A stretch of DNA of 64,000 nucleotides from Candidatus Bathyarchaeia archaeon (GTDB taxonomy: Archaea > Thermoproteota > Bathyarchaeia > Bathyarchaeales > Bathycorpusculaceae). The notes below the pieces were generated by a model. It saw nothing but the letters and a program-made list of their open reading frames with translations, did no database searches and had not been told where the DNA came from. The position numbers and the translations under genes are program-made. Below are positions 1 to 64,000 of this stretch, one piece after another (the stretch's first letter is position 1; every line of letters starts with the position of its first letter). The stretch is taken from assembly GCA_041447175.1 (NCBI GenBank), contig CP166960.1, forward strand, positions 1,814,519-1,878,518, read 5' to 3'.

Positions 1-675
1 AAGTTTAGCGGACTACAAAAAGTAAGCCTCATTGATTACCCCGACAAAATCGCCTCCGTTCTTTTTACTCCCGGATGCAACCTGCGATGTGGATTCTGCC
101 ACAACTGGCGCATAGCGGTAGACCCCCAGCCGCCGTTTCTGCAGGAAGCAACCGCCGTGGAGCTGCTGGAAACACGGAAAAAATACGTTGACGCTGTTGT
201 CGTCACAGGCGGCGAACCCTGCATGCACAAAGAACTGCCCCGGTTTCTGGCAAAACTAAAGGAGCGGGGGTTCTTGGTGAAGCTGGACACGAACGGCTTT
301 TTCCCTGAAACTTTGGAGGAATGCCTGGGCAACGTGGATTATGTGGCGTTAGATGTGAAAACATCCCCCAAGAAGTACACGCGGCTGGGCGCATCCGATA
401 CAGTTGGACTGATGCGGGCAGTGGAAATGCTCAAAGCCGGCAAAGTCGCCTACGAGTTTCGCACCACAGTTGTTCCAGACCTAATCACGGCAGAGGACAT
501 GGAAGACATCGGCGAAGTGGTCAAAGGCGCCTCAACCGTTGCACTGCAACAGTTCATACCCCAAGACACCTTGGATAAGAGTTTCCAAGCCTTAAGACCA
601 TATGCCCCAGAGGTTATCGACGGCTTTGCAGAAAACATGCAAAAATATGCTCAAAAAGTAGTGGTACGCGTATAG
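1..675 (+). CDS. Radical SAM activating protein (anaerobic ribonucleotide reductase activase-like), 5' truncated
   Basis: The reading frame is open from base 1, so the true start lies left of the window and 224 codons remain. The radical SAM cysteine motif CxxxCxxC is seen as CNLRCGFC at codons 26-33, followed by the S-adenosylmethionine-binding TGGEP stretch near codon 70. The opening residues (SGLQKVSLIDYPDK) are typical of the family that activates anaerobic ribonucleoside-triphosphate reductase or pyruvate formate-lyase-like glycyl radical enzymes, using a 4Fe-4S cluster to generate a 5'-deoxyadenosyl radical. Little should be missing, since this motif lies close to the N-terminus in the family. 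The partner reductase is not visible. The family call is firm; the exact target is inferred. Confidence 0.85.
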   Translation, partial: KFSGLQKVSLIDYPDKIASVLFTPGCNLRCGFCHNWRIAVDPQPPFLQEATAVELLETRKKYVDAVVVTGGEPCMHKELPRFLAKLKERGFLVKLDTNGFFPETLEECLGNVDYVALDVKTSPKKYTRLGASDTVGLMRAVEMLKAGKVAYEFRTTVVPDLITAEDMEDIGEVVKGASTVALQQFIPQDTLDKSFQALRPYAPEVIDGFAENMQKYAQKVVVRV

Positions 676-732
676 CAACCACGAAGTCAACCCCCAACCC
701 TTTTTAACCACCTAAATGGCAGCACCTGCGGC

Positions 733-981
733 TTAGTGGCTTCGGGCAATTCGATGCCGCTTCCCCAAAAGCTCCACCGCCGCGATGTGGCTGCATCGGC
801 TTTTGGTCAGAAAACCCTGACAGTTACAGCTGAGTTTTCCCGTGTAATCCTCCACAACCGTGTAGGTGCCGTGGTCTCCGATGACGTTGTAGGCGCCGTT
901 GCCAAGAAACTCCACGCGTCCAGACTGGGCAAGTTTGCGGGCTTTCTGATACATCACATCAGGTCGGAAATGTCGGGGCAC
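733..981 (-). CDS. Small SWIM zinc-finger protein
   Basis: An 82-residue protein consisting almost only of a SWIM-type zinc finger: CNC, then about nine residues, then CSH in the second half (CxCxnCxH). SWIM domains bind zinc and are used for DNA or protein contacts. The N-terminal half (about residues 1-45) is a small beta-rich segment of the kind often seen before SWIM motifs. It stands alone between the convergent radical SAM gene and the divergent coiled-coil gene at 1113, so context gives no partner. In some archaea single-domain SWIM proteins accompany recombination or helicase genes, but none is adjacent here. The domain is clear and the function unknown. Confidence 0.7.
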   Translation of the reverse strand: MPRHFRPDVMYQKARKLAQSGRVEFLGNGAYNVIGDHGTYTVVEDYTGKLSCNCQGFLTKSRCSHIAAVELLGKRHRIARSH

Positions 982-1112
982 TGTGCAGCCTCCACGGTAC
1001 CTTAGAAGGGCAGGTGCAGGGATAAAGGTTTTCTGTTCCCACCCGGGTACGTTTCGGTTTCTGGCTTAAGGCTTATAACCGATGGGCAACAAACAGGAAG
1101 TGGGAATGCGTT

Positions 1113-1385
1113 GTGGCTAAATCTGACCCAGAAAAAGTTGCCGCCCAAATGGAGGACATGCAGCAGGAGATAAAAAACCTTCAACTGGCGCTGGGAGAAC
1201 TTGTGGACGCCCTCATCACGGAGGCAAAACCGGATTTTTCGGAAATCAAAAAACTACAGACGCTAAAGAAGAAAGCCCTCACGCTGGGCGAAGAAGCCGT
1301 GGAAGAGGCACCAAAGCCCGTCAAAGCCACAAAGGCGAAGGCTAAACGGCGGAAAACAGCCAAAAAACCTAACGTGCCAGTTTAG
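1113..1385 (+). CDS. Coiled-coil protein with basic tail, possible orphan antitoxin
   Basis: Starts with GTG and encodes 90 residues. Residues 5-60 are a charged, heptad-like helix; residues 65-90 are rich in Lys/Ala/Pro. The central piece (KLQTLKKKAL) resembles ELKALKKEAL in the antitoxin encoded at 4629, so this may be a relative of that antitoxin family. Unlike the 4629 gene it has no RelE-type toxin downstream: the next gene is convergent, with stop codons overlapping. The basic tail could bind nucleic acid. No family is recognised with certainty; the antitoxin link is an inference from local similarity within the window. Confidence 0.5.
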   Translation: MAKSDPEKVAAQMEDMQQEIKNLQLALGELVDALITEAKPDFSEIKKLQTLKKKALTLGEEAVEEAPKPVKATKAKAKRRKTAKKPNVPV

Positions 1386-1654
1386 GGCTTGAGTTTGTAA
1401 AGCAGCACAGCTACGGCAGCAGTCATTATGCCCAGCCAAAAAACTAAGTCCACAGCCAACGCGGAGATGTCTACGCTCCACGCGTTGGCGGGTTCAGCGA
1501 AGGTGCTTAACGTGTTTGTTGCCCACGTTAACGGCAAACCGTAGTCGACGTGTACGAAGTCGGGCCAGTTGTAGGTGAAGCCAAACAGAAGCGCCACGGC
1601 GGTTAAGGCGGACCATGGGAGCATGAAGGCGATGACAATTAGGGTTTTGCGCAT
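1382..1654 (-). CDS. Small two-helix membrane protein
   Basis: A 90-residue protein with a strongly hydrophobic helix at residues 5-25 and a second at about 66-86, ending in a short basic tail (YKLKP). The segment between them is polar and aromatic and would form one loop. This predicts a hairpin in the cytoplasmic membrane. No motif suggests catalysis or transport. It is convergent with the coiled-coil gene at 1113 and divergent from the toxin-antitoxin pair at 1775. I do not recognise the family. ATG start at 1654. Confidence 0.5.
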   Translation of the reverse strand: MRKTLIVIAFMLPWSALTAVALLFGFTYNWPDFVHVDYGLPLTWATNTLSTFAEPANAWSVDISALAVDLVFWLGIMTAAVAVLLYKLKP

Positions 1655-1732
1655 GAGACGTAGAGTGGTGCTATTGCCTAAAAAGCGTAACTCAAGCGTG
1701 TAAGGTATAGCAATTTTGGGTTTTGAGAAAAG

Positions 1733-1740
1733 GTTTAAGT
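1733..1740 (+). promoter_or_regulatory. TATA box of the RHH/RelE operon
   Basis: A TTTAAGT core preceded by purines (aaaagg), a plausible archaeal BRE plus TATA box. It lies about 40 bases before the ATG at 1775, which places the predicted transcript start near 1760, inside the palindrome at 1746-1763. Confidence 0.55.
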
Positions 1741-1745
1741 GATGT

Positions 1746-1763
1746 GTAAACAGTACTGTTTAC
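1746..1763. promoter_or_regulatory. Perfect 18-bp palindrome, probable antitoxin operator
   Basis: GTAAACAGTACTGTTTAC is its own reverse complement over all 18 bases. It sits between the TATA box at 1733-1740 and the start codon at 1775, over the predicted transcription start. Ribbon-helix-helix antitoxins bind such inverted repeats as dimers and repress their own operon, so this is the likely operator of the pair downstream. Binding itself is inferred. Confidence 0.7.
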
Positions 1764-1774
1764 GGTGACATTTG

Positions 1775-1993
1775 ATGGCTCAAGTTCAACTCAGGCTCCC
1801 CGAAAAGATGGTCGCCGAAATTGACACCTGGGTAGCCGAAGGCAAATTCAAAAGCCGCAGCGACGCCATAAAAACCATAATCTCCCTCTACGAAGAACGC
1901 GAAAAAACCCGCCAATTCTACCAAATGCTCAACAAACGCAGCCAAGAAGCAAAAACGCACCCCGAAAAGCGGGTTCCCTTAGAGGAAGTCTAG
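1775..1993 (+). CDS. Ribbon-helix-helix antitoxin
   Basis: A 72-residue protein. The N-terminal strand (QVQLRLPEKMVAEID) and the two following helices (SRSDAIKTIISLYEE) are a classic ribbon-helix-helix DNA-binding fold, which dimerises and places the strand in the major groove. The C-terminal third is a charged tail suited to wrapping a toxin. ATG 1775 is chosen over TTG 1772; GGTGA at 1764-1768 is a usable ribosome binding site. The RelE-like toxin starts 4 bases after the stop, forming a two-gene operon that probably represses itself through the palindrome at 1746-1763. Confidence 0.8.
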   Translation: MAQVQLRLPEKMVAEIDTWVAEGKFKSRSDAIKTIISLYEEREKTRQFYQMLNKRSQEAKTHPEKRVPLEEV

Positions 1994-1997
1994 AAGC

Positions 1998-2267
1998 GTG
2001 GTTTTCAGGGTCCTGCTGCACCCCACTGCGTCCAAGGCTCTGAAAAAACTTGACGAAACCAACAAAACCCACATCAAGGAGGCGCTTGCCGACGTTGCCG
2101 CTGACCCATGGAAAGCTGGAAAACCGCTGCATCCCACAGATTTTTGGAGCACCCGAAAAGGCGACTTCCGCGCCATCTACGAGATAGACTCCGCCCAAAA
2201 CAGTGTAATTGTGCTCTTTGTTGGGCACCGCAAAAAAGTGTACACTGACTTCACTAAAATGCTCTAG
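1998..2267 (+). CDS. relE: RelE/ParE-type toxin
   Basis: An 89-residue protein with GTG start. The pattern of two N-terminal helices (ASKALKKLDETNKTHIKEAL) followed by a compact beta sheet, with WSTRKGDFRAIYEID and a C-terminal GHRKKVYTDF strand, is the RelE/ParE fold. RelE members cleave mRNA in the ribosomal A site; the basic residues in GDFRAIY and GHRKKVY match those used for RNA contacts. It is translationally coupled to the RHH antitoxin, with a gap of 4 bases. Length is normal for the family. Whether the target is mRNA (RelE) or gyrase (ParE) cannot be told from sequence alone. Confidence 0.82.
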   Translation: MVFRVLLHPTASKALKKLDETNKTHIKEALADVAADPWKAGKPLHPTDFWSTRKGDFRAIYEIDSAQNSVIVLFVGHRKKVYTDFTKML

Positions 2268-2281
2268 TCGAAAAATCACAA

Positions 2282-2680
2282 TTAACGGATTCTCATCAAC
2301 TGCACGTCAATGCCATTGAATTCTTCGTCTCTGCCCACCACCAAAGTCGCGTTACATGCTTGGGCAGTTGCCACGGCGAAGGCATCTGCCAGTGACATGG
2401 CGTGTTTGCTTTTGATTTGGGCGGCTTCGCGCCACAACCCGTTGTCTGCGATGGGCACGATTTTTAGTCCGTAGAGCCGCAAGTTGCGCTGTTTCTCCTC
2501 CGCCAACGCAGGATCCAAACGGCACAGGATATAGCAGATTTCGGCCAAGTTCAGCAGGTTCATGTAGCCTTCTGCTTCGCCGTTTTGGATTTTCTGCAGC
2601 AGGTCACGGACGGTTTCTCCGCCTGCCTCGCCCAAGTAAAAAGCCAAAATTGCCTCAGAGTCAAACGCCAACCGGTCCAA
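2282..2680 (-). CDS. vapC: PIN-domain toxin (VapC type)
   Basis: A 132-residue PIN-domain ribonuclease. Acidic metal-binding residues appear in the expected places: FDSEAIL at residue 6 onward, an acidic residue in the middle helix (NLAEICYIL), SLADAFAVATA and the late GRDEEF. VapC toxins cut tRNA or rRNA with Mg2+. The gene overlaps the AbrB-like antitoxin gene upstream by 20 bases, giving the usual antitoxin-first order on the minus strand. Length and motif order are normal, so it looks intact. Confidence 0.82.
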   Translation of the reverse strand: MDRLAFDSEAILAFYLGEAGGETVRDLLQKIQNGEAEGYMNLLNLAEICYILCRLDPALAEEKQRNLRLYGLKIVPIADNGLWREAAQIKSKHAMSLADAFAVATAQACNATLVVGRDEEFNGIDVQLMRIR

Positions 2681-2939
2681 CCCGCTTCTCCCTCTCCTTG
2701 TCGGTTTTGGTTTCTTCTTTGCGTGCTTCCGCCAGCAGTTGCCGCGCCGTTTTTCCCTTGGCCAGGGGCTTTAGGGAGCCGAAGTCGTCGGTGGGGGAAG
2801 GCAGCGGCTTAAGCACAAGTCCGCATGCGTCTTCTTCAAAGACTACCTTGTCTTTTATGCCGTATTTTTGGCGTAGGCGTTTGGGGATGGTGGCTTGCCC
2901 TTTTTTGGTGACGGAGACAACTTCGACCAACTTTTTCAC
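2661..2939 (-). CDS. vapB: AbrB/SpoVT-family antitoxin (VapB type)
   Basis: A swapped-hairpin AbrB domain occupies the first 45 residues (VTKKGQATIPKRLRQKYGIK), the DNA-binding and dimerisation unit of VapB antitoxins; the remaining tail is charged and ends KREKRVGPVGV. The frame stays open further upstream, but those codons give a cysteine- and tyrosine-rich stretch read through the promoter repeats, so GTG at 2939 (VKKLVEVVSVTKKG) is preferred, giving 92 residues. With the TATA-like repeats just upstream, the message is probably leaderless or nearly so. Forms an operon with the PIN toxin at 2282. Confidence 0.8.
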   Translation of the reverse strand: MKKLVEVVSVTKKGQATIPKRLRQKYGIKDKVVFEEDACGLVLKPLPSPTDDFGSLKPLAKGKTARQLLAEARKEETKTDKEREKRVGPVGV

Positions 2940-2941
2940 AC

Positions 2942-2972
2942 AGTAATACTTAAAATAAAAGTAATACTTAAA
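2942..2972. repeat. Tandem 13-bp direct repeat over the VapBC promoter
   Basis: AGTAATACTTAAA occurs at 2942-2954 and again at 2960-2972, an 18-bp period, with a related ATTACTTA at 2982-2989. Read on the minus strand each copy contains a TTTAAGTA TATA-like core directly in front of the vapB GTG at 2939. It is likely both the promoter and the operator for AbrB-like autoregulation. Confidence 0.55.
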
Positions 2973-3084
2973 GATTAAGGCATTACTTATTCTGGAACGC
3001 GGACAACACGGATTGACAATTAACAGAAGAAAGCACAAAACACAAACGAAAGCACCTGTATTGCTGTGCCCATTTGTTGGAAAG

Positions 3085-3092
3085 GTTTATGT
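3085..3092 (+). promoter_or_regulatory. TATA box of the second VapBC operon
   Basis: GTTTATGT preceded by the purine-rich GGAAAG, a good BRE/TATA pair. The predicted transcript start near 3115 lies about 14 bases before GTG 3129 and beyond the more upstream in-frame start at 3066, so the short form of the antitoxin is favoured. Confidence 0.5.
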
Positions 3093-3128
3093 GGGCAAAA
3101 TCGCAGTAAATATTGTGGGTGTGTACAA

Positions 3129-3350
3129 GTGGGTAAAGCTAAGATGGATGAACGGGGCAGAATCCTCATTCCCCTTGACGAACGCGAAAAACTCGGCCTA
3201 AAAGCCGGAGCCGAATTTGACCTCACCAGACAAGACGGCACCCTAATCCTAAAACCCATCCTCCCAAAAATACAACACGTTAACGGAACCCGCCGCAGAT
3301 GGGGCAAGGAAGCGTTCTTTGATGTCGGAGAAGCCACATTCAGTGAATAG
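3129..3350 (+). CDS. vapB: AbrB/SpoVT-family antitoxin (second VapB)
   Basis: A 73-residue protein from GTG 3129. Residues 1-45 (GKAKMDERGRILIPLDERE, then KLGLKAG) form an AbrB swapped-hairpin DNA-binding domain. The tail is basic (TRRRWGKEAFF), as in antitoxins that plug a PIN active site. An in-frame start at 3066 would add 21 residues including three Cys that do not resemble the family, and the TATA box at 3085 would lie inside it. Its 3' end overlaps the PIN toxin gene by 29 bases. Confidence 0.78.
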   Translation: MGKAKMDERGRILIPLDEREKLGLKAGAEFDLTRQDGTLILKPILPKIQHVNGTRRRWGKEAFFDVGEATFSE

Positions 3351-3828
3351 TAGCAGCGAAACGGTGGAGAGGCGGGTTTTTGACCTCAGCGCCTTAGCCG
3401 TGTATCTGGTCAAGGGGCATCCGGGCTACGAGTATGTTTCGCCCGTTGTCGAAGAGGGGTTACGTGGGGGTTACGTTCCGATTGTTTTTGACTTTTTGCC
3501 GATGCGCGCTTACTGGATAATGACGCAACGGTGGAGGCTGCCTAAACAGGAATGCGCCGACACCGTCAAACAGTTCCTGCAAACCTATACAACCCCGCAG
3601 TACCCCGCCCTGACCCGCGAAACCATTCTCAAAGGGTTCCAGCTTGCCGACGAGCTTGGGCATGACGTGTTTGACTGTATGTACCTTGCACTTGCAAGGC
3701 AAGAAAATGCCTCCGCCATAGTCACGACCGATACGGATTTTGAGAAACTCTGCAACCAAACAGACCTAAAATACATTAACCCCGTGCCAGTTGAGGTTCT
3801 AAGACGCTTCAAAGAACAAAACAAATGA
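3322..3828 (+). CDS. vapC: PIN-domain toxin (second VapC)
   Basis: A 168-residue PIN-domain protein starting at ATG 3322; a TTG directly before it is less likely. Catalytic-type acidic residues are visible in FDLSALAVYL (Asp21), the helix DVFDCMYLALAR and the late TTDTDFEKL motif, the normal order for a Mg2+-dependent VapC ribonuclease. It is somewhat longer than the average VapC (about 130-140), with an 18-residue Ser-rich N-terminal extension. Translationally coupled to the AbrB antitoxin at 3129. Confidence 0.8.
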   Translation: MSEKPHSVNSSSETVERRVFDLSALAVYLVKGHPGYEYVSPVVEEGLRGGYVPIVFDFLPMRAYWIMTQRWRLPKQECADTVKQFLQTYTTPQYPALTRETILKGFQLADELGHDVFDCMYLALARQENASAIVTTDTDFEKLCNQTDLKYINPVPVEVLRRFKEQNK

Positions 3829-3928
3829 GTTTAGGTAAGGTAAACCTACTGAGCCTCTTTAGAAGTACTCAAGGAAAGTCAACTGAAGCAAAAAAGCTTA
3901 AACTCGCAAACCACCCATAGTCTTAATC

Positions 3929-4222
3929 ATGCAAGACGCCGAAAACATCAAACGCATCCTCACCATGCATAAAGCAGAACTAAAACGGAAATTCAAGGTG
4001 AAAACCCTCGGTGTCTTCGGCTCCTACATCCGCGGCGAACAAAAAAGCACCAGCGACATTGATGTGCTCGTGGAATTTTCTGAGCCTGTGGGGCTTTTTG
4101 AGTTCATGAAATTGGAGAATTACCTTTCGGATTTGCTGAGTGTCAAAGTGGATTTGGTCTCGAAAAAAGGGTTGAAGCCGCATATCGGGGAACGCATCCT
4201 TGAGGAAGTCGTCATGATATGA
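3929..4222 (+). CDS. mntA: MNT-type nucleotidyltransferase antitoxin
   Basis: A 97-residue minimal nucleotidyltransferase. GSYIRGEQ at 31-38 and SDIDVLVEF at 42-50 carry the GSxxRG and DxD residues that bind the nucleotide and metal. MNT antitoxins neutralise HepT toxins by adding AMP to a tyrosine near the RNase motif. A TATA-like GCTTAAAC at 3896-3903 puts the transcript start within a few bases of the ATG, suggesting a leaderless message. Its stop codon overlaps the ATG of hepT (ATGA at 4219-4222), the normal antitoxin-first order. Confidence 0.85.
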   Translation: MQDAENIKRILTMHKAELKRKFKVKTLGVFGSYIRGEQKSTSDIDVLVEFSEPVGLFEFMKLENYLSDLLSVKVDLVSKKGLKPHIGERILEEVVMI

Positions 4223-4592
4223 AAAGGCGCGACCTTCAAGACTATCTCAGGATATCTTGGACGCCATAAAGGACATTTATGATTTCACCGAAGATACGAC
4301 TTATGAGCAATTTATTAATGACCGAAAAACCCTCAATGCCGTTGTTCGCAGCATTGAAATAATAGGCGAGGCGGCAAAACAACTTCCCGACCCGCTTAAA
4401 GCAAGGTACAGTGAGTTGCCGTGGAGGGAAATCACAGGCATGCGAGATAAGCTTATCCACGCATACTTTGGCATGGATACCGAAACCCTCTGGCAGACCA
4501 TCAAAGAAAACATACCCCCACTAAAGCAGACCATCCAAAGAATGCAGAAAGACCAAGAAAAAGGCAAAGCTGCAAATTCGTTTCCTGCATGA
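4219..4592 (+). pseudogene. hepT: HepT toxin (HEPN RNase) with a single-base frameshift
   Basis: The ATG at 4219 overlaps the mntA stop and reads MKRRDLQDYL, a typical HepT beginning, but then runs into a stop after 16 codons. Moving back one base at 4248 continues with QDILDAIKDIYDF and the rest of a normal HepT to 4592. The bases read ...TATCTCAGG... where TATCTCCAGG would be needed, so one C appears lost. The catalytic HEPN motif RxxxxH is intact in MRDKLIHAYFGM, as is the TETLW segment after it. Either the gene is broken in nature, expressed from TTG 4257 without helix 1, or this is a sequencing error. Confidence 0.8.
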
Positions 4593-4628
4593 AAACCTTA
4601 TAATTCCAAACTACGTATCCTTTTTCAG

Positions 4629-4868
4629 GTGCCAACCTTGACTCAGGCGAATTTAGATGAAGTTTACGCCGAAGTTAAACGCATGCGGCAAGAACTCAAG
4701 TCACTGGAGGAGAACCTTAACAGTCTTGAGGCTCGGCTGATTCCCGAAGAAAAGGTAACCCCTCAAGAGATGAAAGAGCTCAAAGCCCTCAAAAAGGAAG
4801 CTCTACAAGGCGAATGCATATCTTTTGAAGAAGTGCTCAAGAAGCACGGGGCAAAAAAACGTGCCTAA
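4629..4868 (+). CDS. Coiled-coil antitoxin of a RelE-type pair
   Basis: A 79-residue, mostly helical protein with GTG start. Residues 8-45 form a heptad-like helix (VKRMRQELKSLEENLN, then SLEARL), followed by a second helix ELKALKKEALQ and a basic end (KKHGAKKRA). It overlaps the RelE-like gene by 8 bases, which together with its size marks it as the antitoxin. There is no recognisable DNA-binding motif, unlike the RHH antitoxin at 1775. CTTATAATT at 4597-4605 is a good TATA box about 25 bases before the GTG, so the transcript is probably leaderless. Confidence 0.65.
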   Translation: MPTLTQANLDEVYAEVKRMRQELKSLEENLNSLEARLIPEEKVTPQEMKELKALKKEALQGECISFEEVLKKHGAKKRA

Positions 4869-5130
4869 ATACCGCCTGACTTTTCACCGAAAAGCCGAAA
4901 AAACCTTAGACACCCTGGATGAGAAAATCAAGCGGCACCTACTTGAGGAAATAAGCTGTTTAGCAGATTTTACTGGACTCAAAACCAATTTAGACATTGC
5001 AAAGATGCAAGGGCAAAAACACTTCTACAGACTGCGCACTCAAAAGCTGAGAACAGTTTTCTGTGTGGACCAAAAGTCAAAAACAATAATTATTTTGAAA
5101 ATTGAGAAAAGAGAAAACGTCTATGAATGA
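4861..5130 (+). CDS. relE: RelE-type toxin (second)
   Basis: An 89-residue protein from GTG 4861, which overlaps the antitoxin stop; an earlier in-frame start at 4825 would lie well inside the antitoxin gene. The pattern YRLTFHRKAEKTLDTLDEKI, then QKHFYRLRTQKLRTVFCVD and a last strand IIILKIEKRENVYE, is that of the RelE/YoeB/ParE superfamily, with the basic beta-sheet face (RLRTQKLR, KREN) used on RNA. Intact and of normal length. It closes a stretch of five toxin-antitoxin modules beginning at 1775. Confidence 0.8.
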   Translation: MPKYRLTFHRKAEKTLDTLDEKIKRHLLEEISCLADFTGLKTNLDIAKMQGQKHFYRLRTQKLRTVFCVDQKSKTIIILKIEKRENVYE

Positions 5131-5191
5131 GACCTCCTGAAAGTTTCAATAAATTGGAGGAACGCGGATAGTGAATTTCGGCAGTGAAAAT

Positions 5192-5893
5192 TCATCTATT
5201 ATCTGGACGCTCATAATCGAAATAAAACAAATTTGTTGTAATATAGAGTGGCGGACAATTTGAATCCCGTAAAATATTTTGAAGCACTTTAATGTGAGGT
5301 TCCATGAAAACCCCAATATCGCCTTCCTCTACTGACCACGATTCGTATTTTGGCTTTGCTACACCGTACTCGAATAACCTCAATATTGCGGGTTTGTGAA
5401 CAACATTGAGTAAAAACGCACCTGCTAGAGCATCTCTCGCATTTTTCAGAGTAGATTTTTCGAAATTGCTACTGAATTCGTGCTTTATTTTATTGTAAGT
5501 TGTCCACCATTCAGGAGACGCCCCAGTTTCAAATTGCTTAAAAGGAAAAACTACTTCATTTTTGGGAAGTTTCTTAAAAAACACCTTTCTTTCTGATAGG
5601 CAATATTCTTTTCCGATGCTTAAGTAATCTCTTATGGTTGCTTTTTGAGCTTTGACTTTTTTAAGTATTTCAGGATATTTTTTTGAGAAATCAGGAAACC
5701 GAAACATCTCTTTAAAAGCTGAATCAATATGAGCACCTATAGCCAAAGTCAGGTTAAGTAATCTGAAAGAATACACGTTCTCGTTGCCCTCAAGATAAGG
5801 AACATACTTCGTAAAATCGATAAATTGGCGTTCCAAATCCAAATAATACTCCCAAAAATACCCATTTCGAAAGTTATCCCTAATGGTTTCCAT
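5192..5893 (-). CDS. HEPN-like hypothetical protein in an AT-rich segment
   Basis: A 233-residue, mainly helical protein. The stretch EWWTTYNKIKHEF (residues 128-140) holds a KxxxH arrangement followed by a long helix (NARDALAGAFLLNVVHKPAI), reminiscent of HEPN-type RNase or RNA-binding folds; the key Arg of the canonical RxxxxH is not certain, so RNase activity is doubtful. The gene and its flanks are clearly more AT-rich than the neighbours and use A/T-ending codons, suggesting recent acquisition. It is convergent with the toxin-antitoxin cluster. I know no named family for it. Confidence 0.6.
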   Translation of the reverse strand: METIRDNFRNGYFWEYYLDLERQFIDFTKYVPYLEGNENVYSFRLLNLTLAIGAHIDSAFKEMFRFPDFSKKYPEILKKVKAQKATIRDYLSIGKEYCLSERKVFFKKLPKNEVVFPFKQFETGASPEWWTTYNKIKHEFSSNFEKSTLKNARDALAGAFLLNVVHKPAILRLFEYGVAKPKYESWSVEEGDIGVFMEPHIKVLQNILRDSNCPPLYITTNLFYFDYERPDNR

Positions 5894-5990
5894 AATGCCT
5901 AGAAGGAGTAAACAAAATAAAACAGTTTCGAACTGTAACAGGATATAAACAAATCCGAAAAAAAGCCCTTGATATACAAAACGAATTTAC

Positions 5991-6024
5991 AAATTTATAA
6001 ATTTATGAATTGATAAATTTTATA
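5991..6024 (+). promoter_or_regulatory. AT-rich promoter with a 14-bp palindrome before the terminase cassette
   Basis: AAATTTATAAATTT at 5991-6004 is a perfect palindrome, followed by further TTTAT repeats and AATTTTATAAC at about 6014-6024. The last is a good TATA box about 50 bases before ATG 6072. The palindrome could be an operator or simply part of the AT-rich stretch that begins near 5130. Confidence 0.4.
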
Positions 6025-6071
6025 ACACTTTAAAAGCATCATCTGCTTTTTTATCCATTTGTGGAATCATA

Positions 6072-6470
6072 ATGAAAGAAATCCCAATCCAAATTAAGAA
6101 CCTGACCGCAGGCGACCTCGTTCAGGTTGAGTGGACCGACGCCTCCATCGGCAAGAGCTTGAGCAACGGTTTAGGTGGCATTGATGTCCCCGTCAAAAGC
6201 TGGGGCATCTTCATCGGCGTCCTTGGGCAGAAGCGTCGGCATGTGATTTTGGCGCAGAACGCTTTCCGCTACAGCGATGGCCTCTACGACATTGACTACA
6301 CCGCCGTTCCCGTGCCATGGACTATCAGCGCTACCGTGTTGGCGAAGGGGCATGTTTCGGCGGAGGAAGCCAAAGTCCTGCTGCACAGCTTCACCATCAA
6401 CGAGAAATCCAAATCCGACGCGCACACGTTGGGGCGGTGTCTGCGTCAGCGGAGGCTACGGAATCATTGA
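6072..6470 (+). CDS. Hypothetical protein, first gene of the terminase cassette
   Basis: A 132-residue protein with a beta-rich N-terminal part (LTAGDLVQVEWTDAS, later VKSWGIFIGVLGQKRRHVI) that looks like a small barrel, then a mixed part (YDIDYTAVPVPWTISATVL) and a basic end (RCLRQRRLRNH). No catalytic motif was found and I do not recognise the family. Its stop at 6468-6470 overlaps the coding region of the membrane protein that follows, so it appears to be the head of a tightly packed five-gene unit ending with the ABC-ATPase/acetyltransferase at 9964. Base composition is like the host, unlike the AT-rich segment just upstream. Confidence 0.6.
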   Translation: MKEIPIQIKNLTAGDLVQVEWTDASIGKSLSNGLGGIDVPVKSWGIFIGVLGQKRRHVILAQNAFRYSDGLYDIDYTAVPVPWTISATVLAKGHVSAEEAKVLLHSFTINEKSKSDAHTLGRCLRQRRLRNH

Positions 6471-6724
6471 CGGATTGGGTTAAGCGGGCACTGACGCGGC
6501 GCAAAGGAGCCGACAAAGCAGGACAACAAACGGCAACAGAAGCGTTGCCAAGTGAGCGGCTAGTTTTAGGCGTCAAATTCGCCATCACCGTCACCTTTTG
6601 CCTCTCAGCCGTCGAAATCGCCCACCTTGCCCTGCTTGGCTGCTGGAACAGCGAGGTCTTTGCCGCCATCACAGGGCTATCAGGCACGATAATGGGGATT
6701 CTGATTTCACAAAGGACGGAGTGA
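6437..6724 (+). CDS. Two-helix membrane protein (holin-like topology)
   Basis: The real gene most likely starts at GTG 6437 or TTG 6467; the longer frame from 6317 reads Arg/Gly-rich nonsense across the previous gene. From 6437 it has 95 residues: a charged N-terminal third, then a hydrophobic helix (GVKFAITVTFCLSAVEIAHL), a short turn and a second helix (FAAITGLSGTIMGILI) ending SQRTE. Two closely spaced helices with a charged start recall small phage holins, but holins cannot be identified from topology alone. Its stop overlaps a possible start of the next gene (GTGA at 6721-6724). Confidence 0.5.
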   Translation: MSASAEATESLTDWVKRALTRRKGADKAGQQTATEALPSERLVLGVKFAITVTFCLSAVEIAHLALLGCWNSEVFAAITGLSGTIMGILISQRTE

Positions 6725-7086
6725 GGCGAACCTATTTGGAGCCTAATATTGATTCGATGCAGAAACCTATAGAGGGTAGGAGCCGACAAGCCCAACCAAA
6801 GCGTTTTCTGCAAAGAAGAATCACCAACTTGGCTGAAAAATTTGACGGCGATACCCAAGCCATCCGAGCCCAGCTTATTTTGGACCTTAAAAGCCTGCAG
6901 GAGCTTGCGGTAGAACAAGTTCGGTCAAAAGAAGGCAGAAAAACGTTGGAACATCAAAGCTGGGCAAAACTAGCAACTTACATCAGCCAAGTCATCAACG
7001 GCATAACCAAAACCTACGACGTAACCCAAATCAAAACCGAACTGGACCAACTCAAAAAAGCCATAGGAGAACTCGAGAAGCAATGA
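6721..7086 (+). CDS. Small helical protein upstream of TerL (possible small terminase-like partner)
   Basis: A 121-residue helical protein if read from GTG 6721; alternatives are ATG 6757 (110 residues) and TTG 6829. Residues from about 25 on are two or three long charged helices (QRRITNLAEKF, QLILDLKSLQEL, IKTELDQLKKAIGELEKQ). Position directly before and overlapping (ATGA) the terminase large subunit gene is where phages encode TerS, but no helix-turn-helix is obvious, so this is only suggestive. The first 20 codons coincide with a copy of the dispersed element found at 26138 and 53011, so the N-terminus may have been recruited from, or invaded by, a repeat. Confidence 0.5.
   Translation: MRRTYLEPNIDSMQKPIEGRSRQAQPKRFLQRRITNLAEKFDGDTQAIRAQLILDLKSLQELAVEQVRSKEGRKTLEHQSWAKLATYISQVINGITKTYDVTQIKTELDQLKKAIGELEKQ
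6729..6780 (+). repeat. Dispersed element, copy 1
   Basis: Shares CCTATTTGGA, GATGCAG and CCTATAGAGGG with the element at 53011-53065, in the same order. It begins 5 bases after the stop of the two-helix membrane protein gene and lies inside the next reading frame. The tail CCTATAGAGGGTAGG can fold as CCTA/TAGG. It is the most divergent of the three copies. Confidence 0.65.
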
Positions 7087-8522
7087 CCATGGCACAGTTC
7101 CAACGGGAAATCACGCGGTGCAAACAGAAAGCCGAAAAAGCCGCTCAAAAACAGAAACAAACCTACCCCAAAGACCCCGTGCAGTTCTGCAAAGAAACCT
7201 TAGGCTTCAACCCCACCTCCTACCAAACCGCGCTCATCAGGCAGTTTGAAGAAAACCAATTCGTCGCGGCAAGGTGGGCAAGACAAACAGGCAAAAGCCA
7301 CACCATAAGCGCCCTGCTCCTCCACTTTGCGCTTACCAACCCAAACAGCAACATAGGCATCTTTGGTCCCAGCTGGAGACAAACCAAACTCATAATCAAA
7401 CACATCAACGGCTTCCTCAAAAAACTCCCCACCGAAAACAAAAAACCCCAAAAAACCGCCGTCGCCCTCACCAACGGCAGCACCATCGAAGCATACCCCA
7501 ACAACCCCGAAACCATCCGCGGACCCAAACTCCACATCGTCTACGCCGACGAATTCAACTTCATCCCCAACGACGAAGAACTCTACGACGCCAGCCTCTT
7601 CACGCTGGGCACAACCGACGGCAAATTCATCTGCACCAGCACCCCCTGGCGCACCGACAGCATATTCCACAAAATCTTTCACGACACAGCATACGAGGAT
7701 TACGCCAAAAGCCACGTAACATGGCAACAAGCCGTCGAACCCAACGGTCCCCTCAAGCACAAAATCCTTGAACGCATCAAACGACAACTCGAAAGCGACC
7801 CCGCAAGGTGGAAGCGGGAAATGGAGGCGGATTGGGCAGAGAACCAGAACGCGTGGCTTAGTCAAGCCTTAATCACCAGCTGCATTGACCAAGCCTTGGA
7901 GTACACCAGTTTTGAGCGAGCCGCCAAGGGCTGCTTCTATGCGGGTTTGGATTTGGGCAAACACCAAGACCACAGCGTCCTAGCCATAATCCACGCCGAA
8001 AACAGCCAGCTGCAACTGGCGCATATGCATCGGTTCCCGCTGGGCACACCGTACGCAAGCGTAATTGGCTACGTCAAAACGCTTAACGACCGATGGCAAA
8101 CCCTCCAAAGCGTCTTTGTGGACTGCAGCGGCGTAGGCGACTACATCGCCGAAGACATGCAAAACGCAGGCTTAGACAACGTAGAGGGCATCAAATTCAC
8201 GTTGGAATCTAAACAGGAGATGGCACAGCACCTCAAACAAGCCATGACAGAAAAACGCCTATACATACCATACGACGGAGAGCTTATTGCGGAACTTAAC
8301 GTTGAACAGTACGAGTTGTCCAAGGAAGGCAAAACCAAGTTTAGCCATCCGCAGGGCACACATGACGACCGTTTCTGGGCACTCGCATTGGCAGCTTACG
8401 CCACAAGAGTTGAGCCCGCCCCGCAGTTGTGGGTGGTTGCCAAAACCGCAAACACAGGCAAAACGCGGCTGCAAAAACTTCGCCACCAACGCGCCAAACA
8501 CAAAACACAAGGGGAAACCTGA
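7083..8522 (+). CDS. Terminase large subunit-like ATPase/nuclease
   Basis: A 479-residue protein with both TerL domains. The packaging ATPase part has a Walker A-like RQTGKS (67-72), Walker B HIVYADE (151-157, Asp-Glu) and the coupling motif CTSTPW (184-189). The RNase H-fold nuclease part has AGLDLG (Asp290), VFVDCSG (Asp347) and HDDRFW (Asp428/429), the three acidic sites expected for Mg2+-dependent cleavage. In head-tailed viruses TerL pumps DNA into a procapsid and cuts it. Here it is preceded by a small helical protein (ATGA overlap) and followed at once by an ABC-ATPase/GNAT fusion, with no portal, protease or capsid gene nearby. Third-position C-rich codon use matches host genes, so it is not a recent arrival. 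Confidence 0.85.
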   Translation: MTMAQFQREITRCKQKAEKAAQKQKQTYPKDPVQFCKETLGFNPTSYQTALIRQFEENQFVAARWARQTGKSHTISALLLHFALTNPNSNIGIFGPSWRQTKLIIKHINGFLKKLPTENKKPQKTAVALTNGSTIEAYPNNPETIRGPKLHIVYADEFNFIPNDEELYDASLFTLGTTDGKFICTSTPWRTDSIFHKIFHDTAYEDYAKSHVTWQQAVEPNGPLKHKILERIKRQLESDPARWKREMEADWAENQNAWLSQALITSCIDQALEYTSFERAAKGCFYAGLDLGKHQDHSVLAIIHAENSQLQLAHMHRFPLGTPYASVIGYVKTLNDRWQTLQSVFVDCSGVGDYIAEDMQNAGLDNVEGIKFTLESKQEMAQHLKQAMTEKRLYIPYDGELIAELNVEQYELSKEGKTKFSHPQGTHDDRFWALALAAYATRVEPAPQLWVVAKTANTGKTRLQKLRHQRAKHKTQGET

Positions 8523-9964
8523 TGACCCGCCGCAAAGAAACCCTTCAAGTCACCAAACTCAAACGGGTCTACAACCGCGCAAAGGGCACATTCTGCTTTG
8601 ACATCAGCTACCAAACCGCACCTGCTCAACGTAGCCAACGCACACGGGAAGTGGCGGAAGCGTTTGGACTGGGCGAAGACACAACCCAGCAGTTCACCCT
8701 CTACGACAACGTGCAGCTAAAAATCCGCCCAACCGACATCGTGCTCATCACCGGAGACAGCGGCAGCGGAAAATCCGCCCTTCTCAAAGCCCTCAAAGCC
8801 GACCTAGGCACCGAAGCCCAGGACGCCAAAGACCTCAACATCAAACCCGACACGCCCATCATCGAGACTGTCGGCGAAACCACCACCCGCGCCCTGGAAG
8901 TTCTCAGCAAAGTCGGCTTAAATGATGCCTTCCTGTTTCTGCGCAGCTATGCGGAACTGAGTGATGGCCAGAAACACCGTTACCAAATCGCAAGCTTAGC
9001 CCAGACCAGCGCGCAGTGGTGGATTTTGGATGAATTCACAAGCACACTGGACCGGGACACCGCCAAAATTGTTGCCTATAACCTTCAACGCCTCGCCAGA
9101 GCGCAGGGAAAAGCGGTTATAGCCGCGACCACTCACGCGGATTTGCTGCGGGATTTGGTACCCAACGTGCACATCCACAAACGCTACGGCAAACAAGTCA
9201 CCGTCCGCTACCACCCCAACGCCAAAGCCAAAACGTGCAGCTTAACCCGCCAAATGCACGTCGAGCAGGGCACAACCACAGACTACAAAGCCCTCAGCCC
9301 ATTCCATTACCGAACGGGGCGTTTGCCGCCTTCACGCAACATTTTTGTCCTCAAACGCAAAGCGGAACTCTGCGGCGTCATCGTGTACAGTTATCCGTCG
9401 CCGATGTGTTTTGGACGCAGCAAAGCTTGGAGGGGCACGTTCACAGAGTTGCAGCAGCAAGTGAGTATAATTAGCCGTGTTGTGGTGCACCCCAAGTACC
9501 GCAGCATTGGCTTAGGCGAAAAAATCATCCACGAAACCCTACCTATCTGCGGCACACCCTACGCCGAAGCCGTCGCGGTTATGGCAAAATATAACCCGTT
9601 TTTTGAGAAAGCAGGCATGCAAAAAACCGCTCAAAGCCAACCCCACCCCGCCGTCACCAAAGCTCTGGCGCAACTGCAGTCGCTTGGATTTGACGCTGCA
9701 TTGTTGTCCAGCGAAAGCCACAACCAACAGCGGCTCAACCAAATCGGCACACAACCTGTCCTCGAGGTGCTACAGGAACTGTCTAGGCTAAATGGCGCGG
9801 TACGCAAACGCATCGCGAACCTCACCAACGTTTACCCAAAGCATGAGGAATTTGTCAACAAAATCGGCAGCCTTGACGCTGGGGGTTTGGCGAAAGTTTT
9901 GAAGCGGCTGAGTTTTGCGGCGCAAACCAAGGTTTACCTATTTTGGGCGGGGAGCCAACTGTGA
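8522..9964 (+). CDS. ABC-type ATPase fused to a GNAT acetyltransferase domain
   Basis: A 480-residue protein from ATG 8522, which overlaps the terL stop; the longer frame from 8429 lies inside terL. The ATPase half has Walker A GDSGSGKS (78-85), signature LSDGQ (146-150), Walker B WWILDEF (166-172) and the switch His in TTHADL (His205). The second half has a GNAT acetyl-CoA site, VVVHPKYRSIGLGEKII at about 320-336. There are no membrane segments, so it is not a transporter. Archaea carry a known family of ABC ATPases fused to a predicted acetyltransferase (COG2401); its role is not established to my knowledge. The stop-start overlap with the terminase suggests they act together. Confidence 0.82.
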   Translation: MTRRKETLQVTKLKRVYNRAKGTFCFDISYQTAPAQRSQRTREVAEAFGLGEDTTQQFTLYDNVQLKIRPTDIVLITGDSGSGKSALLKALKADLGTEAQDAKDLNIKPDTPIIETVGETTTRALEVLSKVGLNDAFLFLRSYAELSDGQKHRYQIASLAQTSAQWWILDEFTSTLDRDTAKIVAYNLQRLARAQGKAVIAATTHADLLRDLVPNVHIHKRYGKQVTVRYHPNAKAKTCSLTRQMHVEQGTTTDYKALSPFHYRTGRLPPSRNIFVLKRKAELCGVIVYSYPSPMCFGRSKAWRGTFTELQQQVSIISRVVVHPKYRSIGLGEKIIHETLPICGTPYAEAVAVMAKYNPFFEKAGMQKTAQSQPHPAVTKALAQLQSLGFDAALLSSESHNQQRLNQIGTQPVLEVLQELSRLNGAVRKRIANLTNVYPKHEEFVNKIGSLDAGGLAKVLKRLSFAAQTKVYLFWAGSQL

Positions 9965-10174
9965 AGCGTTGTTTGGGGTTTGCGGCAGAGTTTGGTTGAG
10001 CAGGGTTTGGGTTTGGTTTAGAAGTTCCTCTTGCAGGGCGTTGTACTGTTCAAGTTGGGGGATGTTTGGGGTTTGCAGGGTTTGGGTAAACACAACGGTT
10101 GCATAGTTTATCACGATGCAGGAAAAGATGACGGCGGATGTGATGAGTAGCAGGGTTGATAGGTTTGTCTGCAT
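9938..10174 (-). CDS. Small single-helix membrane protein, Asn/Gln-rich tail (copy A)
   Basis: A 78-residue protein: a hydrophobic N-terminal helix at 8-30 (TLLLITSAVIFSCIVINYAT) followed by a polar tail rich in Gln, Asn, Thr and Pro with several NQT sequons that could be glycosylated outside the cell. GGAG lies 6 bases before the ATG. It is a paralogue of the frame at 10401-10622. The N-terminal helix resembles that of pilin-like or tail-anchored surface peptides, but no signal peptidase site is evident. Its end overlaps the 3' end of the ABC/GNAT gene by 27 bases, convergently. Confidence 0.6.
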   Translation of the reverse strand: MQTNLSTLLLITSAVIFSCIVINYATVVFTQTLQTPNIPQLEQYNALQEELLNQTQTLLNQTLPQTPNNASQLAPRPK

Positions 10175-10400
10175 TTCTTCTCCTGAAGGTGTTTGTGCGG
10201 ATGAGGTTTATGCGGTTTTTATGATGAAGAAGAGATACAGTTGCCTGTTTGGGCTTAAAAGTTCAGAGCTAAAAAACGCAAATCCCGAGTTCAGGCTTTG
10301 TTTAATTTGACTTTTTACACATAAAATCGGCAAGAAACATGTACAACACAAATTCGTTAAGCACCCAAAAACACTTAAACATAACAAAAGCAATGCAGGG

Positions 10401-10622
10401 TCAGGGGCTTGGAAGGGGCGTTTGTTGAGTTTGCGGAAGAGTCTGGTTGAAAAGGGAGTCCGTCTGGTTCAACACCGAATCCTCCAACGCCCTAAGCCGA
10501 TCCAGCTGCGGGATGTTACTGGTCTGCAAAGCACTTTGAACCACAACCACTGCATAATCGATGACAACACAGGTGAGAATAACTGCAGAAGTTAACAGCA
10601 GCAAAGTGGCGACCGAAGTTTG
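10401..10622 (-). pseudogene. Paralogue of the 9938 small membrane protein with its start codon lost
   Basis: The frame reads QTSVATLLLLTSAVIL and then LQTSNIPQLDRLRALED, LNQTDSLFNQTLPQT, closely matching the 78-residue protein at 9938-10174 (QTNLSTLLLITSAVIF, LQTPNIPQL). A good ribosome binding site (GGAGAAGG) is in the same position, but where the relative has ATGCAG this copy has TAGCAA, so the start is a stop codon (10623-10625). Translation could begin only at an internal TTG (10604), without a matching ribosome binding site. It is probably decaying, or rarely expressed. Confidence 0.6.
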
Positions 10623-10937
10623 CTAGCCTTCTCCTTCCTCCTCAAACTCAAAAAAACAAGCCGCAGTTTAATGGGTTGTTTCATTAATCGAAATATGTTG
10701 TCTTTTGACATACAAGAAAACCGCAAAAACTTGTTTGCATCACACAAGAAACTAGATTTTTTCTGCTAAACGTTTTTATACGCGAATAAGAAATGTTGCT
10801 ACATCACACTGACTCATGTAACCATGAAGCTCCCAGGCTGAAGCTTTTGAATAAATGCATGGAACGTTTGTGATAGGAGAATCGAACACACGTTAGAAGT
10901 ACAATCATTCCAAGACCTACCCTTAAGTAGGGAGGTT
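10605..10937. other. Intergenic region before the DEAD-box gene
   Basis: Holds a TATA-like TTTTTATACG at about 10771-10780, then roughly 140 bases before the first canonical start codon (TTG 10938). If transcription starts near 10800 the DEAD-box mRNA has a long leader, or the protein starts upstream of 10938 at a non-standard codon. A purine-rich GGAG occurs at 10876-10879. No RNA gene was recognised. Confidence 0.4.
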
Positions 10938-12041
10938 TTGAAAAGCATAAACGAGCTTGGATTTAAACAGCTTTTCCCCATACAAGCTCAAGCCATCTTG
11001 CCCCTGCTTGAAGGCAAAGACGTCATCGGGCAAGCCCAAACCGGAACCGGCAAAACCGCTGCGTTCGGCGTGCCCATGGTAGAAAGATTAGACCCCAGCA
11101 TCAGAAAAGTTCAGGGCTTAGTTTTGGTGCCTACACGCGAACTTGCCATGCAAGTTGCAAACAACATGCACCTGTTTGCTAAATACAAAAAACTACGCGT
11201 GCTGCCCGTTTACGGCGGAGCCTCCATGGAAAGGCAAATCCGCGAATTATCCAACGGCGCCCAAATCGTGGTTGGTACCCCGGGACGCGTAATTGACCTG
11301 TTGGAACGCCGCGTGCTGAACTTGGCTTCGGTGAAGGTTCTGGTTTTGGATGAAGCGGACCGCATGTTGGACATGGGTTTCATCGATGACATCACCTTCA
11401 TTTTGTCGCGGGCGCCCTCAACACGGCAGACTAGCCTGTTTAGTGCAACCATCGACAAGACGGTCATGAAGGTCTGTAACCGCTACATGAAGAACCCCGT
11501 GAAAATCTTTGTTAGCAAAGACGAGATTGGGGTGACGCAGATGAAGCAGTACTACAAGATTGTTAATCAGGGCGCCAAATTTGATGCCCTATGCACCATA
11601 CTGCATGACAGCGAAGTTGACCGCGCCATTGTGTTTTGCAGGACGCGTCATGAAACCAGCAAGGTCGCGGATAAGCTTGCGAAGAAGGGTTATCGAGCGC
11701 AGGCGTTGCATGCGGGGTATACGCAGCCTCAGCGGGAACGTGCCATAAACGCGTTTCGTGCAGGAAAACTGAATCTGCTGGTTGCCACGGATGTGGCTGC
11801 TAGGGGACTGGACATTGACGGCATTACGCATATAATCAACTTTGATGTCCCTGAGGACCCGTTGGTGTATTTCCACCGTGTAGGCAGAACTGCGCGGAAA
11901 GGTTCGGACGGCACAGCCATCACTTTAGTTAGTTATGGCGAGATGAGCAATTTTGACAGCATCAAATCCATAACCAAAACCAAAATTGAGGTTATGGATA
12001 CGGTTTGCAGTCAGGATTCGCCTGTTGTGGGCTTTTTTTAA
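10938..12041 (+). CDS. DEAD-box ATP-dependent RNA helicase
   Basis: A helicase of 367 residues from TTG 10938, with Q-motif FPIQAQAI (13-20), Walker A AQTGTGKT (33-40), DEAD (138-141), SAT (169-171) and HRVGRTAR near 315. It unwinds short RNA duplexes in RNA folding, ribosome assembly or decay. The frame stays open back to 10851 and the codons before the TTG read FQDLPLSREVL, exactly the conserved start of this family, yet that stretch has no ATG, GTG or TTG. The protein therefore probably begins upstream at a non-standard codon, such as ATC at 10881 next to a GGAG, or the region contains an error. There is no long C-terminal tail. Confidence 0.9.
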   Translation: MKSINELGFKQLFPIQAQAILPLLEGKDVIGQAQTGTGKTAAFGVPMVERLDPSIRKVQGLVLVPTRELAMQVANNMHLFAKYKKLRVLPVYGGASMERQIRELSNGAQIVVGTPGRVIDLLERRVLNLASVKVLVLDEADRMLDMGFIDDITFILSRAPSTRQTSLFSATIDKTVMKVCNRYMKNPVKIFVSKDEIGVTQMKQYYKIVNQGAKFDALCTILHDSEVDRAIVFCRTRHETSKVADKLAKKGYRAQALHAGYTQPQRERAINAFRAGKLNLLVATDVAARGLDIDGITHIINFDVPEDPLVYFHRVGRTARKGSDGTAITLVSYGEMSNFDSIKSITKTKIEVMDTVCSQDSPVVGFF

Positions 12042-12098
12042 ACCACTAACCATAATAGGCGGAAAATCTACTCTCTGTTGAGGTCACGACCAGAGAAA

Positions 12099-12242
12099 AT
12101 GTTTAGAGACCCAGTTTGCGGCATGGTACTAGACGAAAATACAGCGAAATTCAAAATAACCTATCAAGGCGAAACGTACCATTTCTGCAGTTTACAATGC
12201 AAAAAAAAGTTCAAGCGCCATGCAACCAAATACATCAAGTAA
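12099..12242 (+). CDS. YHS-domain mini-protein
   Basis: A 47-residue protein. It begins MFRDPVCGMVLDENTA and continues with YHFCSLQCKKKFK, matching the YHS domain (Cys in PVCGM, then YxFCSxxCxxxF), a small metal-binding module found at the ends of copper ATPases, in oxygenases and as free proteins. Four positions suit metal binding (CGM and FCSLQC cysteines plus His). It may serve as a metallochaperone or sensor. It stands alone after the DEAD-box helicase gene, with a gap of 57 bases. The family call is good; the metal is unknown. Confidence 0.78.
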   Translation: MFRDPVCGMVLDENTAKFKITYQGETYHFCSLQCKKKFKRHATKYIK

Positions 12243-12367
12243 AGCGGTACGCACTTGACTACAAAACAGAACAGGATTCAGAAAACACACCATCAAAGCG
12301 GCTACGGGTACAGCGAAGTTTTGGTTTCATCAAACACGTGAATCAGTTTTTTATAAAAAATTGAAGG

Positions 12368-13645
12368 TTAGAGTTTGTCGGTTGCAGAAACATCCATCAT
12401 GGTCAAGCCCGAGGCAGGTTTCGGGTAAAAGTCGGTGGATTTCTCGGGGAGACGAGCTCTTTTTTGAGCAATTTCCCATACTACCTTTGGACTGATGGAG
12501 TTAACAAGGAAAGCCAGTTTGGCTTCACCGCTGTCGATTTTATCCATTGCAGTCCGCATAGAACGCTCATAAAGAATGTCTTCCTCAATTTTCAGCTCAC
12601 CAGTTTTCATCATGGTGTTGAAAACAACGTCTTTGAGGATGACCACATCAAGGATGTGTTCTAAGTTGGATTCGTTTAAAGCAGCAAGTTTTGCAACTTG
12701 TTGTTCATCTCTCAAAAACAAACCGTAAGCCTTTGTCCCATCGTAGATGCAGAAAGCATGTTCAGATTTATGCTTCTTCAGGTAACCTTCCATTACACTG
12801 ACTTTGGGACTTAACTCTGAAATCTCAAAAAACGAAGCGAGCGCCTCAATGGTTTCTATAGTTAATTCAAATCGGCGCAGCAGCCTGTGAGTAGGCAATA
12901 CAACTAACCCCTCATCTTGAACCGGCACCATGTAGCTCATGTGGAAGTTAAACGCTGAATCCTCCGTCCACTCCACCTGACTTCGACGTTCATCACGATA
13001 AGCCAGAGCACTCTCATATCGGTGGTGCCCATCCGTGATAACCAAGGTTTTGCTTTCCATAGCCATCTGCACCAACGCAATTTTTTCAGGGTCCGTTACA
13101 CACCAAAGTTTGTGGCGTACCCGCAGCTCATCCTCCACCTCCATGTCTGGCGGCGTTTTGGCAACTTCACGGAGAAACTCAACGGTCACTTTTTCAGGGT
13201 CCGAGTAAATCAGAAACACCGGCTCAAGGTCCTTCTGAATTGTCCGCAGCATGTTAAGGCGGTCAGCTTTGGGCGCTGAATAGGTGGTTTCGTGAGGGAA
13301 CACTAGACCTTCGTTGTAGGGATACAGCCTCAACGCGGCAATTAATCCCGTGCGCGTACAGTTTTTGCCGTCTAAACGGAATTCTTGGCGGCACACGAAA
13401 ATTGCGGGTTCTTCATCTTTAGCCAGTACGTGCTCGTTTAGCCATTCGTAGATGCGTTGATGCACAGTTTGATAGCGGTTCTCTTCGATGGGCAAAATCA
13501 GGCGACAATAATTGTAGGGAGACTTCTCATAGTACTCCCGTTGCATATCTTGATTAATTTTGTCGTAGGGCTGAGTAATCAGGGACTTAAGAGCCCCTGC
13601 TTTTTCAGTATATCGAATGGCTTTGAAGGGTCGAACATCAACCAT
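12368..13645 (-). CDS. DUF1015 family protein in a serine operon
   Basis: A 425-residue DUF1015 protein. Signature segments are RPFKAIRY at the start, QPYDKI (25-30), PHETT (117-121) and TDGHHRYESAL (204-214). The family is widespread in bacteria and archaea and often lies beside serA; its reaction is not known to me. Here it is the last gene after an aminotransferase and SerA, 10 bases after the SerA stop, so a role in serine or phosphoserine metabolism is likely. The dedicated phosphoserine phosphatase SerB is absent from the operon, and DUF1015 is a candidate for that or a related step, which is inference. ATG start. Confidence 0.85.
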   Translation of the reverse strand: MVDVRPFKAIRYTEKAGALKSLITQPYDKINQDMQREYYEKSPYNYCRLILPIEENRYQTVHQRIYEWLNEHVLAKDEEPAIFVCRQEFRLDGKNCTRTGLIAALRLYPYNEGLVFPHETTYSAPKADRLNMLRTIQKDLEPVFLIYSDPEKVTVEFLREVAKTPPDMEVEDELRVRHKLWCVTDPEKIALVQMAMESKTLVITDGHHRYESALAYRDERRSQVEWTEDSAFNFHMSYMVPVQDEGLVVLPTHRLLRRFELTIETIEALASFFEISELSPKVSVMEGYLKKHKSEHAFCIYDGTKAYGLFLRDEQQVAKLAALNESNLEHILDVVILKDVVFNTMMKTGELKIEEDILYERSMRTAMDKIDSGEAKLAFLVNSISPKVVWEIAQKRARLPEKSTDFYPKPASGLTMMDVSATDKL

Positions 13646-13655
13646 AGGTATCCAC

Positions 13656-14549
13656 TCACTTCTCCAAAGCTTCTATAACCTTTTGAGCTATTTTTATACT
13701 AGTCTGAACTTGAGCTTCATAGGTCTGAGCCCCCACATGCGGCGTAGCAATAACGTTCTTGAGGGCAAGCAACCTGCTATTTTTTGGGGGTTCCTTTTCA
13801 AACACGTCCAAAGCGGCACCTTTAACTTTGCCGTGCAGAAGAGCGTCATAAAGCGCATCTTCATCAACGATTCCGCCTCGACTACAATTGATAAGCAACA
13901 CGTCATCTTTCATCTTGGCAAATTCTTTTGTGGAAATCAGATGTCGTGTGTGAGGAGTCAAAGGAACATGAATCGTAACAAAGTCCGCTTGCGGCAACAT
14001 CACGTCAATTGGGACGAATTCGTCACTGACACAAACATCAACAGTCAAAACCTTCATGCCCAGAGCAGAGGCAAGCCGTTTAACTTCTCGCCCGATGTTT
14101 CCGCAGCCCACAATGCCCAAGGTTTTTCCGTTGATTTCGGTGCCCATAAGTTCTTCTTTTAACCACTTGCCTTCCCTAAGGGTTAAGGTAGCTGGGATAA
14201 TATTTCGGGCAAGAACAAGCAGATGCCCAATGACAAGTTCGGCAACACTAACTGAAGCCACATGAGGGGTGTTTACGACGGCGATACCCTGTTTTTCAGC
14301 TTGCGCCACATCAATATTATCTAAGCCGTCGCCTGCGCGCCCAATCACTTTCAGGTTTTTTCCTTCGGAAAGGAGGTCAGCTGTAACTTTAGTTGCTGAC
14401 CGAACGATGAGCACATCGTATTCTCCGATTATGTTGGGCAACTCGGTTTTTGGAAGAGTCCACGCCTTTTTGACGAAGTACCCTTTCTGTTCAAACAGTT
14501 TGATTCCGTCTTCGAAAAGTGGGTCACTGATTAGAACTTTATAGGTCAC
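13656..14549 (-). CDS. serA: D-3-phosphoglycerate dehydrogenase
   Basis: A 297-residue D-isomer-specific 2-hydroxyacid dehydrogenase. The Rossmann motif GIVGCGNIGREV binds NAD; the catalytic set is visible as NCSRGGIVDE (Arg), the Glu of FEKEPP and His in TPHVGAQT. It oxidises 3-phosphoglycerate to 3-phosphohydroxypyruvate, the first step of serine synthesis. It is the short form without an ACT or ASB regulatory domain, so serine feedback by ACT is not expected. GTG 14549 is chosen because it overlaps the upstream aminotransferase stop (GTGA); TTG at 14564 is less likely. Cotranscribed with the aminotransferase and DUF1015. Confidence 0.9.
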   Translation of the reverse strand: MTYKVLISDPLFEDGIKLFEQKGYFVKKAWTLPKTELPNIIGEYDVLIVRSATKVTADLLSEGKNLKVIGRAGDGLDNIDVAQAEKQGIAVVNTPHVASVSVAELVIGHLLVLARNIIPATLTLREGKWLKEELMGTEINGKTLGIVGCGNIGREVKRLASALGMKVLTVDVCVSDEFVPIDVMLPQADFVTIHVPLTPHTRHLISTKEFAKMKDDVLLINCSRGGIVDEDALYDALLHGKVKGAALDVFEKEPPKNSRLLALKNVIATPHVGAQTYEAQVQTSIKIAQKVIEALEK

Positions 14550-15625
14550 GTTGTTAGGCCCCAAATCTCATCAATGGCGGCCAAAGCTTCCTTGATGCCT
14601 TCAACTGTCCACTCACCCATGTGGCCAATTCGGAAGGTTTTCTCGGCAAGCTGCCCATAACCGTTGCTTATGGTTAAGCCTTTTTCGGCGAGTTTTTGGT
14701 TAAGTTCCTTCACGTTTTTGCCTTGGGTGTTTGTTATGCATGAAACAGTTACAGATTCATAGCCAGCCTCAGGGAACATTTCAAAGTGCTTCTTTGCCCA
14801 AGCCCGTGTGAGTTGCGCCATGTCTAAGTGCCGCTGATAGATTTTTGGGTAGGTTTCGGCTATCATCAAGTCTAAGCGTTTATCCAACGCATACAAAAGC
14901 GAAACGTTAGGGGTGAAGGGCGTTTGATGCTTCTTTTCGAACTCGAAGATCTCAAGCAAATCCGTGTAACCGCCTCTGTTAGGCACCTCTTGGGCACGCT
15001 CCAAGGCTTTGTCGCTTACCAACGCAACAGCTAAGCCAGGGGGCAAAGCAAAGCACTTCTGGGTGGAAGCGAAAAGGATGTCAACGCCCATTTCATGCGG
15101 CAGAGTCAAGTCGCCGCCCATAGAGGAAACGCTGTCCACAGCAAAGACGACTTCAGGGTAGTCTTTTTTGACGAGTTTGCCGACCTCAGCAACTGGGCTT
15201 CTGGCGCCAGTGGAGGATTCATTGTGGCACATGGTTAATGTGTCGTACTCTCCTGACTCCAGCCTCTCAGCTACAGCATCGGGTTTGACAACCTTACCCC
15301 AATCCACTTCGATAAAGTCAGCGGGTTTGCCACAGGAACGGACGATTTCGCCAAAACGCTTGCTGAAGGCACCGTTGATGCAGCAAAGAGCCTTCTTTTT
15401 TACAACGCTTCTGCCGACAATATCAAACCACAAGGTTCCTGAAGAGGTTGTAGTTGTGGGCTGGTAGCCTTGGGGTAACTTAAAGAATTTTGCCAGTTTA
15501 GCTGTCACTCCGCCGTAGAAGTCGCTGAATTCTTTGCTTCGATGCCCTATCATTGGGTGGGTTTGTTCTTGAAGGATTTGGCTGCTGACCTCAGTGGGTC
15601 CGGGAATCAGGAGTTTTTTATGCAT
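14546..15625 (-). CDS. Class V aminotransferase (probable phosphoserine or serine-glyoxylate type)
   Basis: A 359-residue PLP-dependent enzyme of fold type I, class V. It opens with LLIPGPTEV, has the substrate region MIGHRS, TTTTSSGT and CHNESSTG, Asp in VFAVDSVSSMGG and the PLP lysine in ASTQKCFALPPG. Archaea use this broad-specificity group in place of classical SerC. As first gene of an operon with SerA and DUF1015 it most likely transfers the amino group to phosphohydroxypyruvate. An alternative is alanine- or serine-glyoxylate aminotransferase activity. ATG 15625 is preferred; GTG 15631 lies two codons upstream in frame. Confidence 0.85.
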   Translation of the reverse strand: MHKKLLIPGPTEVSSQILQEQTHPMIGHRSKEFSDFYGGVTAKLAKFFKLPQGYQPTTTTSSGTLWFDIVGRSVVKKKALCCINGAFSKRFGEIVRSCGKPADFIEVDWGKVVKPDAVAERLESGEYDTLTMCHNESSTGARSPVAEVGKLVKKDYPEVVFAVDSVSSMGGDLTLPHEMGVDILFASTQKCFALPPGLAVALVSDKALERAQEVPNRGGYTDLLEIFEFEKKHQTPFTPNVSLLYALDKRLDLMIAETYPKIYQRHLDMAQLTRAWAKKHFEMFPEAGYESVTVSCITNTQGKNVKELNQKLAEKGLTISNGYGQLAEKTFRIGHMGEWTVEGIKEALAAIDEIWGLTT

Positions 15626-15631
15626 GTACAC

Positions 15632-15932
15632 GGTTCTCCATGATGCTTAAGCGGTTAGAGGCACATTGTTTGGCGCTTTGTTTGCGTCATTTTGCTGTGT
15701 TCTGGTTCAAAACCTGACTACAAGCAAAACAAGTGATAAGTGGGTTAACTTTAGTTTGCGTTGAACCCGTAACGGTTGGATGCAAACGGTGCGTTCATTA
15801 TAGTTAGCCTCTAGAGCAAGAATGGGTTTGGATTTTGGATATAAAGTTTATGCTGTTGGAGTCTGAGGTTCATTTTTCCGCGCACATAGAAGCACGGATA
15901 CCTGTTCGGGCTGCACTACCAATTGAGAAGCA
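15632..15932. other. Intergenic region between the serine and Roadblock operons
   Basis: About 300 bases without a convincing gene. It must hold the promoter of the minus-strand serine operon, but no strong TATA box was found; AAGTTAACC around 15745 is weak. A plus-strand frame from 15835 runs into the opposite strand of the Roadblock gene and has no support. Confidence 0.4.
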
Positions 15933-16352
15933 TCAAGCAGTGAACTGTTTTAAAAGAGCCAAAACTTTTTGGGGTTCCACTGTTTTTCCCATGAAAACGT
16001 TCAGAGTATATTCGCCGATTTTCACCAAAACCACTTTCAGTGTGGCACACTCTATGGTTGCACTCTCTAACTTGCCCAAGCTGAAGAGATTGCTGAATTC
16101 TTTTATGGCGTCAAATGCTTGAGAGGTCAACAACGCGTACTCCACAGTCTTTTGAGAGTCCTTAAGATTAATTGTCGCAGTTGAACCATTTTTGAGTATG
16201 TAGCCTAAAACGCCTTCCATCTGGTTGACTTCTTTGAGGCATCGCTTTAGTTCTGGAGAAAGGTTAAGTGACGGGTCAGGGTTAGCATCGATAACAATGG
16301 GAGTGTTTTGGGTGTTTGTGGTTTCTTGCCGTTTTTGTTTTTTGGGGGTCAC
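15933..16352 (-). CDS. Roadblock/LC7-like protein (second of pair)
   Basis: A 139-residue protein. After a polar N-terminal 30 residues, the segment LKEVNQMEGVLGYILKNGST and the following strands and helix (FDAIKEFSNLFSLGKLESAT, then LKVVLVKIGEYTLNVFMG) show the alternating helix, strand, strand, helix, strand order of the Roadblock/LC7 fold, which regulates small GTPases and dynein-like or MglA-type machines. Overlaps the gene before it by 4 bases. Weaker match than the 283-residue partner. No GTPase is encoded in the operon. Confidence 0.5.
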   Translation of the reverse strand: MTPKKQKRQETTNTQNTPIVIDANPDPSLNLSPELKRCLKEVNQMEGVLGYILKNGSTATINLKDSQKTVEYALLTSQAFDAIKEFSNLFSLGKLESATIECATLKVVLVKIGEYTLNVFMGKTVEPQKVLALLKQFTA

Positions 16353-17200
16353 GTGTTTTCCTCCTCAGTGAAAACGGGTCTAACTGTGACAAGGGCACCT
16401 TTACGGATTTCTAACAGCTGCTGCAGTTTCTCAGGAATCTGAATCACACCCTTACCCTCAAGCCTTGAGTCTCTCACGGGCTTAAAGTGGCATCGTAGTT
16501 TTTTGCCTACTTGCGGCTCTTCCACCTCAACTTCCAAAATTTTTTGGTCGCCGTAAAAGTTTTTCCATTGGGAGAGGACTTCGCGGTCAACTCGCACGAC
16601 ATTTTCCGAGCAAGTCACCAGCCTTAAGCCGCTTAGAGTTTCCACCATAAGTTGGCTGGCGGGCGCCTCGGGCAAAGTTGGTTCAGGTTCAGATTTCCCG
16701 TAAACTGGCTCAGGAATTTCCGCAGGGGTTTCCTGAGAGGTCAGGTCCATGGTTGGAGCTTGGGGTTCGTTGTCCAGACCTTCAGGTTCGGGTGGAAACT
16801 GGTTTTCGGTGGGCGATTTTGTGGTTAAGTTAGGATTAACTGTCTGAAGCACTTTTATGACTGTTGGAATCACAACATGAATTAAGTTGCGAAGGCTTTG
16901 TTCGTCAACTTCACAGTCAGCTATGGTTGCTAAGTAAAACTCGTTTAAGCCGGTAACCGTGACTTTGTGGTTCTCGCCTTGGAAGGTGAAGGAGTCTAAT
17001 CCGCCGAAAGCGTGGGCATGTTTAGATAAGGCTTGGATTGCTTGAGCCGCCGCGTCTGCTGCCGCTTCATCGGTTACGTAGTCTTTTGCTACAAGCTGCG
17101 CGTCGGCTGTGAAAAGAAAAGCATGCTGCACGTTTGGGCAGACATGTTTGACTTCGTTGAGGGCGCTGTTCAACGCCAGGAAGCAGGCTTCAGAGTTCAT
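16349..17200 (-). CDS. Roadblock-domain protein with C-terminal AbrB-like segment
   Basis: A 283-residue protein in three parts. Residues 1-115 look like a Roadblock/LC7 domain (LNEVKHVCPNVQHAFLFTAD, then ADAAAQAIQALSK, EFYLATIADCEVD). Residues 120-175 are a Pro/Glu-rich linker. Residues 180-275 end in GVIQIPEKLQQLLEIRKGAL, an AbrB/SpoVT-like swapped-hairpin pattern that could bind DNA or mediate dimerisation. Such a combination suggests a signalling adaptor. It lies between the coiled-coil gene (17223) and the smaller Roadblock gene (16352). The first domain call is moderate; the second is by motif only. Confidence 0.55.
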   Translation of the reverse strand: MNSEACFLALNSALNEVKHVCPNVQHAFLFTADAQLVAKDYVTDEAAADAAAQAIQALSKHAHAFGGLDSFTFQGENHKVTVTGLNEFYLATIADCEVDEQSLRNLIHVVIPTVIKVLQTVNPNLTTKSPTENQFPPEPEGLDNEPQAPTMDLTSQETPAEIPEPVYGKSEPEPTLPEAPASQLMVETLSGLRLVTCSENVVRVDREVLSQWKNFYGDQKILEVEVEEPQVGKKLRCHFKPVRDSRLEGKGVIQIPEKLQQLLEIRKGALVTVRPVFTEEENT

Positions 17201-17222
17201 CTTAAACCTCCAAATAGTTTGG

Positions 17223-17648
17223 CTATGAGAGTTTGAAGAGGATACGTTCGGGGACGCCTTCGTTTTCTACCACGAGGTATTTGAGTCCTTCAGTGTCCCC
17301 CAACTGGTCAAACCATTTGAGGGCTTCGCGGGCGCGCTGCATTGTGAGCAGATGCTCTTGAAAACTGCGAACCACCTGTTCGATGGCGTTTAACTCGTGG
17401 AAAGGGGTTGCGTCCAAGATTATGTTGAGGCTACCGACGGTGACTTCGCCGTTACCTTCGTTGCCGCCTTTTTTGCCAGAGAGCTTAAGGACAACTTCAC
17501 AGATTTTTTTGGATTTTTCGGCTATGATGCGGATTTCGTCTAGGCGCCGCAGGTATCCGCTTAAGGTGCTTTCGGTGTCGCCGATTTCTTTGTCTAGGCG
17601 GTCAGCTAATTGTTCGGCTGATTGATACTCTTTTATTTCAACGACCAT
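17223..17648 (-). CDS. Hypothetical helical protein of the Roadblock operon
   Basis: A 141-residue, mainly helical protein. Residues 5-65 form a long charged helix pair (SAEQLADRLDKEIGDTESTL, EIRIIAEKSKKICEVVLKL), then a Gly-rich turn (GKKGGNEGNGEVTVG) and another helix (NAIEQVVRSFQEHLL) before a short beta-rich end. It is the first gene of a three-gene unit with the Roadblock proteins downstream and a broken pilin gene upstream. I do not know the family. Confidence 0.5.
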   Translation of the reverse strand: MVVEIKEYQSAEQLADRLDKEIGDTESTLSGYLRRLDEIRIIAEKSKKICEVVLKLSGKKGGNEGNGEVTVGSLNIILDATPFHELNAIEQVVRSFQEHLLTMQRAREALKWFDQLGDTEGLKYLVVENEGVPERILFKLS

Positions 17649-17741
17649 GGTTTGTTCCTCGTTAAGTTATTGATAGATAAGGAAGGGAAGGCGGTGAAAC
17701 GCTGTTCACCTACCGAAACGTTGGTTCTAAAGAGGTGTGTG

Positions 17742-18232
17742 TTATGTTCCAGGAGCGTTCTGCTGCGCTGAGCCGATGACTTGGTTGCTGCCGTCGTAGA
17801 AGCCAATCTTGTAGCTGTTGCCGTTGACCCAGTCTGCTAGTGTACCTGCAATCACTAAGGTGGTACGGTCGCCAGCGTTGAAAGAAGTGCTATCATCCAC
17901 TGCCCAACCACCATCAGTTAGCTCACTAATTGACGTTATTGGATAATCTTGGTTAGCAGGAGTTACAAGTTGATGGTTAATTTTAACTGAAACGACCACA
18001 ATTGTCTTCGCACCAGAATTCTTCAACGCCAAATTCATATAAGTGCCACTTCATCCACAACAAAATCAACGTTTGCCACAGTAACTGAGGATGCACCCAT
18101 AAACCCAATACTCACACCGCCCATTCAAGCCGCCACCACAACACTAACCGCAACCGCAATAAGAATAATCAAAGCCACAACACGACTAAAAGCGCACACA
18201 TTCTTCTCAAATTTCCCAAGATAAGTGCTCAA
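17742..18232 (-). pseudogene. Archaeal pilin-like gene with in-frame stop and frameshift
   Basis: From TTG 18232 the frame gives an N-terminal signature of archaeal pilins/flagellin-like proteins: a basic start (GKFEKNVCAFSR) then a hydrophobic helix VVALIILIAVAVSVVVAA. At 18125-18127 a TGA stands where the family has Trp (AW before MGG). Reading through continues MGGVSIGFMGASSVTVANVD to a second stop; dropping into another frame near 18040 resumes with YMNLALKNSGAKTIVV to the end at 17742. So two lesions interrupt one gene. The C-terminal piece alone (17742-18038, 98 residues) has an ATG but no signal. A TATA-like ATTTAAAT lies at 18278-18285 upstream. Confidence 0.65.
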
Positions 18233-18415
18233 TTAATTCCCCGCCCAATTTCAGTGAAAACAGAAGAAGCCGAAAAACACATTTAAATCTTATGTCGCAA
18301 GATACTGTAGTGACTGTGTGTTGAACAGAGCAACACGTAAGCAAGAGAAACGGCGTGAGGAGGATTTAAAAGACGGGGAGAAGGAAGCGTAAACCAACTT
18401 GGGTTGTACGCTTAT
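18233..18415. other. Intergenic region upstream of the broken pilin gene
   Basis: ATTTAAAT at 18278-18285 is a palindromic TATA-like sequence that could serve the minus-strand pilin gene, or plus-strand transcription. A 24-codon plus-strand frame (GTG 18318 to stop 18392) is present without other support. Nothing else was identified. Confidence 0.35.
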
Positions 18416-18766
18416 TTAGGTTTTTATGGTGTCAAAGAAGCCCAGAAGGAGTTTGGCTACTTTTTCGCCCAGGGGGGTGCTCAGGTAGTATTTTTTGAGG
18501 GGGTCTATGCGTTCGCTTTTTGCTAGCCCGAGTTCTTCGATTTCAATCATCCTTGCGCGGAAGGTGCCGTCGCTTAGCGTCAGGTTGTTTTCGCGCATGA
18601 AATCTTTTGCGTCTTTCCATTTGCCACGGTTTACGTACAGCAGCAGCAAACAATCGATAGCGTGGTCCTTCTCAAGCATAGCTTTAATGGCTGACATCTT
18701 GGGGTCAGTCAGGACCTGCTTGACCTTCTCCTCTTCTCCATTTTTCTTCATGAGTTCATCACACAT
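18416..18766 (-). CDS. Winged-helix transcription regulator
   Basis: A 116-residue protein. Residues 35-110 form a winged helix: helix AIDCLLLLYVNRG, recognition region KDFMRENNLTLSDGTFRARM, then IEELGLAKSERIDPLKKYYL as strand-wing and a last helix (EKVAKLLLGFF). Residue pattern and length match archaeal PadR/ArsR-like regulators that bind DNA as dimers, without metal- or ligand-binding motifs. It may control the adjacent surface protein genes or the pilin gene, which is inference. An inverted repeat at 18865-18895 upstream could be its own site. ATG start. Confidence 0.65.
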   Translation of the reverse strand: MCDELMKKNGEEEKVKQVLTDPKMSAIKAMLEKDHAIDCLLLLYVNRGKWKDAKDFMRENNLTLSDGTFRARMIEIEELGLAKSERIDPLKKYYLSTPLGEKVAKLLLGFFDTIKT

Positions 18767-18864
18767 TCCTGTTATGCTTTACTGTTAATGCACTTCACGT
18801 CAAGGTTTTTAACCTATATTACGAGTTGTGAAACATATCAGCAGACGCGTCTCTCAGCACGTGT

Positions 18865-18905
18865 AGGTTTCACAAAGGTAGTGTCGGCGAAACCTCCTTA
18901 TAAAT
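18865..18905. promoter_or_regulatory. Inverted repeat next to a TATA box upstream of the winged-helix gene
   Basis: AGGTTTC at 18865-18871 pairs with GAAACCT at 18889-18895, with 17 bases between. Directly beyond lies CTTATAAATAAA (about 18897-18908), TATA-like in both orientations. In minus orientation the repeat lies just downstream of the TATA box, where a repressor would sit. Confidence 0.45.
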
Positions 18906-18968
18906 AAATTCCTTACCAACCCCTCAGAAACGGAATATACAACAAAAAAACTAGTAAAACCCCCATGT

Positions 18969-20375
18969 TTAAGCGATAAAGTACCAAAAAATGAAAAAAG
19001 ACAAACACAAAGCACACATTTTCCCCTCATGAAGACGACGCCGCATGGCTTTTTTATTCAGGAACATAATTGTCAACGTGACCACGGCAAGCAGAGGCAG
19101 AAGCATCCAAGAGGGAACCTCGGGGATTGAAGGGGACGGCGTTAAGGTTTGGGGTGGACTTGAAGGGACAGTTGATGGGGGGCTTGGGGAGGGAGAAGCC
19201 GAAGGGAAAGGCGATGTTGCTGATGGAACAGTTTGGCTTGTGTTAGCTTTGAGGTTAATTTTAGCTAACCAAGTATACCCGTTTCCGCCTGCAACCGCGT
19301 AGCCTCCGTCACTGGTTTGGATAACTGAGTAGGCGTAACTGCCCTCCAAGTCTAGCGTCCATTGCTCATTTCCTTGAGCATCTGCCGTAACAAGCAGGGT
19401 GCCCGCAATTGCGAAGCCGCCGTCATTTGTCTGCATCATACTCCAGCCTTGTCCAGCCCCATAATACTGGGTCCACCGCAGGTTGCCCAAAGCATCTGTC
19501 TTGACAATGCCAAGATTCAAGCCGCCGCCGTTGCTACGTAGCCACATCCAGCCGCCCAAAGCGTAGCCTCCATCGGCGGTTTGGACAACAGCGTAGGCAA
19601 AGTCTTTGTCTTTGCTGCCGTAAGTTTGAGTCCACTGAATTTCTCCAGCAGAATCAGTTTTTATAAGCAAGTAGTTTGGTTCATTACCGCTCACTCCGCC
19701 CCCCACCAACGCATATCCCCCATCGCTTGTCTGGATAAGCGAATTCACCGTTTCATCCCCCAACGTTTTATTCCACATTTCATTGCCTGAGGCGTCGGTT
19801 TTTAGAAGCCAAATGAAGCCGTTGGCGTCGTTAGACGAAATGTGAGTTTGCCCCATTGCGGTGTTCGTTTGACCAGTTAACGCGTAGCCGCCATCGTTGG
19901 TTTGAATTACTGAAGTTGCCCAGCTGAAGCCATCTCCGATGTAGGTTTTGTTCCAAAGTAAATCGCCCGCCTCATCGATTTTTGCGAGCCATGCCCCTCC
20001 TGCATATTGACCGGCAATGGCATATGCGCCGTCTTGGGTTTGGATAAGCCAATTACCCAAGAAGTTGCTTGAGCCCAAGTAACTTTTTCTCCAGATTAAA
20101 GTCCCCTCTGAATCAATCTTTAAGAGCTCAACGGGGTTATCAAGAAATGGAACGGTTGCGCTTCCAAGTAGAAAACCGCCTTCTTCAGTTTGAAGGACAA
20201 CGGAGCCTGAATTCCCGCCGCTATATGTTTGGTTCCATATTATGGAGGGCACCAACGAAGCACCCGTGGTGGAAGTGTTGTTTGGCGAATCAGAAGCTGA
20301 ACGCACACAGCAGGCAAAGGATGAGCCAAATAAAATCAAGGCTACCAAAAAGAAGCTCACAAGCAGGTTTTTCAT
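18969..20375 (-). CDS. Secreted beta-propeller-like repeat protein with C-terminal membrane anchor
   Basis: A 468-residue protein from ATG 20375; a longer frame adds 24 unsuited residues. Signal peptide at 1-25 (NLLVSFFLVALILFGSSFAC). Residues 55-380 hold about seven imperfect repeats of about 45-50 residues with a core like VIQTSDGGYALAG and WLAKIDxxGxxxWNKTY, typical of archaeal propeller-like surface proteins. A Pro/Ser-rich stretch (about 395-430) leads to PEVPSW, a transmembrane helix (LLPLLAVVTLTIMFL) and basic residues. The protein would face the cell exterior. It is coupled (ATGA, 20372-20375) to the parallel beta-helix gene upstream. The binding target is unknown. Confidence 0.7.
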   Translation of the reverse strand: MKNLLVSFFLVALILFGSSFACCVRSASDSPNNTSTTGASLVPSIIWNQTYSGGNSGSVVLQTEEGGFLLGSATVPFLDNPVELLKIDSEGTLIWRKSYLGSSNFLGNWLIQTQDGAYAIAGQYAGGAWLAKIDEAGDLLWNKTYIGDGFSWATSVIQTNDGGYALTGQTNTAMGQTHISSNDANGFIWLLKTDASGNEMWNKTLGDETVNSLIQTSDGGYALVGGGVSGNEPNYLLIKTDSAGEIQWTQTYGSKDKDFAYAVVQTADGGYALGGWMWLRSNGGGLNLGIVKTDALGNLRWTQYYGAGQGWSMMQTNDGGFAIAGTLLVTADAQGNEQWTLDLEGSYAYSVIQTSDGGYAVAGGNGYTWLAKINLKANTSQTVPSATSPFPSASPSPSPPSTVPSSPPQTLTPSPSIPEVPSWMLLPLLAVVTLTIMFLNKKAMRRRLHEGKMCALCLSFFIFWYFIA

Positions 20376-21487
20376 GGCTGCCAACTCCTCCGCCCTATTG
20401 TTGCTGTAGCTAAGGTGGTAGCTAAGAGTAAAATCAGAACTGCCCATGCAGAAAACTCGGGAACGGAAAAATCCCTGAAAAGGGGATAGTTGTCGCGGTA
20501 GATGACACTGTTGTCTCCATTAGCAACTATATGGTACGCGGTATTTCCTATTCCTGTGTTGTCGATTTCTGAGGCATTGGGGCACTTTGCCAAGTAGTCG
20601 CTCCAGTAGTTACCTTCCCCGCCTTTGTCCCAATAGTTGACTAAAGCTTTCCAGTTGTCGATGGTTCCAAAGAGCAGAACTTGAATTTCGTTTGCGGTGA
20701 AGTTGTTGTGGTAGAAGGTGTTGTTTGAGGAAGGGGCAACGGCAACTCCGAAGGGGTTGTATGCGAAGGTGTTTTCGGTTACAGTGTTGTTTGAGCAACG
20801 GTTGAGTTGTAACCCATAAGCGGAGGTACTGTTTGCAATGCAATTGCCGACAATGGTGTTGTTGTAGCTTTCATTGTCGAAGGAGACCCCAAAACTATTG
20901 CCCACCACAATGTTTTCTTGTATGATGTTGTTACTTCCGCCTGAAACGTATATGCCACATGCACCGCAGTTGGTGATGGAGTTTGCAGAAATAATGTTAC
21001 AAGATTGCCCAGAGGCACGGGTTAAAGATGTTTCAAGTGAGATGCCATTCCCGTAACGAATGTAGCGGATTATGTTGTTGCTTATGTTGCAGTTCATACT
21101 TGATTGGAGGCGTATACCGTCGGGCTGAGGAATCGAGGCTGTGTAACCAGAGCAGTTTTCAATTGTGAATCCAGCTATTGTGACGTTGCTTGCTTTAACG
21201 TCGATTATGGTTGCTGTTGTGTAGTTTGCGTTTATGATTGTTGTGTTTGTGTTTTCTCCAATTAACGCTAACGGCTTGTCAATTAGTAAAGTCTCAGTGT
21301 AGGTACCTGCTTTCACAAACACCCTATCGCCGGCAGAGGCGCCTTCAAGGGCAGATTGGATGGTTGAATACTGGTCGGGCACTGTTAGCACTTTTGCTTC
21401 GGCCATGGAAAGCTCAATGTCCACAAAGCCGACAGCTACCAAACCAAATAAAACAAGAACCAACACATGGAGAGACCTTTTCTTCAT
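20372..21487 (-). CDS. Secreted parallel beta-helix (NosD-like) protein with membrane anchor
   Basis: A 371-residue protein. Residues 1-30 are a signal peptide (VLVLVLFGLVAVGFV). Residues 35-60 (TVPDQYSTIQSALEGASAGD) are the standard entry of NosD/pectate-lyase-like right-handed beta-helices, followed by repeats rich in Asn such as NIIQENIVVGNSFGV and NNTVTENTFAYNPFGV, then NYWSDY, a frequent ending of archaeal NosD repeats. A C-terminal VPEFSAWAVLILLLATTLAT helix and RRS anchor it. It is the first gene of a two-gene surface operon. Likely polysaccharide binding or structural; enzyme activity cannot be inferred. Confidence 0.75.
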   Translation of the reverse strand: MKKRSLHVLVLVLFGLVAVGFVDIELSMAEAKVLTVPDQYSTIQSALEGASAGDRVFVKAGTYTETLLIDKPLALIGENTNTTIINANYTTATIIDVKASNVTIAGFTIENCSGYTASIPQPDGIRLQSSMNCNISNNIIRYIRYGNGISLETSLTRASGQSCNIISANSITNCGACGIYVSGGSNNIIQENIVVGNSFGVSFDNESYNNTIVGNCIANSTSAYGLQLNRCSNNTVTENTFAYNPFGVAVAPSSNNTFYHNNFTANEIQVLLFGTIDNWKALVNYWDKGGEGNYWSDYLAKCPNASEIDNTGIGNTAYHIVANGDNSVIYRDNYPLFRDFSVPEFSAWAVLILLLATTLATATIGRRSWQP

Positions 21488-21729
21488 GGCAGGTATACCT
21501 TAAGAAGACACAAGCGGCGCTTCGTTTAAGAGTATTTGTATAGGTTTCTTGACACAAAAAACCTGCAAAAAACGAAACGCAGGTAACAAAGAGAGGCTAA
21601 TTGGGAACTTTTTTCGCTATCAAAGACCGTGTATAAGAGGACCAGCTCGAACATGCTTCGCATTAATCAATGAGGCTGGACTGCACAAAACAGTAGGAAT
21701 AAATCAACAAAAAGGAAAAAGGGGCGTGT

Positions 21730-21960
21730 TTAGGTGAAGCTGCGGGTTTCTTTACGCTTTTCCGCTTCTTCAGTGAACCGCAAGATTTCGTCGATGATTT
21801 CCACGTTTGACAGCAACATGCGCCTGCAACAGTAACGTTTAACGCCTAAACTGTCCAACACGTCTTTAGCGTTTTCGCCTGTTCGGATTCGCCGGGCAAA
21901 CTCTTCCCATTTGTCGCCGACCAATTTGCCGCAGGTGAAGCATCTTACGGGAATAATCAT
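21730..21960 (-). CDS. rpoN: DNA-directed RNA polymerase subunit N
   Basis: A 76-residue archaeal Rpb10 homologue. The zinc site CFTC (Cys7, Cys10) and the paired Cys44-Cys45 (KRYCCRRML) are complete, and the N-terminal [12 protein letters not shown] is nearly invariant. RpoN stabilises the RpoD/RpoL assembly platform of RNA polymerase. It is last in the run S13-S4-S11-RpoD-L18e-L13-S9-RpoN, 15 bases after the S9 stop. RpoK, which usually follows, is not here. Confidence 0.95.
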
Positions 21961-21975
21961 CGCGTTTTGGTCTCC

Positions 21976-22386
21976 TTATCTGTAGCTCTTTTGTTCTTTG
22001 GACCTTGCGCCTGGGCCACCAAACTTTTTGGGTTCCTTAGAGCGTGCATCGCCAGCAACCATGGTGCGGTCGTACTCGTTGAAAACCGTCTTAAGGTGAG
22101 TACTCTTGGTCCATCGTAGCAGGGCGTTGGCAATTGCCATGCGTGCAGCTTCAGCTTGACCCATGTAGCCTCCGCCGAGAGTCTTCACATCAATGTCCAC
22201 TTGCTTCCAAGTGGCATCGCCAGCTTGCAGAAGGGGCTCCATGATTTTCTCGCGTGCAACTATGGGTTCATAAATCTCGACTGGAGTCATGTTAATGCGT
22301 ACTCTGCCTGCTCCTTGCTTTACAACGGCGCGGGCAGTTGCGGTTTTTCTTTTTCCACTAACAACTAGCACTTTTTTACCTGGCAT
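21976..22386 (-). CDS. rps9: Ribosomal protein S9
   Basis: A 136-residue uS9 protein from ATG 22386, reading [20 protein letters not shown]; an in-frame start seven codons earlier lies inside the L13 gene and adds non-conserved residues. The C-terminus ends [13 protein letters not shown], the conserved tail that reaches tRNA in the ribosomal P site, with the usual final Arg. Intact. It follows L13 with a gap of 2 bases. Confidence 0.95.
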
Positions 22387-22388
22387 AC

Positions 22389-22856
22389 CTATGCACCTTG
22401 ATTCCATCCTATTCCTATGGCGAATTCGCCCAGAGTGAAATGTGGACCACTCAACCTTGAAACATCAGCTTGCGCAATTGTTTCTAACGTTTTGCCTTTG
22501 AACTCTTCAGGCAAACCCAAATAGACTTTTAAGCGTTTGTAGGCAGTTTTACCTTTCGGCTGCCTCCAAGGAACCATGCCGCGAACAGTTTTGCGGACAA
22601 TACGGTCTGGTCTGCGGGAGTGGAATGGACCACGCTCAGGAGCCCCAACCTCCAAAAATTTGTGGGCTTCAGCAACCTTGACTTTTCGTCTGCCAGAAAT
22701 CACCACTTTCTCGGCGTTAACTATGATTATACGTTCGCCGTTGAGGATGCGTTTGGCGACAACGCTGCATAAACGACCCAGAATGAGTCCTTCACCGTTA
22801 ACATATGCAACGGAAACTTGTTTGGGGGAGGTTTTTGTAGCTTGCATCATAATCAC
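22389..22856 (-). CDS. rpl13: Ribosomal protein L13
   Basis: A 155-residue archaeal uL13. Conserved blocks [32 protein letters not shown] and [10 protein letters not shown] are all present. It binds 23S rRNA in the large subunit. The first possible start, GTG 22856, overlaps the L18e stop (TGA at 22853-22855); an ATG two codons on is an alternative, which matters little. Length is normal for archaea. Confidence 0.95.
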
Positions 22857-23215
22857 CTAATTATTTTAACATTAGAGCCTTTTGGGTTAGCTTCCACAAG
22901 CTCAGTTATTGATAGATATCGCGCGTTCGCGCCAGCAAGTTTTGTTTTTGCCTTATCTGAAGCATCAAAAGCGGCAACCGTGACAGCATGGTCAAGAGAA
23001 CCAGAAGCCAAGATTTTCCCGGGAACAATTACGGTTCCACTTTCCTCGGAGTTCCGGTTAATTTTGCTCAGATTCACGGCTACACGCTGCCTGCTAGGTT
23101 TAGCCAAATATTCAGCAACATCAAGCCATATGCCTGCGTCTTTCTCTCGACTCTGCGTTTTGAGATACTTGATAAGCTGCAGGAGTTCAGGATTCGTCGA
23201 TTTAGTTTCTCTCAT
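22853..23215 (-). CDS. rpl18e: Ribosomal protein L18e
   Basis: A 120-residue archaeal/eukaryotic-type eL18, a relative of L15. Core motifs are NPELLQLIKYLKTQSR, WLDVAEYLAKPSRQRVAVNL and GKILASGSLDHAVTVAAFD. It has no bacterial counterpart, supporting archaeal origin. Overlaps the RpoD stop by 4 bases (ATGA). Confidence 0.95.
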   Translation of the reverse strand: MRETKSTNPELLQLIKYLKTQSREKDAGIWLDVAEYLAKPSRQRVAVNLSKINRNSEESGTVIVPGKILASGSLDHAVTVAAFDASDKAKTKLAGANARYLSITELVEANPKGSNVKIIR

Positions 23216-24027
23216 GGCACTTCAACCTTTAGCTGTTCTTCGAATTCACAAAGTTGTTTATCCAATATTTTTGTTGCTTCCTGCAAGATACGTTCGGGCG
23301 GAAGCGCACCCGTTGACTCGATATTCATAACAAAAGTGTCCTTTTCCCAGCTGATTTTTATGCCGTCACCTTTCTTGGGGCAAAGCTCTACACAATCCAT
23401 GCACAAATTGCAGGCTAAAAGGTCACGAACTTCGACTGTTTCCCCTTTTATGGCAAGCACCCGTTTGGGGCAGATGTCAACACATTTTTGGCAGTCGCCA
23501 CATTTTTCGGTGGGAACCTCAATTTTTGGGTAATACTTGTAGGCACATAAGCATACGGGCTGCCATTTCGCGTGAACTTTACCTTTACCCAGCCTAGCAT
23601 AGGCTTCAAGCTTCAGTTTCTGACCCTTGCCCAATTTAACTATCGGAATCTTGTCTGACACAGGCACGATTTCAGGGTTCTCAGAAACCAACTCTCCTGA
23701 GTAAACAGGTCGCGTGCCCTCCGTGGACTCAGCGTTCAAAGTGAGAGTTACGCGACACTGAGAACAGCCAAATTCGCTTTGGCATTCGCAGTCTTCAGGT
23801 AAATTGTAATTGTCTAAGTCTGTTTTTAACGGAACCAGCCCTAACCTGTGAGCAATCATCTCATCCTGTAGTATTGAAGAGTTTTCAATCATGACGACCT
23901 CTTCAATGGCCATGGCGGGAACCTCGGCTAGAGCTATTCGACGCAGAGCATTCATTAACGGAACGTTTGCGTCTCTAATGATTACCCGAAGGTTTACCTC
24001 GTCTTTTTCAAGCATTTCTATCTTCAC
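23212..24027 (-). CDS. rpoD: DNA-directed RNA polymerase subunit D with ferredoxin-like domain
   Basis: A 271-residue Rpb3/alpha homologue. The dimerisation parts (MNALRRIALAEVPAMAIEEV at the N-terminus and the C-terminal LPPERILQEATKILDKQL) flank an inserted domain of about 60 residues with two complete 4Fe-4S binding sets: CGDCQKCVDICPKR and CNLCMDCVELCPKKG. A further set of Cys (CECQSEFGCSQC) lies in the middle. RpoD with RpoL starts RNA polymerase assembly. Iron-sulphur clusters in subunit D are known in some archaea, often with only one functional site; here both look intact. ATG start. Confidence 0.95.
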   Translation of the reverse strand: MKIEMLEKDEVNLRVIIRDANVPLMNALRRIALAEVPAMAIEEVVMIENSSILQDEMIAHRLGLVPLKTDLDNYNLPEDCECQSEFGCSQCRVTLTLNAESTEGTRPVYSGELVSENPEIVPVSDKIPIVKLGKGQKLKLEAYARLGKGKVHAKWQPVCLCAYKYYPKIEVPTEKCGDCQKCVDICPKRVLAIKGETVEVRDLLACNLCMDCVELCPKKGDGIKISWEKDTFVMNIESTGALPPERILQEATKILDKQLCEFEEQLKVEVP

Positions 24028-24133
24028 TTACTTACACTCCACAAGTCAACGGACAAAGCTGAGTCAATTGACAAAGCTGCGGTGCCGTTATTTCAATATT
24101 TCTCTCAATAAAGGGGAAAGAAAAGCGACGCAA

Positions 24134-24538
24134 CTAAACACGTCTGCCTCTTCTGCCGCCTGGCCTGCGAGTGCCATCATGCGGTACAGGTGTAACTTCT
24201 TCGATGCGTTCAATGCGGAAACCAAACCGTGCAAAAGCTCGGATTGCTGCTTGGGCTCCGGGTCCAGGGGTTCTGGGTCCACTGCCGCCGGGAGCGCGAA
24301 CTTTGATGTGTACGGCAGTTATTCCTTTGTCTCGTGCCATTTCGGCTGCGCCTGTAGCTGCACGCATGGCAGCGTAGGGGGAGGATTCCATGCGGTCTGC
24401 TTTGACGTACATGCCGCCGCTGGTTCGGGCGATGGTTTCTGCGCCTGATATGTCGGTGATGTGAATTACGGTGTTGTTGTAGGAGCTGAAGATGTGGACT
24501 ACGCCCCATTTTTCTGTTCGTTTAGTGCTGGTGCTCAA
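24134..24538 (-). CDS. rps11: Ribosomal protein S11
   Basis: A 134-residue uS11. Typical blocks are [35 protein letters not shown], and the C-terminal [13 protein letters not shown]. It forms part of the platform of the small subunit. The start codon is TTG, overlapping the S4 stop (TTGA at 24535-24538), so translation is coupled to S4. RpoD follows with a 106-base gap. Confidence 0.95.
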
Positions 24539-25113
24539 AATCTGCCGCCTCTTCGTCTGTCTCTGGATTGGTTAATCACACGTGGTTTAGAAACAACCAG
24601 CATTGCCTGTCGAGTTGGGTGGTCAGGGTTTGTTAGTTGACTCTCGGCGGTGTAGTTAAGGGTTTTTTCTTCCTCACGAGACACCAGGTAACCTGGAATA
24701 GTAACTCGGCGGTTATCCAAAGCTATGTGCCCATGGGTTACGAGTTGCCGAGCTTGATGAACAGTTTTTGTCAGGTTCTTCCGGAAAACCAACGTTTGCA
24801 ATCTACGCTCAAGAATATCTTCCAAGGTTAAGTCCAAAACGTCGTCCAAGACGGCGGTGTCTTGAAGAACCCCAAGTTTCTTGAGTTTAGTGAGAAGCTC
24901 ATTCTCCATTTTCATGCGTTCCTCAGCGGGTTTTCCGATGAGTGTACGAGCGATACCTCGGAACTTGCTTAGTTGAGTTTCATGACGCCAAAGTTCATGC
25001 TTGTTTCTCAAGCCAAAAGTGCCTAGAAGTTTAAGTTCTTCCTGCAGGATGTCTTTGCGCCAAGGGAAACGGGGAGTGTTAAATTTCTTTCTTTGCCTTT
25101 TTGGGTCACCCAT
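24535..25113 (-). CDS. rps4: Ribosomal protein S4
   Basis: A 192-residue archaeal uS4. It begins [18 protein letters not shown] and has the S4 RNA-binding domain at [20 protein letters not shown] onward ([21 protein letters not shown]). It lacks the bacterial zinc-binding N-terminus. S4 nucleates small-subunit assembly and often regulates its operon, though no regulatory structure was seen. ATG start, 2 bases after S13. Confidence 0.95.
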
Positions 25114-25115
25114 GC

Positions 25116-25589
25116 TTATTTGCCTCCTGTCTTACCTGCGGGAGCCTTCTTCTTGACACCCAAGGATTTGCCTGCGCGCCCAGTGGTTTTGGTTCGTTGC
25201 CCACGGACTTTCAAGCTGTAAGCGTGCCGGTACCCACGCCAACACCGGATGGCTTTGGCGTCGTCGATGTCGGTTTTTGTTCTCCAGAGCAGGTTGGCGC
25301 TTATAAGGTGCAGGTCTTTTCCTGTTTCAGAGTCTTTTCGGCGGTTAAAGAGCCAACCGGGTAAATTGTAGGCTGCGGGGTCTTTGACTATATCCTCAAT
25401 TTTTGCAATATCTGCGTCTGTGAGGAAACCAGCTCGCAGGTTTGGGTTTATGCCCGCCTTTTTGAGGATGGCGGTGGCAAGGCTGAGGCTTACGCCTTTG
25501 ATGCTGGAAACAGAGTAAGGAACCTTTAGGGTGCCTGCTGAATCAGCGCCCAAAATGCGAACGATGTGACGAAATTCCTGAGATGACAT
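25116..25589 (-). CDS. rps13: Ribosomal protein S13
   Basis: A 157-residue archaeal uS13, first gene of the ribosomal/RNA polymerase operon. Helix-two-turn-helix region (KGVSLSLATAILKKAGINPN), LRAGFLTDADIAKIEDI, and the C-terminal RCWRGYRHAYSLKVRGQRTK are conserved. It contacts S19 and the P-site tRNA. A TATA box at 25637-25646 lies about 50 bases upstream of the ATG, which begins at 25589. Confidence 0.95.
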   Translation of the reverse strand: MSSQEFRHIVRILGADSAGTLKVPYSVSSIKGVSLSLATAILKKAGINPNLRAGFLTDADIAKIEDIVKDPAAYNLPGWLFNRRKDSETGKDLHLISANLLWRTKTDIDDAKAIRCWRGYRHAYSLKVRGQRTKTTGRAGKSLGVKKKAPAGKTGGK

Positions 25590-25636
25590 CTATTTTTCAT
25601 CCGTTTAGCTTGAAGCATATACGAAATGAGTCAGTC

Positions 25637-25646
25637 TTTATTTAAA
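25637..25646 (-). promoter_or_regulatory. TATA box of the ribosomal/RNA polymerase operon
   Basis: On the minus strand the sequence reads GGAAGGTTTAAATAAAG; TTTAAATAAA is a near-ideal archaeal TATA box with a purine-rich BRE before it. The predicted transcript start near 25617 gives a leader of about 28 bases before the S13 ATG. Confidence 0.65.
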
Positions 25647-25856
25647 CCTTCCTTTCACAAAAACATTATCAACAGCTTTAAGCGCACCATGCCTTACGCG
25701 CATTTTTAGCCTCAAAGTGGAGAAGTTTTTTAGAGGAAGTTAACCCGATGCAGGGTTGCGTTGCTGTCTGCTGCCAACATGGCTTCTTGCGTGTTTAAGA
25801 AGCTAAAGCCTAAAATAAACCATCCCGCTCAGATACAAATCCACAAAGGTTCATGT

Positions 25857-26132
25857 ATGGACACACTCACACTGGTCGGATTGGCGGCGGCAACATTCAC
25901 GACAGTTTCCCTTTTTCCGCAGGTGCTCAAGTCATGGCGAACCCGCTGGAAACCCACCAAAGACGGCACAGTGGCGATGTTTTCTCTGCTGTTCTGCGTG
26001 GGGGTTTTCATGTGGCTGGTTTACGGAGTTTCGCTGGGGGACTTACCTATGATGGCTGCAAATTCGCTAAGTCTGCTGCAGGCAATCATAATTTTGGCCA
26101 TGCAAGTTCGTAGGCTTAAGCTGAAAAAATGA
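25857..26132 (+). CDS. SemiSWEET-type sugar transporter
   Basis: A 91-residue protein with three hydrophobic helices (about 4-24, 37-57, 62-84). The first helix carries FPQVLKSW, the Pro-Gln motif of the SWEET/PQ-loop family, followed by KPTKDGTVAM at the start of helix 2. SemiSWEETs dimerise to make a facilitative sugar channel in the membrane. Size and topology are typical. ATG 25857 is preferred since earlier in-frame codons give a polar extension not seen in the family. A copy of the dispersed element begins 5 bases past the stop. Confidence 0.8.
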   Translation: MDTLTLVGLAAATFTTVSLFPQVLKSWRTRWKPTKDGTVAMFSLLFCVGVFMWLVYGVSLGDLPMMAANSLSLLQAIIILAMQVRRLKLKK

Positions 26133-26137
26133 GCGCT

Positions 26138-26204
26138 GACCTACCCCTCTATAGGTTCTGCATAGAATTGTTATTTGGATGCTAATAGACGGCAAATAGG
26201 TCTG
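26138..26204. repeat. Dispersed element, copy 2 (rearranged)
   Basis: Contains ACCTACCCCTCTATAGGT with TTCTGCAT, the reverse complement of module B in the other copies, followed by TATTTGGATGCTAATAG, which is module A in the forward direction. One module is therefore inverted relative to 6729 and 53011. ACCTA and TAGGT can pair as a hairpin with an 8-base loop. It lies right after the SemiSWEET stop and near the 3' end of the convergent TIR gene. Confidence 0.65.
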
Positions 26205-26217
26205 CGAGAGGGGTTTG

Positions 26218-26808
26218 TTAGAGTTGCCAGCCTTTGGGGAAGGAGACGATTGTTAGGCAGCTGGGGCAGACGATGGCTTCGTCTTTTTGCAGCACATTAT
26301 GTAGGTTGAATTGCGCGCCGCATTGCTTGTTGGGGCAGAAGAAGCGGCGGGGTTTGCTGTAGCCGAAGTCAAATTTGGCGCCTTCCGCGTAGCTGCGCAG
26401 CACTTTGGCTTCGTACCCGTTGGGTTTGGTTTCAATCCCGAGCGAATAGTTGTTCAGGTAAGGCACTGAGAAGTTTATGCCCACGCCGTTGTCGCAAATC
26501 ACCCAGACATCCAAATTCAACGCTACTGCCAGCCCCAACTCGTAGCCCAGCCACTTCTCAATCAACGCCCACTCGTCGCGGCCTTTGGTTTTGGCTTCCA
26601 CCAGTTTGGGTCCAACCAGCAGAATGAGGGCTTTGGAGGCTGCCAGCCCATTCCAGACGGTCTGCCACGCGGGCGCCGCTTTGGGAGCTTCAAACTCTTG
26701 CTTAAAGAGGGCCACGGGTTCTTTGGCGACTGCTGTTTCAAAGCGTTTGAGGGCTTCTTTGTCTTTTTTGGAGTAGGCAAGAAAGATTTGGGTTTGCTTA
26801 AGCGACAT
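26218..26808 (-). CDS. TIR-like domain protein with C-terminal zinc ribbon
   Basis: A 196-residue protein from ATG 26808, chosen because GGAGG lies about 10 bases upstream; a start six codons earlier overlaps that site. Residues 5-105 look like a TIR domain: TQIFLAYSKKD (strand and box 1 region), AASKALILLVGPKL, then EKWLGYELGLAVALN with Glu84 or Glu90 as candidate catalytic Glu of TIR NADases. Residues 150-190 hold a zinc ribbon: Cys158, Cys163, Cys181 and Cys184. TIR proteins act in immune signalling in prokaryotes, but no defence partner gene is adjacent. The TIR call rests on pattern, not alignment. Confidence 0.6.
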   Translation of the reverse strand: MSLKQTQIFLAYSKKDKEALKRFETAVAKEPVALFKQEFEAPKAAPAWQTVWNGLAASKALILLVGPKLVEAKTKGRDEWALIEKWLGYELGLAVALNLDVWVICDNGVGINFSVPYLNNYSLGIETKPNGYEAKVLRSYAEGAKFDFGYSKPRRFFCPNKQCGAQFNLHNVLQKDEAIVCPSCLTIVSFPKGWQL

Positions 26809-26967
26809 GGGTGCACGTTCCTCCATTGTAAGTGTGTGGGGAGGCTATTAGTTTTTGTTGTGATAAGAGAGAGGCGAAAAAAGGGCGGCAGGTTGCACCG
26901 TTGGGGCACTTGCAGATTAGCGTTAAGTTAATAACTCGTCTGAGCCGTAATAGCAACGGGGAAGCTT

Positions 26968-27990
26968 ATGCCGCAGAAATGGCTATCGCAACTCAAGTTT
27001 GACCCAACCTCAGCTTTGCAGTCGTCAAGCAATGAAGCTGTAGCCTATTTTACCCGACGCGACCTGCTGGAAGAAAACGTAGAACCAATAGAGCGTATCT
27101 GGCAGTTACCTGAGGTTCAGAGGGCATTTCGTAACCAGCAGCCTGATGGCGGGTGGAAGCACAGCGGAAAAGAAACCGTCACTTACCCCAAGTACCATTA
27201 TCCGCTAGTGCAAACATGGAAAAACTATCATGTGTTGGTTGAGCAGTTCGAAGTCACCAAGGAGCATGAAGGCACGCGTAGAGCGTCTGAATTTTTGTTT
27301 TCCTGTCAAACTGCTCAAGGCGACCTCAGGGGCATGCTGGCAAACCAGTACGTCACCTACTACACGGGGGCAATCTTGGCGGCTCTTATGAAAGCGGGGT
27401 ACGCCGATGACCCGCGGGTTGAAAAGGGGCTTGAGTGGCTACTTTCGATGCGGCAAAACGACGGCGCTTGGACCATACCAGCCTTAACCCACAAGTTAGA
27501 CAAAGAAACATGGCTTAACTTAACAAGCCACTACGCTAAACCGCTTGAACCCGACAGGACAAAGCCGTTCTCGCACAACTGGACAGACATGGTTCTCCGA
27601 GCGTTTGCGGCGCACCCAAAACACCGACACACAAAGGAAGCCTTGAAAGCCGCCGACTTGCTCAAGACAAGGTTCTTCCAGCCAGACGTTTACACTTGGT
27701 ACGAGAGCCCGAAATATTGGGTGACCTTCTACTTTTGGTGGCCAAATCTTGTGACGGCGCTGGATTCGCTTTCGTTGATGGGTTACTCAAAAGAAGACCC
27801 CGACATCCGCAAAGCCTTAGACTGGGTTGTGGAAAATCAAGCTGCCGACGGCTTGTGGAAACTGTCTTACGCAGACAAAAAAGACGCGGCTGAAACAAAA
27901 AAAGTAACCATAGACCGACGCCTTTGGTTAACGTTAAAGATTGCGCGGATACTCAAAAGGTTTTATCAGCAGCCAAAAGAAGCCGCGTAA
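26968..27990 (+). CDS. Alpha/alpha-toroid protein related to terpene cyclase/prenyltransferase repeats
   Basis: A 340-residue, almost all-helical protein with repeats carrying QxxDGxW cores: NQQPDGGW (about 52), MRQNDGAW (about 150), NQAADGLW (about 290). These QW-like repeats are typical of alpha/alpha6 barrels of squalene cyclases, protein prenyltransferase beta subunits and alpha-macroglobulin-like domains. The DxDD catalytic acid motif of squalene-hopene cyclases is not seen, so activity as a cyclase is doubtful. It is a single gene with its own ATG (26968), between the TIR gene and the convergent glutamate synthase operon. Confidence 0.6.
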   Translation: MPQKWLSQLKFDPTSALQSSSNEAVAYFTRRDLLEENVEPIERIWQLPEVQRAFRNQQPDGGWKHSGKETVTYPKYHYPLVQTWKNYHVLVEQFEVTKEHEGTRRASEFLFSCQTAQGDLRGMLANQYVTYYTGAILAALMKAGYADDPRVEKGLEWLLSMRQNDGAWTIPALTHKLDKETWLNLTSHYAKPLEPDRTKPFSHNWTDMVLRAFAAHPKHRHTKEALKAADLLKTRFFQPDVYTWYESPKYWVTFYFWWPNLVTALDSLSLMGYSKEDPDIRKALDWVVENQAADGLWKLSYADKKDAAETKKVTIDRRLWLTLKIARILKRFYQQPKEAA

Positions 27991-28107
27991 ACCCACAAAG
28001 GGTGGAGCAAGCGAAAGCTGCAGTACTAAACATAAGACCAAAAAGTGGAAAAACCATCAGGGCTTGCTTGCTATCGTGCTATAAACAAAAGAAAAGGAAA
28101 GGTTGGT

Positions 28108-28911
28108 TTAGTAGGCGTAGATTCTGCCGTAGGGTCGGTGGCTGTAGGGTACGATTTTGACGAATTTGCCCGCCATGATTTTGTCGTAGTCCACGTTGAA
28201 GTAGCTGCAGTACTCTTTCACCAAGTCGCCTATGACCGCCAAATCCTTCTCGTCCACATCCATAACCTTGACTTCTTTGCCCAGATGCGTAATCTCGCCT
28301 CGCACGTAGAGGATGCCTGCGTGCATGCCGGTGCCCACAAACCGCGCCTTATGCTGCTCGCCAGCCTGAAGCGTCAAGCCCAAGACAAGCAGAACGCCGC
28401 CTGCCATGTACTCGGCAAGAAAGTCCTCTGCCGTGCCGCCGACCACCATGCAGGGCTTAAAGCTCATGTACTCTTTCATGTGGATGCCCACACGATAACC
28501 AGCATCGTCGCGGATGAACAGTTTACCGCCCCGCATACCATAGCCGGTGATGTCGCCTACCCTGCCGTGGATGACGATTTTGCCATCGTTCATGGTGTTG
28601 CAGATGCAGTCCTGCGCGTTCCCATGCACCTCAATGCTTTGCCCATCCATAAAGGCGGCTAAGTCGTTTCCAGGGGTGCCGTAGATGTCGATTTTCATTT
28701 TGTTCTTCAGGTCAGTTCCGATGTAGCGTTGCCCATAAACGTGGTACAGCTCCACATGCTCAGCGCCTTTTGCATCCAATTCACGCATCAAGGCGTTAAG
28801 TTCCTTGTAGTAGAGGTCTTGAGCGTCAACTTTGTACACGTTGCCTTCAACAGTTACGCGGGAAAGGAATTTTTCACTGATGCCCAGAGTTGTTTTCTGT
28901 TCTTGTGCCAT
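28108..28911 (-). CDS. Glutamate synthase, GXGXG (alpha) domain subunit
   Basis: A 267-residue protein of the GXGXG beta-helix family. The repeating pattern GNAQDCICNTMNDGKIVIHG, GRVGDITGYGMRGGKLFIRDDA and VGTGMHAGILYVRG is the scaffold domain that in bacterial GltB forms the C-terminal part. In archaea it is a separate subunit. ATG 28911 is preferred to the one at 28920 because it clears the upstream stop. It is last in the operon of five genes starting at 33283. Confidence 0.88.
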   Translation of the reverse strand: MAQEQKTTLGISEKFLSRVTVEGNVYKVDAQDLYYKELNALMRELDAKGAEHVELYHVYGQRYIGTDLKNKMKIDIYGTPGNDLAAFMDGQSIEVHGNAQDCICNTMNDGKIVIHGRVGDITGYGMRGGKLFIRDDAGYRVGIHMKEYMSFKPCMVVGGTAEDFLAEYMAGGVLLVLGLTLQAGEQHKARFVGTGMHAGILYVRGEITHLGKEVKVMDVDEKDLAVIGDLVKEYCSYFNVDYDKIMAGKFVKIVPYSHRPYGRIYAY

Positions 28912-28912
28912 A

Positions 28913-30424
28913 TTATTCACCAGCCATTTTAACTCCTAAGATTTTCAGTTCCGTATCCGTCAGGTTCACGCCGCGCAGATGCAGACGGTTGCCGCGTAAG
29001 CTTTCAATAGCGTTTACGCCCATGCCGCCCATCATGTCCTTGATTTCCATGCTCCAGCCACGCAGCAGATTCACCAGACGCTCCGACGCAATGTCGGGGT
29101 TTACGCGTTTGCCAATCCAGGGGTCAGGCGTAGCGATGCCCCACGGACACTTACCCGTGTAGCATTTCTGGCAAACCGTACAGCCAATGGCGATGAGCGC
29201 GGCAGTTCCGATATACACGGCGTCAGCGCCTAAAGCGATGGCTTTTAGGATATCCCCGCTGTTGCGGAATCCACCCGCAGCAACCACAGAGGCATGGTTA
29301 CGGATGCCCTCGTCGCGCAGACGCTGGTCTACACTGGCGATGGCAAGTTCGATGGGTATGCCCACGTTATCGCGGATAACCGTTGGAGCTGCTCCTGTGG
29401 AACCCCGCACGCCGTCAATTGCCACGATGTCGGCTCCAGCGCGGACAATGCCGCTGGCGATGGCTGCCACGTTGTGCACAGCCGCAATTTTTACGGAAAC
29501 GGGCTTCTCATAGTTAGTTGCTTCTTTGAGTGCGTAGATGAGTTGGCGCAGATCTTCGATGCTGTAGATGTCGTGCTGGGGTGCAGGGGAGAGCGCGTCG
29601 GTGCCTGTGGGAATCATGCGGGTTCGCGCCACCAGTTCGGTGACTTTTTCGCCGGGCAGGTGCCCACCGATGCCGGGTTTTGCGCCTTGCCCGATTTTAA
29701 TTTCTACGGCAGCGCCTGCGTTGAGGTATTTGCTGTGGACGCCGAATCTGCCTGACGCCACCTGCACGATGGTGTGTGCGCCATACTTGTAGAGGGAGGG
29801 GTCTAAGCCGCCTTCGCCGGTGTTGAAGTAGGTGCCTGCTCGGGTGGCTGCACGCGCCAAAGACTGGTGAGTGTTAAGGCTTATGGCGCCATAGCTCATG
29901 GCAGAAAACATAATTGGAGTCTCCAGCGTCAACTGGGGCGCCAACTTGGTCTTCAAGTCTATGTCGCCGTCTTTGTACTCCATCTCCAACGCGTCAGGCT
30001 TTGAGCCCAAGTAGGTGCGGATTTCCATGGGTTCCCGCAACGGGTCAATGGAAGGATTCGTAACTTGGCTAGCATTCACCAGCAGCTTGTCCCAGTACGT
30101 GAAATTTGGTTTAGGGTTACCCATACCCGTCAGCAAAACCCCACCTGTTTCCGCCTGCTTCTTGATGTCTTTGATGACATCGCCAGTCATGTTGGCGTTT
30201 TCACGGTAAACACTCGGATTCTTCTTAATGGTAATGGCATGTGTTGGACAGAAAGTGACACACCGCTGGCAGTTCACACAGTTCTCGTCTTTACTGCGGA
30301 TAACGTCGTCTTCTTCGTCGTAGCTGTGCGTCTCGTAAGTGCATTGGTTCACGCAAACTTTACATCGGATACATTTTTCTTCGTCACGTTCCACGATGAA
30401 TTCTGGGGGGAGATAGCTTTTCAT
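28913..30424 (-). CDS. Glutamate synthase, FMN/4Fe-4S domain subunit
   Basis: A 503-residue subunit with two ferredoxin-type 4Fe-4S clusters at the N-terminus (CIRCKVCVNQC near 18-28 and CVNCQRCVTFCP near 48-59) fused to the TIM-barrel FMN domain of GltB. The FMN domain is recognisable from PIMFSAMSYGAIS, SPAPQHDIYS, GADIVAIDGVRGSTGAAPT and GADAVYIGTAALIAIGCTVC. The barrel makes glutamate from 2-oxoglutarate and ammonia delivered by the amidotransferase subunit. One-base overlap with the gene before it (30424). Length and motifs are complete. Confidence 0.92.
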   Translation of the reverse strand: MKSYLPPEFIVERDEEKCIRCKVCVNQCTYETHSYDEEDDVIRSKDENCVNCQRCVTFCPTHAITIKKNPSVYRENANMTGDVIKDIKKQAETGGVLLTGMGNPKPNFTYWDKLLVNASQVTNPSIDPLREPMEIRTYLGSKPDALEMEYKDGDIDLKTKLAPQLTLETPIMFSAMSYGAISLNTHQSLARAATRAGTYFNTGEGGLDPSLYKYGAHTIVQVASGRFGVHSKYLNAGAAVEIKIGQGAKPGIGGHLPGEKVTELVARTRMIPTGTDALSPAPQHDIYSIEDLRQLIYALKEATNYEKPVSVKIAAVHNVAAIASGIVRAGADIVAIDGVRGSTGAAPTVIRDNVGIPIELAIASVDQRLRDEGIRNHASVVAAGGFRNSGDILKAIALGADAVYIGTAALIAIGCTVCQKCYTGKCPWGIATPDPWIGKRVNPDIASERLVNLLRGWSMEIKDMMGGMGVNAIESLRGNRLHLRGVNLTDTELKILGVKMAGE

Positions 30425-31563
30425 TAGTGGGCAACCTCCAGTTTAGATTGCTTTTCGATAAGTTGCTTGTCGCCGACTCTGCCAATCAGGGGTTCCCCAC
30501 CGCGTGCAGTCCACAACCGGTCAAGTGTTGGCGAGACCAGCCGGATGGAGGCTTCTTCGCTGGACAGGTAAAGCATGTCGCCGTTGGTTGCGGCAACCAT
30601 GGGTCGTAGTTTGATGCGGTCGGTTAACCCAATCATTTCTCCATGGTGCGCTATGATAACGCTGAAAGGTCCATTCATCAGCAGACTGCCGTACGTTGCG
30701 CGCAGGGTTTGGAGAACTTGTTTCTTTTTGGGCTCCATGTGGTCGATTTCTGACCAGAACGGTGCAGCCAAAATCTGTGAAACAATCTCGATGGGCAAGT
30801 GTTGTTTGCGCATGAGCAGATCCACGGCGTAGGCGACCACTTCAGTGTCGGTTTGCAGGGTGCATTTGTAGCCGTACATTTCTAGGAAGCGACGGTTGAT
30901 GCCGTAGCTGGAGATTTCCCCGTTGTGGACGACGGTCCAGTCAAGGATGTTGAAGGGGTGTGCGCCGCCCCACCAGCCTGGAGTGTTGGTTGGGAATCTT
31001 CCGTGGACGCTCCAGAGGTAACCTTGGTAGTCATCTAAGCAGAAGTACTCAGCGATGTCTTCAGGGAAACCCACGCCCTTAAAGACGCCCATATCTTTGC
31101 CGCTGCTAAACACAAACGCTTGACCAGTTTCGGTGTTTATGCGCATAACTGCTTGCAGAACGCATTCGTCCTCGCTGAGGTTGCCGGGGCGGTTTCTTTT
31201 GGGCTCCACAAAGTAGCGCCACATAAGCGGAGGGTTGATAACGTTTGCTGGTCGAGTCTGCATTTCCTCATCGTAAATTATGTTAAAGCAAGAGGCAAGG
31301 ATGCGGTCGGTTTTCTCTTTGGCGTCGCGGCTTAGGTACATAATGTGGAAAGCGTAGTGTTCTTTGAAGTCGGGATAGATGCCGTAGACTGCAAAGCCGC
31401 CGCCTAAGCCGTTGCCGCGATCATGCATATTGCTGATGGCGCGGACGGGGTCTTTGCTTCCGAAGCGGGTGCCTTCCAGGTTCATCATACCAAAAATGCT
31501 GCAGCCTGAAAAGTCTTTGTCGTCGCCGAAGGGGTTTATGAGTTTTAGGTCTTGTTGATTCAT
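30424..31563 (-). CDS. Glutamate synthase, class II glutamine amidotransferase subunit
   Basis: A 379-residue amidotransferase. The likely catalytic Cys is in SGCSIFGMMN, about 20 residues from the start, so the protein needs either processing or an internal Cys, as noted for archaeal forms; other Ntn motifs are RGNGLGGGFAVYG, WSVHGRFPTNTPGWWGGAHPF and VHNGEISSYGINRR. It releases ammonia from glutamine for the FMN subunit. Starts 5 bases after the flavoprotein gene; its stop overlaps the FMN subunit's start by one base. Confidence 0.9.
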   Translation of the reverse strand: MNQQDLKLINPFGDDKDFSGCSIFGMMNLEGTRFGSKDPVRAISNMHDRGNGLGGGFAVYGIYPDFKEHYAFHIMYLSRDAKEKTDRILASCFNIIYDEEMQTRPANVINPPLMWRYFVEPKRNRPGNLSEDECVLQAVMRINTETGQAFVFSSGKDMGVFKGVGFPEDIAEYFCLDDYQGYLWSVHGRFPTNTPGWWGGAHPFNILDWTVVHNGEISSYGINRRFLEMYGYKCTLQTDTEVVAYAVDLLMRKQHLPIEIVSQILAAPFWSEIDHMEPKKKQVLQTLRATYGSLLMNGPFSVIIAHHGEMIGLTDRIKLRPMVAATNGDMLYLSSEEASIRLVSPTLDRLWTARGGEPLIGRVGDKQLIEKQSKLEVAH

Positions 31564-31568
31564 GCTTA

Positions 31569-32840
31569 TTACTCCAAGTTCATTTGTGTGCGCACACTTT
31601 CTGGAAGGGCAGCTAAGCCAAAGTCATCCTTAAGCAGTGCGTCTTTGAAGGCTTGTACGTTAATTTTGTTTTTCATGAGGTAAAACAGGATACCTGCACG
31701 TTCGATGGCACCCAGAAACGTCATGCCTACAAGCACGTTGTCTTTGAGAACCAGCTTCTTGTAGACAGTGTTCTCTGCATCCTGATTCACCAAGATTTCC
31801 AGCGCGGCGTCGGGTTTAGGATTAGCCAAGCCGATGGAGACGATGGGAATACCAAAATATTTGAGGCTGCTCATGTTGGTGCCGCCTGCGTAGTCGGCTT
31901 TTTTGCCTGCCATGTTGTAGCCTGCAACCCTGCCCTCAAGCACGGCAAGAGGCCAAAGCGGCAACTGGCGATTCTGGTTCAGGATGAAGTCGTAGGCTTC
32001 GGCAACGTCCCCGCTGGCGTAAACGTTGGGCACACTGGTTTGCATGGACCCATCCACGACTATCCCGCGATTGGTCTTCACTTCGGTGCCTGCCACGAGT
32101 TCGGTGCGAGGGATAACGCCGATAGCTACGATAACCATGTCGCAGGGCACTTGGCCGCCTTTGGTAAGGACTACACTGCCGACTTGGTTTTCGTTATCGG
32201 GTTTGCCCAAGATTTTCTGGACAGACTGCCCCGTGATTATGTTGACACCAGCTTTGCGGACCGCTGCCTCCACGATTTCTGAGGCGGTGGCGTCCAGCAG
32301 GAGGCTAAGGATTTTATCCTGTAGTTCAACCATGGTGACTTTGACGCCGCGTTTGGTAAGGGCATCTGTGACGCTTATGCCGATGAGCCCAGCCCCAATA
32401 ACCACAGCGCGGTTAGCGCCAGCGTTGATTTTTTGGGCAAGCTGTTCAGCGTCCGATATGTTGGTGAAGGTGTAAACGCCCTCTTTTTCTTGACCTTCCA
32501 TTTTGGGCACAAACGGTTTACCTCCAGTTGCTAGCAGCAGCTTCTCGTAGGAAACGTTGGTGCCATCTTCAAGGGTTACGGCGTGTTCAGAGAGGTTTAG
32601 TCCGACGGCTTTTTTGCAGACAAGGGTTACGTTGTTTTTTTGCCAGAATTGGTCGTCGCGGGTTTTCATTTTTTCAAGGTTGGCTTTGCCGGAAACGAAG
32701 TCGCTTATCATGGGGCGGCTGTAGTGGCTGCATTGCTCTTCGGAGACAACGGTGATTTCGCCGTCTGCGTCGATTTCGCGTATTGCTTCAACTGCTCCGA
32801 TGCCTGCAGCGCAGGCACCAACAATCACGTACTTAGACAT
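31569..32840 (-). CDS. FAD-dependent NAD(P)H oxidoreductase of the glutamate synthase operon
   Basis: A 423-residue pyridine nucleotide-disulphide oxidoreductase of the NADH oxidase/rubredoxin reductase type. FAD-binding GACAAGIGAVEAI at 8-20, the NAD site VVIGAGLIGISVTDALTKRG near 145, and the second FAD motif VYASGDVAEAYDF near 275 are intact. It lacks a redox-active Cys pair CxxC. It most likely passes electrons from NAD(P)H through the ferredoxin to glutamate synthase, taking the role of GltD. Its ATG shares one base with the ferredoxin stop. Confidence 0.85.
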   Translation of the reverse strand: MSKYVIVGACAAGIGAVEAIREIDADGEITVVSEEQCSHYSRPMISDFVSGKANLEKMKTRDDQFWQKNNVTLVCKKAVGLNLSEHAVTLEDGTNVSYEKLLLATGGKPFVPKMEGQEKEGVYTFTNISDAEQLAQKINAGANRAVVIGAGLIGISVTDALTKRGVKVTMVELQDKILSLLLDATASEIVEAAVRKAGVNIITGQSVQKILGKPDNENQVGSVVLTKGGQVPCDMVIVAIGVIPRTELVAGTEVKTNRGIVVDGSMQTSVPNVYASGDVAEAYDFILNQNRQLPLWPLAVLEGRVAGYNMAGKKADYAGGTNMSSLKYFGIPIVSIGLANPKPDAALEILVNQDAENTVYKKLVLKDNVLVGMTFLGAIERAGILFYLMKNKINVQAFKDALLKDDFGLAALPESVRTQMNLE

Positions 32841-33283
32841 TAAGATTCAACCTCGACGCATTCAAGGGCGCCGTTGGGGCAGTTTGCCACACATGCAGGC
32901 GTATCCAAATCAGCGCATTGGTCACATTTAGTGACAACGTGACCTTCTTTGTCAATTTTTATGGCGCCATAGGGGCAAACCATGACGCAGGTCCAGCAGC
33001 CCATGCATTTTTCAGGGTTGTGTGTAACTAAACCAGTTTTTTCGTCTTTGTGCATGGCGCCGGTTAGGCAGGCGGAGGCGCAGGGGGCGTCGTTGCAGTG
33101 TCGGCATTGGATGGCGAAGCTGACTGGTTTGTTGAGTTCTAGACGGACACGGCTGATGGGGCGGGGTCTTTCGCGGTTGTAGGCTTTGATGATGTCTTTG
33201 GATTTGCTGTGTTGGGTGATGCAGTGGACCTCGCATATGCCACAGCCTATACAGTGTTCTTGTTTGGCAACAATTTTTCTCAT
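32840..33283 (-). CDS. Four-cluster ferredoxin (HycB/DmsB-like)
   Basis: A 147-residue protein with sixteen Cys in four ferredoxin-type groups: CIGCGICEVHC at about 12-22, CRHCNDAPCASAC in the middle, CMGCWTCVMVCP, and CDQCADLDTPACVANCP near the end. This four-cluster pattern is that of HycB/DmsB-type electron-transfer subunits. ATG 33283 (MRKIVAKQEHC) is used; a longer frame adds 25 residues without conservation. It is the first gene of the glutamate synthase operon and probably the electron carrier between the flavoprotein and the FMN subunit. Confidence 0.85.
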   Translation of the reverse strand: MRKIVAKQEHCIGCGICEVHCITQHSKSKDIIKAYNRERPRPISRVRLELNKPVSFAIQCRHCNDAPCASACLTGAMHKDEKTGLVTHNPEKCMGCWTCVMVCPYGAIKIDKEGHVVTKCDQCADLDTPACVANCPNGALECVEVES

Positions 33284-33571
33284 GTAAATTCTTCCCTTTT
33301 GGGTGGTTAGCGTGCGCAGGTGAGCATAAGAATGTAAAGTTCGATGTCTTTTGTGCATAAAACCGCTCTGGTTGTGACTGTTTGGTTAGCTTTGTTTATG
33401 CGGACTTTACATATGTTTAAAGACATTTTTGTTCACCTGTTTTATGGAAGTGGCAGTATACATTGAATATTTTCTATATAATCGTAGCGAAAAACATTTA
33501 TGCGTAAGAGAATGACTCATATAATATATACGAATCACATATCAAGGATCCGTGTAACAGGTGAAAACACC
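33284..33571. other. Divergent promoter region between glutamate synthase and PhoU-type genes
   Basis: For the plus-strand regulator two TATA-like stretches are visible: TATATAAT at 33475-33482 and ATATAATATATA at 33519-33530. The second is about 45 bases before ATG 33572 and fits a short leader that includes GGTGA at 33560-33564. No clear box was seen for the minus-strand operon. Confidence 0.45.
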
Positions 33572-34675
33572 ATGGCAGAAAAAGACTTAGGATACCGCCG
33601 CGTCCAATGCACCGGCAGAGGCAGCTACATCATCTCCCTACCCAAAGAATGGGTCCAAGACATCGGCCTCAAACGCGGCAGCGAAATCGCCTTCAACCTC
33701 GAACCCGACCTAACCCTCACACTGGTCCCCCGAAAAATCCGAGAAAAAACCAGCGAAGAAGTCGGCAAACTCAAAGAATACTACATAAACGTAGACCCCC
33801 AAGAAAACATCGAATCCACCCTACGCATGATCGAAGCCTTATACGTCATTAGCGCCGACGTTATCCGAATCCACTTCAAAAAAACCAAAGGCAACACATA
33901 CAAATGCAAAACCGAAGTCAAAAACTTCTCCAAAGAAACCTTCTTAGGCTCAGAAATCATTGAAGAAACCGAAAACGAAGTAACCCTACAGATTCTGGTC
34001 AAACACTCAGAGTTCCCCATAGAAAAAGCCGTTCGCCGCATGGTCATCGTGGCACTTGCCGCCCACCGAGACGTCATCTTAGCACTAAAAGGCGGAAACA
34101 AAGAACTTTTCGAAAACATCGTCAATGCCCAACATGACAGCAACCGACTGGGGCTCTACATTGTGCGGCAATTAAAATTCGGCATAGAGCACAACATGTA
34201 CCGTGAACTTGGCTTTAAAACCCCCAAGGAGTTTTTGCTCTACCGCATCATCGTAAACGACATCAAGGACATTGGCGAAAACGCCATGAACATCATGAAC
34301 AACATCCTCACCGTGCAAAAACTTGTTGACGACCAACTCTTATTCATCAAGGAGCCGATGGATGAGGAAGTTTACTCCCAGATAATTAATCTCAACAACC
34401 TCGCCTACCAACTGTTTGAGGACGCCACCAAAGCCATGTTTAAACGCGACTACAACGACGCCGAAGCCCTCATACCCAAACGGCAAAGCTACGTAAAACT
34501 CGAAAACGACCTCATCCGCCTCATGAGTAGCAAAAAAATGGACCCCAACATCTCAGCAATCCTCAGACTGGTGCTGGACAGCTCAAAACGCATACTTGAC
34601 TACGGGCAAGACATCGCAGAGTTAACGCTAAACCGCACGGTAGAAGAACTTTGCGCCTCCTTTGCGGTCAAATAA
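33572..34675 (+). CDS. PhoU-type regulator with N-terminal AbrB domain
   Basis: A 367-residue protein from ATG 33572 with GGTGA 7 bases upstream. Residues 5-60 (VQCTGRGSYIISLPKEWVQD, LKRGSEIAFNLEPD) form an AbrB/SpoVT DNA-binding hairpin. The rest comprises two PhoU-like three-helix domains with the metal-site helices recognisable from NDIKDIGENAMNIMN and LRLVLDSSKRILDYGQDIAE. Archaeal members are probable transcription regulators of phosphate uptake. No pst genes are adjacent, so the target set is unknown. High C at third codon positions, as in the terminase gene. Confidence 0.8.
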   Translation: MAEKDLGYRRVQCTGRGSYIISLPKEWVQDIGLKRGSEIAFNLEPDLTLTLVPRKIREKTSEEVGKLKEYYINVDPQENIESTLRMIEALYVISADVIRIHFKKTKGNTYKCKTEVKNFSKETFLGSEIIEETENEVTLQILVKHSEFPIEKAVRRMVIVALAAHRDVILALKGGNKELFENIVNAQHDSNRLGLYIVRQLKFGIEHNMYRELGFKTPKEFLLYRIIVNDIKDIGENAMNIMNNILTVQKLVDDQLLFIKEPMDEEVYSQIINLNNLAYQLFEDATKAMFKRDYNDAEALIPKRQSYVKLENDLIRLMSSKKMDPNISAILRLVLDSSKRILDYGQDIAELTLNRTVEELCASFAVK

Positions 34676-34763
34676 ACAGAACACCCGGCTTCGTTAACGC
34701 CGCATACACTTAGTCCAAAAAGTCTATAAAAGAAGCATACCCACTCTCCAATTGGCACCACAT

Positions 34764-35225
34764 ATGAAAAACCTAATTATTCTTTTTTCGTATCATCACA
34801 AAAACACCGAAAAAATCGCCAACACCATAGCAGCCGCTTTGGACGCGGAAGTGAAAACGCCTGACCAAGTGACCCCCGACTCCATCGCGGATTACGACCT
34901 TGTCGGGTTTGGTTCAGGAATCTACTTGGGCAAACACCACCAATCCCTGCTGGAACTTGCCGACAAACTCCCCCAAGCAACCAACAAAAAAGCATTCATA
35001 TTCTCCACAAGCGGCGACACCACAAACCCCGCCAAAATGCATCAAAAGCTACGAGAGAAACTGCAGGCAAAAGGCTTCACCGTGGTCGACGAATTTAACT
35101 GCGCAGGATTTGACACGGTTGGACCACTTAAGCTTGTAGGTGGCATCAAGAAAGGCAGACCCAACGAGGAAGACCTTAAAAAGGCAGAAGCGTTTGCTCA
35201 AAACCTGAAACAAAAAACAACATAG
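34764..35225 (+). CDS. Flavodoxin-like protein
   Basis: A 153-residue flavodoxin fold protein. The FMN phosphate loop appears as SYHHKNTEKIANTIA (residues 9-23), followed by DYDLVGFGSGIYLGKHH and FIFSTSGDTT for the isoalloxazine contacts. Such proteins carry electrons at low potential or act as NAD(P)H-quinone reductase-like enzymes. ATG 34764 is used; four earlier codons are in frame but unneeded. A second flavodoxin is encoded at 41990. Not in an operon. Confidence 0.8.
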   Translation: MKNLIILFSYHHKNTEKIANTIAAALDAEVKTPDQVTPDSIADYDLVGFGSGIYLGKHHQSLLELADKLPQATNKKAFIFSTSGDTTNPAKMHQKLREKLQAKGFTVVDEFNCAGFDTVGPLKLVGGIKKGRPNEEDLKKAEAFAQNLKQKTT

Positions 35226-35339
35226 CAAACAAGCAGTTCGTTGAGAAATGCAACAAAGGGTCAGCCCTTAACTTTGAGTCTTAAATGACCGACTCCTTTA
35301 TTTGTGAAAACTGTTTAGGTAAAAAAACAGGCACCGACC

Positions 35340-36107
35340 ATGAAGCTAAGTTTATCTAACGGAATCTTTAGCAAACTCAAAATCCAAGAAAACTTCGCCA
35401 CCGTCAAACAACTCGGATTCGCAGACATAGAGTTCAACATGAAATCCATCAAAAAGGAGCATGACACGGACGTTTACCGCGAACAAAAAGCCCTCGCCGC
35501 TTCAGGCTTAAACTGCTTAACGCTGCACTCCGCGGTCCTACATGTGAAAGACCCCATTGAAGTTCACCAAGCCGTCTATTATGGCAAAATCTCGTTGGAA
35601 TGCGCCCGCGCCCTCCATGCACCGCTCATGACGGTTCATTCGAATGTTTCTAAGAAGCTGCCCAAGCTTGTCAGGGAGCAGTGCCTTAGGGAGGTTTTTG
35701 GGGAAATTAAGCCCTTCGCTAAAAAGTTGGGCGTCAAACTGTCCTTGGAGAACCTGTCGTATACTTCCACGGGGTTTGGCAAAAACGTGCCCCAACTGGA
35801 GGAAGTCCTTGACGTGATAGACCCCGAACGTCAAATGGGAATAACTTTTGACTTATGTCATGCCTTGGAAACTAAGGAAGTGGATAATCTGCTGGAGGCG
35901 TATGGTAAACGGGTCTGTAATGTGCACATGGCAAACAAGTCACATCAACCCTTTTTGGAGGAAACGCCCGAGTTAACACACTTTCTTTCGAAGCTGCAGG
36001 ACTGTGGCTATGATGGCCCGATAACGTTGGAGCTAGACCACAAAATATCGTTGGAAGAAGTAGCTAAGACCAAAGCACTCTTTGATAAGCTACTCAGAGA
36101 GAACTAA
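35340..36107 (+). CDS. TIM-barrel protein of the sugar isomerase/AP endonuclease 2 family
   Basis: A 255-residue protein with the xylose isomerase-like TIM barrel pattern: GFADIEFN, LTLHSAVLH, LSLENLSYT, ITFDLCHALET, NVHMANKSH and ITLELDH mark successive strands with metal-binding acids and histidines (Glu, Asp, His, Glu). Members include sugar phosphate isomerases, inosose dehydratases and endonuclease IV. Nearest partners are not in the same pathway, so the substrate is open. ATG start. Confidence 0.75.
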   Translation: MKLSLSNGIFSKLKIQENFATVKQLGFADIEFNMKSIKKEHDTDVYREQKALAASGLNCLTLHSAVLHVKDPIEVHQAVYYGKISLECARALHAPLMTVHSNVSKKLPKLVREQCLREVFGEIKPFAKKLGVKLSLENLSYTSTGFGKNVPQLEEVLDVIDPERQMGITFDLCHALETKEVDNLLEAYGKRVCNVHMANKSHQPFLEETPELTHFLSKLQDCGYDGPITLELDHKISLEEVAKTKALFDKLLREN

Positions 36108-36200
36108 CGTCAAAAGAAGCAACAACCAAAAAGAAGGCGAGAGTCACTCCCACCAAAGCAACTCTCACCCCTACAGCACTATAATTAGACAATGGTGCCC

Positions 36201-36811
36201 TTAGCCGTTGTACACCCAGGTTCCAGCCAAGTTGATTCCGAAGTATTCTTGAACCATTTGAGCATGAATGGCTCCTGGGTCTATGTCGGCGAATAGGTCA
36301 GGATTGAGCCATTTTGCGAAATAGAGCTCGCCCACAAAGTAGAGTTCTCCAGTGGTGAGATACCAGTAGCAGACGTAAACGCGTCCTGATTTCACGGCGT
36401 TTACATCTTGCAATGCGGGGCGACTGATTATTTCGTTGTACACGGTTTGGTAGTCGGTTAAGTTTGTGGTTCCGGACAGCAGTTTGATGATTACGTCGGG
36501 ATTTGCTTCTACAACAAACTCAGCGCCGACTGTAGGTGAAGTCACAGAAGAATTGGCGATAACGTTGACGCCGCCGCAGGTAACCAGAAGACCATCCTGT
36601 ACGCTTCCATTAGCCATACCACGCAAGCATTAGTTAACTCAACATAGAAGGCAGTTTTCGTGTCCAGTGTCATATTTGCGTGAGCAACTCGTTGCTCAAT
36701 AAGGTCAGCGTAGGAGGTTACATCCAAAAGTGCTGGCGGGTAAACTGCAGAATCGAGGCGCGCAATGATTTTGTCCTGACCGCCTAGAGCAGATTGACTA
36801 AGGTTGAAAAG
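36201..36811 (-). pseudogene. Remnant of a periplasmic substrate-binding protein gene (TroA/BtuF-like)
   Basis: The frame is open from 36811 with no start codon; it reads GGQDKIIARLDSAVYPPALL, typical of iron-siderophore or cobalamin binding proteins about 60-80 residues from their start, so the signal peptide and N-terminus are gone. A second lesion lies near 36625: reading ends as AFYVELTNACVVW and resumes one frame over as RGMANGSVQDGLLVT, consistent with a lost base. The rest (SPTVGAEFVVEANPDVIIKL, VYVCYWYLTTG) continues to a normal C-terminus. No permease or ATPase genes remain. Clearly non-functional unless sequence errors are involved. Confidence 0.7.
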
Positions 36812-36866
36812 TCACTCCTCAAAACAAGAAACATTCGAAAACATGGCTGCCCAAAAATTGCCGCCG

Positions 36867-37721
36867 CTATGGCTTTTTGAGGGTAACTGCGGCGTAGCCG
36901 ACTACGCTGGATTTGTCGCCTGTGATGTCGCCGCTGGTTTTGTGGCAAAGCACTTCAGCCTTGGTTGCTCCCAGCGCCTTTGCATAAGTCATCAACGCCG
37001 CAATCGGTGCATAGCCGCATGCCGTAACGTTCTGCTCCGCCAACACCCCATAAAACCGTTTCTCATCCAACGCCTCCACAGCCGCCAACGCATCTAAATC
37101 CTTCTGTTCCACTCGGGCTTGGGGCTCGTAATGCGTAAAATCCGAAGAAGCAATAACCACGGCGTTGCGGTTTGCCAAGGCTTCTGCCAGTGCCTTGCCG
37201 ATTTCGGTTGCGGTCTGTAAATCCTGCATCATAAAACAGATGGGCACAAACTTAAAGTTCTTGCCGTAGAGGAACTGCAAGAAAGGCAGTTGAACTTCGA
37301 TGCTGTGCTCCTGTCGGTGGGCGATTTCGTCAAAATCCAAAATTCCCGTCTCTGCCGCCACTGCGTCAGCCACTTCAGTGTCAACTGTTACATCGCCAAG
37401 GGGGGTTCGCCATGCACCCTCACGCATCATCGACAATGGATTGCCGAATCCTGTGTGGTTGGGACCCAGAATTACGGCGACATCGGGTTTTCCGTCTTGA
37501 GCTAAAGAAAAGTAGGCGTTCGCCGCCACAGCACCACTGTAAACGTAGCCTGCATGCGGACAAACCAACCCCAACACGTTTCGTGAACCAGCGGGGTTTA
37601 CAGTTGGGAGTTTTTGGGGACCAAACTTGTGAAGGAAGCAGCCTTTGATTTGGCTGCGGAGAGCTTCGGCAGTTCCCTCGTAGAACATTCCCGCTACGAC
37701 AGGCTGCCGAAGTTTGGTCAT
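36867..37721 (-). CDS. Memo-family protein (AmmeMemoRadiSam system protein B-like)
   Basis: A 284-residue member of the MEMO1 family. It starts RQPVVAGMFYEG and has the metal-site residues expected for the extradiol dioxygenase-like fold: VCPHAGYVYSG (His), ILGPNHTGFG (His), HRQEHSIEVQLPFLQ (His/Glu), and the C-terminal ATKAEVLCHKTSGDITGD. Archaeal Memo lies in the same cluster as S2, enolase and mevalonate kinase, as here. Its biochemical role in archaea is not settled. Follows S2 with a gap of 3 bases. ATG start. Confidence 0.88.
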   Translation of the reverse strand: MTKLRQPVVAGMFYEGTAEALRSQIKGCFLHKFGPQKLPTVNPAGSRNVLGLVCPHAGYVYSGAVAANAYFSLAQDGKPDVAVILGPNHTGFGNPLSMMREGAWRTPLGDVTVDTEVADAVAAETGILDFDEIAHRQEHSIEVQLPFLQFLYGKNFKFVPICFMMQDLQTATEIGKALAEALANRNAVVIASSDFTHYEPQARVEQKDLDALAAVEALDEKRFYGVLAEQNVTACGYAPIAALMTYAKALGATKAEVLCHKTSGDITGDKSSVVGYAAVTLKKP

Positions 37722-37724
37722 AGT

Positions 37725-38528
37725 TTAGTCCTTCTCGTCGTCCCGAGAGATTTTCGCTTCAAAGTCTTCAATGGCGAACTTGGGGTTCTGATCCAGGGCT
37801 AAGTCGCCGCGTTCCCGCATAACCTGCCTTGCCAGCAACCAGAAAATAACTGCCAACGCACGTCTGCCCTTGTTGTTGGTTGGGATAACCAAGTCGACGC
37901 CAGTGAATTCGTTGTCGGTGCTGCAAAGCGCCACGATGGGTATGCCTACAGCGGAAGCTTCTTTGACGGCTTGGGCGTCAGCTCGGGGGTCTGAAACCAC
38001 AATGACTTCAGGGTCCACACGGTTTGGGTACAGCGGGTTGCTGAGCATGCCAGGGATAAATCTGCCGATGAGGGGCATAGAACCAGTCAACGCGCAGAAC
38101 TTCTTCACGGGCTCATGCGCATACAGCCTTGTGGCGGCTATGGCAACCTTTGATGGCTCATACCGTGCAAGAAACTTGCCTGCAGTTCGAATGCGGTCAT
38201 CAGTTTTTTTAACGTCCAACACGAACAACCCGTCAGGTCTAACACGGTAAATGAAGGGTTCCATGTCACGTGTTTTCATGCGGGTTCCGATATGTATGCC
38301 TGCTGAGAGCATGGTGTCCCGCGGCAACAACAGGTCTTCTTCAGAGGGTACTGGCGGAGACTCGATTCGTTCGGGTTTAGAGACAGAAGGTTCGGGTTCC
38401 ATCTCAAGTTCAGGTTCAATTTCTATTTCGTTTTCGGTTTCTGTTTCCTCAAACTTACTTTCCTGAACCTCTTCTTCGGTTTCGGGTTCAGTTTCAGGTT
38501 GGGAATTTGTTTTAAATTCTTCTTCCAA
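37725..38528 (-). CDS. rps2: Ribosomal protein S2 with long acidic N-terminal extension
   Basis: A 267-residue uS2. The conserved core begins near residue 66 (LLLPRDTMLSAGIHIGTRM) and continues with DVKKTDDRIRTAGKFLARY, GRFIPGMLSNP, VVSDPRADAQAVKEA and ALCSTDNEFTGVDLVIP. The first 65 residues are Glu/Pro/Ser-rich, with little aromatic content, and look disordered. Archaeal S2 is normally about 200 residues, so this extension is added. The ATG at 38528 is preferred; starting later would truncate the core only at Met 73. It lies between enolase and Memo in an operon. Confidence 0.93.
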   Translation of the reverse strand: MEEEFKTNSQPETEPETEEEVQESKFEETETENEIEIEPELEMEPEPSVSKPERIESPPVPSEEDLLLPRDTMLSAGIHIGTRMKTRDMEPFIYRVRPDGLFVLDVKKTDDRIRTAGKFLARYEPSKVAIAATRLYAHEPVKKFCALTGSMPLIGRFIPGMLSNPLYPNRVDPEVIVVSDPRADAQAVKEASAVGIPIVALCSTDNEFTGVDLVIPTNNKGRRALAVIFWLLARQVMRERGDLALDQNPKFAIEDFEAKISRDDEKD

Positions 38529-38547
38529 AGATATTCCTCGTTACTTT

Positions 38548-39801
38548 TTAGATGTTGAGTTCCGCCATTTTTGCGCGGTTCCCAAGGAACTGCTCAATGC
38601 GTACCAACTCATTAAGCTTTGCTATCCGTGCACCTTCAACCACGCCTGTTTTGATGATGGGACAACTGAAAGCCACAGCCAAGTGTGCAATGTGCCAGTC
38701 GGTTGTGTCGCCGCTTCGGTGAGACATAACGCAGCTGTAGCCGTTGCGTTGAGCGGTCATGATGGTTTCTAAAGCGTCAGTTAAGGTGCCAATTTGGTTA
38801 ACTTTAATGATGATAGCGTTTCCTGCGCCGGCTTTGACGCCTTGGGTTAGGCGTTCGTTGTTGGTGGTGAACAGGTCGTCGCCGCAGATGAGGCAGTTTT
38901 TGGTTTTTTTGGTGAGCTCAGCGGTACTCTTAAAGTCATCTTCCTGGAAGGGGTCTTCCACATAGGCAAGATGATATTTTTCAATTAGGTCTATTACGTA
39001 TTCGAGTTGTTCGCCGCTGTCGCGTTTCTTGCCTTCATTGGCGTAATCATAAACCTGCTCTTTCTCCTTCCAAATCGAAGAGGAAGCCATGTCCACTCCA
39101 AAGCCGCATTCAAAATCAAGCTCGTTACCGACTTCCTCACAGGCTTTGGCGATGGTTTCAAAAGCACCTTCACCGTCGATGGTAGCTATCCATGCACCTT
39201 CATCGCTTTTGCCAGCGGTGAAAAGTTTGTCTCTCTTTTTGAGGGCTTCCCCAATTTTCTTGTGAATCTGCGCGTTCGCCATTGCCGCTTCCAAAAACGT
39301 TTCAGCACCATAGGGTATAGCAAGGAATTCTTGGATGTCGGGGCTTTTGCCGCGTAGTGCATGCTGTCCACCGCTGATGCAGTTGCCTAACGGGTAAGGC
39401 AAAGAGGTTGCGGTGCTTCCGCCCAAAAACTGGAAAAGCAACATGCTGTGGCTGTTGGCGGCGGCTTCGGCGTTGGCTAGGGAAACGGCGAAGGCGGTGT
39501 TTCCGCCGATGACTTTGAAGTTGGTTGTGCCGTCAATCTCGTGGAGGGTGTTGTCGATTTCTTCTTGGTAGTCGGCGTTTAGCCCGGCAAGTTCAGGCGC
39601 GATGAGTTCGTCAGCCTTTTTTACGGCTGCGTCAACACCGCCGGTGGGGTAGTAAACAACTTCGGCTTTTCCACGGCTTTTGCCTGCGGGTGAGGCGGCT
39701 CGTCCAAAACCAGCCGTGGTTACTACGTCAATTTCTATTGTTTCTTCTCCTCGGTTGTTGAAGATTTTTCGGGCTATCAAGTCTTCAATGATTGATGACA
39801 C
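38548..39801 (-). CDS. eno: Enolase
   Basis: A 417-residue enolase, start GTG at 39801. Characteristic segments are the N-terminal ARKIFNNRGEETIEIDV, GGNTAFAVSLA, VDMASSSIWK, the metal ligands in YVEDPFQEDD and CLICGDDLF, catalytic Lys in IIIKVNQIGTLTDA, and SHRSGDTTDWHIAHLAVA at the active site. It interconverts 2-phosphoglycerate and phosphoenolpyruvate. It is the first gene of the enolase-S2-Memo block, with 19 bases to S2. Normal length. Confidence 0.95.
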   Translation of the reverse strand: MSSIIEDLIARKIFNNRGEETIEIDVVTTAGFGRAASPAGKSRGKAEVVYYPTGGVDAAVKKADELIAPELAGLNADYQEEIDNTLHEIDGTTNFKVIGGNTAFAVSLANAEAAANSHSMLLFQFLGGSTATSLPYPLGNCISGGQHALRGKSPDIQEFLAIPYGAETFLEAAMANAQIHKKIGEALKKRDKLFTAGKSDEGAWIATIDGEGAFETIAKACEEVGNELDFECGFGVDMASSSIWKEKEQVYDYANEGKKRDSGEQLEYVIDLIEKYHLAYVEDPFQEDDFKSTAELTKKTKNCLICGDDLFTTNNERLTQGVKAGAGNAIIIKVNQIGTLTDALETIMTAQRNGYSCVMSHRSGDTTDWHIAHLAVAFSCPIIKTGVVEGARIAKLNELVRIEQFLGNRAKMAELNI

Positions 39802-40251
39802 GGATTTTTCCTCGGGTGGCTATGGTTTTTCGGGTTATTTTAGGTTTCGGAAGGCAAAAATCGCGTTTTAAGCGGCTGGGGAGTAAAATTGTGGTGTTTA
39901 ATGGGGTTGAGGTTTGTTTGAGTCTCTGCTAGTTGAAGATAAAGGTTTTAGCTTTCAGCTAGCTTTGGACATGATTTGTTTGATTATCGGCCAAAAAAGG
40001 TTTGCTTCTTAAACGGTTCTTGTTTTAGCCTCATCTGTGTGTGGTGTAACCAAACATACCTGAGTTATTTGACCACGCAATTGCGGCTTTGACTAGATTG
40101 TTTGAAAGCACGTCAGGCAGACAATTATTTCGTCAAAAAGCAACTTCATGGATAATTTGTCCAGTTTTTCATAAGTTTTATGAATAAATCTCAACCAGAT
40201 TTATATCTGCGTGGACAATAGTGAGGGTATGGAAAAAATGGAGTAAAAAAC
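39802..40251. other. Intergenic region upstream of enolase
   Basis: About 450 bases without a long gene. A TATA box TTTATAT at 40200-40206 precedes the pair of tiny frames at 40252 and 40343. No rpoK, tRNA or structured RNA was recognised, although rpoK is often encoded next to enolase. Confidence 0.45.
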
Positions 40252-40338
40252 ATGACAACAGAAATATATGAAATACCCGAACTCGAAAAAACAGAAACCA
40301 GCTGGATGTCGCCAGCAACCGAAACGGAGGAGCTGTGA
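40252..40338 (+). CDS. 28-residue acidic peptide
   Basis: A 28-codon frame, MTTEIYEIPELEK then TETSWMSPATETEEL, rich in Glu and Thr. GGAG lies 10 bases before the ATG, and a TATA box (TTTATAT, 40200-40206) about 50 bases upstream predicts transcription start near 40228. It is followed 4 bases later by a second small frame whose own GGAGG sits at the end of this one, so the two look translationally coupled. No known family. Confidence 0.45.
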   Translation: MTTEIYEIPELEKTETSWMSPATETEEL

Positions 40339-40342
40339 CGAC

Positions 40343-40453
40343 ATGATTGACACCACAACAGAGATGTTGGCTACGGTTGGGACCATCGCGATAAGCGTGG
40401 CGTTTCTGCATTACAGGTTAACGAGGTATAAACCTCTTAATAATAAAAATTAA
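40343..40453 (+). CDS. 36-residue peptide, possible membrane helix
   Basis: A 36-codon frame starting ATG 40343, preceded by GGAGG at about 40326-40330. Residues 8-22 (MLATVGTIAISVAFL) are hydrophobic and followed by a basic tail HYRLTRYK, which fits a short membrane helix with inside-positive end. It is coupled to the acidic 28-residue peptide at 40252. No known family; size and arrangement are the only support. Confidence 0.45.
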   Translation: MIDTTTEMLATVGTIAISVAFLHYRLTRYKPLNNKN

Positions 40454-40583
40454 CAACAAATCCCCAAAGGGGAAACAACCCTCAAAAAGTTTTTGAAAAC
40501 CAGTTACCTCTGCGCCTCCTTGTGGAAGGGAAAAAGGGGAAGTTGAGTCTCTCCGCGTCGCGCACTGCCCCAAAGGTTCTTCG

Positions 40584-40865
40584 CTATTCAGCCTCTGCAA
40601 CCACCATCGTCAGGGTTTTTTGCACGTTGTTCACGGTCGCAAGTTGCGTATCCACGACCTGTTTGATCTTATTCACGCTGTCGCCTTTTATTCTGGCAAT
40701 AATGTCATAGACACCGTAAACCATGTAGGCTTCTTCGACGTCGTTGCAAGCCCGCAGCTTTTTCAGCACCTCTTCCGTCGAGTTGAGGTCGGTTGTTAGG
40801 CAAACGAGGGCCTTAGGCACATAAATCGCCCTCTTGTAATATATGGCGTTACTAGTATTTGTCAT
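40584..40865 (-). CDS. Lrp/AsnC ligand-binding (RAM) domain protein
   Basis: A 93-residue stand-alone RAM domain without helix-turn-helix. The alternation KRAIYVPKALVCLTTDL (strand), EEVLKKLRACNDVEEAYMVY (helix then strand), YDIIARIKGDSVNKIKQVVD (strand, helix) and TLTMVVAE (strand) is the betaalphabeta-betaalphabeta fold that binds amino acids and forms octamers. Single RAM proteins may regulate full-length Lrp proteins or act as metabolite sensors. ATG 40865 is chosen; a longer frame adds a hydrophobic stretch not found in the family. Divergent from mevalonate kinase. Confidence 0.78.
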   Translation of the reverse strand: MTNTSNAIYYKRAIYVPKALVCLTTDLNSTEEVLKKLRACNDVEEAYMVYGVYDIIARIKGDSVNKIKQVVDTQLATVNNVQKTLTMVVAEAE

Positions 40866-40920
40866 TGTTGCTAATCCACAAAAAAGAAGCGAAGCAACAA
40901 AACTGAACAAAAAGAACCCT

Positions 40921-40928
40921 TTTATGTA
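40921..40928 (+). promoter_or_regulatory. TATA box of mevalonate kinase
   Basis: TTTATGTA, about 25 bases before a predicted transcript start near 40948. AGGTG at 40951-40955 provides the ribosome binding site for ATG 40963. Confidence 0.5.
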
Positions 40929-40962
40929 AAATTAACAATACTACCAGCCAAGGTGCACAGAC

Positions 40963-41904
40963 ATGGGTAAAGGTTCAGGTTACGGAAAAGTCATCCTGTT
41001 CGGCGAACACTTCGTCGTCCACGGCGTCCCCGGAGTCGTCTCCGCCACAGACGCCAAAACCGACGCCGAAGTCAAAAAAACCACACAAGGCATTACAGTT
41101 AATGATGAGCGAACGGGCTCCAAAGGCTACGCCGAGGAGAAACGGCTCCAGCAAATCGAATCCATTCAACGCATGCTTAAAGCCATGAACCTGCCAGCAG
41201 AAACAGCCATGAGCATTTGGATTGGCGGGGACCTCCCAGGCTTTAGCGGATTGGGCGCATCGGCGGCAAGCAGCGTAGCGATTGCGCGGGCGATTTCAGA
41301 GGAGTTTGGCTTAAATTTGCCCGACGAAAAAATCAACGCCGTTGCTTACGAGGCAGAAAAGGCATATGCGGGCAACCCGTCGGGCATAGACAACACGGCA
41401 GCCACCTACGGCGGTTTAATGTGGTTCCAAAAAAACATTCAAGGCGGACCAGACTCCGTTGAAAAACTCGCCATGAAAGAGCCTGTGGAGATAATCATTG
41501 GCAGCACAGGCAAAGTTGCTAACACCAAAGCCATGGTAGAAGGCGTCGCCGAACGCAAAAAACAAAACCCCCAGAAATACGACCCCCTGTTTAAGCGAGC
41601 AGAAGAAATTGCGGTTGAGGGGAAAACAGCCTTGGAAGCAGGCGACTTTGGAAGGGTTGGTGAACTTATGAACGAAAACCACACAATTTTGCAGGGTATT
41701 GAGGTGTCCAGCGTGGAGCTTGACCTGCTGGTAGACATAGCCCGAAAAGAAGGCGCCCTTGGAGCAAAACTTACAGGCGGGGGTGGCGGCGGCTGCATGA
41801 CGGCGTTGACTCCAGGCAAGGAGTTGCAAGAGAAAGTCGCTGAGGCTATCGAGAAAGCGGGTTTTCAGGTTTTGCGCACTAAAATCGGGACAAAACGCCA
41901 GTAA
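40963..41904 (+). CDS. mvk: Mevalonate kinase
   Basis: A 313-residue GHMP kinase. Motif 1 GKVILFGEHFVVHGVPG at residues 8-24, ATP loop PGFSGLGASAASSVAIARAI near 86-105 and the C-terminal LTGGGGGGCMTALTPG near 266 are intact; AGNPSGIDNTAATYGGLMWF holds the catalytic Asp. It phosphorylates mevalonate to mevalonate 5-phosphate, the substrate of the phosphomevalonate dehydratase encoded at 45380-46962. Length normal. It has its own promoter, unlike in archaea where it directly follows Memo. Confidence 0.94.
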   Translation: MGKGSGYGKVILFGEHFVVHGVPGVVSATDAKTDAEVKKTTQGITVNDERTGSKGYAEEKRLQQIESIQRMLKAMNLPAETAMSIWIGGDLPGFSGLGASAASSVAIARAISEEFGLNLPDEKINAVAYEAEKAYAGNPSGIDNTAATYGGLMWFQKNIQGGPDSVEKLAMKEPVEIIIGSTGKVANTKAMVEGVAERKKQNPQKYDPLFKRAEEIAVEGKTALEAGDFGRVGELMNENHTILQGIEVSSVELDLLVDIARKEGALGAKLTGGGGGGCMTALTPGKELQEKVAEAIEKAGFQVLRTKIGTKRQ

Positions 41905-41989
41905 CCCTCCCCCACCATTTTTATGTGGATGCTTTGCATTTATTTGTGAATCGAAGATTTTATAAACAAAACACGCTGAGATAGCAGCC

Positions 41990-42382
41990 ATGCGAATTTG
42001 CGTGTTATACTTCTCTAGGACAGGGAAAACCAAGTACATGGCTGAAGGCATAGCCAATGCGTTGCAAGTGCCCGCCTATGACATCGCATCTTCGGAGCCG
42101 TCCGTTGAAGATTACGACATGATAATTCTGGGCACCCCAGTGGAAGGAGCACGCCCAGCCAAAGAAACCGCCGCATTCATCGAACGCTTACCCACCACCG
42201 ACGGTAAAAAAGCAATCTTGTTCTGCACCTGCCGACTCTTCAAAGGCGGAACCTTCAAAGCCATGTCCACAGCCCTGGAAAGCAAAGGCTACCACAGCAG
42301 CTTAGACGTTTACAAGAAGAACGTGAAAATCGGCGAAACCCCCTTCACCGACGTTATTGAAAAAATCAAAGGCGCACTCTAA
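41990..42382 (+). CDS. Flavodoxin-like protein (second)
   Basis: A 130-residue flavodoxin fold protein. The phosphate-binding loop is YFSRTGKTKYMAEGIA (residues 7-22), a canonical S/T-x-T-G-x-T type, followed by DYDMIILGTPVEGARPA and AILFCTCRLFKGG. Unlike the 34764 protein it has a standard TG motif. It carries FMN and probably transfers electrons. Follows mevalonate kinase by 85 bases with no sign of an operon. ATG start. Confidence 0.8.
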   Translation: MRICVLYFSRTGKTKYMAEGIANALQVPAYDIASSEPSVEDYDMIILGTPVEGARPAKETAAFIERLPTTDGKKAILFCTCRLFKGGTFKAMSTALESKGYHSSLDVYKKNVKIGETPFTDVIEKIKGAL

Positions 42383-42428
42383 CAGCCCAAAAAGCTTTGT
42401 GTACCGCGTTTAAGAGAGGCGGATTTTT

Positions 42429-43694
42429 CTACACGACAAAGCTTTCGTTTTTCTCAGGGATACAAACCTGCGTCAAATCCGAAAGCTGCTTTGAAAGTGC
42501 TTCTGCCTGCGGTAAATCTCCATGAACCAGAAGCGTTTGTTTGGGCTTCAACTGGCGTACGAGTTCAACAAGCTCCAACTGGTCCGCGTGCCCTGAAAGC
42601 TCGATTTGCTCAATGCGTGCAGCCACTGGAATCATGTCGCCTTGAACTGCCCGAAACGCCCGTTTTTCTTTGGCAAATTTTAGGGGGCTATCCATGGGCA
42701 GAAAGCCTGAAGTTAAGATGATGGTGTTTTCTTCGCCCTCTGCCCACTGCTCCAGCAAGGTAAGGCTGGCGCCAGCATGGCCAAAGCCTGAAGTGCAAAC
42801 CACGATGGCAGGCTCTTTAATTTCGGAGATTCGTTCGATGGGTTGGACGTGTTTGTATTCGAAGGGTTGCTCTTGCTGCTGGATTTCTTGGGTGAAAAGG
42901 TGCTTGTTGGCGTTAAAATGCGCTGTTATTTTTCGTCCAAGCTTGGAGATCACGTAGGCATTGTATTTAGGCAGGGAGCCGTCGTCCATGGCTTGGTCGA
43001 TTCGTTTAGCCATTTCTTGGCTGCGGTGAAACGCAAACGTTGGAACCAAAATGTTGCCCCATCGCCGCATCGTTTCGGACACTCGCTCAAGAAACTGCTC
43101 GGTTAACTCGTGTCGAGGCGGGCGGACTTTTCCCCCGTAAGTGGACTCGCAAACCAGCACGTCAGGTTCCTTTGGGAGGGCGGCGAGGTTGCAGCCGTTT
43201 AGGATTTCGGTGTTGTGGATACAAAAGTCCCCCGTGTAAAGAAGGGTTTTGTCTTCTGAGTGGACGCCGACCATTTTTGCGCCCAGAACATGCCCCGCGT
43301 TATGCAAGGTTATGTTCATGTTGGGCATCTTGAGGCGTTCGGTGGGCAGCCAAGAGTTTCTCACTTTTTCCAACGCTTGCCCATCAAAAGGGAAGCTGTC
43401 GGTTTTGAGGCTTTGAATTTTAATCATGTCCTGAAGCAGGTCAAGGGTTATGTCGCGGGTTACTTTTGACCCAACGATGGTTTGGGGATTCCGCGATTTT
43501 GTCAGCCGCAGAAGACTGCCCGAATGGTCCAGATGCGCGTGGCTGATGATTACCGCGTTAAAGTTTTTGGGGTACTCGTCGGTTACGCCTTCAAGTTTTA
43601 TGCCGTAATCCAAGGCAACCTTGCAGCCGTCCGCTTCAACCGCGACGCATGAACCGCCGACTTCGCGGGCGCCGCCTAAAACCTTAATCTTCAC
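42429..43694 (-). CDS. Metallo-beta-lactamase/beta-CASP RNA-processing-type nuclease
   Basis: A 421-residue MBL-fold protein. The zinc site SHAHLDHSG (HxHxDH) is at about residues 50-58, with further ligands in HNAGHVLGA and LYTGDFC. The beta-CASP segment includes ESTYGG and LVPTFAFHRSQEMA, and the C-terminal LSGHADQLELVELV and TLLVHGDL are motifs C. Archaeal members include 5'-3' exonucleases and CPSF-like endonucleases; lacking an N-terminal KH pair it is not the aCPSF1 form. Divergent from UbiD. ATG start. Confidence 0.85.
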   Translation of the reverse strand: MKIKVLGGAREVGGSCVAVEADGCKVALDYGIKLEGVTDEYPKNFNAVIISHAHLDHSGSLLRLTKSRNPQTIVGSKVTRDITLDLLQDMIKIQSLKTDSFPFDGQALEKVRNSWLPTERLKMPNMNITLHNAGHVLGAKMVGVHSEDKTLLYTGDFCIHNTEILNGCNLAALPKEPDVLVCESTYGGKVRPPRHELTEQFLERVSETMRRWGNILVPTFAFHRSQEMAKRIDQAMDDGSLPKYNAYVISKLGRKITAHFNANKHLFTQEIQQQEQPFEYKHVQPIERISEIKEPAIVVCTSGFGHAGASLTLLEQWAEGEENTIILTSGFLPMDSPLKFAKEKRAFRAVQGDMIPVAARIEQIELSGHADQLELVELVRQLKPKQTLLVHGDLPQAEALSKQLSDLTQVCIPEKNESFVV

Positions 43695-44069
43695 TTACGC
43701 CTACTCCTAACTGCATAAACGGCGGTTCGTTGAAAAAGTGAATTGGAAACTTTCAACTTTGCGACTCCTGAAGCGTTGCTTAGCAACTTGCTGAGAAACT
43801 CAAAGCAGCATTGGAAATATTAATTTGTTGCTTAACATACAGGATTTGCACCATAGCAATCAAACATAGTGCATCTATGGCACCAATGGGTGTATAGCAC
43901 CTTCGTAGAAAAAAGAAAAAGGGACAAAAAGCTCCTTTCTGCATTTTCGCCGCAAGACCCTGTTGGCAAAAAGCTGCCCATGCAGCCCCTAGACACGCGG
44001 ATTGTGTTACGGCTGGGTTGCGATTGTTTTTTAAGAAGCATACAGCCTATTTGAGTTTAGGCGAACAAA
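43695..44069. other. Intergenic region between the beta-CASP and UbiD-type genes
   Basis: A TATA-like TTTTTAAG at 44028-44035 could start the plus-strand transcript near 44057, a short distance before TTG 44070. Short inverted repeats CCATAG/CTATGG occur at about 43851-43882. No RNA gene was recognised. Confidence 0.4.
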
Positions 44070-45383
44070 TTGGGCTTCAGAAACTTTATCGAAGCACTCC
44101 AAAAAAGTGGCGAATTAACACAAATCACCAAGCCAGTCTCAACCGAATACGAAATCGCCAGCATTATTGAAGCGTTAGGCGAAAAACCCATCTATTTCGA
44201 AAACGTGAAGGAATCCCGTTTTCCTGTCGTGGGAGGACTGGTTTCATCCAAAGACCTCATCGCCCGAGCAATCGGCGCAACCAAAGAGCAACTGCTTCCT
44301 AAACTGTCAGCGGCAATAGAGAAACCTCAGGAGCCAAAACTTGTCGAGGGCGGCGAATGCCAAGAAGTGGTCGAGCAAGCCGTTGACCTCACTCAGTTGC
44401 CCATCATGCGTTACACGGAAAAAGACGGCGGCAAATACATCCCCTCAGCCGTATCCATCATAAAAGACCCCCAAACAGGCATCCGCAACATGTGCTTCCA
44501 TCGGCTTATGCTGCTGGACAAAAACCACTTCGGGGTCCGAATTGTAGAGCAACGCGGAACCGACACCGCCCTGAAAAAGGCTGGTGGAGAACTAGACATC
44601 GCCATCTGCATCGGCAATTCAACTGCAGTGCTTTTGGCGGCTGCAACCTCAATGCCTAAGGACGTTGACGAGTTGGGTATGGCAAACGCGCTGGAAACCA
44701 CTGAGCTGGTCAAATGCGAAACCGTGGACCTTGAGGTGCCGCGGGAAGCAGAGTTTGTTTTGGAAGGCAGAATCACCAAAGAACAAACTGCGGAGGGACC
44801 CTTTCTGGACTTGACGGGAACCATCGACAAAGTCCGCCAGCAGCCCATCATCGAAATCAAATGCATAACCCACAGGCAAAACCCAATTTATCAGACTATT
44901 TTGGCGGGCAGAAACGAACACAAATTCCTCATGGGCATGCCCAAAGAACCAACGATTTTCAATGAGGTTAGCAAGGTTTGCCAATGTAAAGATGTTTACA
45001 TCACCCCCGGCGGATGCAGTTGGCTCCATGCGGTTGTGCAAATCTGCAAGCAGAACCCTGACGACGGCAAAAAAGCCATAGCTGCCGCGTTTGAAGGACA
45101 CAAATCACTCAAACACTGCGTTGTCGTGGACGAAGACATCAACATCTACGACCCCCACGATGTCGAGTGGGCAATTGCTACAAGGTTTCAAGCGGATAAA
45201 AACACCGTCATTCTCTCCAACCAGCCGGGCTCCTCGCTTGACCCCTCAGGTGACCTTTCCGAGGGCAAGAAGGCAACCACCGCCAAAGCAGGCTTAGACG
45301 CCACCATACCCGCATCGGCAACGGGCAAAGGCTTCACCAAAGAGCAGTACCGAAAGGTTGATTTGAAAAAATTCCTACAGTGA
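44070..45383 (+). CDS. UbiD-family decarboxylase, probable anhydromevalonate phosphate decarboxylase
   Basis: A 437-residue UbiD-like enzyme with start TTG 44070. Family segments are present: IYFENVKESRFPVVGGL, RNMCFHRLMLLDKNHFGVRI, AICIGNSTAVLLAAATSMP, VPREAEFVLEGRI and EGPFLDLTG, which carry the prenylated-FMN and catalytic Glu-Arg-Glu region. Its gene is directly followed by both subunits of phosphomevalonate dehydratase (stop-start overlap GTGA), so it most likely decarboxylates trans-anhydromevalonate 5-phosphate to isopentenyl phosphate in the archaeal modified mevalonate pathway. It needs prenyl-FMN from a UbiX-type enzyme not in the window. Confidence 0.87.
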   Translation: MGFRNFIEALQKSGELTQITKPVSTEYEIASIIEALGEKPIYFENVKESRFPVVGGLVSSKDLIARAIGATKEQLLPKLSAAIEKPQEPKLVEGGECQEVVEQAVDLTQLPIMRYTEKDGGKYIPSAVSIIKDPQTGIRNMCFHRLMLLDKNHFGVRIVEQRGTDTALKKAGGELDIAICIGNSTAVLLAAATSMPKDVDELGMANALETTELVKCETVDLEVPREAEFVLEGRITKEQTAEGPFLDLTGTIDKVRQQPIIEIKCITHRQNPIYQTILAGRNEHKFLMGMPKEPTIFNEVSKVCQCKDVYITPGGCSWLHAVVQICKQNPDDGKKAIAAAFEGHKSLKHCVVVDEDINIYDPHDVEWAIATRFQADKNTVILSNQPGSSLDPSGDLSEGKKATTAKAGLDATIPASATGKGFTKEQYRKVDLKKFLQ

Positions 45384-46588
45384 CGCCTATGCAGCTAACT
45401 AAACAGGAACAACGCATGCTAAACGGCGAAGAAGGCTATGCCGTCCGAAAGAGCATGGAGATTCTGGTCGCGTTGGGCGACATCTTTGGCGCAGAAAAAC
45501 TCATCAAAGTGGGTTCGGTACAGGTGGCGGGAGTCAGCTACCACAACCTTGGAGACGCGGGCTTAGAGTTTCTCAACGAACTGGCTAAGGATGGCAAAGT
45601 CAAAGTCCTAACCACCCTCAACCCTGCAGGAATGGACCTAGAAAACTGGCGCGCACTGGGCATCAGTGAGGAATTCGCCGACAAGCAGAATCAGGTAATT
45701 GAAGCATTTGAGCGGATGGGCATTTTAATCAGCTGCACCTGTACACCTTACCTCATCGGAAACCTGCCGCGATACGGAGAACACGTCGCGTGGTCCGAGT
45801 CGTCAGCAGTGACGTTTGCCAACAGCGTGTTAGGCGCAAAAACCAACCGCGAAGGCGGTCCGTCGGCGTTGGCCGCGGCGTTTGTGGGCAAAACCCCCTG
45901 CTACGGGCTACATCTGGACGAGAACCGTGTCCCCGACGTGCAAGTGCAGGTAAATGCAGAGTTATCGAAGCTTTCTGATTGGGGCGCATTGGGCTACGCC
46001 GTGGGCAAGAAGGCGGAAAACAAAATCCCCTACATCACAGGCATAAAAGAAGCCGAAGTCGACGAGCTCAAAAGCTTCTGCGCCTCCGTGGTAACCTACG
46101 GTGCCAAGCCGCTTTTCTACATGAAAGGCATCACACCCGCCTCAGAAACCGTCCAGCCACCCAAAGACACAGTAACCATAGAGCCAGCCGACATAAAGGA
46201 CGCCTACGACAACATCAACGACCAAGTCAGCGACATCGACTTTGTTTGTGTCGGCTGTCCCCACTGCAGCATCAAAGAAATCGCCCAAATCGCCGAACTC
46301 GTGGAAGGCAAAAAGGTGGCGGCGGGCACGGAGCTTTGGGTTGCCACCTCGCGAACGGCAAAGCAGTTGGCGGACAAACGCGGCTACACGCAGGTCATTG
46401 AGGCGGTGGGCGGAAAATTTGCCTGCGACACCTGCATGGCGGTGGCACCGCTTAAGGGCAGATTCAAGGCGCTGGCAACCACATCAGCCAAGGGATGCTT
46501 CTATTCGCGTCATAACCTTATGAAAACCAAGATGGGCAGCCTCCAAGAATGCATCGAGGCAGCGGTGAGTGGAAAATGGAACAACTAA
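45380..46588 (+). CDS. Phosphomevalonate dehydratase large subunit (aconitase X type)
   Basis: A 402-residue aconitase X (AcnX) protein. Segments with family character are GEEGYAVRKSMEILVALGDI, VAGVSYHNLGDAGLEFL, NPAGMDLENW, the Cys-rich CTCTPYL, and CVGCPHCSIKEI with later KFACDTCMAV, which likely bind the Fe-S cluster. With the small subunit at 46576 it dehydrates mevalonate 5-phosphate to trans-anhydromevalonate 5-phosphate. GTG 45380 overlaps the UbiD stop; ATG 45389 is an alternative. The small subunit overlaps by 13 bases. Confidence 0.88.
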   Translation: MTPMQLTKQEQRMLNGEEGYAVRKSMEILVALGDIFGAEKLIKVGSVQVAGVSYHNLGDAGLEFLNELAKDGKVKVLTTLNPAGMDLENWRALGISEEFADKQNQVIEAFERMGILISCTCTPYLIGNLPRYGEHVAWSESSAVTFANSVLGAKTNREGGPSALAAAFVGKTPCYGLHLDENRVPDVQVQVNAELSKLSDWGALGYAVGKKAENKIPYITGIKEAEVDELKSFCASVVTYGAKPLFYMKGITPASETVQPPKDTVTIEPADIKDAYDNINDQVSDIDFVCVGCPHCSIKEIAQIAELVEGKKVAAGTELWVATSRTAKQLADKRGYTQVIEAVGGKFACDTCMAVAPLKGRFKALATTSAKGCFYSRHNLMKTKMGSLQECIEAAVSGKWNN

Positions 46589-46962
46589 AAGGCAGAATAA
46601 TCTACAAAGGCAAAGCCCAAGCCGAAGCACTAGTCACTTCCCAGCCAATCAGCTTCTACGGCGGCGTGGACCCCAACACGGGCGTCGTTTTGGAGAAGGG
46701 ACACGAACTTCAGGGGCAAAGCGTGAAGGGCAAGATTTTAGTGTTTCCGCAGGGCAAAGGCAGCACGGTTGGCAGCTACACACTTTACAGGCTCAAAAAG
46801 AACGGCGTTGCACCCGCAGGCATGGTAAACAAAGAAACCGAAACCATCGTAGCAGTCGGCGCCATCATCAGTGAAATCCCCTTCGTAGACAAAGTAGACA
46901 TAGGCAAAATCAAGACAGGCATCCAAGTCAGTATAGAAAACGAAACCATCACTATTTTTTAA
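46576..46962 (+). CDS. Phosphomevalonate dehydratase small subunit
   Basis: A 128-residue protein of the AcnX swivel-domain family (DUF126). It begins EQLKGRIIYKGKAQAEALV and carries PISFYGGVDPNTGVV, GKILVFPQGKGSTVGSYTL and APAGMVNKETE, the conserved blocks of the small subunit that closes over the aconitase-like active site. ATG 46576 is chosen because the longer frame begins inside the large subunit gene and lacks similarity. T-rich sequence after the stop (46963-46980) may be a terminator. Confidence 0.87.
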   Translation: MEQLKGRIIYKGKAQAEALVTSQPISFYGGVDPNTGVVLEKGHELQGQSVKGKILVFPQGKGSTVGSYTLYRLKKNGVAPAGMVNKETETIVAVGAIISEIPFVDKVDIGKIKTGIQVSIENETITIF

Positions 46963-47028
46963 ACCAGTTTTTCTTTATCTCGTAACCTATGAAGTCGGCC
47001 GCCTATTGCCCTAGAACGGCTTTACGGA

Positions 47029-47430
47029 TTAGAGCCATTTTGTTTTTGTTTCTTTAATCTGCCGTATGTGCTTATCGTCGGTAAGGACGTAATCGCAATC
47101 TGTTATAGTTGCGGTTGCTGCTATGATTGCATCAGCTGTAGGCAACTCTGCGTATTTGCATCGAAACTTTGCTGCTTCAACGCCGATGATTGAGTCAAGA
47201 TTGACCGTTTTAAGATCAGAGCTTAGAAGTGATTGAGTTCTCAGGTCCGCGACTGTTTTGCCTCTGTTTTGGAAAACGAACTTGTAGAATTCATGCACCA
47301 CTATTGATGGAACAAAACCGCGGTTGTCTGCTTTCTGGAGGAGTTGTAGGGTGTTTCGGGTCCAGTTGTTTAAGTCAGCTTGGCCAAAAAAATGTGCGAT
47401 GAGAAATCTGGTGTCTATTACTGCTTTCAT
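47029..47430 (-). CDS. vapC: PIN-domain toxin (third VapC)
   Basis: A 133-residue PIN protein. MKAVIDTRFLIAHF gives the first Asp (Asp6), with TVADLRTQ, PTADAIIAATAT (Asp) and VLTDDKHI supplying later acidic sites, the standard VapC nuclease set. It starts one base after, or sharing a base with, the end of its AbrB antitoxin gene (47430), antitoxin first. The module lies between the phosphomevalonate dehydratase genes and isopentenyl phosphate kinase, so it has inserted inside the mevalonate gene group. Confidence 0.8.
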   Translation of the reverse strand: MKAVIDTRFLIAHFFGQADLNNWTRNTLQLLQKADNRGFVPSIVVHEFYKFVFQNRGKTVADLRTQSLLSSDLKTVNLDSIIGVEAAKFRCKYAELPTADAIIAATATITDCDYVLTDDKHIRQIKETKTKWL

Positions 47431-47672
47431 TAGTATCGGTCTTCAGAGCGCATTTTGTCCAATATTTCAAAGGCTTTTTCAATGGGCATTGTTCCAGAAT
47501 CCGCACCTGCTAAGTCTTCAAGTCGGGTTACGGCTTTGAGGATTATGCCTGAAGGGGAGTCTTCAACTATAAGTTTCATTCCTTCTTTTATGCCATGTTT
47601 GCGGCGTAAGGCGACGGGTATTGTAACTTGCCCTTTGCGCGTTACTAACACTTCATTGTTCAACTTCCACAC
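47430..47672 (-). CDS. vapB: AbrB-family antitoxin (third VapB)
   Basis: An 80-residue protein from GTG 47672 (a TTG sits directly before). Residues 10-45 (VTRKGQVTIPVALRRKHGIK) form an AbrB swapped hairpin, closely like the antitoxin at 2661 (VTKKGQATIPKRLRQKYGIK). The tail is helical and acidic-basic (KAFEILDKMRSEDRY). The similarity to the 2661 module suggests they are related, whether by duplication or separate acquisition. Confidence 0.8.
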   Translation of the reverse strand: MWKLNNEVLVTRKGQVTIPVALRRKHGIKEGMKLIVEDSPSGIILKAVTRLEDLAGADSGTMPIEKAFEILDKMRSEDRY

Positions 47673-47892
47673 CAAGTACTACAATTGACTACAGTACAAC
47701 TTAACTATTCTGGTCAGAAACAAACGCCTAAACCACACAATCCAACCAAAACAAAACATACCAGTATCAATTTGTTTTCCCAAACCCTCCTTTCCCCAAG
47801 TTGCTTACTACTACGCCTTGGTGTGGGTCTTTGTGGTCAGGGAAGGCTTTTCAATGAGTGCCCCAAATATTCAGGTACAGGAGTAAACAAAG

Positions 47893-48693
47893 TTGAGCGA
47901 GGCAAAACCCATCATCCTCAAAATCGGCGGATCCGTCATAACCGACAAAGACGGCGACTTAGCCGCTAAAACCGAAGTCATAAACCGCATAGCTGAAGAA
48001 ATCAAACGCGCAGACATAGACAACCTCGTCATTGTGCATGGCGGCGGAAGTTTTGGTCACCCAACCGCGCAGAAATACGGCATCCAAGACGGATTAAAAG
48101 AGCCCTCGCAAAAAGTCGGCTTCTCCGAAACCCACCACGTAATGACCGTTCTTAACGGGTTAATCATGGACGCCCTTGTGTGGCATGAGCTTCCTTCCCT
48201 AAGCATCACCCCCTCCACATGCACCATGACCGAGAACGGCAGAATCAAGTACTTTGATGACACCGTTCTGTGCACCTGCATGAAAATGGGGTTTGTACCT
48301 GTCCTTTACGGCGATGCTGTGTTGGATGAGAAGATGGGATTCACGGTGCTTTCCGGCGACCAGCTGGTTGCTTATTTGGCGGTTAAGCTGAAGGCAGAAA
48401 AAATCGTCATAGGCGTGGACACCGACGGCTTATATGAAGCCGACCCCAAAGTGGACAAAAACGCCAAGCCCTACTTGAAGCTGAACTTGGACCAGCTTAA
48501 GCGGGTGCAGGCAAAAATTGGCCAAGCTCAAACCACCGATGTGACAGGCGGCATGGCAGGAAAAATCGCCGAGTTAATCCCCGCCGTCGAAGCAGGCGTC
48601 TCCGTCCAGATAATTAATGCGACCCGCAACCTCCGCGTCCTGAGGGGTCTGACGGGGGAACGCATTGAAGGCACCATCATAACAAAGGCATAG
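47893..48693 (+). CDS. ipk: Isopentenyl phosphate kinase
   Basis: A 266-residue amino acid kinase-fold enzyme with TTG start. KIGGSVITDKDGD near 10 binds the phosphates, VIVHGGGSFGHPTAQKYG around 50-65 includes the His used for the substrate phosphate, and VLSGDQLVAYLAVKL and TDVTGGMAGKIAELIP are further family blocks. It converts isopentenyl phosphate, made by the UbiD-type decarboxylase, to isopentenyl diphosphate with ATP. Stands at the head of IPK-IDI2-GGPPS, with 7 bases to the next gene. Confidence 0.92.
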   Translation: MSEAKPIILKIGGSVITDKDGDLAAKTEVINRIAEEIKRADIDNLVIVHGGGSFGHPTAQKYGIQDGLKEPSQKVGFSETHHVMTVLNGLIMDALVWHELPSLSITPSTCTMTENGRIKYFDDTVLCTCMKMGFVPVLYGDAVLDEKMGFTVLSGDQLVAYLAVKLKAEKIVIGVDTDGLYEADPKVDKNAKPYLKLNLDQLKRVQAKIGQAQTTDVTGGMAGKIAELIPAVEAGVSVQIINATRNLRVLRGLTGERIEGTIITKA

Positions 48694-48700
48694 AGGTTTA

Positions 48701-49804
48701 GTGTTGGCTGAGGAAACACGAAAACGCAAAGCAGAACACATAAAAATCTGCCTTGACGACCGAGCTCAAACCAGAGATGCCACCTCGGGTTTTGAAGACA
48801 TCCACTTCGTACATAAAGCACTGCCAGAAATCAGCAAGGAACAAATCGACACCTCAGTCAACGTGTTTGGGCATAAATTCAACGCACCCCTAATTGTCAG
48901 CGCCATGACGGGAGGAACCCCCGAAGCAGAAAAAATCAATGCAAACATTGCTCAAGCCGTCGAACAATTAGGGCTGGGCATGGGGGTTGGAAGCCAACGA
49001 GCCGCCATCGAAAACGCCGAACTGGCAGAAACCTTCAAAGTTGCCCGAAAAAAGGCGCCAACCGCATTTTTGATAGCCAACATCGGCGGCGTGCAGTTGG
49101 TTCATGGCTACGGCGTAAAAGAAATCAAAAAAGCCGTGGAGATGATTGAGGCTGACGCAGTGGCAATTCACTTAAATGCATTGCAGGAAGCGGTTCAGCC
49201 TGAAGGACAAACCAACTTCGAGGGCATCCTAGCAAAAATCGCCCAAGTTGCCGCGGAGTTGGATGTGCCCGTCATCGTAAAGGAAACAGGCTGCGGAATC
49301 GCCTCCGAAGAAGCACATAAACTTGAGGTGGCAGGCGTCGGGGGAATCGACGTTGGCGGGTTGGGCGGAACCAGTTTTGCCGCAGTTGAATACTTCCGAA
49401 CGGAACAGAAGCAAAACAGTTTAGAGCGGTTTTTAGGGGAAGCCTTTTGGGATTGGGGCATCCCAACTGCGGTGAGTTTAGCAGAAATCGCGCAAACCGT
49501 TGAAATTCCCGTTTTGGCTTCAGGCGGATTACGTTACGGCTTAGACATAGCTAAAGCGTTGGCGCTTGGGGCAAGCTTAACGGGGGTTGCTCAACCAGTA
49601 CTGCAGACCGCAGTGAAAGGCGCCGCGGAAACAGAGAATTTGTTGGGGATTCTGGTTGAGGAATTGAAGAATGTGATGTTTCTGGTGGGCGCCCAACGGG
49701 TTGTGCAGTTAACGCATAGACCTCTTGTGGTTACGGGCAAAACAGCCAGCTGGCTTCAGGCAAGGGGTTTTGCGGTTGAAAGTTACGCACAAAGAGGCGC
49801 ATAG
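48701..49804 (+). CDS. fni: Isopentenyl-diphosphate isomerase, type 2 (FMN-dependent)
   Basis: A 367-residue type 2 IPP isomerase. FMN- and substrate-binding blocks are PLIVSAMTGGTPEAEKINAN, GMGVGSQRAA, AIHLNALQEAVQPEGQTNF (Gln/Glu of catalysis), VIVKETGCGIAS, GVGGIDVGGLGGTSFAAVEY and LASGGLRYGLDIAKALALG. It interconverts IPP and DMAPP using reduced FMN. Start GTG 48701 follows IPK by 7 bases, in an operon. Unrelated to the type 1 Nudix isomerase. Confidence 0.94.
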   Translation: MLAEETRKRKAEHIKICLDDRAQTRDATSGFEDIHFVHKALPEISKEQIDTSVNVFGHKFNAPLIVSAMTGGTPEAEKINANIAQAVEQLGLGMGVGSQRAAIENAELAETFKVARKKAPTAFLIANIGGVQLVHGYGVKEIKKAVEMIEADAVAIHLNALQEAVQPEGQTNFEGILAKIAQVAAELDVPVIVKETGCGIASEEAHKLEVAGVGGIDVGGLGGTSFAAVEYFRTEQKQNSLERFLGEAFWDWGIPTAVSLAEIAQTVEIPVLASGGLRYGLDIAKALALGASLTGVAQPVLQTAVKGAAETENLLGILVEELKNVMFLVGAQRVVQLTHRPLVVTGKTASWLQARGFAVESYAQRGA

Positions 49805-49808
49805 GCAC

Positions 49809-50879
49809 ATGAATATTGAAGAGTTCCTCGCCGAGAAGGCACCACTAATAGACAAAACCATCGAGAAATATATCCCCCGAGAATTTAGTCAAAACGCAAT
49901 CTTATTTCAAGTTGACCCTCCAAAATACGGATGCAACGAACAAACCCTAAACGAAGCCATCGCGAACCCCATTTGGGATATGCTGGACCGAGGCGGCAAA
50001 CGGTGGCGTCCCGCGCTTTTTCTGCTTATCTGCGAGGCGTTAGGCAAGAAGTTGGATTCGTGTTTGGATTTTGCCATCATCCCCGAAGTGGTCCACAACG
50101 GCACGCTTGTCATCGACGACATCGAAGACTCGTCTGAAGCGCGCCGAGGAAAACCATGCACCTACAAGATGTTTGGGGTAGACATAGCGGTGAACGCGGG
50201 AAATGCCATGTACTATTTGCCGTTGGTGCCGTTGATGGAGCAGAAAAGCAGCCTGCCCGCCAAGCAGCTTGCGGACGTTTACGAGATTTATGTGCAAGAA
50301 ATGATTAACCTCAGCATTGGGCAAGCCATGGACATCGCGTGGCACCGAGGCTTAGCCAACGCCGACAACATAGCCGAAGAAGATTACCTGCAGATGTGCG
50401 CTTACAAAACAGGCACGCTGGCACGCATGTCCGCCAAAATCGCCGCCGTCCTCTCAGGTGCAGACGAGAAGCTAGTCAAGAAGTTGGGCACCTTCGCCGA
50501 AAGCATTGGCGTGGCGTTTCAGATGCAAGATGACATTTTGGATTTAACGGGCGAAGAGTTCGCCAAAAAGAAGGGCGGCTTGGGTCAGGACATCACCGAA
50601 GGCAAACGGACGCTGATGGTGATTCGCACCCTCAAAACCGCCGCCCCAGCGGACAGGCAGCGGCTAATCGAAATTCTTAAGATGCATACGTCGGAGCAGG
50701 CGTTGCGAGATGAAGCCATTGGCATCATTGCTAAAAACGGCGCTGTGGAGTACGTGAAGAAGAAAGCGGATGCCATGGTGGAGGAAAGCTGGAAAGAAGT
50801 GGATGCGCTTTTGGAAGCCTCTGAGGGCAAGGAAAAATTAAAAGCCTTCGCAGAATTCCTCATTAAGAGAAGCATCTAA
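49809..50879 (+). CDS. idsA: Geranylgeranyl (polyprenyl) diphosphate synthase
   Basis: A 356-residue trans-prenyltransferase. The first Asp-rich motif is DDIED at 103-107 (TLVIDDIEDSSEARRGKP) and the second is QMQDDILDL, both binding Mg-diphosphate; GGKRWRP near 62-68 binds IPP. It makes the C20 chain (or a mixture) for archaeal lipids from IPP and DMAPP. The region before the first Asp motif (NGTLVI) sets product length, but it cannot be predicted from here. ATG 49809 starts 4 bases after the IDI2 stop. Confidence 0.92.
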   Translation: MNIEEFLAEKAPLIDKTIEKYIPREFSQNAILFQVDPPKYGCNEQTLNEAIANPIWDMLDRGGKRWRPALFLLICEALGKKLDSCLDFAIIPEVVHNGTLVIDDIEDSSEARRGKPCTYKMFGVDIAVNAGNAMYYLPLVPLMEQKSSLPAKQLADVYEIYVQEMINLSIGQAMDIAWHRGLANADNIAEEDYLQMCAYKTGTLARMSAKIAAVLSGADEKLVKKLGTFAESIGVAFQMQDDILDLTGEEFAKKKGGLGQDITEGKRTLMVIRTLKTAAPADRQRLIEILKMHTSEQALRDEAIGIIAKNGAVEYVKKKADAMVEESWKEVDALLEASEGKEKLKAFAEFLIKRSI

Positions 50880-50899
50880 CTTCACGAGCGAAAACCGTT

Positions 50900-52651
50900 A
50901 TGCTAAAAGACAACATCGAATTAAGGGAACTTATCCGCAAAACTGCCCTGCTCAACGCCGTACAGCATGGAGGCAAAGCCCAAGCGGGTCCGATTGTGGG
51001 GAAACTTTTGGGCGAAAAAGCTGAACTACGCAGCCAAGCCAAAGAGCTCACCGCCGTAATCAACGAGGTCTTAGCCGAGGTTAACAGCCTGCCGGTGGAG
51101 GAGCAGAAGCGCATTGTAGCAGAGAAGTGGCCTCAGACCAAGGAGAAAAAGAAGGCTGAGGAAGAGAAGCATCTGCCGCCGCTACCTAACGCAGATAAGT
51201 ATGAGCATGTGGTAACGCGGTTTTCGCCCAACCCCGACTGCGTGCTGCATTTGGGTTCTGCAAGAGCCATCGTTTTAAGCCACGAGTACGCCCGCATCTA
51301 CAAAGGCAAATTCGTTCTGCGCTTTGAAGATACGGACCCGAAGGTGAAAAAGTCCAGCTTGGAGTTTTATGGCAAAATCCGCGAAGACCTTGCATGGCTA
51401 GGATGCGTCGGCGATGAAGAGTACATTCAAAGTGACCGCGTACCCATCTACTATGAGTATGCAGAGAAGCTTCTGGCAGGAGGCAACGCGTACGTTTGCA
51501 CTTGTGTTCCTGACGAATTCAGGGAGAAAACCATCCAGCAACAACCCTGTCCCTGCCGTAGCCTACCGCCTGAGGAGCAGTTGAAGCGTTGGAACTGCAT
51601 GTTGGACGGGACCTACGCGGAGGGAGAAGCTGTGATGCGGGTGAAAACTGACCTGAACCACCCCAACCCCGCTGTAAGAGACTGGCCTGCCCTTAGGGTC
51701 ATTGATACGCAGACGCATCCACATCCCCGAGTGGGCAGCAAATACCGCGTCTGGCCCCTCTACAACATGGCAGCAGGGTTAGACGACCATCTGCTGGGCA
51801 TAACACACATTATCCGAGGCAAGGAGCACCTGACCAATGGGGTCCGGCAGAAGTTCATGTACAAATATCTGGGCTGGGAGTACCCCCAAGAAACCCATTA
51901 TGGTAGACTCAAAATCACAGGGGCGTTCCTAAGCAAATCAAAGATTATTCAGGGCATAAAGGACAAAGAATTCACAGGCTTTGATGACCCGCGGCTTGCA
52001 ACCTTTGCTGCCCTAAGAAAACGGGGCATTACGCCTGAAGCGGTCAAGAGGATGATTATTGATGTTGGACCCAAAACTGCCGACGTTACGTTAAGCTGGG
52101 AGAACCTGTACGCGTATAACCGCAAAATCCTTGACCCCCAATGCGACCGTTACTTCTTCGTGGCTGAACCCGTCAAGCTCAAAGTGAAAAATCTGCCGAA
52201 GGCGTTTGATGTGAAGCTTTTGTTGCATCCGGAGCACCCCGAAAAAGGCGTCCGCCAACACACCATAACCCCAACCGGCAAAGACAGCGCCGCAGAGTTG
52301 TGGATAACCAAAAAAGACGCCGCAAACATGACGCAGGGCAAAGTGGTCAGGCTTATGGAGTTGTTCAACGTTCAAATCGAAAACGCAACGCCCGATTGTG
52401 TGGAAGCGGTTTTCTTAAGTGAATCCTACGAACAAGTCCGCAAAGCCAAAGCTCAACTTATCCATTGGATAGCGGTCGGTCAAGAGTTCCCCTGCATTGT
52501 AGTGATGCCTGACGCGTCAAAGGTTGAAGGCGTTACGGAGGATTATTGCGAAAAGTTAAAGCCAGACACTACAGTACAGTTTGAGCGATTCGGATTCGTG
52601 CGTGTGGACGCCGTAGCGGGCACGTTGACAGCGTATTATGCGCACAAGTAA
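50900..52651 (+). CDS. gltX: Glutamyl-tRNA synthetase (archaeal type)
   Basis: A 583-residue class I synthetase of the archaeal/eukaryotic GlxRS branch. The Rossmann signature appears as FSPNPDCVLHLGSARA (HLGS, HIGH-like) near 112 and the second signature as GAFLSKSKI. The C-terminal beta-barrel anticodon domain (KNLPKAFDVKLLLHPEHP onward) is archaeal. A zinc-like Cys set CTCVPDE/CPC lies in the connective domain (about 205-225). It charges tRNA-Glu and possibly tRNA-Gln, to be amidated. ATG follows GGPPS by 20 bases. Confidence 0.94.
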   Translation: MLKDNIELRELIRKTALLNAVQHGGKAQAGPIVGKLLGEKAELRSQAKELTAVINEVLAEVNSLPVEEQKRIVAEKWPQTKEKKKAEEEKHLPPLPNADKYEHVVTRFSPNPDCVLHLGSARAIVLSHEYARIYKGKFVLRFEDTDPKVKKSSLEFYGKIREDLAWLGCVGDEEYIQSDRVPIYYEYAEKLLAGGNAYVCTCVPDEFREKTIQQQPCPCRSLPPEEQLKRWNCMLDGTYAEGEAVMRVKTDLNHPNPAVRDWPALRVIDTQTHPHPRVGSKYRVWPLYNMAAGLDDHLLGITHIIRGKEHLTNGVRQKFMYKYLGWEYPQETHYGRLKITGAFLSKSKIIQGIKDKEFTGFDDPRLATFAALRKRGITPEAVKRMIIDVGPKTADVTLSWENLYAYNRKILDPQCDRYFFVAEPVKLKVKNLPKAFDVKLLLHPEHPEKGVRQHTITPTGKDSAAELWITKKDAANMTQGKVVRLMELFNVQIENATPDCVEAVFLSESYEQVRKAKAQLIHWIAVGQEFPCIVVMPDASKVEGVTEDYCEKLKPDTTVQFERFGFVRVDAVAGTLTAYYAHK

Positions 52652-52664
52652 CTGAGGGAAGCCG

Positions 52665-52970
52665 ATGCGTAAACAGAAAAAAGTCATAATCTGGCCGGTA
52701 TATTTTGATGCGGGAAAAACCCGAATGAAGGGACGCCGCGTCGCCAAAGACTTAGCGGTGCCTTCGCCAAAAGTTGCCGAAATTGAAGAAGCTGCTCTAC
52801 AACTTCGCTTGGACCCTGAGCTGGTTCCCAACAAAGGCTACCCCAAGACCCCTTGGAACAGGGCAGGCATGGTACTGGTGGAAAAAGACGGCTCCAAAGA
52901 ACAAGTCATCAACCGCCTTGCCCAGCAGGTACTGAAAACCCGAAACGAAACCCCCAAACAAAAGCGCTAG
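52665..52970 (+). CDS. srp19: Signal recognition particle 19 kDa protein
   Basis: A 101-residue SRP19. VIIWPVYFDAGKTRMKGRRV at the start, then VPSPKVAEIEEAALQLRLDPEL and YPKTPWNRAGMVLVEKD, is the standard archaeal sequence that clamps the tips of helices 6 and 8 of 7S RNA. The C-terminal residues are basic. Follows GluRS by 13 bases, probably cotranscribed. The dispersed element at 53011 begins 40 bases after its stop. ATG start. Confidence 0.92.
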   Translation: MRKQKKVIIWPVYFDAGKTRMKGRRVAKDLAVPSPKVAEIEEAALQLRLDPELVPNKGYPKTPWNRAGMVLVEKDGSKEQVINRLAQQVLKTRNETPKQKR

Positions 52971-53010
52971 CTTCTTCTTTTCTTCTATCTTGTTTTGTCT
53001 CGTTTCTGCT

Positions 53011-53065
53011 AACCTATTTGGATGCTATTAGAAAATCGATGCAGAACCTATAGAGGGGTAGAGGT
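53011..53065 (+). repeat. Dispersed element, copy 3
   Basis: AACCTATTTGGATGCTATTAG (module A) is followed by ATGCAGAACCTATAGAGGGG (module B). It shares both modules with 6729-6780 in the same order and with 26138-26204 in inverted arrangement. It lies downstream of SRP19 in a short intergenic region, with no gene overlapping it. Confidence 0.65.
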
Positions 53066-53134
53066 CTGTCAGGACATAGCTGACCTACCAAAAGGCGAAA
53101 AAGACCAACGGATTTAAAATGGAAAAGAGGCGGT

Positions 53135-53536
53135 TTAGGCTTTTGCTTCTTTGCCGCCGATGAGAATGGCGTTTATTATGCCATCGTTGCCTGGGCGGCT
53201 GGTCACTTTTGCCATGCCTAAACTGGTTTCGATTTCGGCGCCTTTGGTGATGACGCCTCTGCGGTTGTAATCTACGTTAGCGGGGTTACGCACAACACGC
53301 AGTATCTGCGTTTTTTCTGTTTTGCCGCTTTTCACGTCGGTGACGGAAGCGTATTTTTCAGCCAAGACTTTCAGTTTCTTGTTTCCGCCATAACCGCGGC
53401 TGATTTTGCGTTTTGGTTCGCCAAGGATGGTTTCCGCTGCAAATTTGCCGTGTTCAAACTTGCGTTTTATGCGACAAATCCGTTTTCTGCCGCCAGTGAG
53501 CTTCTTCTTGTGTAAATTTCCATGCCAAACGGACAT
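53135..53536 (-). CDS. rps8e: Ribosomal protein S8e
   Basis: A 133-residue archaeal/eukaryotic-type eS8. It starts MSVWHGNLHKKKLTGGRKR and carries KFAAETILGEPKRKISRGYGG and the C-terminal GAEIETSLGMAKVTSRPGND with NAILI, the complete short archaeal form. Small-subunit protein with no bacterial equivalent. On the minus strand a TTTAAATATA-like TATA (about 53590-53600) lies in front of it. ATG start. Confidence 0.95.
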   Translation of the reverse strand: MSVWHGNLHKKKLTGGRKRICRIKRKFEHGKFAAETILGEPKRKISRGYGGNKKLKVLAEKYASVTDVKSGKTEKTQILRVVRNPANVDYNRRGVITKGAEIETSLGMAKVTSRPGNDGIINAILIGGKEAKA

Positions 53537-53612
53537 TTCAGTTTCCCTTTTTGACTGTTAAGTTCGAGTATTCCTCTAAGAACAGCGGTTTTAAATATAA
53601 ACGTATCCGTTG

Positions 53613-54269
53613 CTAAGTTTGCCGTTCATCCTTTAAAGCGTCCCCAAATATGCGTTTAAGCTCCCGCTTCATAGAAGCAGTGTCTTGAGTTAACCCAAAA
53701 TAGTCCGAAAAGTAATCCGTAGTCTTAAGCACAATGCTGCGTCCGTTGCGTTCAGGCGCCACCAACCCCATGTCCTTAAGCATTTTGATGTGCCCATACG
53801 CGTGTTGACCCCGCACTTCAATGACACGTTTAGAAGTAATCGGCTGACGATAAGCAATGTAGCTAAGCGTCTTTAGCGGACCCGAAGACAGCAACGGACG
53901 ATTCACCAACTTCTTCACCAGCGGCGTAAACTCAGCCTTCACCTGCATCACATACCGCTCATCCTTAAGCCGCAAAATCTCCATTGACGTATTGCGAGAA
54001 GCATACTCAACCCGAAGGTCCTCCATAAGCGTCTCCGTTTTCTTCTTTGACCGCGTCGTAATAACCGAGCAAAGCTCGTTAAGGTCTAAAGGTCGCCCCG
54101 CAACATACAAGGCAGCTTCAAGCATAACCAAATTATGCTTCCGACGCTCCTCTGGATCCACGGTTTGCTGCGGTTCCTTAGGTTTAGCCTCCGAAGCCTC
54201 AGCTTCAGCCTGCTGCACTTTCACTTCAATGTCATCAGAGGTCTGGTTTGCCGCTTGGTTGTTTTGCAA
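53613..54269 (-). CDS. scpB: Condensin accessory subunit ScpB
   Basis: A 218-residue protein. After 40 charged, low-complexity residues, HNLVMLEAALYVAGRPLDLN and ELCSVITTRSKKKTE mark the first winged helix and RPLLSSGPLKTLSYIAYRQP, SKRVIEVRGQHAYGHIKMLK the second, the ScpB fold. Together with ScpA it bridges the SMC heads. Start is TTG 54269 with GGGGA about 10 bases before; it overlaps scpA by 35 bases. Last gene of the SMC operon. Confidence 0.88.
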   Translation of the reverse strand: MQNNQAANQTSDDIEVKVQQAEAEASEAKPKEPQQTVDPEERRKHNLVMLEAALYVAGRPLDLNELCSVITTRSKKKTETLMEDLRVEYASRNTSMEILRLKDERYVMQVKAEFTPLVKKLVNRPLLSSGPLKTLSYIAYRQPITSKRVIEVRGQHAYGHIKMLKDMGLVAPERNGRSIVLKTTDYFSDYFGLTQDTASMKRELKRIFGDALKDERQT

Positions 54270-54942
54270 CTTTCAAATTCCCCACTGCTATGTATATTTC
54301 CTCTGTTTCTTCATCCTGCCACAAACGCACCAGCCCGTCCTGCGCAAGAAACAGCAAAAGAATGAACGTGCGGACAGCTTCAATTCGAGGCACCCCCCTG
54401 ATTAAGTTAGAAAACTGGATAATACCCGCGCCTTTGACGAGCTCCAACAAGTGCGCGTACAGCTTATCCATCTGCGTTTCAAGCTCAGCCATGAATTTGT
54501 CAAACTGCGGCATCAAATCCGAAGCCTGTGGAAGAACAGGTTGAGCCACCACTCGGTCAATGTTGGGCAGTTTTTCTCCTTTGAGCACTTCATCAAGCAC
54601 GTCAAGCAAATGCTGAATTGTTGTGGAGGTTAATTCGTGGCGCAACGGCAAAAACAAGGGCGGCGGAACAAAATCTTTGGAGACCTTGGGTGGCGCGGGA
54701 GGCTCCTGCAAAGTCAACAGAAGCTTAGATTTCATCAAGTAAATAAGTGCGGAAGAGTCTAACGCGACCCCTGAGGCGCGAAAATCAATTTTTCCCATAT
54801 GCTCCATTTCGGAAAGAAACTGCCGCAGCAAGAAAGCGATGTTTATGCTCCAAGGGGTAAGCTTATCCAGCCGGCTAATGTCGAAGAGTATGTTGATTGG
54901 GGGACGCAGGTAGAAGGGTTTTCTTGGGGTTTTCTCGGTCAA
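54235..54942 (-). CDS. scpA: Condensin kleisin subunit ScpA
   Basis: A 235-residue kleisin. The N-terminal segment (PPINILFDISRLDKLTPWSI) and the C-terminal LIRGVPRIEAVRTFILLLFL, DEETEEIYIAVGNLKV match the ends of the ScpA/Rad21 family that contact the SMC neck and head; the middle (100-150) is Pro-rich and flexible. It overlaps the SMC stop by 4 bases and scpB by 35, showing tight coupling. Length is typical of archaeal ScpA. Confidence 0.85.
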   Translation of the reverse strand: MTEKTPRKPFYLRPPINILFDISRLDKLTPWSINIAFLLRQFLSEMEHMGKIDFRASGVALDSSALIYLMKSKLLLTLQEPPAPPKVSKDFVPPPLFLPLRHELTSTTIQHLLDVLDEVLKGEKLPNIDRVVAQPVLPQASDLMPQFDKFMAELETQMDKLYAHLLELVKGAGIIQFSNLIRGVPRIEAVRTFILLLFLAQDGLVRLWQDEETEEIYIAVGNLKVAKQPSGKPDL

Positions 54943-57900
54943 CGGGCTGCCTCCATAAACTTTGCGGACAAAACGGCTGAAACACCGTTACGTTCATAGA
55001 CACCGTAAACTTTCTGGGCTTTGTTCACCATTTCAGGCTTAAGGGTAACCACAATGAACTGGGTCTTGTCGGACTCCTCCAAGAAGAGTTCCCCAAGCTT
55101 GGTGGTGTGAAAAGCATCCAAGTGAGCATCCACCTCGTCAAACACGTAGAAGGAGGCAGGGGAAAACTCTTTGATTGCAAAAATGAATGCAACCGCCGAA
55201 ACTGAACGTTCCCCACCGCTGGCACCACTTACGACGATGCTGGGTTTGTTGGGGAACTGCACAATCATGTCTATACCACCGACAAACGGGTCATCGGGTT
55301 TTTCCAGCTTGAGCGAAGCGTTTCCGCCGCCTGTGAGCTTATCAAAAAACTTTGTGAGGTTGGTGTTGATTTTGGCAAATGCATCCAAGAACACTTTGCG
55401 TTTCTTGGCTTCAATCTGGTCCATAAACTGCACGATTGCCTGTTTTTCCCGCTCCAACTCGTTTAGCCGCATCGACAACTCGCGGTATCTGGAGATTTGT
55501 TCGTCATAGTGAGCCAGAGCCAACTGGTTTACAGCACCGATTCGGTCTAACTCAAACCGCATCATCTGAATGGTTGTCTGGGCTTCCTCGACTTGTTTCT
55601 GGGTTGACTCCAACGGCGCATCATAGTTAAGCTGCCGAAGCTGGTTTTGGTACTGGGTAAGCTGCAACCGCGAAGTCTGGACACTAAGCTGCAGTTGATT
55701 AAAAAGCTGTTCCGCCTGCTCATACTCTGTATCCAAAGAACGCAGCTCAGCGTCGATAGAGTCAATCTGGGAGGTAAACTTCTTTGAGTCCTCCTTGGCG
55801 GAAAGAACAGCCTGCGAAAGCTCCACACGGTTCTTGTCAAGCTCATCCAACTCCTGCTTTAACGTTTCCCGCTCTTGGCTTGCTTCAGCAACTTCTTTTT
55901 CCACCCGCCGCTGCTGCTGTTCCAGCTTTGAAATTTGGATTTTGCTGTTCTGATAGCCCACCCGCAGCACATTGTCAAACTGGGACTGACAGGTGGACAG
56001 TTCGGTTTGGATGGAGCCAAGTTTTTGCCGCAGGGTGTTCATTTCTTCGCCGATGGTTTCTCGCTTCACCTCCAGCTCCTGAATGTGCCCCACATCGGTT
56101 TTGCGACGAAACTCAACTAATTCAACTTGGAGCTTTCCGATGCCTCTTTTGATGGCGTCGCGCTCCACTTTGAACAGGTTCATGCGACCTTTTTCCACTT
56201 CAATTTCTTTCTCAATGCGTCCGCGGAATTTCTCGACGCGACGCAGGCTGATTTGGTTGCGTTTGACGCTGCGTTTAACGCGGATTATTTCCCTGTCCAA
56301 GGTGGCTATGACTTCGGAGAGGCGGGTGATTTCGATGCGGGAACGGGTGATTTCCTCTTCAAACGAGGCGATGTCGTTTCCCCGCTGGGTCAAGTGTGTT
56401 TGAAGGGCTTTGACGGCTTCATCTAGGCTTTTGATGGCGTTTTCGCTGGGGATAATCTTGGAGAAATCAAGAGGCGCACGATAATAGCCGCCTTCAAAAG
56501 CTCCAGGCTCATAAAGGTCCCCATTCACCGTGACGGCACGGTACCCTTGCGTGGATAGCGCGAACCCGGTTTTGTCGTCTGCAACCACCACCGTGTCGCC
56601 AAACACAAAGTTAGCGGCTGCCAAGTGCTCTTTATCGCACTTCACAAACCCCGAAGCAACCCCGATTACGCCTGAACGGGTAGGCGCTTGAAGCTCCTTC
56701 GGGTTAGAGGCACTTTGCAGGGGGATTATTTTGATTCTGCCCAGCTTCATTCGGCGCAGCGTTTCAGTGCAGGTGAAAGCGGAGTCTATGTCTTTGACCA
56801 CTAAAGCATCCATCCACCCCGTGGACGCGGCGTCCAACGCCTTCTTGAAGCTCTTGTCAATTTTAATTAAGTTTCGAAGGCGACCATAAACGCCCACAAT
56901 AACGCCCAAGTCACCCAACTCTTCAATGCTGCGAAGGGCTTTTTCTTCCGCCGCCACCGTTTCAGCAAGCTCCCGCTGAGTCGCAAACTCGATAACCGCT
57001 TCCTTGGCAGAGTTAGCAATTTTGCCCGCTTCGGTGATTTCCCGCTCCGCCGCCTCCTTTTGTCCCAGCCGTTTCTCGATGGTTTTCTCCAGATTTTTAA
57101 GCTGAAGCTTCTGCTCCTTCTGGACACTGTCCAGTTCAGAGAGAGATTTCTCCACTTCAGCCAAAGTGGCGGTGAAGCGTTCTTTGCGCGCGCTTAACTC
57201 ACGAAGCCGACCGGAACTGGCTTTGATGAAGGTTTTTCCTTTGGTAAACTCCGAACGCAAAAACGCCAACCGTTTGTTGTGGTTTTCAATTTGTTGTTCG
57301 ATGTCGCGGGTTTTCTGGCTGTTTTCTCCCAAGTTAGCCCACAACTGAGATGTTTCCTGCGCCAAAGCTTCATGCTCAGCGGATTTCTCGTTAATTTGCG
57401 TTTGCAGACCTTCAAAGTCAACGCGGTATTTTCGGATGCTAAGACGGTTCTGCTGGATTTCGCTGCGTATGTTCTGGTACTGCTGCAGGTTGTTTTCTTT
57501 TACTTTCGTAAGGCTTTCTATGCTGGCTTGCCCAGAACTTACCTTACTGTTGAGTTCGGTTAATTGAGATTTCAACTCGCCGATGCGAATCTGCACCTTC
57601 ATCACCTGCGAGCCGCCGTCTTCAACGATTTCGCTGCTGAGCCGCCGCCATTCGCCTTCCACTTCGCGGCGTTTGGTTCGAGAAGCTTCACGGAGTTCTT
57701 TGAGTTTGTCGGCTTTGGTTTTGGCTTTTTCTGCTTGAACGGTGGCTTCTTCGACTTTTTTGGTTAGTTGGATGATTTCGTGGCTGATTTTGATGGCTTC
57801 AAACTTTTTAATTTCTTGGTGAATGAAGTTGGAGCGCTGCAGCTGGTTACGTTCGCGTTCGAGGTCGTCTAGCCGTTTCTGCACTTCGTCGATTCTGCCC

Positions 57901-58487
57901 ATGGCGGTTCGGATGGCGATGTCGGCGGTTCGCAGTTTCTCTTCTGCGCCTGCTTTCTCCGCATCGTACTGCCCGATGCCGACAAGGTCTTCGATGATTT
58001 TGCGTCGCTCCAGCGAGGTTAAGTCGGTTAAGCGTGTGATGGTGCCTTGGGGGATGATGTTTTGGCTGGCGCTGCTGACGCCTGCAACCGACAAAATCTC
58101 CAAGATATGTTGGCGGCTTATGCGTCTGCCGTTGAGTCTGTAGACGCTTTGTCCGTTGCGGTAGACTTCCCTGCCGATGGTTACTGTTGTTGTGTCTACG
58201 GGCATGATGCCGTCGGAGTTGTCAAATTGGATGAGAACTTTTGCCATGCGAGATTTTTCTAAATGGGCTTTTTCGCTGCCGTGAAAGATGAGTTTGGAAG
58301 CGTTCTCGGCGCGGAGCCTGCGGGTGCTGAGTTCGCCGAGGCTGAAAAGCAAGGAGTCCATGATGTTGGTTTTGCCGCTTCCGTTGGGTCCAGTGATTGC
58401 TGTGAAGCCCTTATCTAGGTTTACTTTAACGGTTTGCGGTCCGAATGACTTGAAGCCTTTCAACTCAATTCGTTTAATGTAGGGCAT
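54939..58487 (-). CDS. smc: Chromosome segregation protein SMC
   Basis: A 1182-residue SMC ATPase. N-terminal Walker A GPNGSGKT at 33-40; long coiled coils at about 170-500 and 670-1010; hinge in between with a flexible region near 505-660 (GVIGVASGFVKCDKEHLAAA, YRAVTVNGDLYEPGAFEGGY). The C-terminal head holds SGASGGERSVSAVAFIFA (signature) and FYVFDEVDAHLD (Walker B Asp-Glu). With ScpA/ScpB, encoded directly downstream, it forms condensin that organises and separates chromosomes. All catalytic motifs are complete. ATG start, own transcript. Confidence 0.96.
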   Translation of the reverse strand: MPYIKRIELKGFKSFGPQTVKVNLDKGFTAITGPNGSGKTNIMDSLLFSLGELSTRRLRAENASKLIFHGSEKAHLEKSRMAKVLIQFDNSDGIMPVDTTTVTIGREVYRNGQSVYRLNGRRISRQHILEILSVAGVSSASQNIIPQGTITRLTDLTSLERRKIIEDLVGIGQYDAEKAGAEEKLRTADIAIRTAMGRIDEVQKRLDDLERERNQLQRSNFIHQEIKKFEAIKISHEIIQLTKKVEEATVQAEKAKTKADKLKELREASRTKRREVEGEWRRLSSEIVEDGGSQVMKVQIRIGELKSQLTELNSKVSSGQASIESLTKVKENNLQQYQNIRSEIQQNRLSIRKYRVDFEGLQTQINEKSAEHEALAQETSQLWANLGENSQKTRDIEQQIENHNKRLAFLRSEFTKGKTFIKASSGRLRELSARKERFTATLAEVEKSLSELDSVQKEQKLQLKNLEKTIEKRLGQKEAAEREITEAGKIANSAKEAVIEFATQRELAETVAAEEKALRSIEELGDLGVIVGVYGRLRNLIKIDKSFKKALDAASTGWMDALVVKDIDSAFTCTETLRRMKLGRIKIIPLQSASNPKELQAPTRSGVIGVASGFVKCDKEHLAAANFVFGDTVVVADDKTGFALSTQGYRAVTVNGDLYEPGAFEGGYYRAPLDFSKIIPSENAIKSLDEAVKALQTHLTQRGNDIASFEEEITRSRIEITRLSEVIATLDREIIRVKRSVKRNQISLRRVEKFRGRIEKEIEVEKGRMNLFKVERDAIKRGIGKLQVELVEFRRKTDVGHIQELEVKRETIGEEMNTLRQKLGSIQTELSTCQSQFDNVLRVGYQNSKIQISKLEQQQRRVEKEVAEASQERETLKQELDELDKNRVELSQAVLSAKEDSKKFTSQIDSIDAELRSLDTEYEQAEQLFNQLQLSVQTSRLQLTQYQNQLRQLNYDAPLESTQKQVEEAQTTIQMMRFELDRIGAVNQLALAHYDEQISRYRELSMRLNELEREKQAIVQFMDQIEAKKRKVFLDAFAKINTNLTKFFDKLTGGGNASLKLEKPDDPFVGGIDMIVQFPNKPSIVVSGASGGERSVSAVAFIFAIKEFSPASFYVFDEVDAHLDAFHTTKLGELFLEESDKTQFIVVTLKPEMVNKAQKVYGVYERNGVSAVLSAKFMEAAR

Positions 58488-58696
58488 TCACATTGCGCTC
58501 TCTATGTCTGTGGAAGCGTTGCAACTTGTTAGTTAAACAATTCCATTGAATTCTTATAAAAGCTTATTCAATATGCTAGTTTATGAGTGTTTAAGGAGAA
58601 TCTGCTTCCTGCTTTTGCTTGCAAGTAAAGTTCATTAGACAAATTCTCGGCAAAACCACAAAGCCAAAAAAAGAGAAAAGGGAGGCTTGAGTTGAT

Positions 58697-61312
58697 TTAT
58701 TTGCGTTTTCTGATAGCAAGCGCCGTTGCCACTGTAACAATCACAATAACTACTACACCGATTGCGATGTATGTGGCGGTAGGCGCTGCGCTTGTGGGTG
58801 GCTGTTCGGCTTGGGTTGGTAGAGGCGACTGCGTTGCCATCGGTGAAGGGGTAACTTGAGGCGACGTAGTTGACGCATCTGACGGAGGCGTAGAGGCAAC
58901 AACTGCAACTGAAGCTAAACAAACGCCTAAAGCACATTCGGCTGACGATGCCCAGTAAGATTCGGACCCCTCAAAGCTTGCCTTAATCGTATATGCCCCT
59001 TCCACGGGCGGAGTCCAAAGGGTCTTGAACAAACCAGCTGCATCGCTTGTGACTATGCCGATATCGTGTGAGTTGCTGTTAGAGTCTATGGCTGTTAAAT
59101 GCACTTCGACACCTGTAGCGTTGTCTGGTTTTTGTTTCTGCATGTTGAGGTACTCCATCCAGCTTGACATGCTTTCGTCAGATATTGCGGGTGTGTCTGG
59201 CTGAGCTGGGGACAGGTCCGTCACGGTTCCTGATATCAGAACAGGCTGACCTTTAGGAACCAAAGTCTGCGGCGCCGTCACTGTAACAGCAGTCTTCCCT
59301 TTGCCAAAACAATAAAGCTGATTATCGTATCCATTAACAGCCAGAAGGTATCCGTCTGCTCCAACCGCCGAACCCGCCTGCCACCAGCCGTAGATGCTCC
59401 AAAGCAGGTCGCCTGTTTCCCCGTCAATTGCATACATTTCTGACCCTCGGAAGAGAGGTTGCAGGTGAGTGTGTCCGCCGGTAGCGTAGATTTTCAGCCC
59501 ACCCGTTCCAGACGCGCCGCCTAAGAAGCCTGCGCTGAGCAGTGGCCATTGCCCATAGTTGGTTTCGGTTCCGCTACTGCCCGTGTTGAAATCCCAAAGA
59601 AACGCCCCATTGGTCAGGTTTAAGCAGTGCACTGCGCCGTCCATGCCTACCTGATAGATTCTTCCATAAGCAGCAAACAAGGTTCGGAATGCTCCGTACA
59701 TTGCAAAAGCGTTGGCTGTTGAGTTGATTGGACCCCAAAGTTGTTCTCCAGTGTAAATTGAGTAGCCTATCCAACTCATCGTTTCACCTATGTAGTCGGT
59801 GTATATGCCGTCAGCCATTGGTGCAGTTGAGAAGGGTAAACTGGGTTGCGCGGTTCGGTTTAGTGGACCCCAAAGCACGTTGCCTGCAGTTGATGGGTCT
59901 ACGCTTACGCCCATGTCTTGGGCTATGTATAAGCCGTTTTCAGATATCTTTGCTCTTAGAATTGCAACTTCACCGTTAACTCGGTAAATACTGGGGTTCC
60001 CAGCCATCTCGGGCACAGTTACATTCCATTGTATTCCTTTGGTCCAGTCTAATGTTTGTCCTTGGGGTGGACGCCAGAGCCAATAGTTGTTGCCCGACCA
60101 GAGGTTAGGCATGTTTGCCCAGATTGCCAAACTCGAGTTCCACATCGCAAACCAGTGTCCTTGGTTGCTGAAGAAGTACGCGAGCATGCTGCCGTCCTGT
60201 GCAAATTCAATGGTGCCACGTGTTGACGCGTTGGCTAGGTCCAGAATCCAGTTGCCCGTGTAAGCATCGTAAAGGGTGTAGGTGGTTCCCGACGTTGACC
60301 ACAAGTAAGGGATGCCTCCAAACTGGTTAGGGGATATGTAGTTGTAAACTTGACCATAGTTTATGGTGATGTTCTGGTACCAGATTTCTTCTCCTGTACG
60401 GATGTCAACGCAGTAGGTTCCGTAGTTAGGTTTAGCTCCGGGGGGTGTCGTGTAGTAAAGTCTGCCCTGAATTATCACAGGTGGCGCGAAGGCTTGCTCA
60501 TATGACATTCCGTTATAGTAGCTGCCTACTCCGCCGTCAATCGATTGGTCGCCGCCGATTATTCCTCCAAACATTTCAAGGGGCTGCTTCCAGACTATGT
60601 GGGCGCTGCCAGGTCCGGTTGTGTAGGGATTGAAACCGCCTCCTTTGTAGTAGTAGCCTTGGCTTTGGTTGTATCCGTTGGGTGAATACCAGTTCCCCGA
60701 GATTGTCCACCACTCTCTGTTTTGTCCTTCTATTGGGCGCTCCCAGTAACCTGTTGGAAGAGGGGTACTGGGTATGTCGGCTACTGGTTCTTGCTGAACT
60801 CGAAGTGCCACGATGCTGCTTGTGCTTGGCTTGTAGACATCGCCTATTGATGCTAAACCGGTGGTTCCGCCGGGCTGGGGGTTCTCGTTGGTGATTGTAT
60901 AGCCCGGAAAGCTTGCTTGGAAGTAGTAGGTGCCAACTGCGTCGGGCGTGAAAGAAGTGTACCCGTTTCCAACAGGGTCAGAGATTACTGGCCCTATTGC
61001 CTGTGTGGTACCGTCGGGCTTGGTGACTTCCACTGTGAAAGGCCATCGGTCGCCGTATGCACCAACTGCAGTGGGGGGCACGTAGTTAAGCCAAAAGACC
61101 ACCCAAGTAGTTTGACCGACTCCAACGACGTCAGGTGAAACAACTGCATACGTCCATGTGTCAAAGGTCCATTCAGGCGTGTGTGCTACAGTTGCTGAAG
61201 GAATTGCCGCTAAAGGCGAGAGAATCAACAGAAAAAGCAACAACGTCGCCAGCCTCGAATGATTGGACTTAATCGAATCCTTTGCAGATTTGTCTAACAT
61301 TTTCATCCTCAT
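58697..61312 (-). CDS. Secreted PQQ-like beta-propeller protein with C-terminal anchor
   Basis: An 871-residue surface protein. The signal peptide is at about 20-45 (ATLLLFLLILSPLAAIPSAT). Residues 55-150 form an immunoglobulin-like or Big-type domain (GVGQTTWVVFWLNYVPPTAV). Residues 190-690 hold PQQ/WD-like propeller repeats with Gly-Trp patterns such as TGEEIWYQNI, TGNWILDL, TGEQLWGPIN and GDLLWSIYG. A second Ig-like domain is near 700-790 (LVPKGQPVLISGTVTDLSPA). A Pro/Thr-rich spacer and helix TYIAIGVVVIVIVTVATALA with RKRK anchor it. It stands alone. Ligand unknown. Confidence 0.75.
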   Translation of the reverse strand: MRMKMLDKSAKDSIKSNHSRLATLLLFLLILSPLAAIPSATVAHTPEWTFDTWTYAVVSPDVVGVGQTTWVVFWLNYVPPTAVGAYGDRWPFTVEVTKPDGTTQAIGPVISDPVGNGYTSFTPDAVGTYYFQASFPGYTITNENPQPGGTTGLASIGDVYKPSTSSIVALRVQQEPVADIPSTPLPTGYWERPIEGQNREWWTISGNWYSPNGYNQSQGYYYKGGGFNPYTTGPGSAHIVWKQPLEMFGGIIGGDQSIDGGVGSYYNGMSYEQAFAPPVIIQGRLYYTTPPGAKPNYGTYCVDIRTGEEIWYQNITINYGQVYNYISPNQFGGIPYLWSTSGTTYTLYDAYTGNWILDLANASTRGTIEFAQDGSMLAYFFSNQGHWFAMWNSSLAIWANMPNLWSGNNYWLWRPPQGQTLDWTKGIQWNVTVPEMAGNPSIYRVNGEVAILRAKISENGLYIAQDMGVSVDPSTAGNVLWGPLNRTAQPSLPFSTAPMADGIYTDYIGETMSWIGYSIYTGEQLWGPINSTANAFAMYGAFRTLFAAYGRIYQVGMDGAVHCLNLTNGAFLWDFNTGSSGTETNYGQWPLLSAGFLGGASGTGGLKIYATGGHTHLQPLFRGSEMYAIDGETGDLLWSIYGWWQAGSAVGADGYLLAVNGYDNQLYCFGKGKTAVTVTAPQTLVPKGQPVLISGTVTDLSPAQPDTPAISDESMSSWMEYLNMQKQKPDNATGVEVHLTAIDSNSNSHDIGIVTSDAAGLFKTLWTPPVEGAYTIKASFEGSESYWASSAECALGVCLASVAVVASTPPSDASTTSPQVTPSPMATQSPLPTQAEQPPTSAAPTATYIAIGVVVIVIVTVATALAIRKRK

Positions 61313-61516
61313 CTCTCCATAATTTGCAAATTTTAAGTTTTATCACAGTCACTATTTAACACTTTCCAAAAAACAGCTATCAAACATTAACAAAAAACCA
61401 ACAGAAAATTAACCAAGTGAACAAACGGTAACCAAGCCTTGATAGAGAACACTGAGACAACAGGAAAATAATTAATACTCCGCTGTGAAAGTTGTTTTTA
61501 AAAAGGTGGCGACCAA

Positions 61517-61732
61517 ATGAGCTTTTTCAAGTTAGGCATGGACAGCATCCAAGAGTTTTTGGTACTTGCCCTAATGTTAGTCTTCATCTTCGCCGTTATG
61601 TACTCAGGCATGGACTGGACATACAAAATAGGCATCGGAGCATTAGTGCTCACGCTAGTTTTCGTGTCAAGCTTAGCCAACCAAGCCATAAAGCAGCAAC
61701 GGGAAGAAGAAAAGAAAAGACTACACCAATAA
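61517..61732 (+). CDS. Small membrane protein
   Basis: A 71-residue protein with two hydrophobic segments, about 12-30 (EFLVLALMLVFIFAVMYSG) and 36-56 (IGIGALVLTLVFVSSLA), and a basic, Gln-rich C-terminus (KQQREEEKKRLHQ). AAGGTGG before the ATG (about 61501-61507) is a ribosome binding site, and an AATAATTAATAC TATA-like stretch is near 61466. This supports expression. The family is unknown. Confidence 0.55.
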   Translation: MSFFKLGMDSIQEFLVLALMLVFIFAVMYSGMDWTYKIGIGALVLTLVFVSSLANQAIKQQREEEKKRLHQ

Positions 61733-61802
61733 ACACCAAAGCATCAAATTGCTTACAGAGCAAAACACACTGATTGCGCACGGAGGAGTAAGCAAACAGA
61801 AC

Positions 61803-62159
61803 CTAAAAATGCAGGTCCTGTTGAACCGACCGCAAATCCTGAAGGGTTCGGTCAAGGTTCTTCTTGAGGCCACCCAAGTAAAGGTACTGTTTTCGAACCC
61901 CCTTCTGAACAAGCCCTGCAGCCAGAAAACCAGCCCCCACAATTTCTCCTACAGGCGACGGGTCAGGAAACATTATGCAGGCTACCCCAATTTTTATCAA
62001 CCGAGATTTGTTGCCTTCCAGCCACAGCTTTTTGGCATCCGCCACGACCTGTTTAGTGCCCCTTACCGCAAAGAAGAGGTCTTTTCCGCTTTCGCTTAAC
62101 TCGTTTGCAGCTTGTACGGTAGTTTTGGCTTGTTCCATGCTCATAAAATAACCATCCAT
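61803..62159 (-). CDS. Hypothetical protein
   Basis: A 118-residue protein. A charged, helical N-terminus (QAKTTVQAANELSESGKDLF) is followed by a hydrophobic, Gly-rich middle (IKIGVACIMFPDPSP, then IVGAGFLAAGLVQKGVR), which may lie against the membrane, and a helical end (GLKKNLDRTLQDLRSVQQDL). No family is recognised. Convergent with the small membrane protein at 61517, 70 bases apart. ATG start. Confidence 0.45.
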   Translation of the reverse strand: MDGYFMSMEQAKTTVQAANELSESGKDLFFAVRGTKQVVADAKKLWLEGNKSRLIKIGVACIMFPDPSPVGEIVGAGFLAAGLVQKGVRKQYLYLGGLKKNLDRTLQDLRSVQQDLHF

Positions 62160-62496
62160 GTTTAGAAGGGGGTTTGGGTGAAAAATACTTTCTCAGAATA
62201 AAGAGCACCAGCTCGGGGTTATTGCCAAAAAAGAAACGACAAAATTAGGTCAGAACTCGAAACTTCGTCGCACTGGATAGAGCCAGCTTGAAACGTATTT
62301 GTCAATTACTCAGCCCCTAAACAGGAACAAAAAACGCGGAACAGAATTCTTGTCAAAAAAATATTCATCAAAAAACCCTTAAAGGATACAAAGCTCAACC
62401 TTCACGGGGTACGAAATGCAAAAAAAGGGTGCATAGGCGCTCCTTGCGGCTCTGGCTTTTTCGTTGCTGGTGCGTGTTTTGCCCAGTGACAATTAA
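62160..62496. other. Intergenic region, no gene identified
   Basis: About 340 bases with no convincing reading frame, promoter or RNA. It lies between the hypothetical gene at 61803 and the remnant at 62497. It may include the missing N-terminal part of that remnant, but no similarity was seen. Confidence 0.4.
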
Positions 62497-62882
62497 CATG
62501 CAGATTACGTCAACTTAGGGACAACAAACTTTGCTCCCTTCTTAGGTGAGCCAAACGTCCAAGCCGAACCTGACAACACAAAGCCAACAATCAATGCATC
62601 ATCAACTCCGTCGCCCACGCAATCACCATCCGACTCTTCCCCTACACCAAACGCACCTGCGGAGTCATCAGCACCGCCAACCTTGACTCCACCGACCTCA
62701 ACCACAGAACAACAACAATCCACCGTCCCTACCCAAACACCAGAATTTATCCCCGCCGTAACTGCCACCCCAAACCCAACGCGGGATTTGTACCTGAAGA
62801 AATCTTCGCCGTAATCGCAGGTTTCGCCGTGTTAATCGCCACTTTATCCGCTGTTGTGGTTGTACTGCTGCGAAAAAAATAG
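62497..62882 (+). pseudogene. Remnant of a secreted protein gene: Pro/Ser/Thr linker and C-terminal membrane anchor
   Basis: From 62497 a frame without start codon reads ADYVNLGTTNFAPFLGEPN and then a Thr/Ser/Pro-rich linker (STPSPTQSPSDSSPTPNAP). Near 62760-62815 the reading must shift by one frame to continue with NAGFVPEEIFAVIAGFAVLI and a helix ending VVVVLLRKK before the stop at 62880-62882. The linker plus anchor matches the ends of the 18969 and 58697 proteins. The N-terminal domain and signal are lost, so this is a decayed surface protein gene. A minus-strand frame over the same bases reads as a Gly/Val-rich shadow. Confidence 0.6.
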
Positions 62883-64000
62883 TTATCTTTCGGGGTTTGC
62901 AGGCTCCAGCCAGTTCCGCGACTTGAAAACATCTTTGCCCCCCACCTGAAGCGTCAAAGCATCTTTTTGCGGGCACATCTCTACACAACGCAGGCAAAGC
63001 ATGCAGCGGGATTCCGTTACGTCGCCACCCTTCTTTTCATACATTTGGGTGGCTTGGGTGGGACAGACACGTTTGCATATGCCGCATTTGGTGCATTTTT
63101 CTTCGTTTTTGTGCAGTTTGGTTAGGGCAATTTGCTTAAACGGCGTAAACGTACTAAAAAGCGCTGTCAAGGCGCCTAAGGGGCAGATGCGGCACCAGAA
63201 CCGCCGGTACGCCAAGGACAAGATGGTTACGATTATGAGGACGGCTAGGTTTATGGAGGTTATGTAAAAGCCGCTTATCCAGAAGGGACCATAGGTTATT
63301 TGGGAAACGTAGTCAAAGTTCATGCTGCCCACGGCGCATTCCGCCAGCACACATAGGGGACGCATGGGGCAAACCAAGCAGAAGGGCTCGTTGATTCTGC
63401 CCACGATGCCTGCTTCGGTGCCTAAAGGTCCGCCCGGCGTGGTTCCGGGGATGAGCTGGGTGCCGAAGATGGCTTGGGAGCCGAAAATGACGCTTAAAAT
63501 CAGAAAAACAGCGATGATGATGTATCGGAGTTGCCCAAGTTGCGTGTTGTTTTTCTCCGAGAGGGTCAGGTGTCGGCGGCGGAAGAGTTTTCGAACATGA
63601 GTAAGCAGGTCCATGTATAAACCGAAGGGACACAGCCACCCACAGAAGAACCGCCCCAACACAAGCGACATGACTATGAGCAAGCCGAAAACGATGGCTA
63701 ATTTCTCCAAACCCGACGTAGAGTAAAACACCGCATAGCCACGTTGGAAATCCCAGAACGGGAAAATATAGGCTTGAATTTGCCAGAGAGGGCAGGTTAC
63801 GGTTCGCCCGTTAGAGTAGTAGCATGCAAGGATGGGAACGGAGAGCCCGTCGGGAAACTGGTTGCCAAAGAATTCTGTGCCGATTAAGCGGTCGCGCGGT
63901 GAAGGACCCAGAGGCGCCCAAAGGGGCATATTGAAGGGACCTAAAAGCAACCCCATGAAAACTGCAATGACTGCAGCGGTTTGGATGAAGAGGCGAAGGT
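62883..64000 (-). CDS. Polyferredoxin membrane protein (NapH/CcoG-like), 5' truncated
   Basis: The frame is open to the window edge (RLFIQTAAVIAVF precedes Met at 63956), so the start lies to the right. About 372 codons are visible. It has membrane helices (for example LAIVFGLLIVMSLVLG, YIIIAVFLILSVIFG, INLAVLIIVTILSLAY), Cys motifs next to the helices (RFFCGWLCPFG, FCLVCPMRPLC, FWCRICPLGALTA) and two C-terminal 4Fe-4S sets CTKCGICKRVCP and CMLCLRCVEMCP. These are typical of NapH/CcoG/RdxA-like electron transfer proteins. No partner is in the window. Complete at its 3' end. Confidence 0.82.
   Translation of the reverse strand, partial: LRLFIQTAAVIAVFMGLLLGPFNMPLWAPLGPSPRDRLIGTEFFGNQFPDGLSVPILACYYSNGRTVTCPLWQIQAYIFPFWDFQRGYAVFYSTSGLEKLAIVFGLLIVMSLVLGRFFCGWLCPFGLYMDLLTHVRKLFRRRHLTLSEKNNTQLGQLRYIIIAVFLILSVIFGSQAIFGTQLIPGTTPGGPLGTEAGIVGRINEPFCLVCPMRPLCVLAECAVGSMNFDYVSQITYGPFWISGFYITSINLAVLIIVTILSLAYRRFWCRICPLGALTALFSTFTPFKQIALTKLHKNEEKCTKCGICKRVCPTQATQMYEKKGGDVTESRCMLCLRCVEMCPQKDALTLQVGGKDVFKSRNWLEPANPER

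Follow-up and report, generated by a model that had tools for sequence, protein, structure and literature searches.

We suggest that the five-gene cassette at positions 6072-9964 of a 64,000-nucleotide stretch of Candidatus Bathyarchaeia archaeon DNA (the window, genome 1,814,519-1,878,518 of a single 2.73 Mb contig) is probably the packaging motor of a vertically inherited, domesticated tailed virus, a candidate GTA-like viriform. The full virion gene set has almost certainly been retained vertically at a fixed locus, and its genes are under purifying selection. A DNA-transfer machine appears, from the sequence, to be the best reading of the cassette.

The packaging cassette

All five frames of the cassette are intact and joined by the junctions TTGA, GTGA, ATGA and TGATGA (Table 1), so the packed frames with stop-start overlaps described in an earlier sequence-only reading of this DNA were recovered. 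TerL matched Terminase_6N (PF03237, E 1.2e-16) and the PHROG terminase families (1.8e-43). In an alignment of 19 sequences its residues R64, Q68, G70, K71, D156, E157 and S186-T187-P188 were invariant, as were the nuclease residues D290, D347 and D428/D429, in agreement with the intact Walker and nuclease sites proposed by that reading. The ABC-ATPase fused to GNAT that it had placed directly after TerL is likewise supported: the ABC part has the P-loop, the LSDGQ signature and the LDEF Walker B, and a phage relative is annotated as 'MK0520 protein, ABC-type ATPase fused to a predicted ...'. MK0520-like proteins are known from some large phages, and ABC/GNAT is found directly 3' of TerL in the mobile relatives too.

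Table 1. Annotated genes of the window, with positions counted from its first base
Feature	Positions	Strand	Length	Assignment	Basis
nrdG (anaerobic RNR activase)	1..675	+		host gene; end of inverted block	
P1	6072..6470	+	132 aa	conserved protein of virion/packaging operon	predicted SH3/Sm-like beta barrel
Small membrane protein	6467..6724	+	about 85 aa	TTG start overlaps P1 stop	sequence
TerS-like helical protein	6721..7086	+	121 aa		position directly before TerL, alignment, HTH profile scan
TerL (terminase large subunit)	7083..8522	+	479 aa		ATPase and nuclease residues invariant
ABC ATPase fused to GNAT acetyltransferase domain (MK0520-like)	8522..9964	+	480 aa		
DEAD-box helicase	10938..12041	+		host gene; right flank of locus in genus	
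DUF1015-type gene	12368..13645	-		host gene; right flank	

P1 has 23 invariant columns in an alignment of 60 homologs and a dN/dS of 0.04-0.06 within the genus. Its AlphaFold2 model (mean pLDDT 78.6) gave no significant match to the PDB (best E 0.012), and no specific fold was assigned beyond the SH3/Sm-like barrel. The small membrane protein has homologs in the same position in the provirus of this genome, described below, and in relatives. Two paralogous small membrane proteins are encoded after the cassette on the - strand (window 9938-10174 and 10401-10604); a similar 93-aa protein adjoins the DEAD helicase in G062 (L250:5556).

Codon use of the cassette is host-like (r = 0.93), as the sequence-only reading had stated, yet the mobile provirus matches the host about equally (0.92), and we set codon use aside as a weak sign of domestication.

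Virion genes to the left of the window

Using provirus proteins as probes, we detected a second complete virion set at genome 1,795,119-1,810,175 on the - strand, 10.4-25 kb upstream of the cassette on the opposite strand and 4.3-19.4 kb to the left of the first base of the window. The protease gene starts at 1,810,175, 10.4 kb from the cassette start at 1,820,590; the genes for cement protein, capsid, portal and tail come next, ending at 1,795,119. The HK97-type capsid (PF05065, 1.4e-8), the cement protein (PF09956, 7e-12) and the tail tube (PF18906, 8e-19) are backed by Pfam and PHROGs; the portal match (PF04860, 5e-6) is below the cut-off. From end to end the virion and packaging parts, interrupted by host genes, cover about 29 kb. 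The window has only 6 kb upstream of the cassette, and the virion genes were therefore invisible to the sequence-only reading. Its statement that no portal, protease, capsid or tail gene lies within at least 10 kb was literally true by about 400 bp and misleading; its notion of a retained, functional-looking unit that is no prophage scrap stands, but not the part that left this unit without virion genes.

A secreted Zn-dependent phospholipase C-like gene (genome 1,803,391-1,804,164) lies between the portal and head-tail genes. It is present in many fixed loci (L085, L089, L092, L101, L230, L237, L259 and L250), and no copy turned up in the mobile proviruses. The copy of this genome lacks its N-terminus. 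It could be a release gene.

Comparison with the same genus explains the arrangement. The locus is in one piece in G059 and G061, running from protease to tail and then from P1 to ABC/GNAT. Portal and capsid genes in the locus of close relatives had been named earlier as evidence against a cassette standing apart from virion genes; they are present there, contiguous in G059 and G061 and with deletions in G060, which has lost several tail genes. In relatives the left flank is nrdG-nrdD-nrdR-response regulator (G059 has no response regulator at the locus, and the G061 stretch examined begins at the response regulator), and the right flank is the DEAD helicase and DUF1015, the helicase being the same neighbour in G060, G061, G059 and G063. 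In the present genome (G000 of the genome set) the segment bounded by nrdG and the tail gene has the opposite orientation to that in G059 and G061, and the genes outward of nrdG in G059 and G060 (183, 185, 244, 252 and 490 aa) flank the tail gene. The inverted block nrdG-nrdD-nrdR-response regulator-virion genes continues leftward beyond the window. A single inversion parted the packaging and virion halves, and it alone suffices to explain the apparent terminase cassette without virion genes. The G000 virion genes are all intact despite the inversion.

Mobile relatives

We detected a provirus at 1.51-1.54 Mb of the same genome, which holds the second copy of TerL (1.525 Mb). It encodes protease, cement, capsid, portal and tail, then five homologs of the cassette genes in the same order, and an integrase 12 kb further on. 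From the five homologs after the tail genes, the cassette is recognised as the closing (3') segment of a late operon of the tailed-virus type. The same order recurs in mobile relatives in these genomes and in IMG/VR, one of them published as Bathyarchaeia tailed provirus 1 (BATPV1, JAAKEZ010000002_pro; PMC11705971), with the TerL match G003:C37 (L128) on the BATPV1 contig. BATPV1 and the 1.51-1.54 Mb provirus share with the fixed module the order protease-cement-capsid-portal-tail-P1-TM-TerS-TerL-ABC/GNAT; unlike the fixed module they are mobile, their capsids fall outside the fixed clade, and the copy in this genome has an integrase. No close relative was found among GenBank phages, where the best TerL match was 29.5% (Thermus phage Riverbug).

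The TerL of the 1.525 Mb provirus (L004/L005) and that of IMG/VR contig 2878436219_000004 (L228) show no difference over the aligned stretch. A third, divergent TerL near the contig end (genome 2,721,395-2,733,033, L007), with ABC-like, protease-like and capsid-like genes, is another virus type in the same genome.

Distribution of the fixed locus

The sequences compared were mostly metagenome-assembled. The capsid of the clade was found in 28 of 91 genomes of one Bathyarchaeial family, in 11 genera; outside the family it was not found, matches in other families of the order being at most 50% identical. Its absence from the other 63 family genomes, with some genomes incomplete, shows the module to be dispensable. 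In about 20 of the 28 genomes the set lies beside nrdR and/or response regulator/p115/RHH. These loci also have a ribbon-helix-helix gene, divergent from the protease gene, and a conserved gene of 115 aa, and in six genera the response regulator and the virion operon are separated by a PAS/GAF histidine kinase of 1050-1300 aa. Loci with this kinase are L230, L234, L235, L236, L237, L101, L100, L260, L261 and L262.

In most g5 genomes the set is relocated with the ribbon-helix-helix gene kept, and eight g5 genomes were counted as fixed by capsid clade rather than position. In g5 and g3 the parts are 45-180 kb apart or on different contigs, mostly still intact (capsid-TerL distance 180 kb in G030 and 92 kb in G026; different contigs in G032). 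Loss and damage were also detected. G062, of the same genus, has lost the set, and the flanks are now close together; G049 has broken remnants of protease, p467 and ABC/GNAT with frameshifts; and G070 has an intact lone prohead-protease-like gene beside nrdR (L244:12462-13616), with no other virion gene. Damage affects the capsid N-terminus and protease in G004, the tail genes (missing) in G060 and TerL (frameshifted) in G082, and host genes are inserted among the virion genes in G000 and G052.

Vertical inheritance and TerL exchange

The 28 fixed-locus capsids form one clade (92/93) with no mobile virus inside. Genus labels on this tree require 11 changes, the minimum, each genus being together; capsids of the mobile proviruses in these genomes intermingle instead (12 label changes vs a minimum of 7). 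Against a host tree built from EF-2 alone, with the other paralog copy used instead of the first match in five genomes, the common splits were 13/24 for capsid, 10/24 for portal, 13/23 for protease, 6/11 for tube, 9/15 for p467 and 7/13 for tail, with about 0.2 and at most 3 for random labels. g17 is placed differently in the capsid and EF-2 trees. Among close relatives dN/dS of virion and packaging genes was mostly 0.02-0.2, similar to or somewhat above that of neighbouring host genes and rough for g1 pairs, where synonymous changes are near saturation. The exceptions were TerS, TM, TerL and ABC/GNAT in single pairs (gene replaced or low dS), a few small tail genes and the damaged G004 protease.

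TerL, unlike the capsid, has been swapped at several of the fixed loci, evidence of contact with other viruses or elements; we dropped it as a vertical marker for this reason and used capsid, portal and protease. A TerL type 35-39% identical substitutes in G063, G031, G051, G052 and G057, and other replacement types were found in G069 and G082. The window's own TerL is a member of the vertical lineage. P1 and ABC/GNAT remain close in the replaced-TerL loci L253, L269, L232, L081 and L261, and the replacement TerLs cluster across genera, contrary to the host tree.

The TerS-like protein of the window is missing an N-terminal HTH region, which is present in many viral homologs. An HTH-less TerS has been proposed as a mark of GTA from RcGTA gp1 vs its HTH-bearing viral relatives (PMC6854486), and the TerS of the fixed loci resembles gp1 in this feature: the profile scan found HTH missing in 22 of 24 fixed cassettes. 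Viral relatives have the same feature, since virus contigs from the same TerL clade lack the HTH as well, and we rejected it as non-discriminating.

Alternative explanations

A defective provirus, vertically inherited, functionless and slowly decaying, would account for the deletions and damaged copies in G004, G060, G049 and G070 and for the host genes between virion genes in G000 and G052. We consider it unlikely, as dN/dS stays low across many genera, the G000 genes are all intact even after the inversion, and the frameshifts and loss in a real remnant (G049) indicate that decay is visible once selection ends. The conservation of TerL, portal, capsid, protease and cement, none of which a tail-only weapon needs, similarly makes it quite improbable that the particle is kept to kill competitors or deliver proteins rather than DNA, even if vertical retention suits any host benefit and the tail genes are retained.

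Repeated acquisition of an active temperate virus with a constant integration site next to nrdR would agree with the same-order mobile relatives in these genomes and IMG/VR. An integrase is a criterion of such a provirus, and no tyrosine integrase (PF00589) matched inside the module in 14 genomes; the nearest integrases lie 5-8 kb past ABC/GNAT, only in G065 and G048, at differing positions and orientations. Capsid, portal and protease trees that track the host, parts scattered along the chromosome in g3 and g5, and host nrd genes between the halves in G000 also make this origin very unlikely. Least probable of all, and hardly credible to us, is the stand-alone TerL-based DNA-processing or anti-virus unit of the sequence-only reading. 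The cassette does lie apart from the virion genes in its own genome, but this separation is a local inversion, the G059 and G061 loci are contiguous, and in related mobile viruses these five genes close the late operon. The anti-virus role found no support in any specific defence family, PADLOC giving generic ABC-ATPase matches only, and to the ABC/GNAT protein only.

A candidate GTA-like viriform

The criteria for GTA (PMC9662315) include caudoviricete-derived proteins, full endogenisation, often in several loci, and a mostly vertical, host-congruent phylogeny; further ones are packaging of mostly random host DNA, own genes that are not fully packageable, and delivery to other cells. We propose candidate GTA status because of what was found under the three that are readable from a genome: caudoviricete-derived capsid, cement, tail tube and TerL matches; a fixed locus, split in G000 and scattered in g3/g5, with no integrase in the module; and vertical inheritance by tree comparison, except for the TerL exchange in several loci. 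In a more specific form, which we favour with less assurance, the genes would represent a GTA lineage ancestral to the whole Bathyarchaeial family, independently domesticated from a Bathyarchaeial tailed virus, two-component-linked and still making particles of random host DNA.

A tailed virus would have entered the ancestor of the family, shed its mobility genes and then been passed on vertically. Host signals would release the virion operon beside nrdR, with control suggested by gene position for the divergent ribbon-helix-helix gene and the neighbouring response regulator, together with the histidine kinase in some genera. HK97-type heads, portal and tails would then assemble, the TerS-like protein and TerL of the cassette would load DNA, and ABC/GNAT and P1 may help packaging or assembly. 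The cargo would be mostly host chromosome, as the gene set has ceased to be an excisable replicon, and the particles, once released, could carry DNA to related cells.

Like the GTA viriforms RcGTA, BaGTA and BhGTA (PMC9662315), the module consists of endogenised tailed-virus genes, often in several loci, that co-diversify with the host; unlike them, it has an archaeal host, a Bathyarchaeial virus origin and ABC/GNAT after TerL, and its DNA transfer is a proposed one. RcGTA production is under a phosphorelay, according to a reference listed in PMC11841831. The Methanococcus voltae GTA, as cited in PMC11841831, is also archaeal and of the tailed-particle type; its host is a methanogen and it was shown by experiment, while the Bathyarchaeia module is a candidate from genome comparison. 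Putative domesticated Caudovirales loci with a virion module and without att sites or replication genes were suggested to be GTA-like in Thaumarchaeota from gene content (PMC6563490). The three Thaumarchaeota loci are highly divergent from each other, whereas in the Bathyarchaeia the locus is fixed across 11 genera and its trees agree with that of the host. Our literature search found no report of GTA in Bathyarchaeia.

GTAs are well documented in a few bacteria and one methanogen. For a GTA lineage in archaea, strong genomic evidence comes from this virion locus, fixed and congruent with the host across 11 genera in an uncultured archaeal group, and the mobile relatives of its ancestor in the same genomes open the domestication to side-by-side study.

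Follow-up and report, generated by a model that had tools for sequence, protein, structure and literature searches.

The fusion protein and its immediate neighbours

What does an ABC ATPase fused to an acetyltransferase do beside a virus-type terminase in an archaeal chromosome? The window analysed here (a stretch of 64,000 nucleotides from a Candidatus Bathyarchaeia archaeon) carries such a gene at 8522..9964, on the + strand like every other window feature given below, as an open reading frame of 480 aa without internal stop. Its ATG (8522-8524) shares one base with the TGA (8520-8522) of the upstream gene for the terminase large subunit (TerL), which confirms the overlap in the original prediction, and the fusion described there is also real. 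The first half (residues ~35-235, 8624..9226) belongs to the ABC ATPases, with an ABC_tran match in Pfam (E 2.5e-13), an ABC fold, and all the motifs that had been claimed for it: Walker A GDSGSGKS (residues 78-85, 8750-8776), the signature LSDGQ (residues 146-150, 8957-8971), a Walker B ending in D170-E171 (9029-9034) and the switch H205 (9134-9136), together with a D-loop. The C-terminal half belongs to the GNAT superfamily by its acetyl-CoA loop and its fold, despite Pfam GNAT models that score weakly and under cut-off (best Acetyltransf_10, E 4.1e-4). The AlphaFold model has a mean pLDDT of 92.7 for the GNAT part (92.5 for the whole protein), and this part matches GNAT structures in structure comparison. 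The GNAT core (residues ~246-372, 9257..9637) contains an invariant His-Tyr pair (H262-Y263, 9305-9310) and the acetyl-CoA loop (about 9500-9517; residues 320-335 are VVVHPKYRSIGLGEKI), followed by a helical C-terminal part (9638..9961) whose terminal strand (471-476) lies within the range aligned to GNAT structures. Across 21 type-1 orthologues (defined below) 18 of 19 checked residues are invariant and the remaining one, G330, is kept in 20; the acetyl-CoA site is conserved.

An ABC transporter can be rejected, in agreement with the earlier reading: the protein consists of ABC and GNAT domains only, TerL is its upstream neighbour, and no membrane subunit was recognised nearby by Pfam on five window proteins and by reading of the ORFs. 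A known defence system was rejected as well, since the 20 PADLOC families that match the protein (best mad3, E 2.6e-15, and mad8, E 1.7e-12) are ABC/AAA-type by reading, and PADLOC gave no family for TerL. The best 25 of 160 NCBIfam families are likewise ABC proteins, all under their own cut-offs.

TerL itself (7083..8522) is well supported (Terminase_6N E 1.2e-16, phrog_2 E 1.8e-43), and its Walker and acidic nuclease residues are kept in 20/20 type-1 TerLs. Upstream of it lie a small protein in the TerS position (6724..7086; TerS by position only, its PHROG match being a family of unknown function), a small hydrophobic protein of the TM85 cluster (6467..6724; start uncertain, membrane nature by reading) and p133 (6072..6470), a protein of unknown function whose cluster occurs in 37/91 loci, upstream of ABC-GNAT and on the same strand. 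The flanks are host genes. At 1..675 the window holds the gene that follows nrdD (radical-SAM/nrdG by reading; nrdD, identified by Pfam, sits just upstream of the window), which also borders the gene set on the left in genomes G249 and G237, and the DEAD-box helicase at 10938..12041 borders the set on the right in genus g1.

Linkage to terminases and tailed-virus genes

The association with terminase had been proposed from this locus, and it is real and recurs elsewhere. A same-strand TerL was found within 300 bp of 44/75 full-length homologues in the phylum, all 44 being co-oriented, and within 500 bp in 23/35 IMG/VR viral loci (hand count), but a terminase adjoins only 22/47 named GTDB loci (hand count), among which the separate Desulfurococcales-type branch has no terminase-adjacent homologue. 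Fourteen of the 22 loci without TerL in the stretch sit among at least two head or tail clusters. In the 2.73 Mb genome all three TerL matches found with P0002 have an ABC-GNAT homologue within 0.9 kb, so the pairing is more than chance. The recurring linkage to TerL or head-tail genes spans archaeal and bacterial tailed viruses: the order ParB, homologue, TerL is seen in 9 of 11 phages examined (chosen for variety among the 40 of 58 records listed), and the Leptospira phage LE4 protein matches with E 1.9e-18 over 362 columns. The match of the Mariokart phage protein is limited to the ABC part, and phages vB_VmeM-32 and EastWest have a homologue with no terminase nearby.

These phage forms bear on the idea that the protein is a DNA-handling factor, in which an ABC dimer would hold or process DNA ahead of packaging, with a structural or regulatory role for the GNAT domain. 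Weak similarity to SMC_N and AAA_23 (below the Pfam cut-off) beside ABC_tran points that way, as does the occurrence of ABC and GNAT as separate adjoining genes with ParB in some phages. However, the GNAT residues are nearly invariant and compact phage forms retain the GNAT together with the ABC part, and we regard this explanation as rather unlikely.

COG2401 is presumably the family of phage GNAT plus ABC ATPase proteins, one of which is named "MK0520 protein" in a phage annotation. The window protein fits the phage family by its domain pair and tailed-virus context, as judged from the phages examined and the LE4 protein rather than from the named member QAX98348.1. It differs in being archaeal, in its ABC-then-GNAT fusion, its helical tail, its overlap with TerL and its host-inherited gene set. 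For the phage GNAT and ABC pair, PMC7824862 (citing Iyer 2013) predicts that a base in DNA is modified with an acyl group.

Apparent vertical inheritance of the gene set

The window gene is part of a head-tail-terminase gene set with a patchy distribution across one bathyarchaeal family. A cassette devoid of head and tail genes was considered and rejected: the head-tail block was found just upstream of the window, inverted, and far away in some other genomes. Head, portal, tail tube and terminase are all present in G000. The major head protein is the gene next to the head marker (13022-14131 in locus L264; phrog_267 E 3.9e-15); the marker itself resembles a protease at best (phrog_7015, E 0.005 for the G249 copy) and was used solely to mark the head block. 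In at least 7/27 genomes, all from two related genera, the set is broken up, with its parts spread across more than 60 kb. A head marker of the type-1 kind was not found in four f39 genomes (G253, G098, G247 and G279, three of them 57-77% complete).

The division into type-1 and type-2 copies was made visually, on the basis of identity and E-value. The identities of G281 (54%) and G388 (52%) fall in the type-2 range (49-55%); these two were assigned to type-1 because they are single copies located 34-36 kb from a head marker. Divergence of type-1 ABC-GNAT follows that of the host RpoB (r 0.80, and 0.84 for p133, both pooled over genera), in contrast with the provirus-type ABC-GNAT copies that six of these genomes also carry (r -0.01). 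For eight of nine gene-set genes r lies between 0.59 and 0.89, with TerL at 0.28 (pooled over genera). G309 and G178 were left out (no RpoB match), and the test was repeated with L318 for G429, whose RpoB copy L306 looks like a contaminant. The minimum lengths kept were 300 aa for the head marker, 280 for portal, 350 for TerL, 380 for ABC-GNAT, 230 for tail13, 350 for tail6, 90 for p133, 240 for t14 and 120 for TMP8. One recent block exchange was seen, between G321 and G178. An integrase lies within 25 kb of the ABC-GNAT start in 2/16 type-1 against 10/17 type-2 loci. Rows that scored under the Pfam cut-off were excluded from this count, as were three others; one excluded row is in G281 (E 3.3e-5), 7.6 kb from the type-1 gene.

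Type-1 ABC-GNAT is under purifying selection, with a median dN/dS of 0.14 (0.07-0.22 over 25 unsaturated pairs), and the medians for TerL, head marker, portal, tail tube and p133 are 0.07-0.15. These values come from gene-set genes only, in pairs with less than 30% protein distance, of which 25/26 were unsaturated for ABC-GNAT, 51/52 for TerL, 19/25 for the marker, 46/136 for portal, 29/30 for tail13 and 39/63 for p133. Such constraint, together with the kept motif residues, argues against a plain decaying provirus whose cassette is a fossil surviving by chance. Signs of decay do exist: the inversion in G000, a 159-aa tail gene fragment in G237 (whose fetched stretches show no further tail marker), an in-frame stop in the head marker of G309, a TerL split over two frames in G321, and 8/21 genomes in whose fetched stretches, which cover the genomes partially, no tail tube was seen. 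On balance we find the fossil explanation quite improbable.

Judged from its genes, the gene set seems to be vertically inherited and not mobile, and a virus-like machine for packaging and marking DNA may for this reason be host-kept. It resembles a gene transfer agent, of the bacterial RcGTA type or like VTA (the archaeal gene transfer agent of Methanococcus voltae), because of the co-divergence with RpoB, the purifying selection, the mostly integrase-free surroundings and the split blocks found in some genomes. Unlike those agents, the bathyarchaeal set is patchy, carries ABC-GNAT and is known from genes alone.

Candidate substrates of the acetyltransferase

Acetylation of the terminase, as originally hypothesized, has been weakened by these data. 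In its wider form, the GNAT would acetylate one of the packaging proteins, be it TerL, the TerS-position protein or portal; the ABC ATPase would serve as the sensor of DNA or ATP, and packaging would thereby be regulated. The gene overlap and conserved co-orientation with TerL are consistent with this, as are protein acetyltransferases (Ard1, RimI) among the similar folds and a partial correlation of 0.34 between ABC-GNAT and TerL given RpoB. However, orthologous type-1 ABC-GNATs are accompanied by either of two TerL alleles, at p-distances around 0.65 from each other, which weakens TerL as a target. The two alleles also occur beside p133, accounting for the low correlation of TerL with RpoB, a degree of host-tracking that differs from that of ABC-GNAT. 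In genera g3 and g11 the ABC-GNAT distance is alike for same-allele (0.315, 16 pairs) and different-allele pairs (0.291, 12 pairs). In genus g1, by contrast, a more distant ABC-GNAT accompanies the other TerL in the sole genome that carries it. We consider acetylation of a packaging protein improbable. A tRNA, also suggested as a target, found no support in this analysis.

RNA-directed acetylation on cytidine was considered from the structural side. TmcA and NAT10 couple an ATPase to a GNAT with a nucleic-acid substrate, and in Foldseek with the GNAT domain they rank 2 and 7. Their ATPase is of the helicase type and their substrate is RNA. These RNA cytidine acetyltransferases have no virus context, unlike ABC-GNAT, whose setting is virus packaging and whose phage partner is ParB, and this alternative appears very improbable.

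The comparison with phage Mu Mom leans weakly toward acylation of a DNA base. The invariant H262-Y263 aligns with the His-Tyr of Mom in hhalign, a motif at the GNAT start that matters in Mom. A profile of archaeal plus phage domains scored 83-84% against Mom (39% for the archaeal profile alone, 63% for the phage one), whereas Mom against seven other GNATs of the same genome (those of 15 passing the length filter) gave 0.1%; the ABC-GNAT profile scored 89% against ordinary GNATs, versus 83% to Mom. Membership of the Mom family (PF25680) is not supported by Pfam, the likeness being suggestive by motif and mixed profile only: the window protein did not match the Pfam model at E≤0.01, and the best relative scanned, Pmp13, stayed below the cut-off (E 0.034, 14.2 bits vs 27.1). 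The Mom structure 8bv8 shares the GNAT fold and comes second by Z (14.3), tied with others (listed rows 12.9-14.6), and in Foldseek YncA, TmcA, Ard1 and NAT10 rank above it. Mom also differs in having no ABC ATPase. In phage Antuna a ParB gene lies directly upstream of a Mom-family gene, the one such case in nine Mom loci examined, and this locus was picked because its listing showed ParB.

Proposed role and implications

Our preferred reading, held tentatively and at somewhat less than even confidence, is that ABC-GNAT is an accessory enzyme of a tailed-virus packaging region, an ATP-driven or ATP-gated DNA acyltransferase, within a host-inherited gene set that has probably ceased to be an autonomous virus. 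The cytosolic ABC ATPase would drive or gate the GNAT acyltransferase, which would act on DNA, most likely acylating a base before packaging, and the modification could protect the DNA from restriction, somewhat like that of phage Mu Mom. The virus-derived head-tail-terminase set, passed on with its archaeal host, would have been domesticated and have probably lost its autonomy as a virus. A bolder and unlikely proposal is that a gene transfer agent that includes an ATP-gated DNA acyltransferase has been domesticated and retained in one bathyarchaeal family, host DNA being acylated at the terminase during packaging and surviving restriction in the recipient.

If true, the decade-old prediction of DNA base modification would become testable with a defined gene pair and defined residues (K84, E171, H262 and Y263), and cultured phages, such as Leptospira biflexa LE3 and LE4 and Rhizobium phages, could be examined for a modified base. 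Among archaea, a gene transfer agent is known from Methanococcus voltae and, to our knowledge, from no other, and the bathyarchaeal gene set would represent a host-kept, virus-like packaging system in a common and abundant archaeal class.

Conservation and occurrence of the ABC-GNAT gene

The ABC-GNAT gene (8522–9964) is an intact open reading frame of 480 aa; its ATG and the TGA that ends the gene for TerL, the terminase large subunit (7083–8522), have one base in common. The ABC ATPase occupies about the first 235 residues, the remainder being a GNAT domain with a helical tail (mean pLDDT of 92.5 and 92.7 in the AlphaFold models of ABC-GNAT), which confirms the fusion overlapping terL described in the original prediction. 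The GNAT acetyl-CoA site is conserved, as the original prediction required: of the ABC and GNAT motif residues, 18 of the 19 checked are invariant across 21 orthologues (G330 varies once). We distinguish type-1 copies, belonging to a head-tail-terminase set that seems to be inherited with the host, from provirus-type copies (type-2). In type-1 TerLs (n = 20) the Walker A G-K, the Walker B D-E and the nuclease-motif aspartates never vary, and we take these residues to have the roles usual for those motifs.

Homologues were found in 64 of 398 genomes of the phylum (E ≤ 1e-20). The genome containing the window, a single contig of 2.73 Mb (97% complete; the compared genomes, a few excepted, are mostly drafts in several contigs), has three matches to the window TerL, each with an ABC-GNAT homologue beside it (in the window, at 1.524 Mb and at 2.72 Mb). 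In the third pair (stretch L118, 7896–10668) the ABC and GNAT parts are encoded in different frames, followed by TerL and portal, and its GNAT part appears by reading to resemble the compact phage form. Relatives from Desulfurococcales and other Thermoprotei (L168–L178 and L181) have about 650 aa where complete, and L168 shows a reversed domain order, GNAT (292–358) before ABC (456–594). No TerL profile match was seen in their fetched flanks, some of them short, and they are perhaps a separate chromosomal branch.

Linkage to terminase and ParB

Among 75 full-length ABC-GNATs (from the fetched stretches of the compared genomes and the window), 44 have TerL within 300 bp, on the same strand in all 44 and upstream in 43, and 53 have it somewhere within the stretch. 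Of the other 22, 14 sit among at least two head or tail clusters (L054, L083–L085, L088, L090, L091, L097, L098, L104, L106, L108–L110) and eight do not (L070, L080, L093, L105, L107, L112, L113, L122). The proposed terminase link thus holds in the phylum and in 23 of 35 IMG/VR loci (TerL within 500 bp), but is looser in named GTDB loci (22 of 47), where none of the Desulfurococcales-type relatives has TerL at that distance, although the TerL profile, derived from the archaea compared here, may miss distant TerLs. In PHROG scans, representatives of the gene clusters at these loci matched portal, major head, tail and tape-measure proteins.

ABC-GNAT also matched 58 phage records, and gene order was examined in 11 of them. 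The ABC or ABC-GNAT gene is immediately preceded by ParB in hairong, Cyrano, SSU5, LE3, Jace, Pmp13, BUCTxx99 and Mariokart; in RHph_N1_10 one gene intervenes. TerL follows the last of the ParB, ABC and GNAT genes within about 1.5 kb in eight of those phages (in Cyrano and SSU5 once the two ends of the linear record are joined) and within about 6 kb, likewise with the ends joined, in Jace. Neither the ParB nor the TerL arrangement is seen in vB_VmeM-32 and EastWest. The top match of the full ABC-GNAT model among predicted viral proteins was a GNAT protein of Leptospira phage LE4 (362 columns, E 1.9e-18). A ParB-like gene (cluster 22, ParB by reading) occurs on the opposite strand near archaeal ABC-GNATs in L083 and seven other loci.

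An apparently inherited head-tail gene set

In G249, a genome of the same genus, nrdDG and a DEAD-box helicase flank a collinear block whose last gene is ABC-GNAT, in the order head genes, portal, tail tube, tape-measure-like, tail, p133, small hydrophobic, TerS-position, TerL and ABC-GNAT. The corresponding head-tail block of the window's genome (genome positions 1795113–1810181, minus strand) lies just upstream of the window, in L264 (1794519–1814518), and, along with nrdDG, is inverted compared with G249 and G237. It encodes a major head protein (phrog_267, E 3.9e-15), a portal (Phage_portal, E 7e-6, below the cut-off), a tail tube (Phage_tube_2, E 8e-19), a scaffold/decoration-like protein and an HK97-gp10-like protein. 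G237, which is of this genus too, keeps head genes and portal, with only a tail fragment within the fetched 76 kb. The small gene p133 (window 6072–6470, and 36 other loci) precedes ABC-GNAT on the same strand; its window copy has no Pfam or PHROG match. Near the inversion breakpoint there is a toxin-antitoxin-like run (1998–5130), named by reading, with RelE-type genes (1998–2267 and 4825–5130), a nucleotidyltransferase/HEPN-like pair (3929–4592) and PIN- and AbrB-like genes; in related genomes, members of the RelE and nucleotidyltransferase clusters are again found next to the cassette.

Across 90 genomes of the family, a head marker (a head-block gene other than the major head protein) was found in 28 at E ≤ 1e-120 and ABC-GNAT in 36, about 29 of them type-1 by reading. 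Presence is patchy, the marker being absent at that threshold from 62 genomes, many incomplete. Type-1 ABC-GNAT is present in 25 of the 28 marker genomes, and with G321 and G178 (lower-scoring marker) 27 genomes carry both. The two genes are 11–38 kb apart in 11 of these, more widely spaced in three (G340 62 kb, G178 89 kb, G231 181 kb) and on different contigs far from the ends, hence >100 kb apart, in four (G328, G321, G207, G309), draft contigs leaving the distance undecided in nine. The seven split cases are confined to genera g3 and g11, and a single event may therefore account for all of them.

When genomes of all genera are compared together (10 to 19 genomes per gene, 1000 permutations), type-1 protein distances follow those of RpoB, with r of 0.80 for ABC-GNAT, 0.85 for portal, 0.66 for head marker, 0.84 for p133, 0.89 for both tail tube and tape-measure-like, 0.80 for tail6 and 0.59 for t14, none of the permutations reaching the observed r in any of the eight; for TerL r was only 0.28 (11 of 1000). 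Twelve type-2 ABC-GNATs, taken from six genomes as a control, gave r of −0.01 (58 pairs), against 0.80 (15 pairs) for the type-1 copies of the same six. Median dN/dS was 0.14 for ABC-GNAT, 0.15 for TerL, 0.11 for head marker, 0.07 for portal, 0.10 for tail tube and 0.11 for p133. A tyrosine integrase above the cut-off lies within 25 kb of two of 16 type-1 loci (G431 and G423, with G281 as a third when weaker rows are included) versus 10 of 17 type-2 loci, four of the seven remaining type-2 loci being on contigs of 5–12 kb. A search of the window's genome found no PF00239 resolvase.

The terminase as a possible acetylation target

Type-1 TerLs form two alleles, of 13 and seven genomes (the latter G066, G184, G207, G281, G297, G388 and G428), with between-allele p-distances around 0.65. 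Both occur in genera g1 and g3, and the adjoining ABC-GNAT and p133 stay orthologous, even in G066, G184, G207 and G281, which also carry another TerS-position gene. ABC-GNAT distances were 0.315 for same-allele (16 pairs) and 0.291 for different-allele comparisons (12 pairs) in g3 plus g11, and 0.288 (six pairs) and 0.371 (four, all with G066) in g1. Since an enzyme fitted to a protein substrate should tend to vary along with that substrate, these alleles provide only moderate evidence against TerL as the substrate, and the proposal that the GNAT acetylates the terminase is weakened, although a partial correlation of 0.34 between ABC-GNAT and TerL given RpoB remains.

Possible function and relation to Mom

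Mom, a GNAT of phage Mu, modifies adenine, and a His-Tyr matters in it. An ABC-GNAT profile of 58 domains (50 archaeal, eight phage) scored 83–84% against nine Mom proteins, the alignment beginning at the shared His-Tyr; the archaeal profile alone gave 39% and the phage profile alone 63%. Seven other GNATs of the window's genome gave 0.1% against Mom and 89% against ABC-GNAT. Single sequences vary (Mom proteins 0.5–43; control GNATs 0.3–78, excluding two pieces of the third ABC-GNAT). By Z score the Mom structure 8bv8 took second place (14.3; 144 residues, rmsd 3.1), tied with other GNATs, and in Foldseek it came 32nd. When the whole protein was compared with viral models, a predicted phage Mom ranked 38th (E 3.4e-4). 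The window protein, however, has no match to the Pfam Mom model at E ≤ 0.01. ParB is beside the Mom gene in one of nine Mom loci, Antuna, chosen for that neighbour. We do not class ABC-GNAT as a Mom, but it may work like one.

For a GNAT coupled with an ABC ATPase, acyl modification of a DNA base has been predicted (Iyer and colleagues 2013, as cited in a passage of PMC7824862). A term search of the main text of PMC10848311 and PMC11705971, on Bathyarchaeia viruses and archaeal proviruses, found no "ABC", "acetyltransferase" or "GNAT", and the relevant passages of PMC6078989 (LE3/LE4) and PMC5512222 assign no function of the DNA-acylation type.

A candidate gene transfer agent

Provirus-like type-2 copies and the inherited type-1 set coexist. 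On gene content and divergence, a gene transfer agent would fit the type-1 set better than a virus, whether active or dead, because the packaging genes are conserved and passed down with the host, are split apart in some genomes and mostly have no integrase nearby. Inheritance, conservation, some split blocks and few integrases are shared with gene transfer agents, whereas the type-1 set is known from genes alone and is patchy in presence; parts of it may instead be selected for another use, e.g., defence. Among the literature matches listed, no paper pairs "gene transfer agent" with "Bathyarchaeia". The head-tail blocks of G321 (L288) and G178 (L289) are nearly identical (0.06–0.07), their ABC-GNATs differing by 0.21, probably through recent exchange of the block. 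As judged from such comparisons, this block and the TerL alleles show that exchange goes on in a family where ABC-GNAT has stayed with the type-1 gene set.
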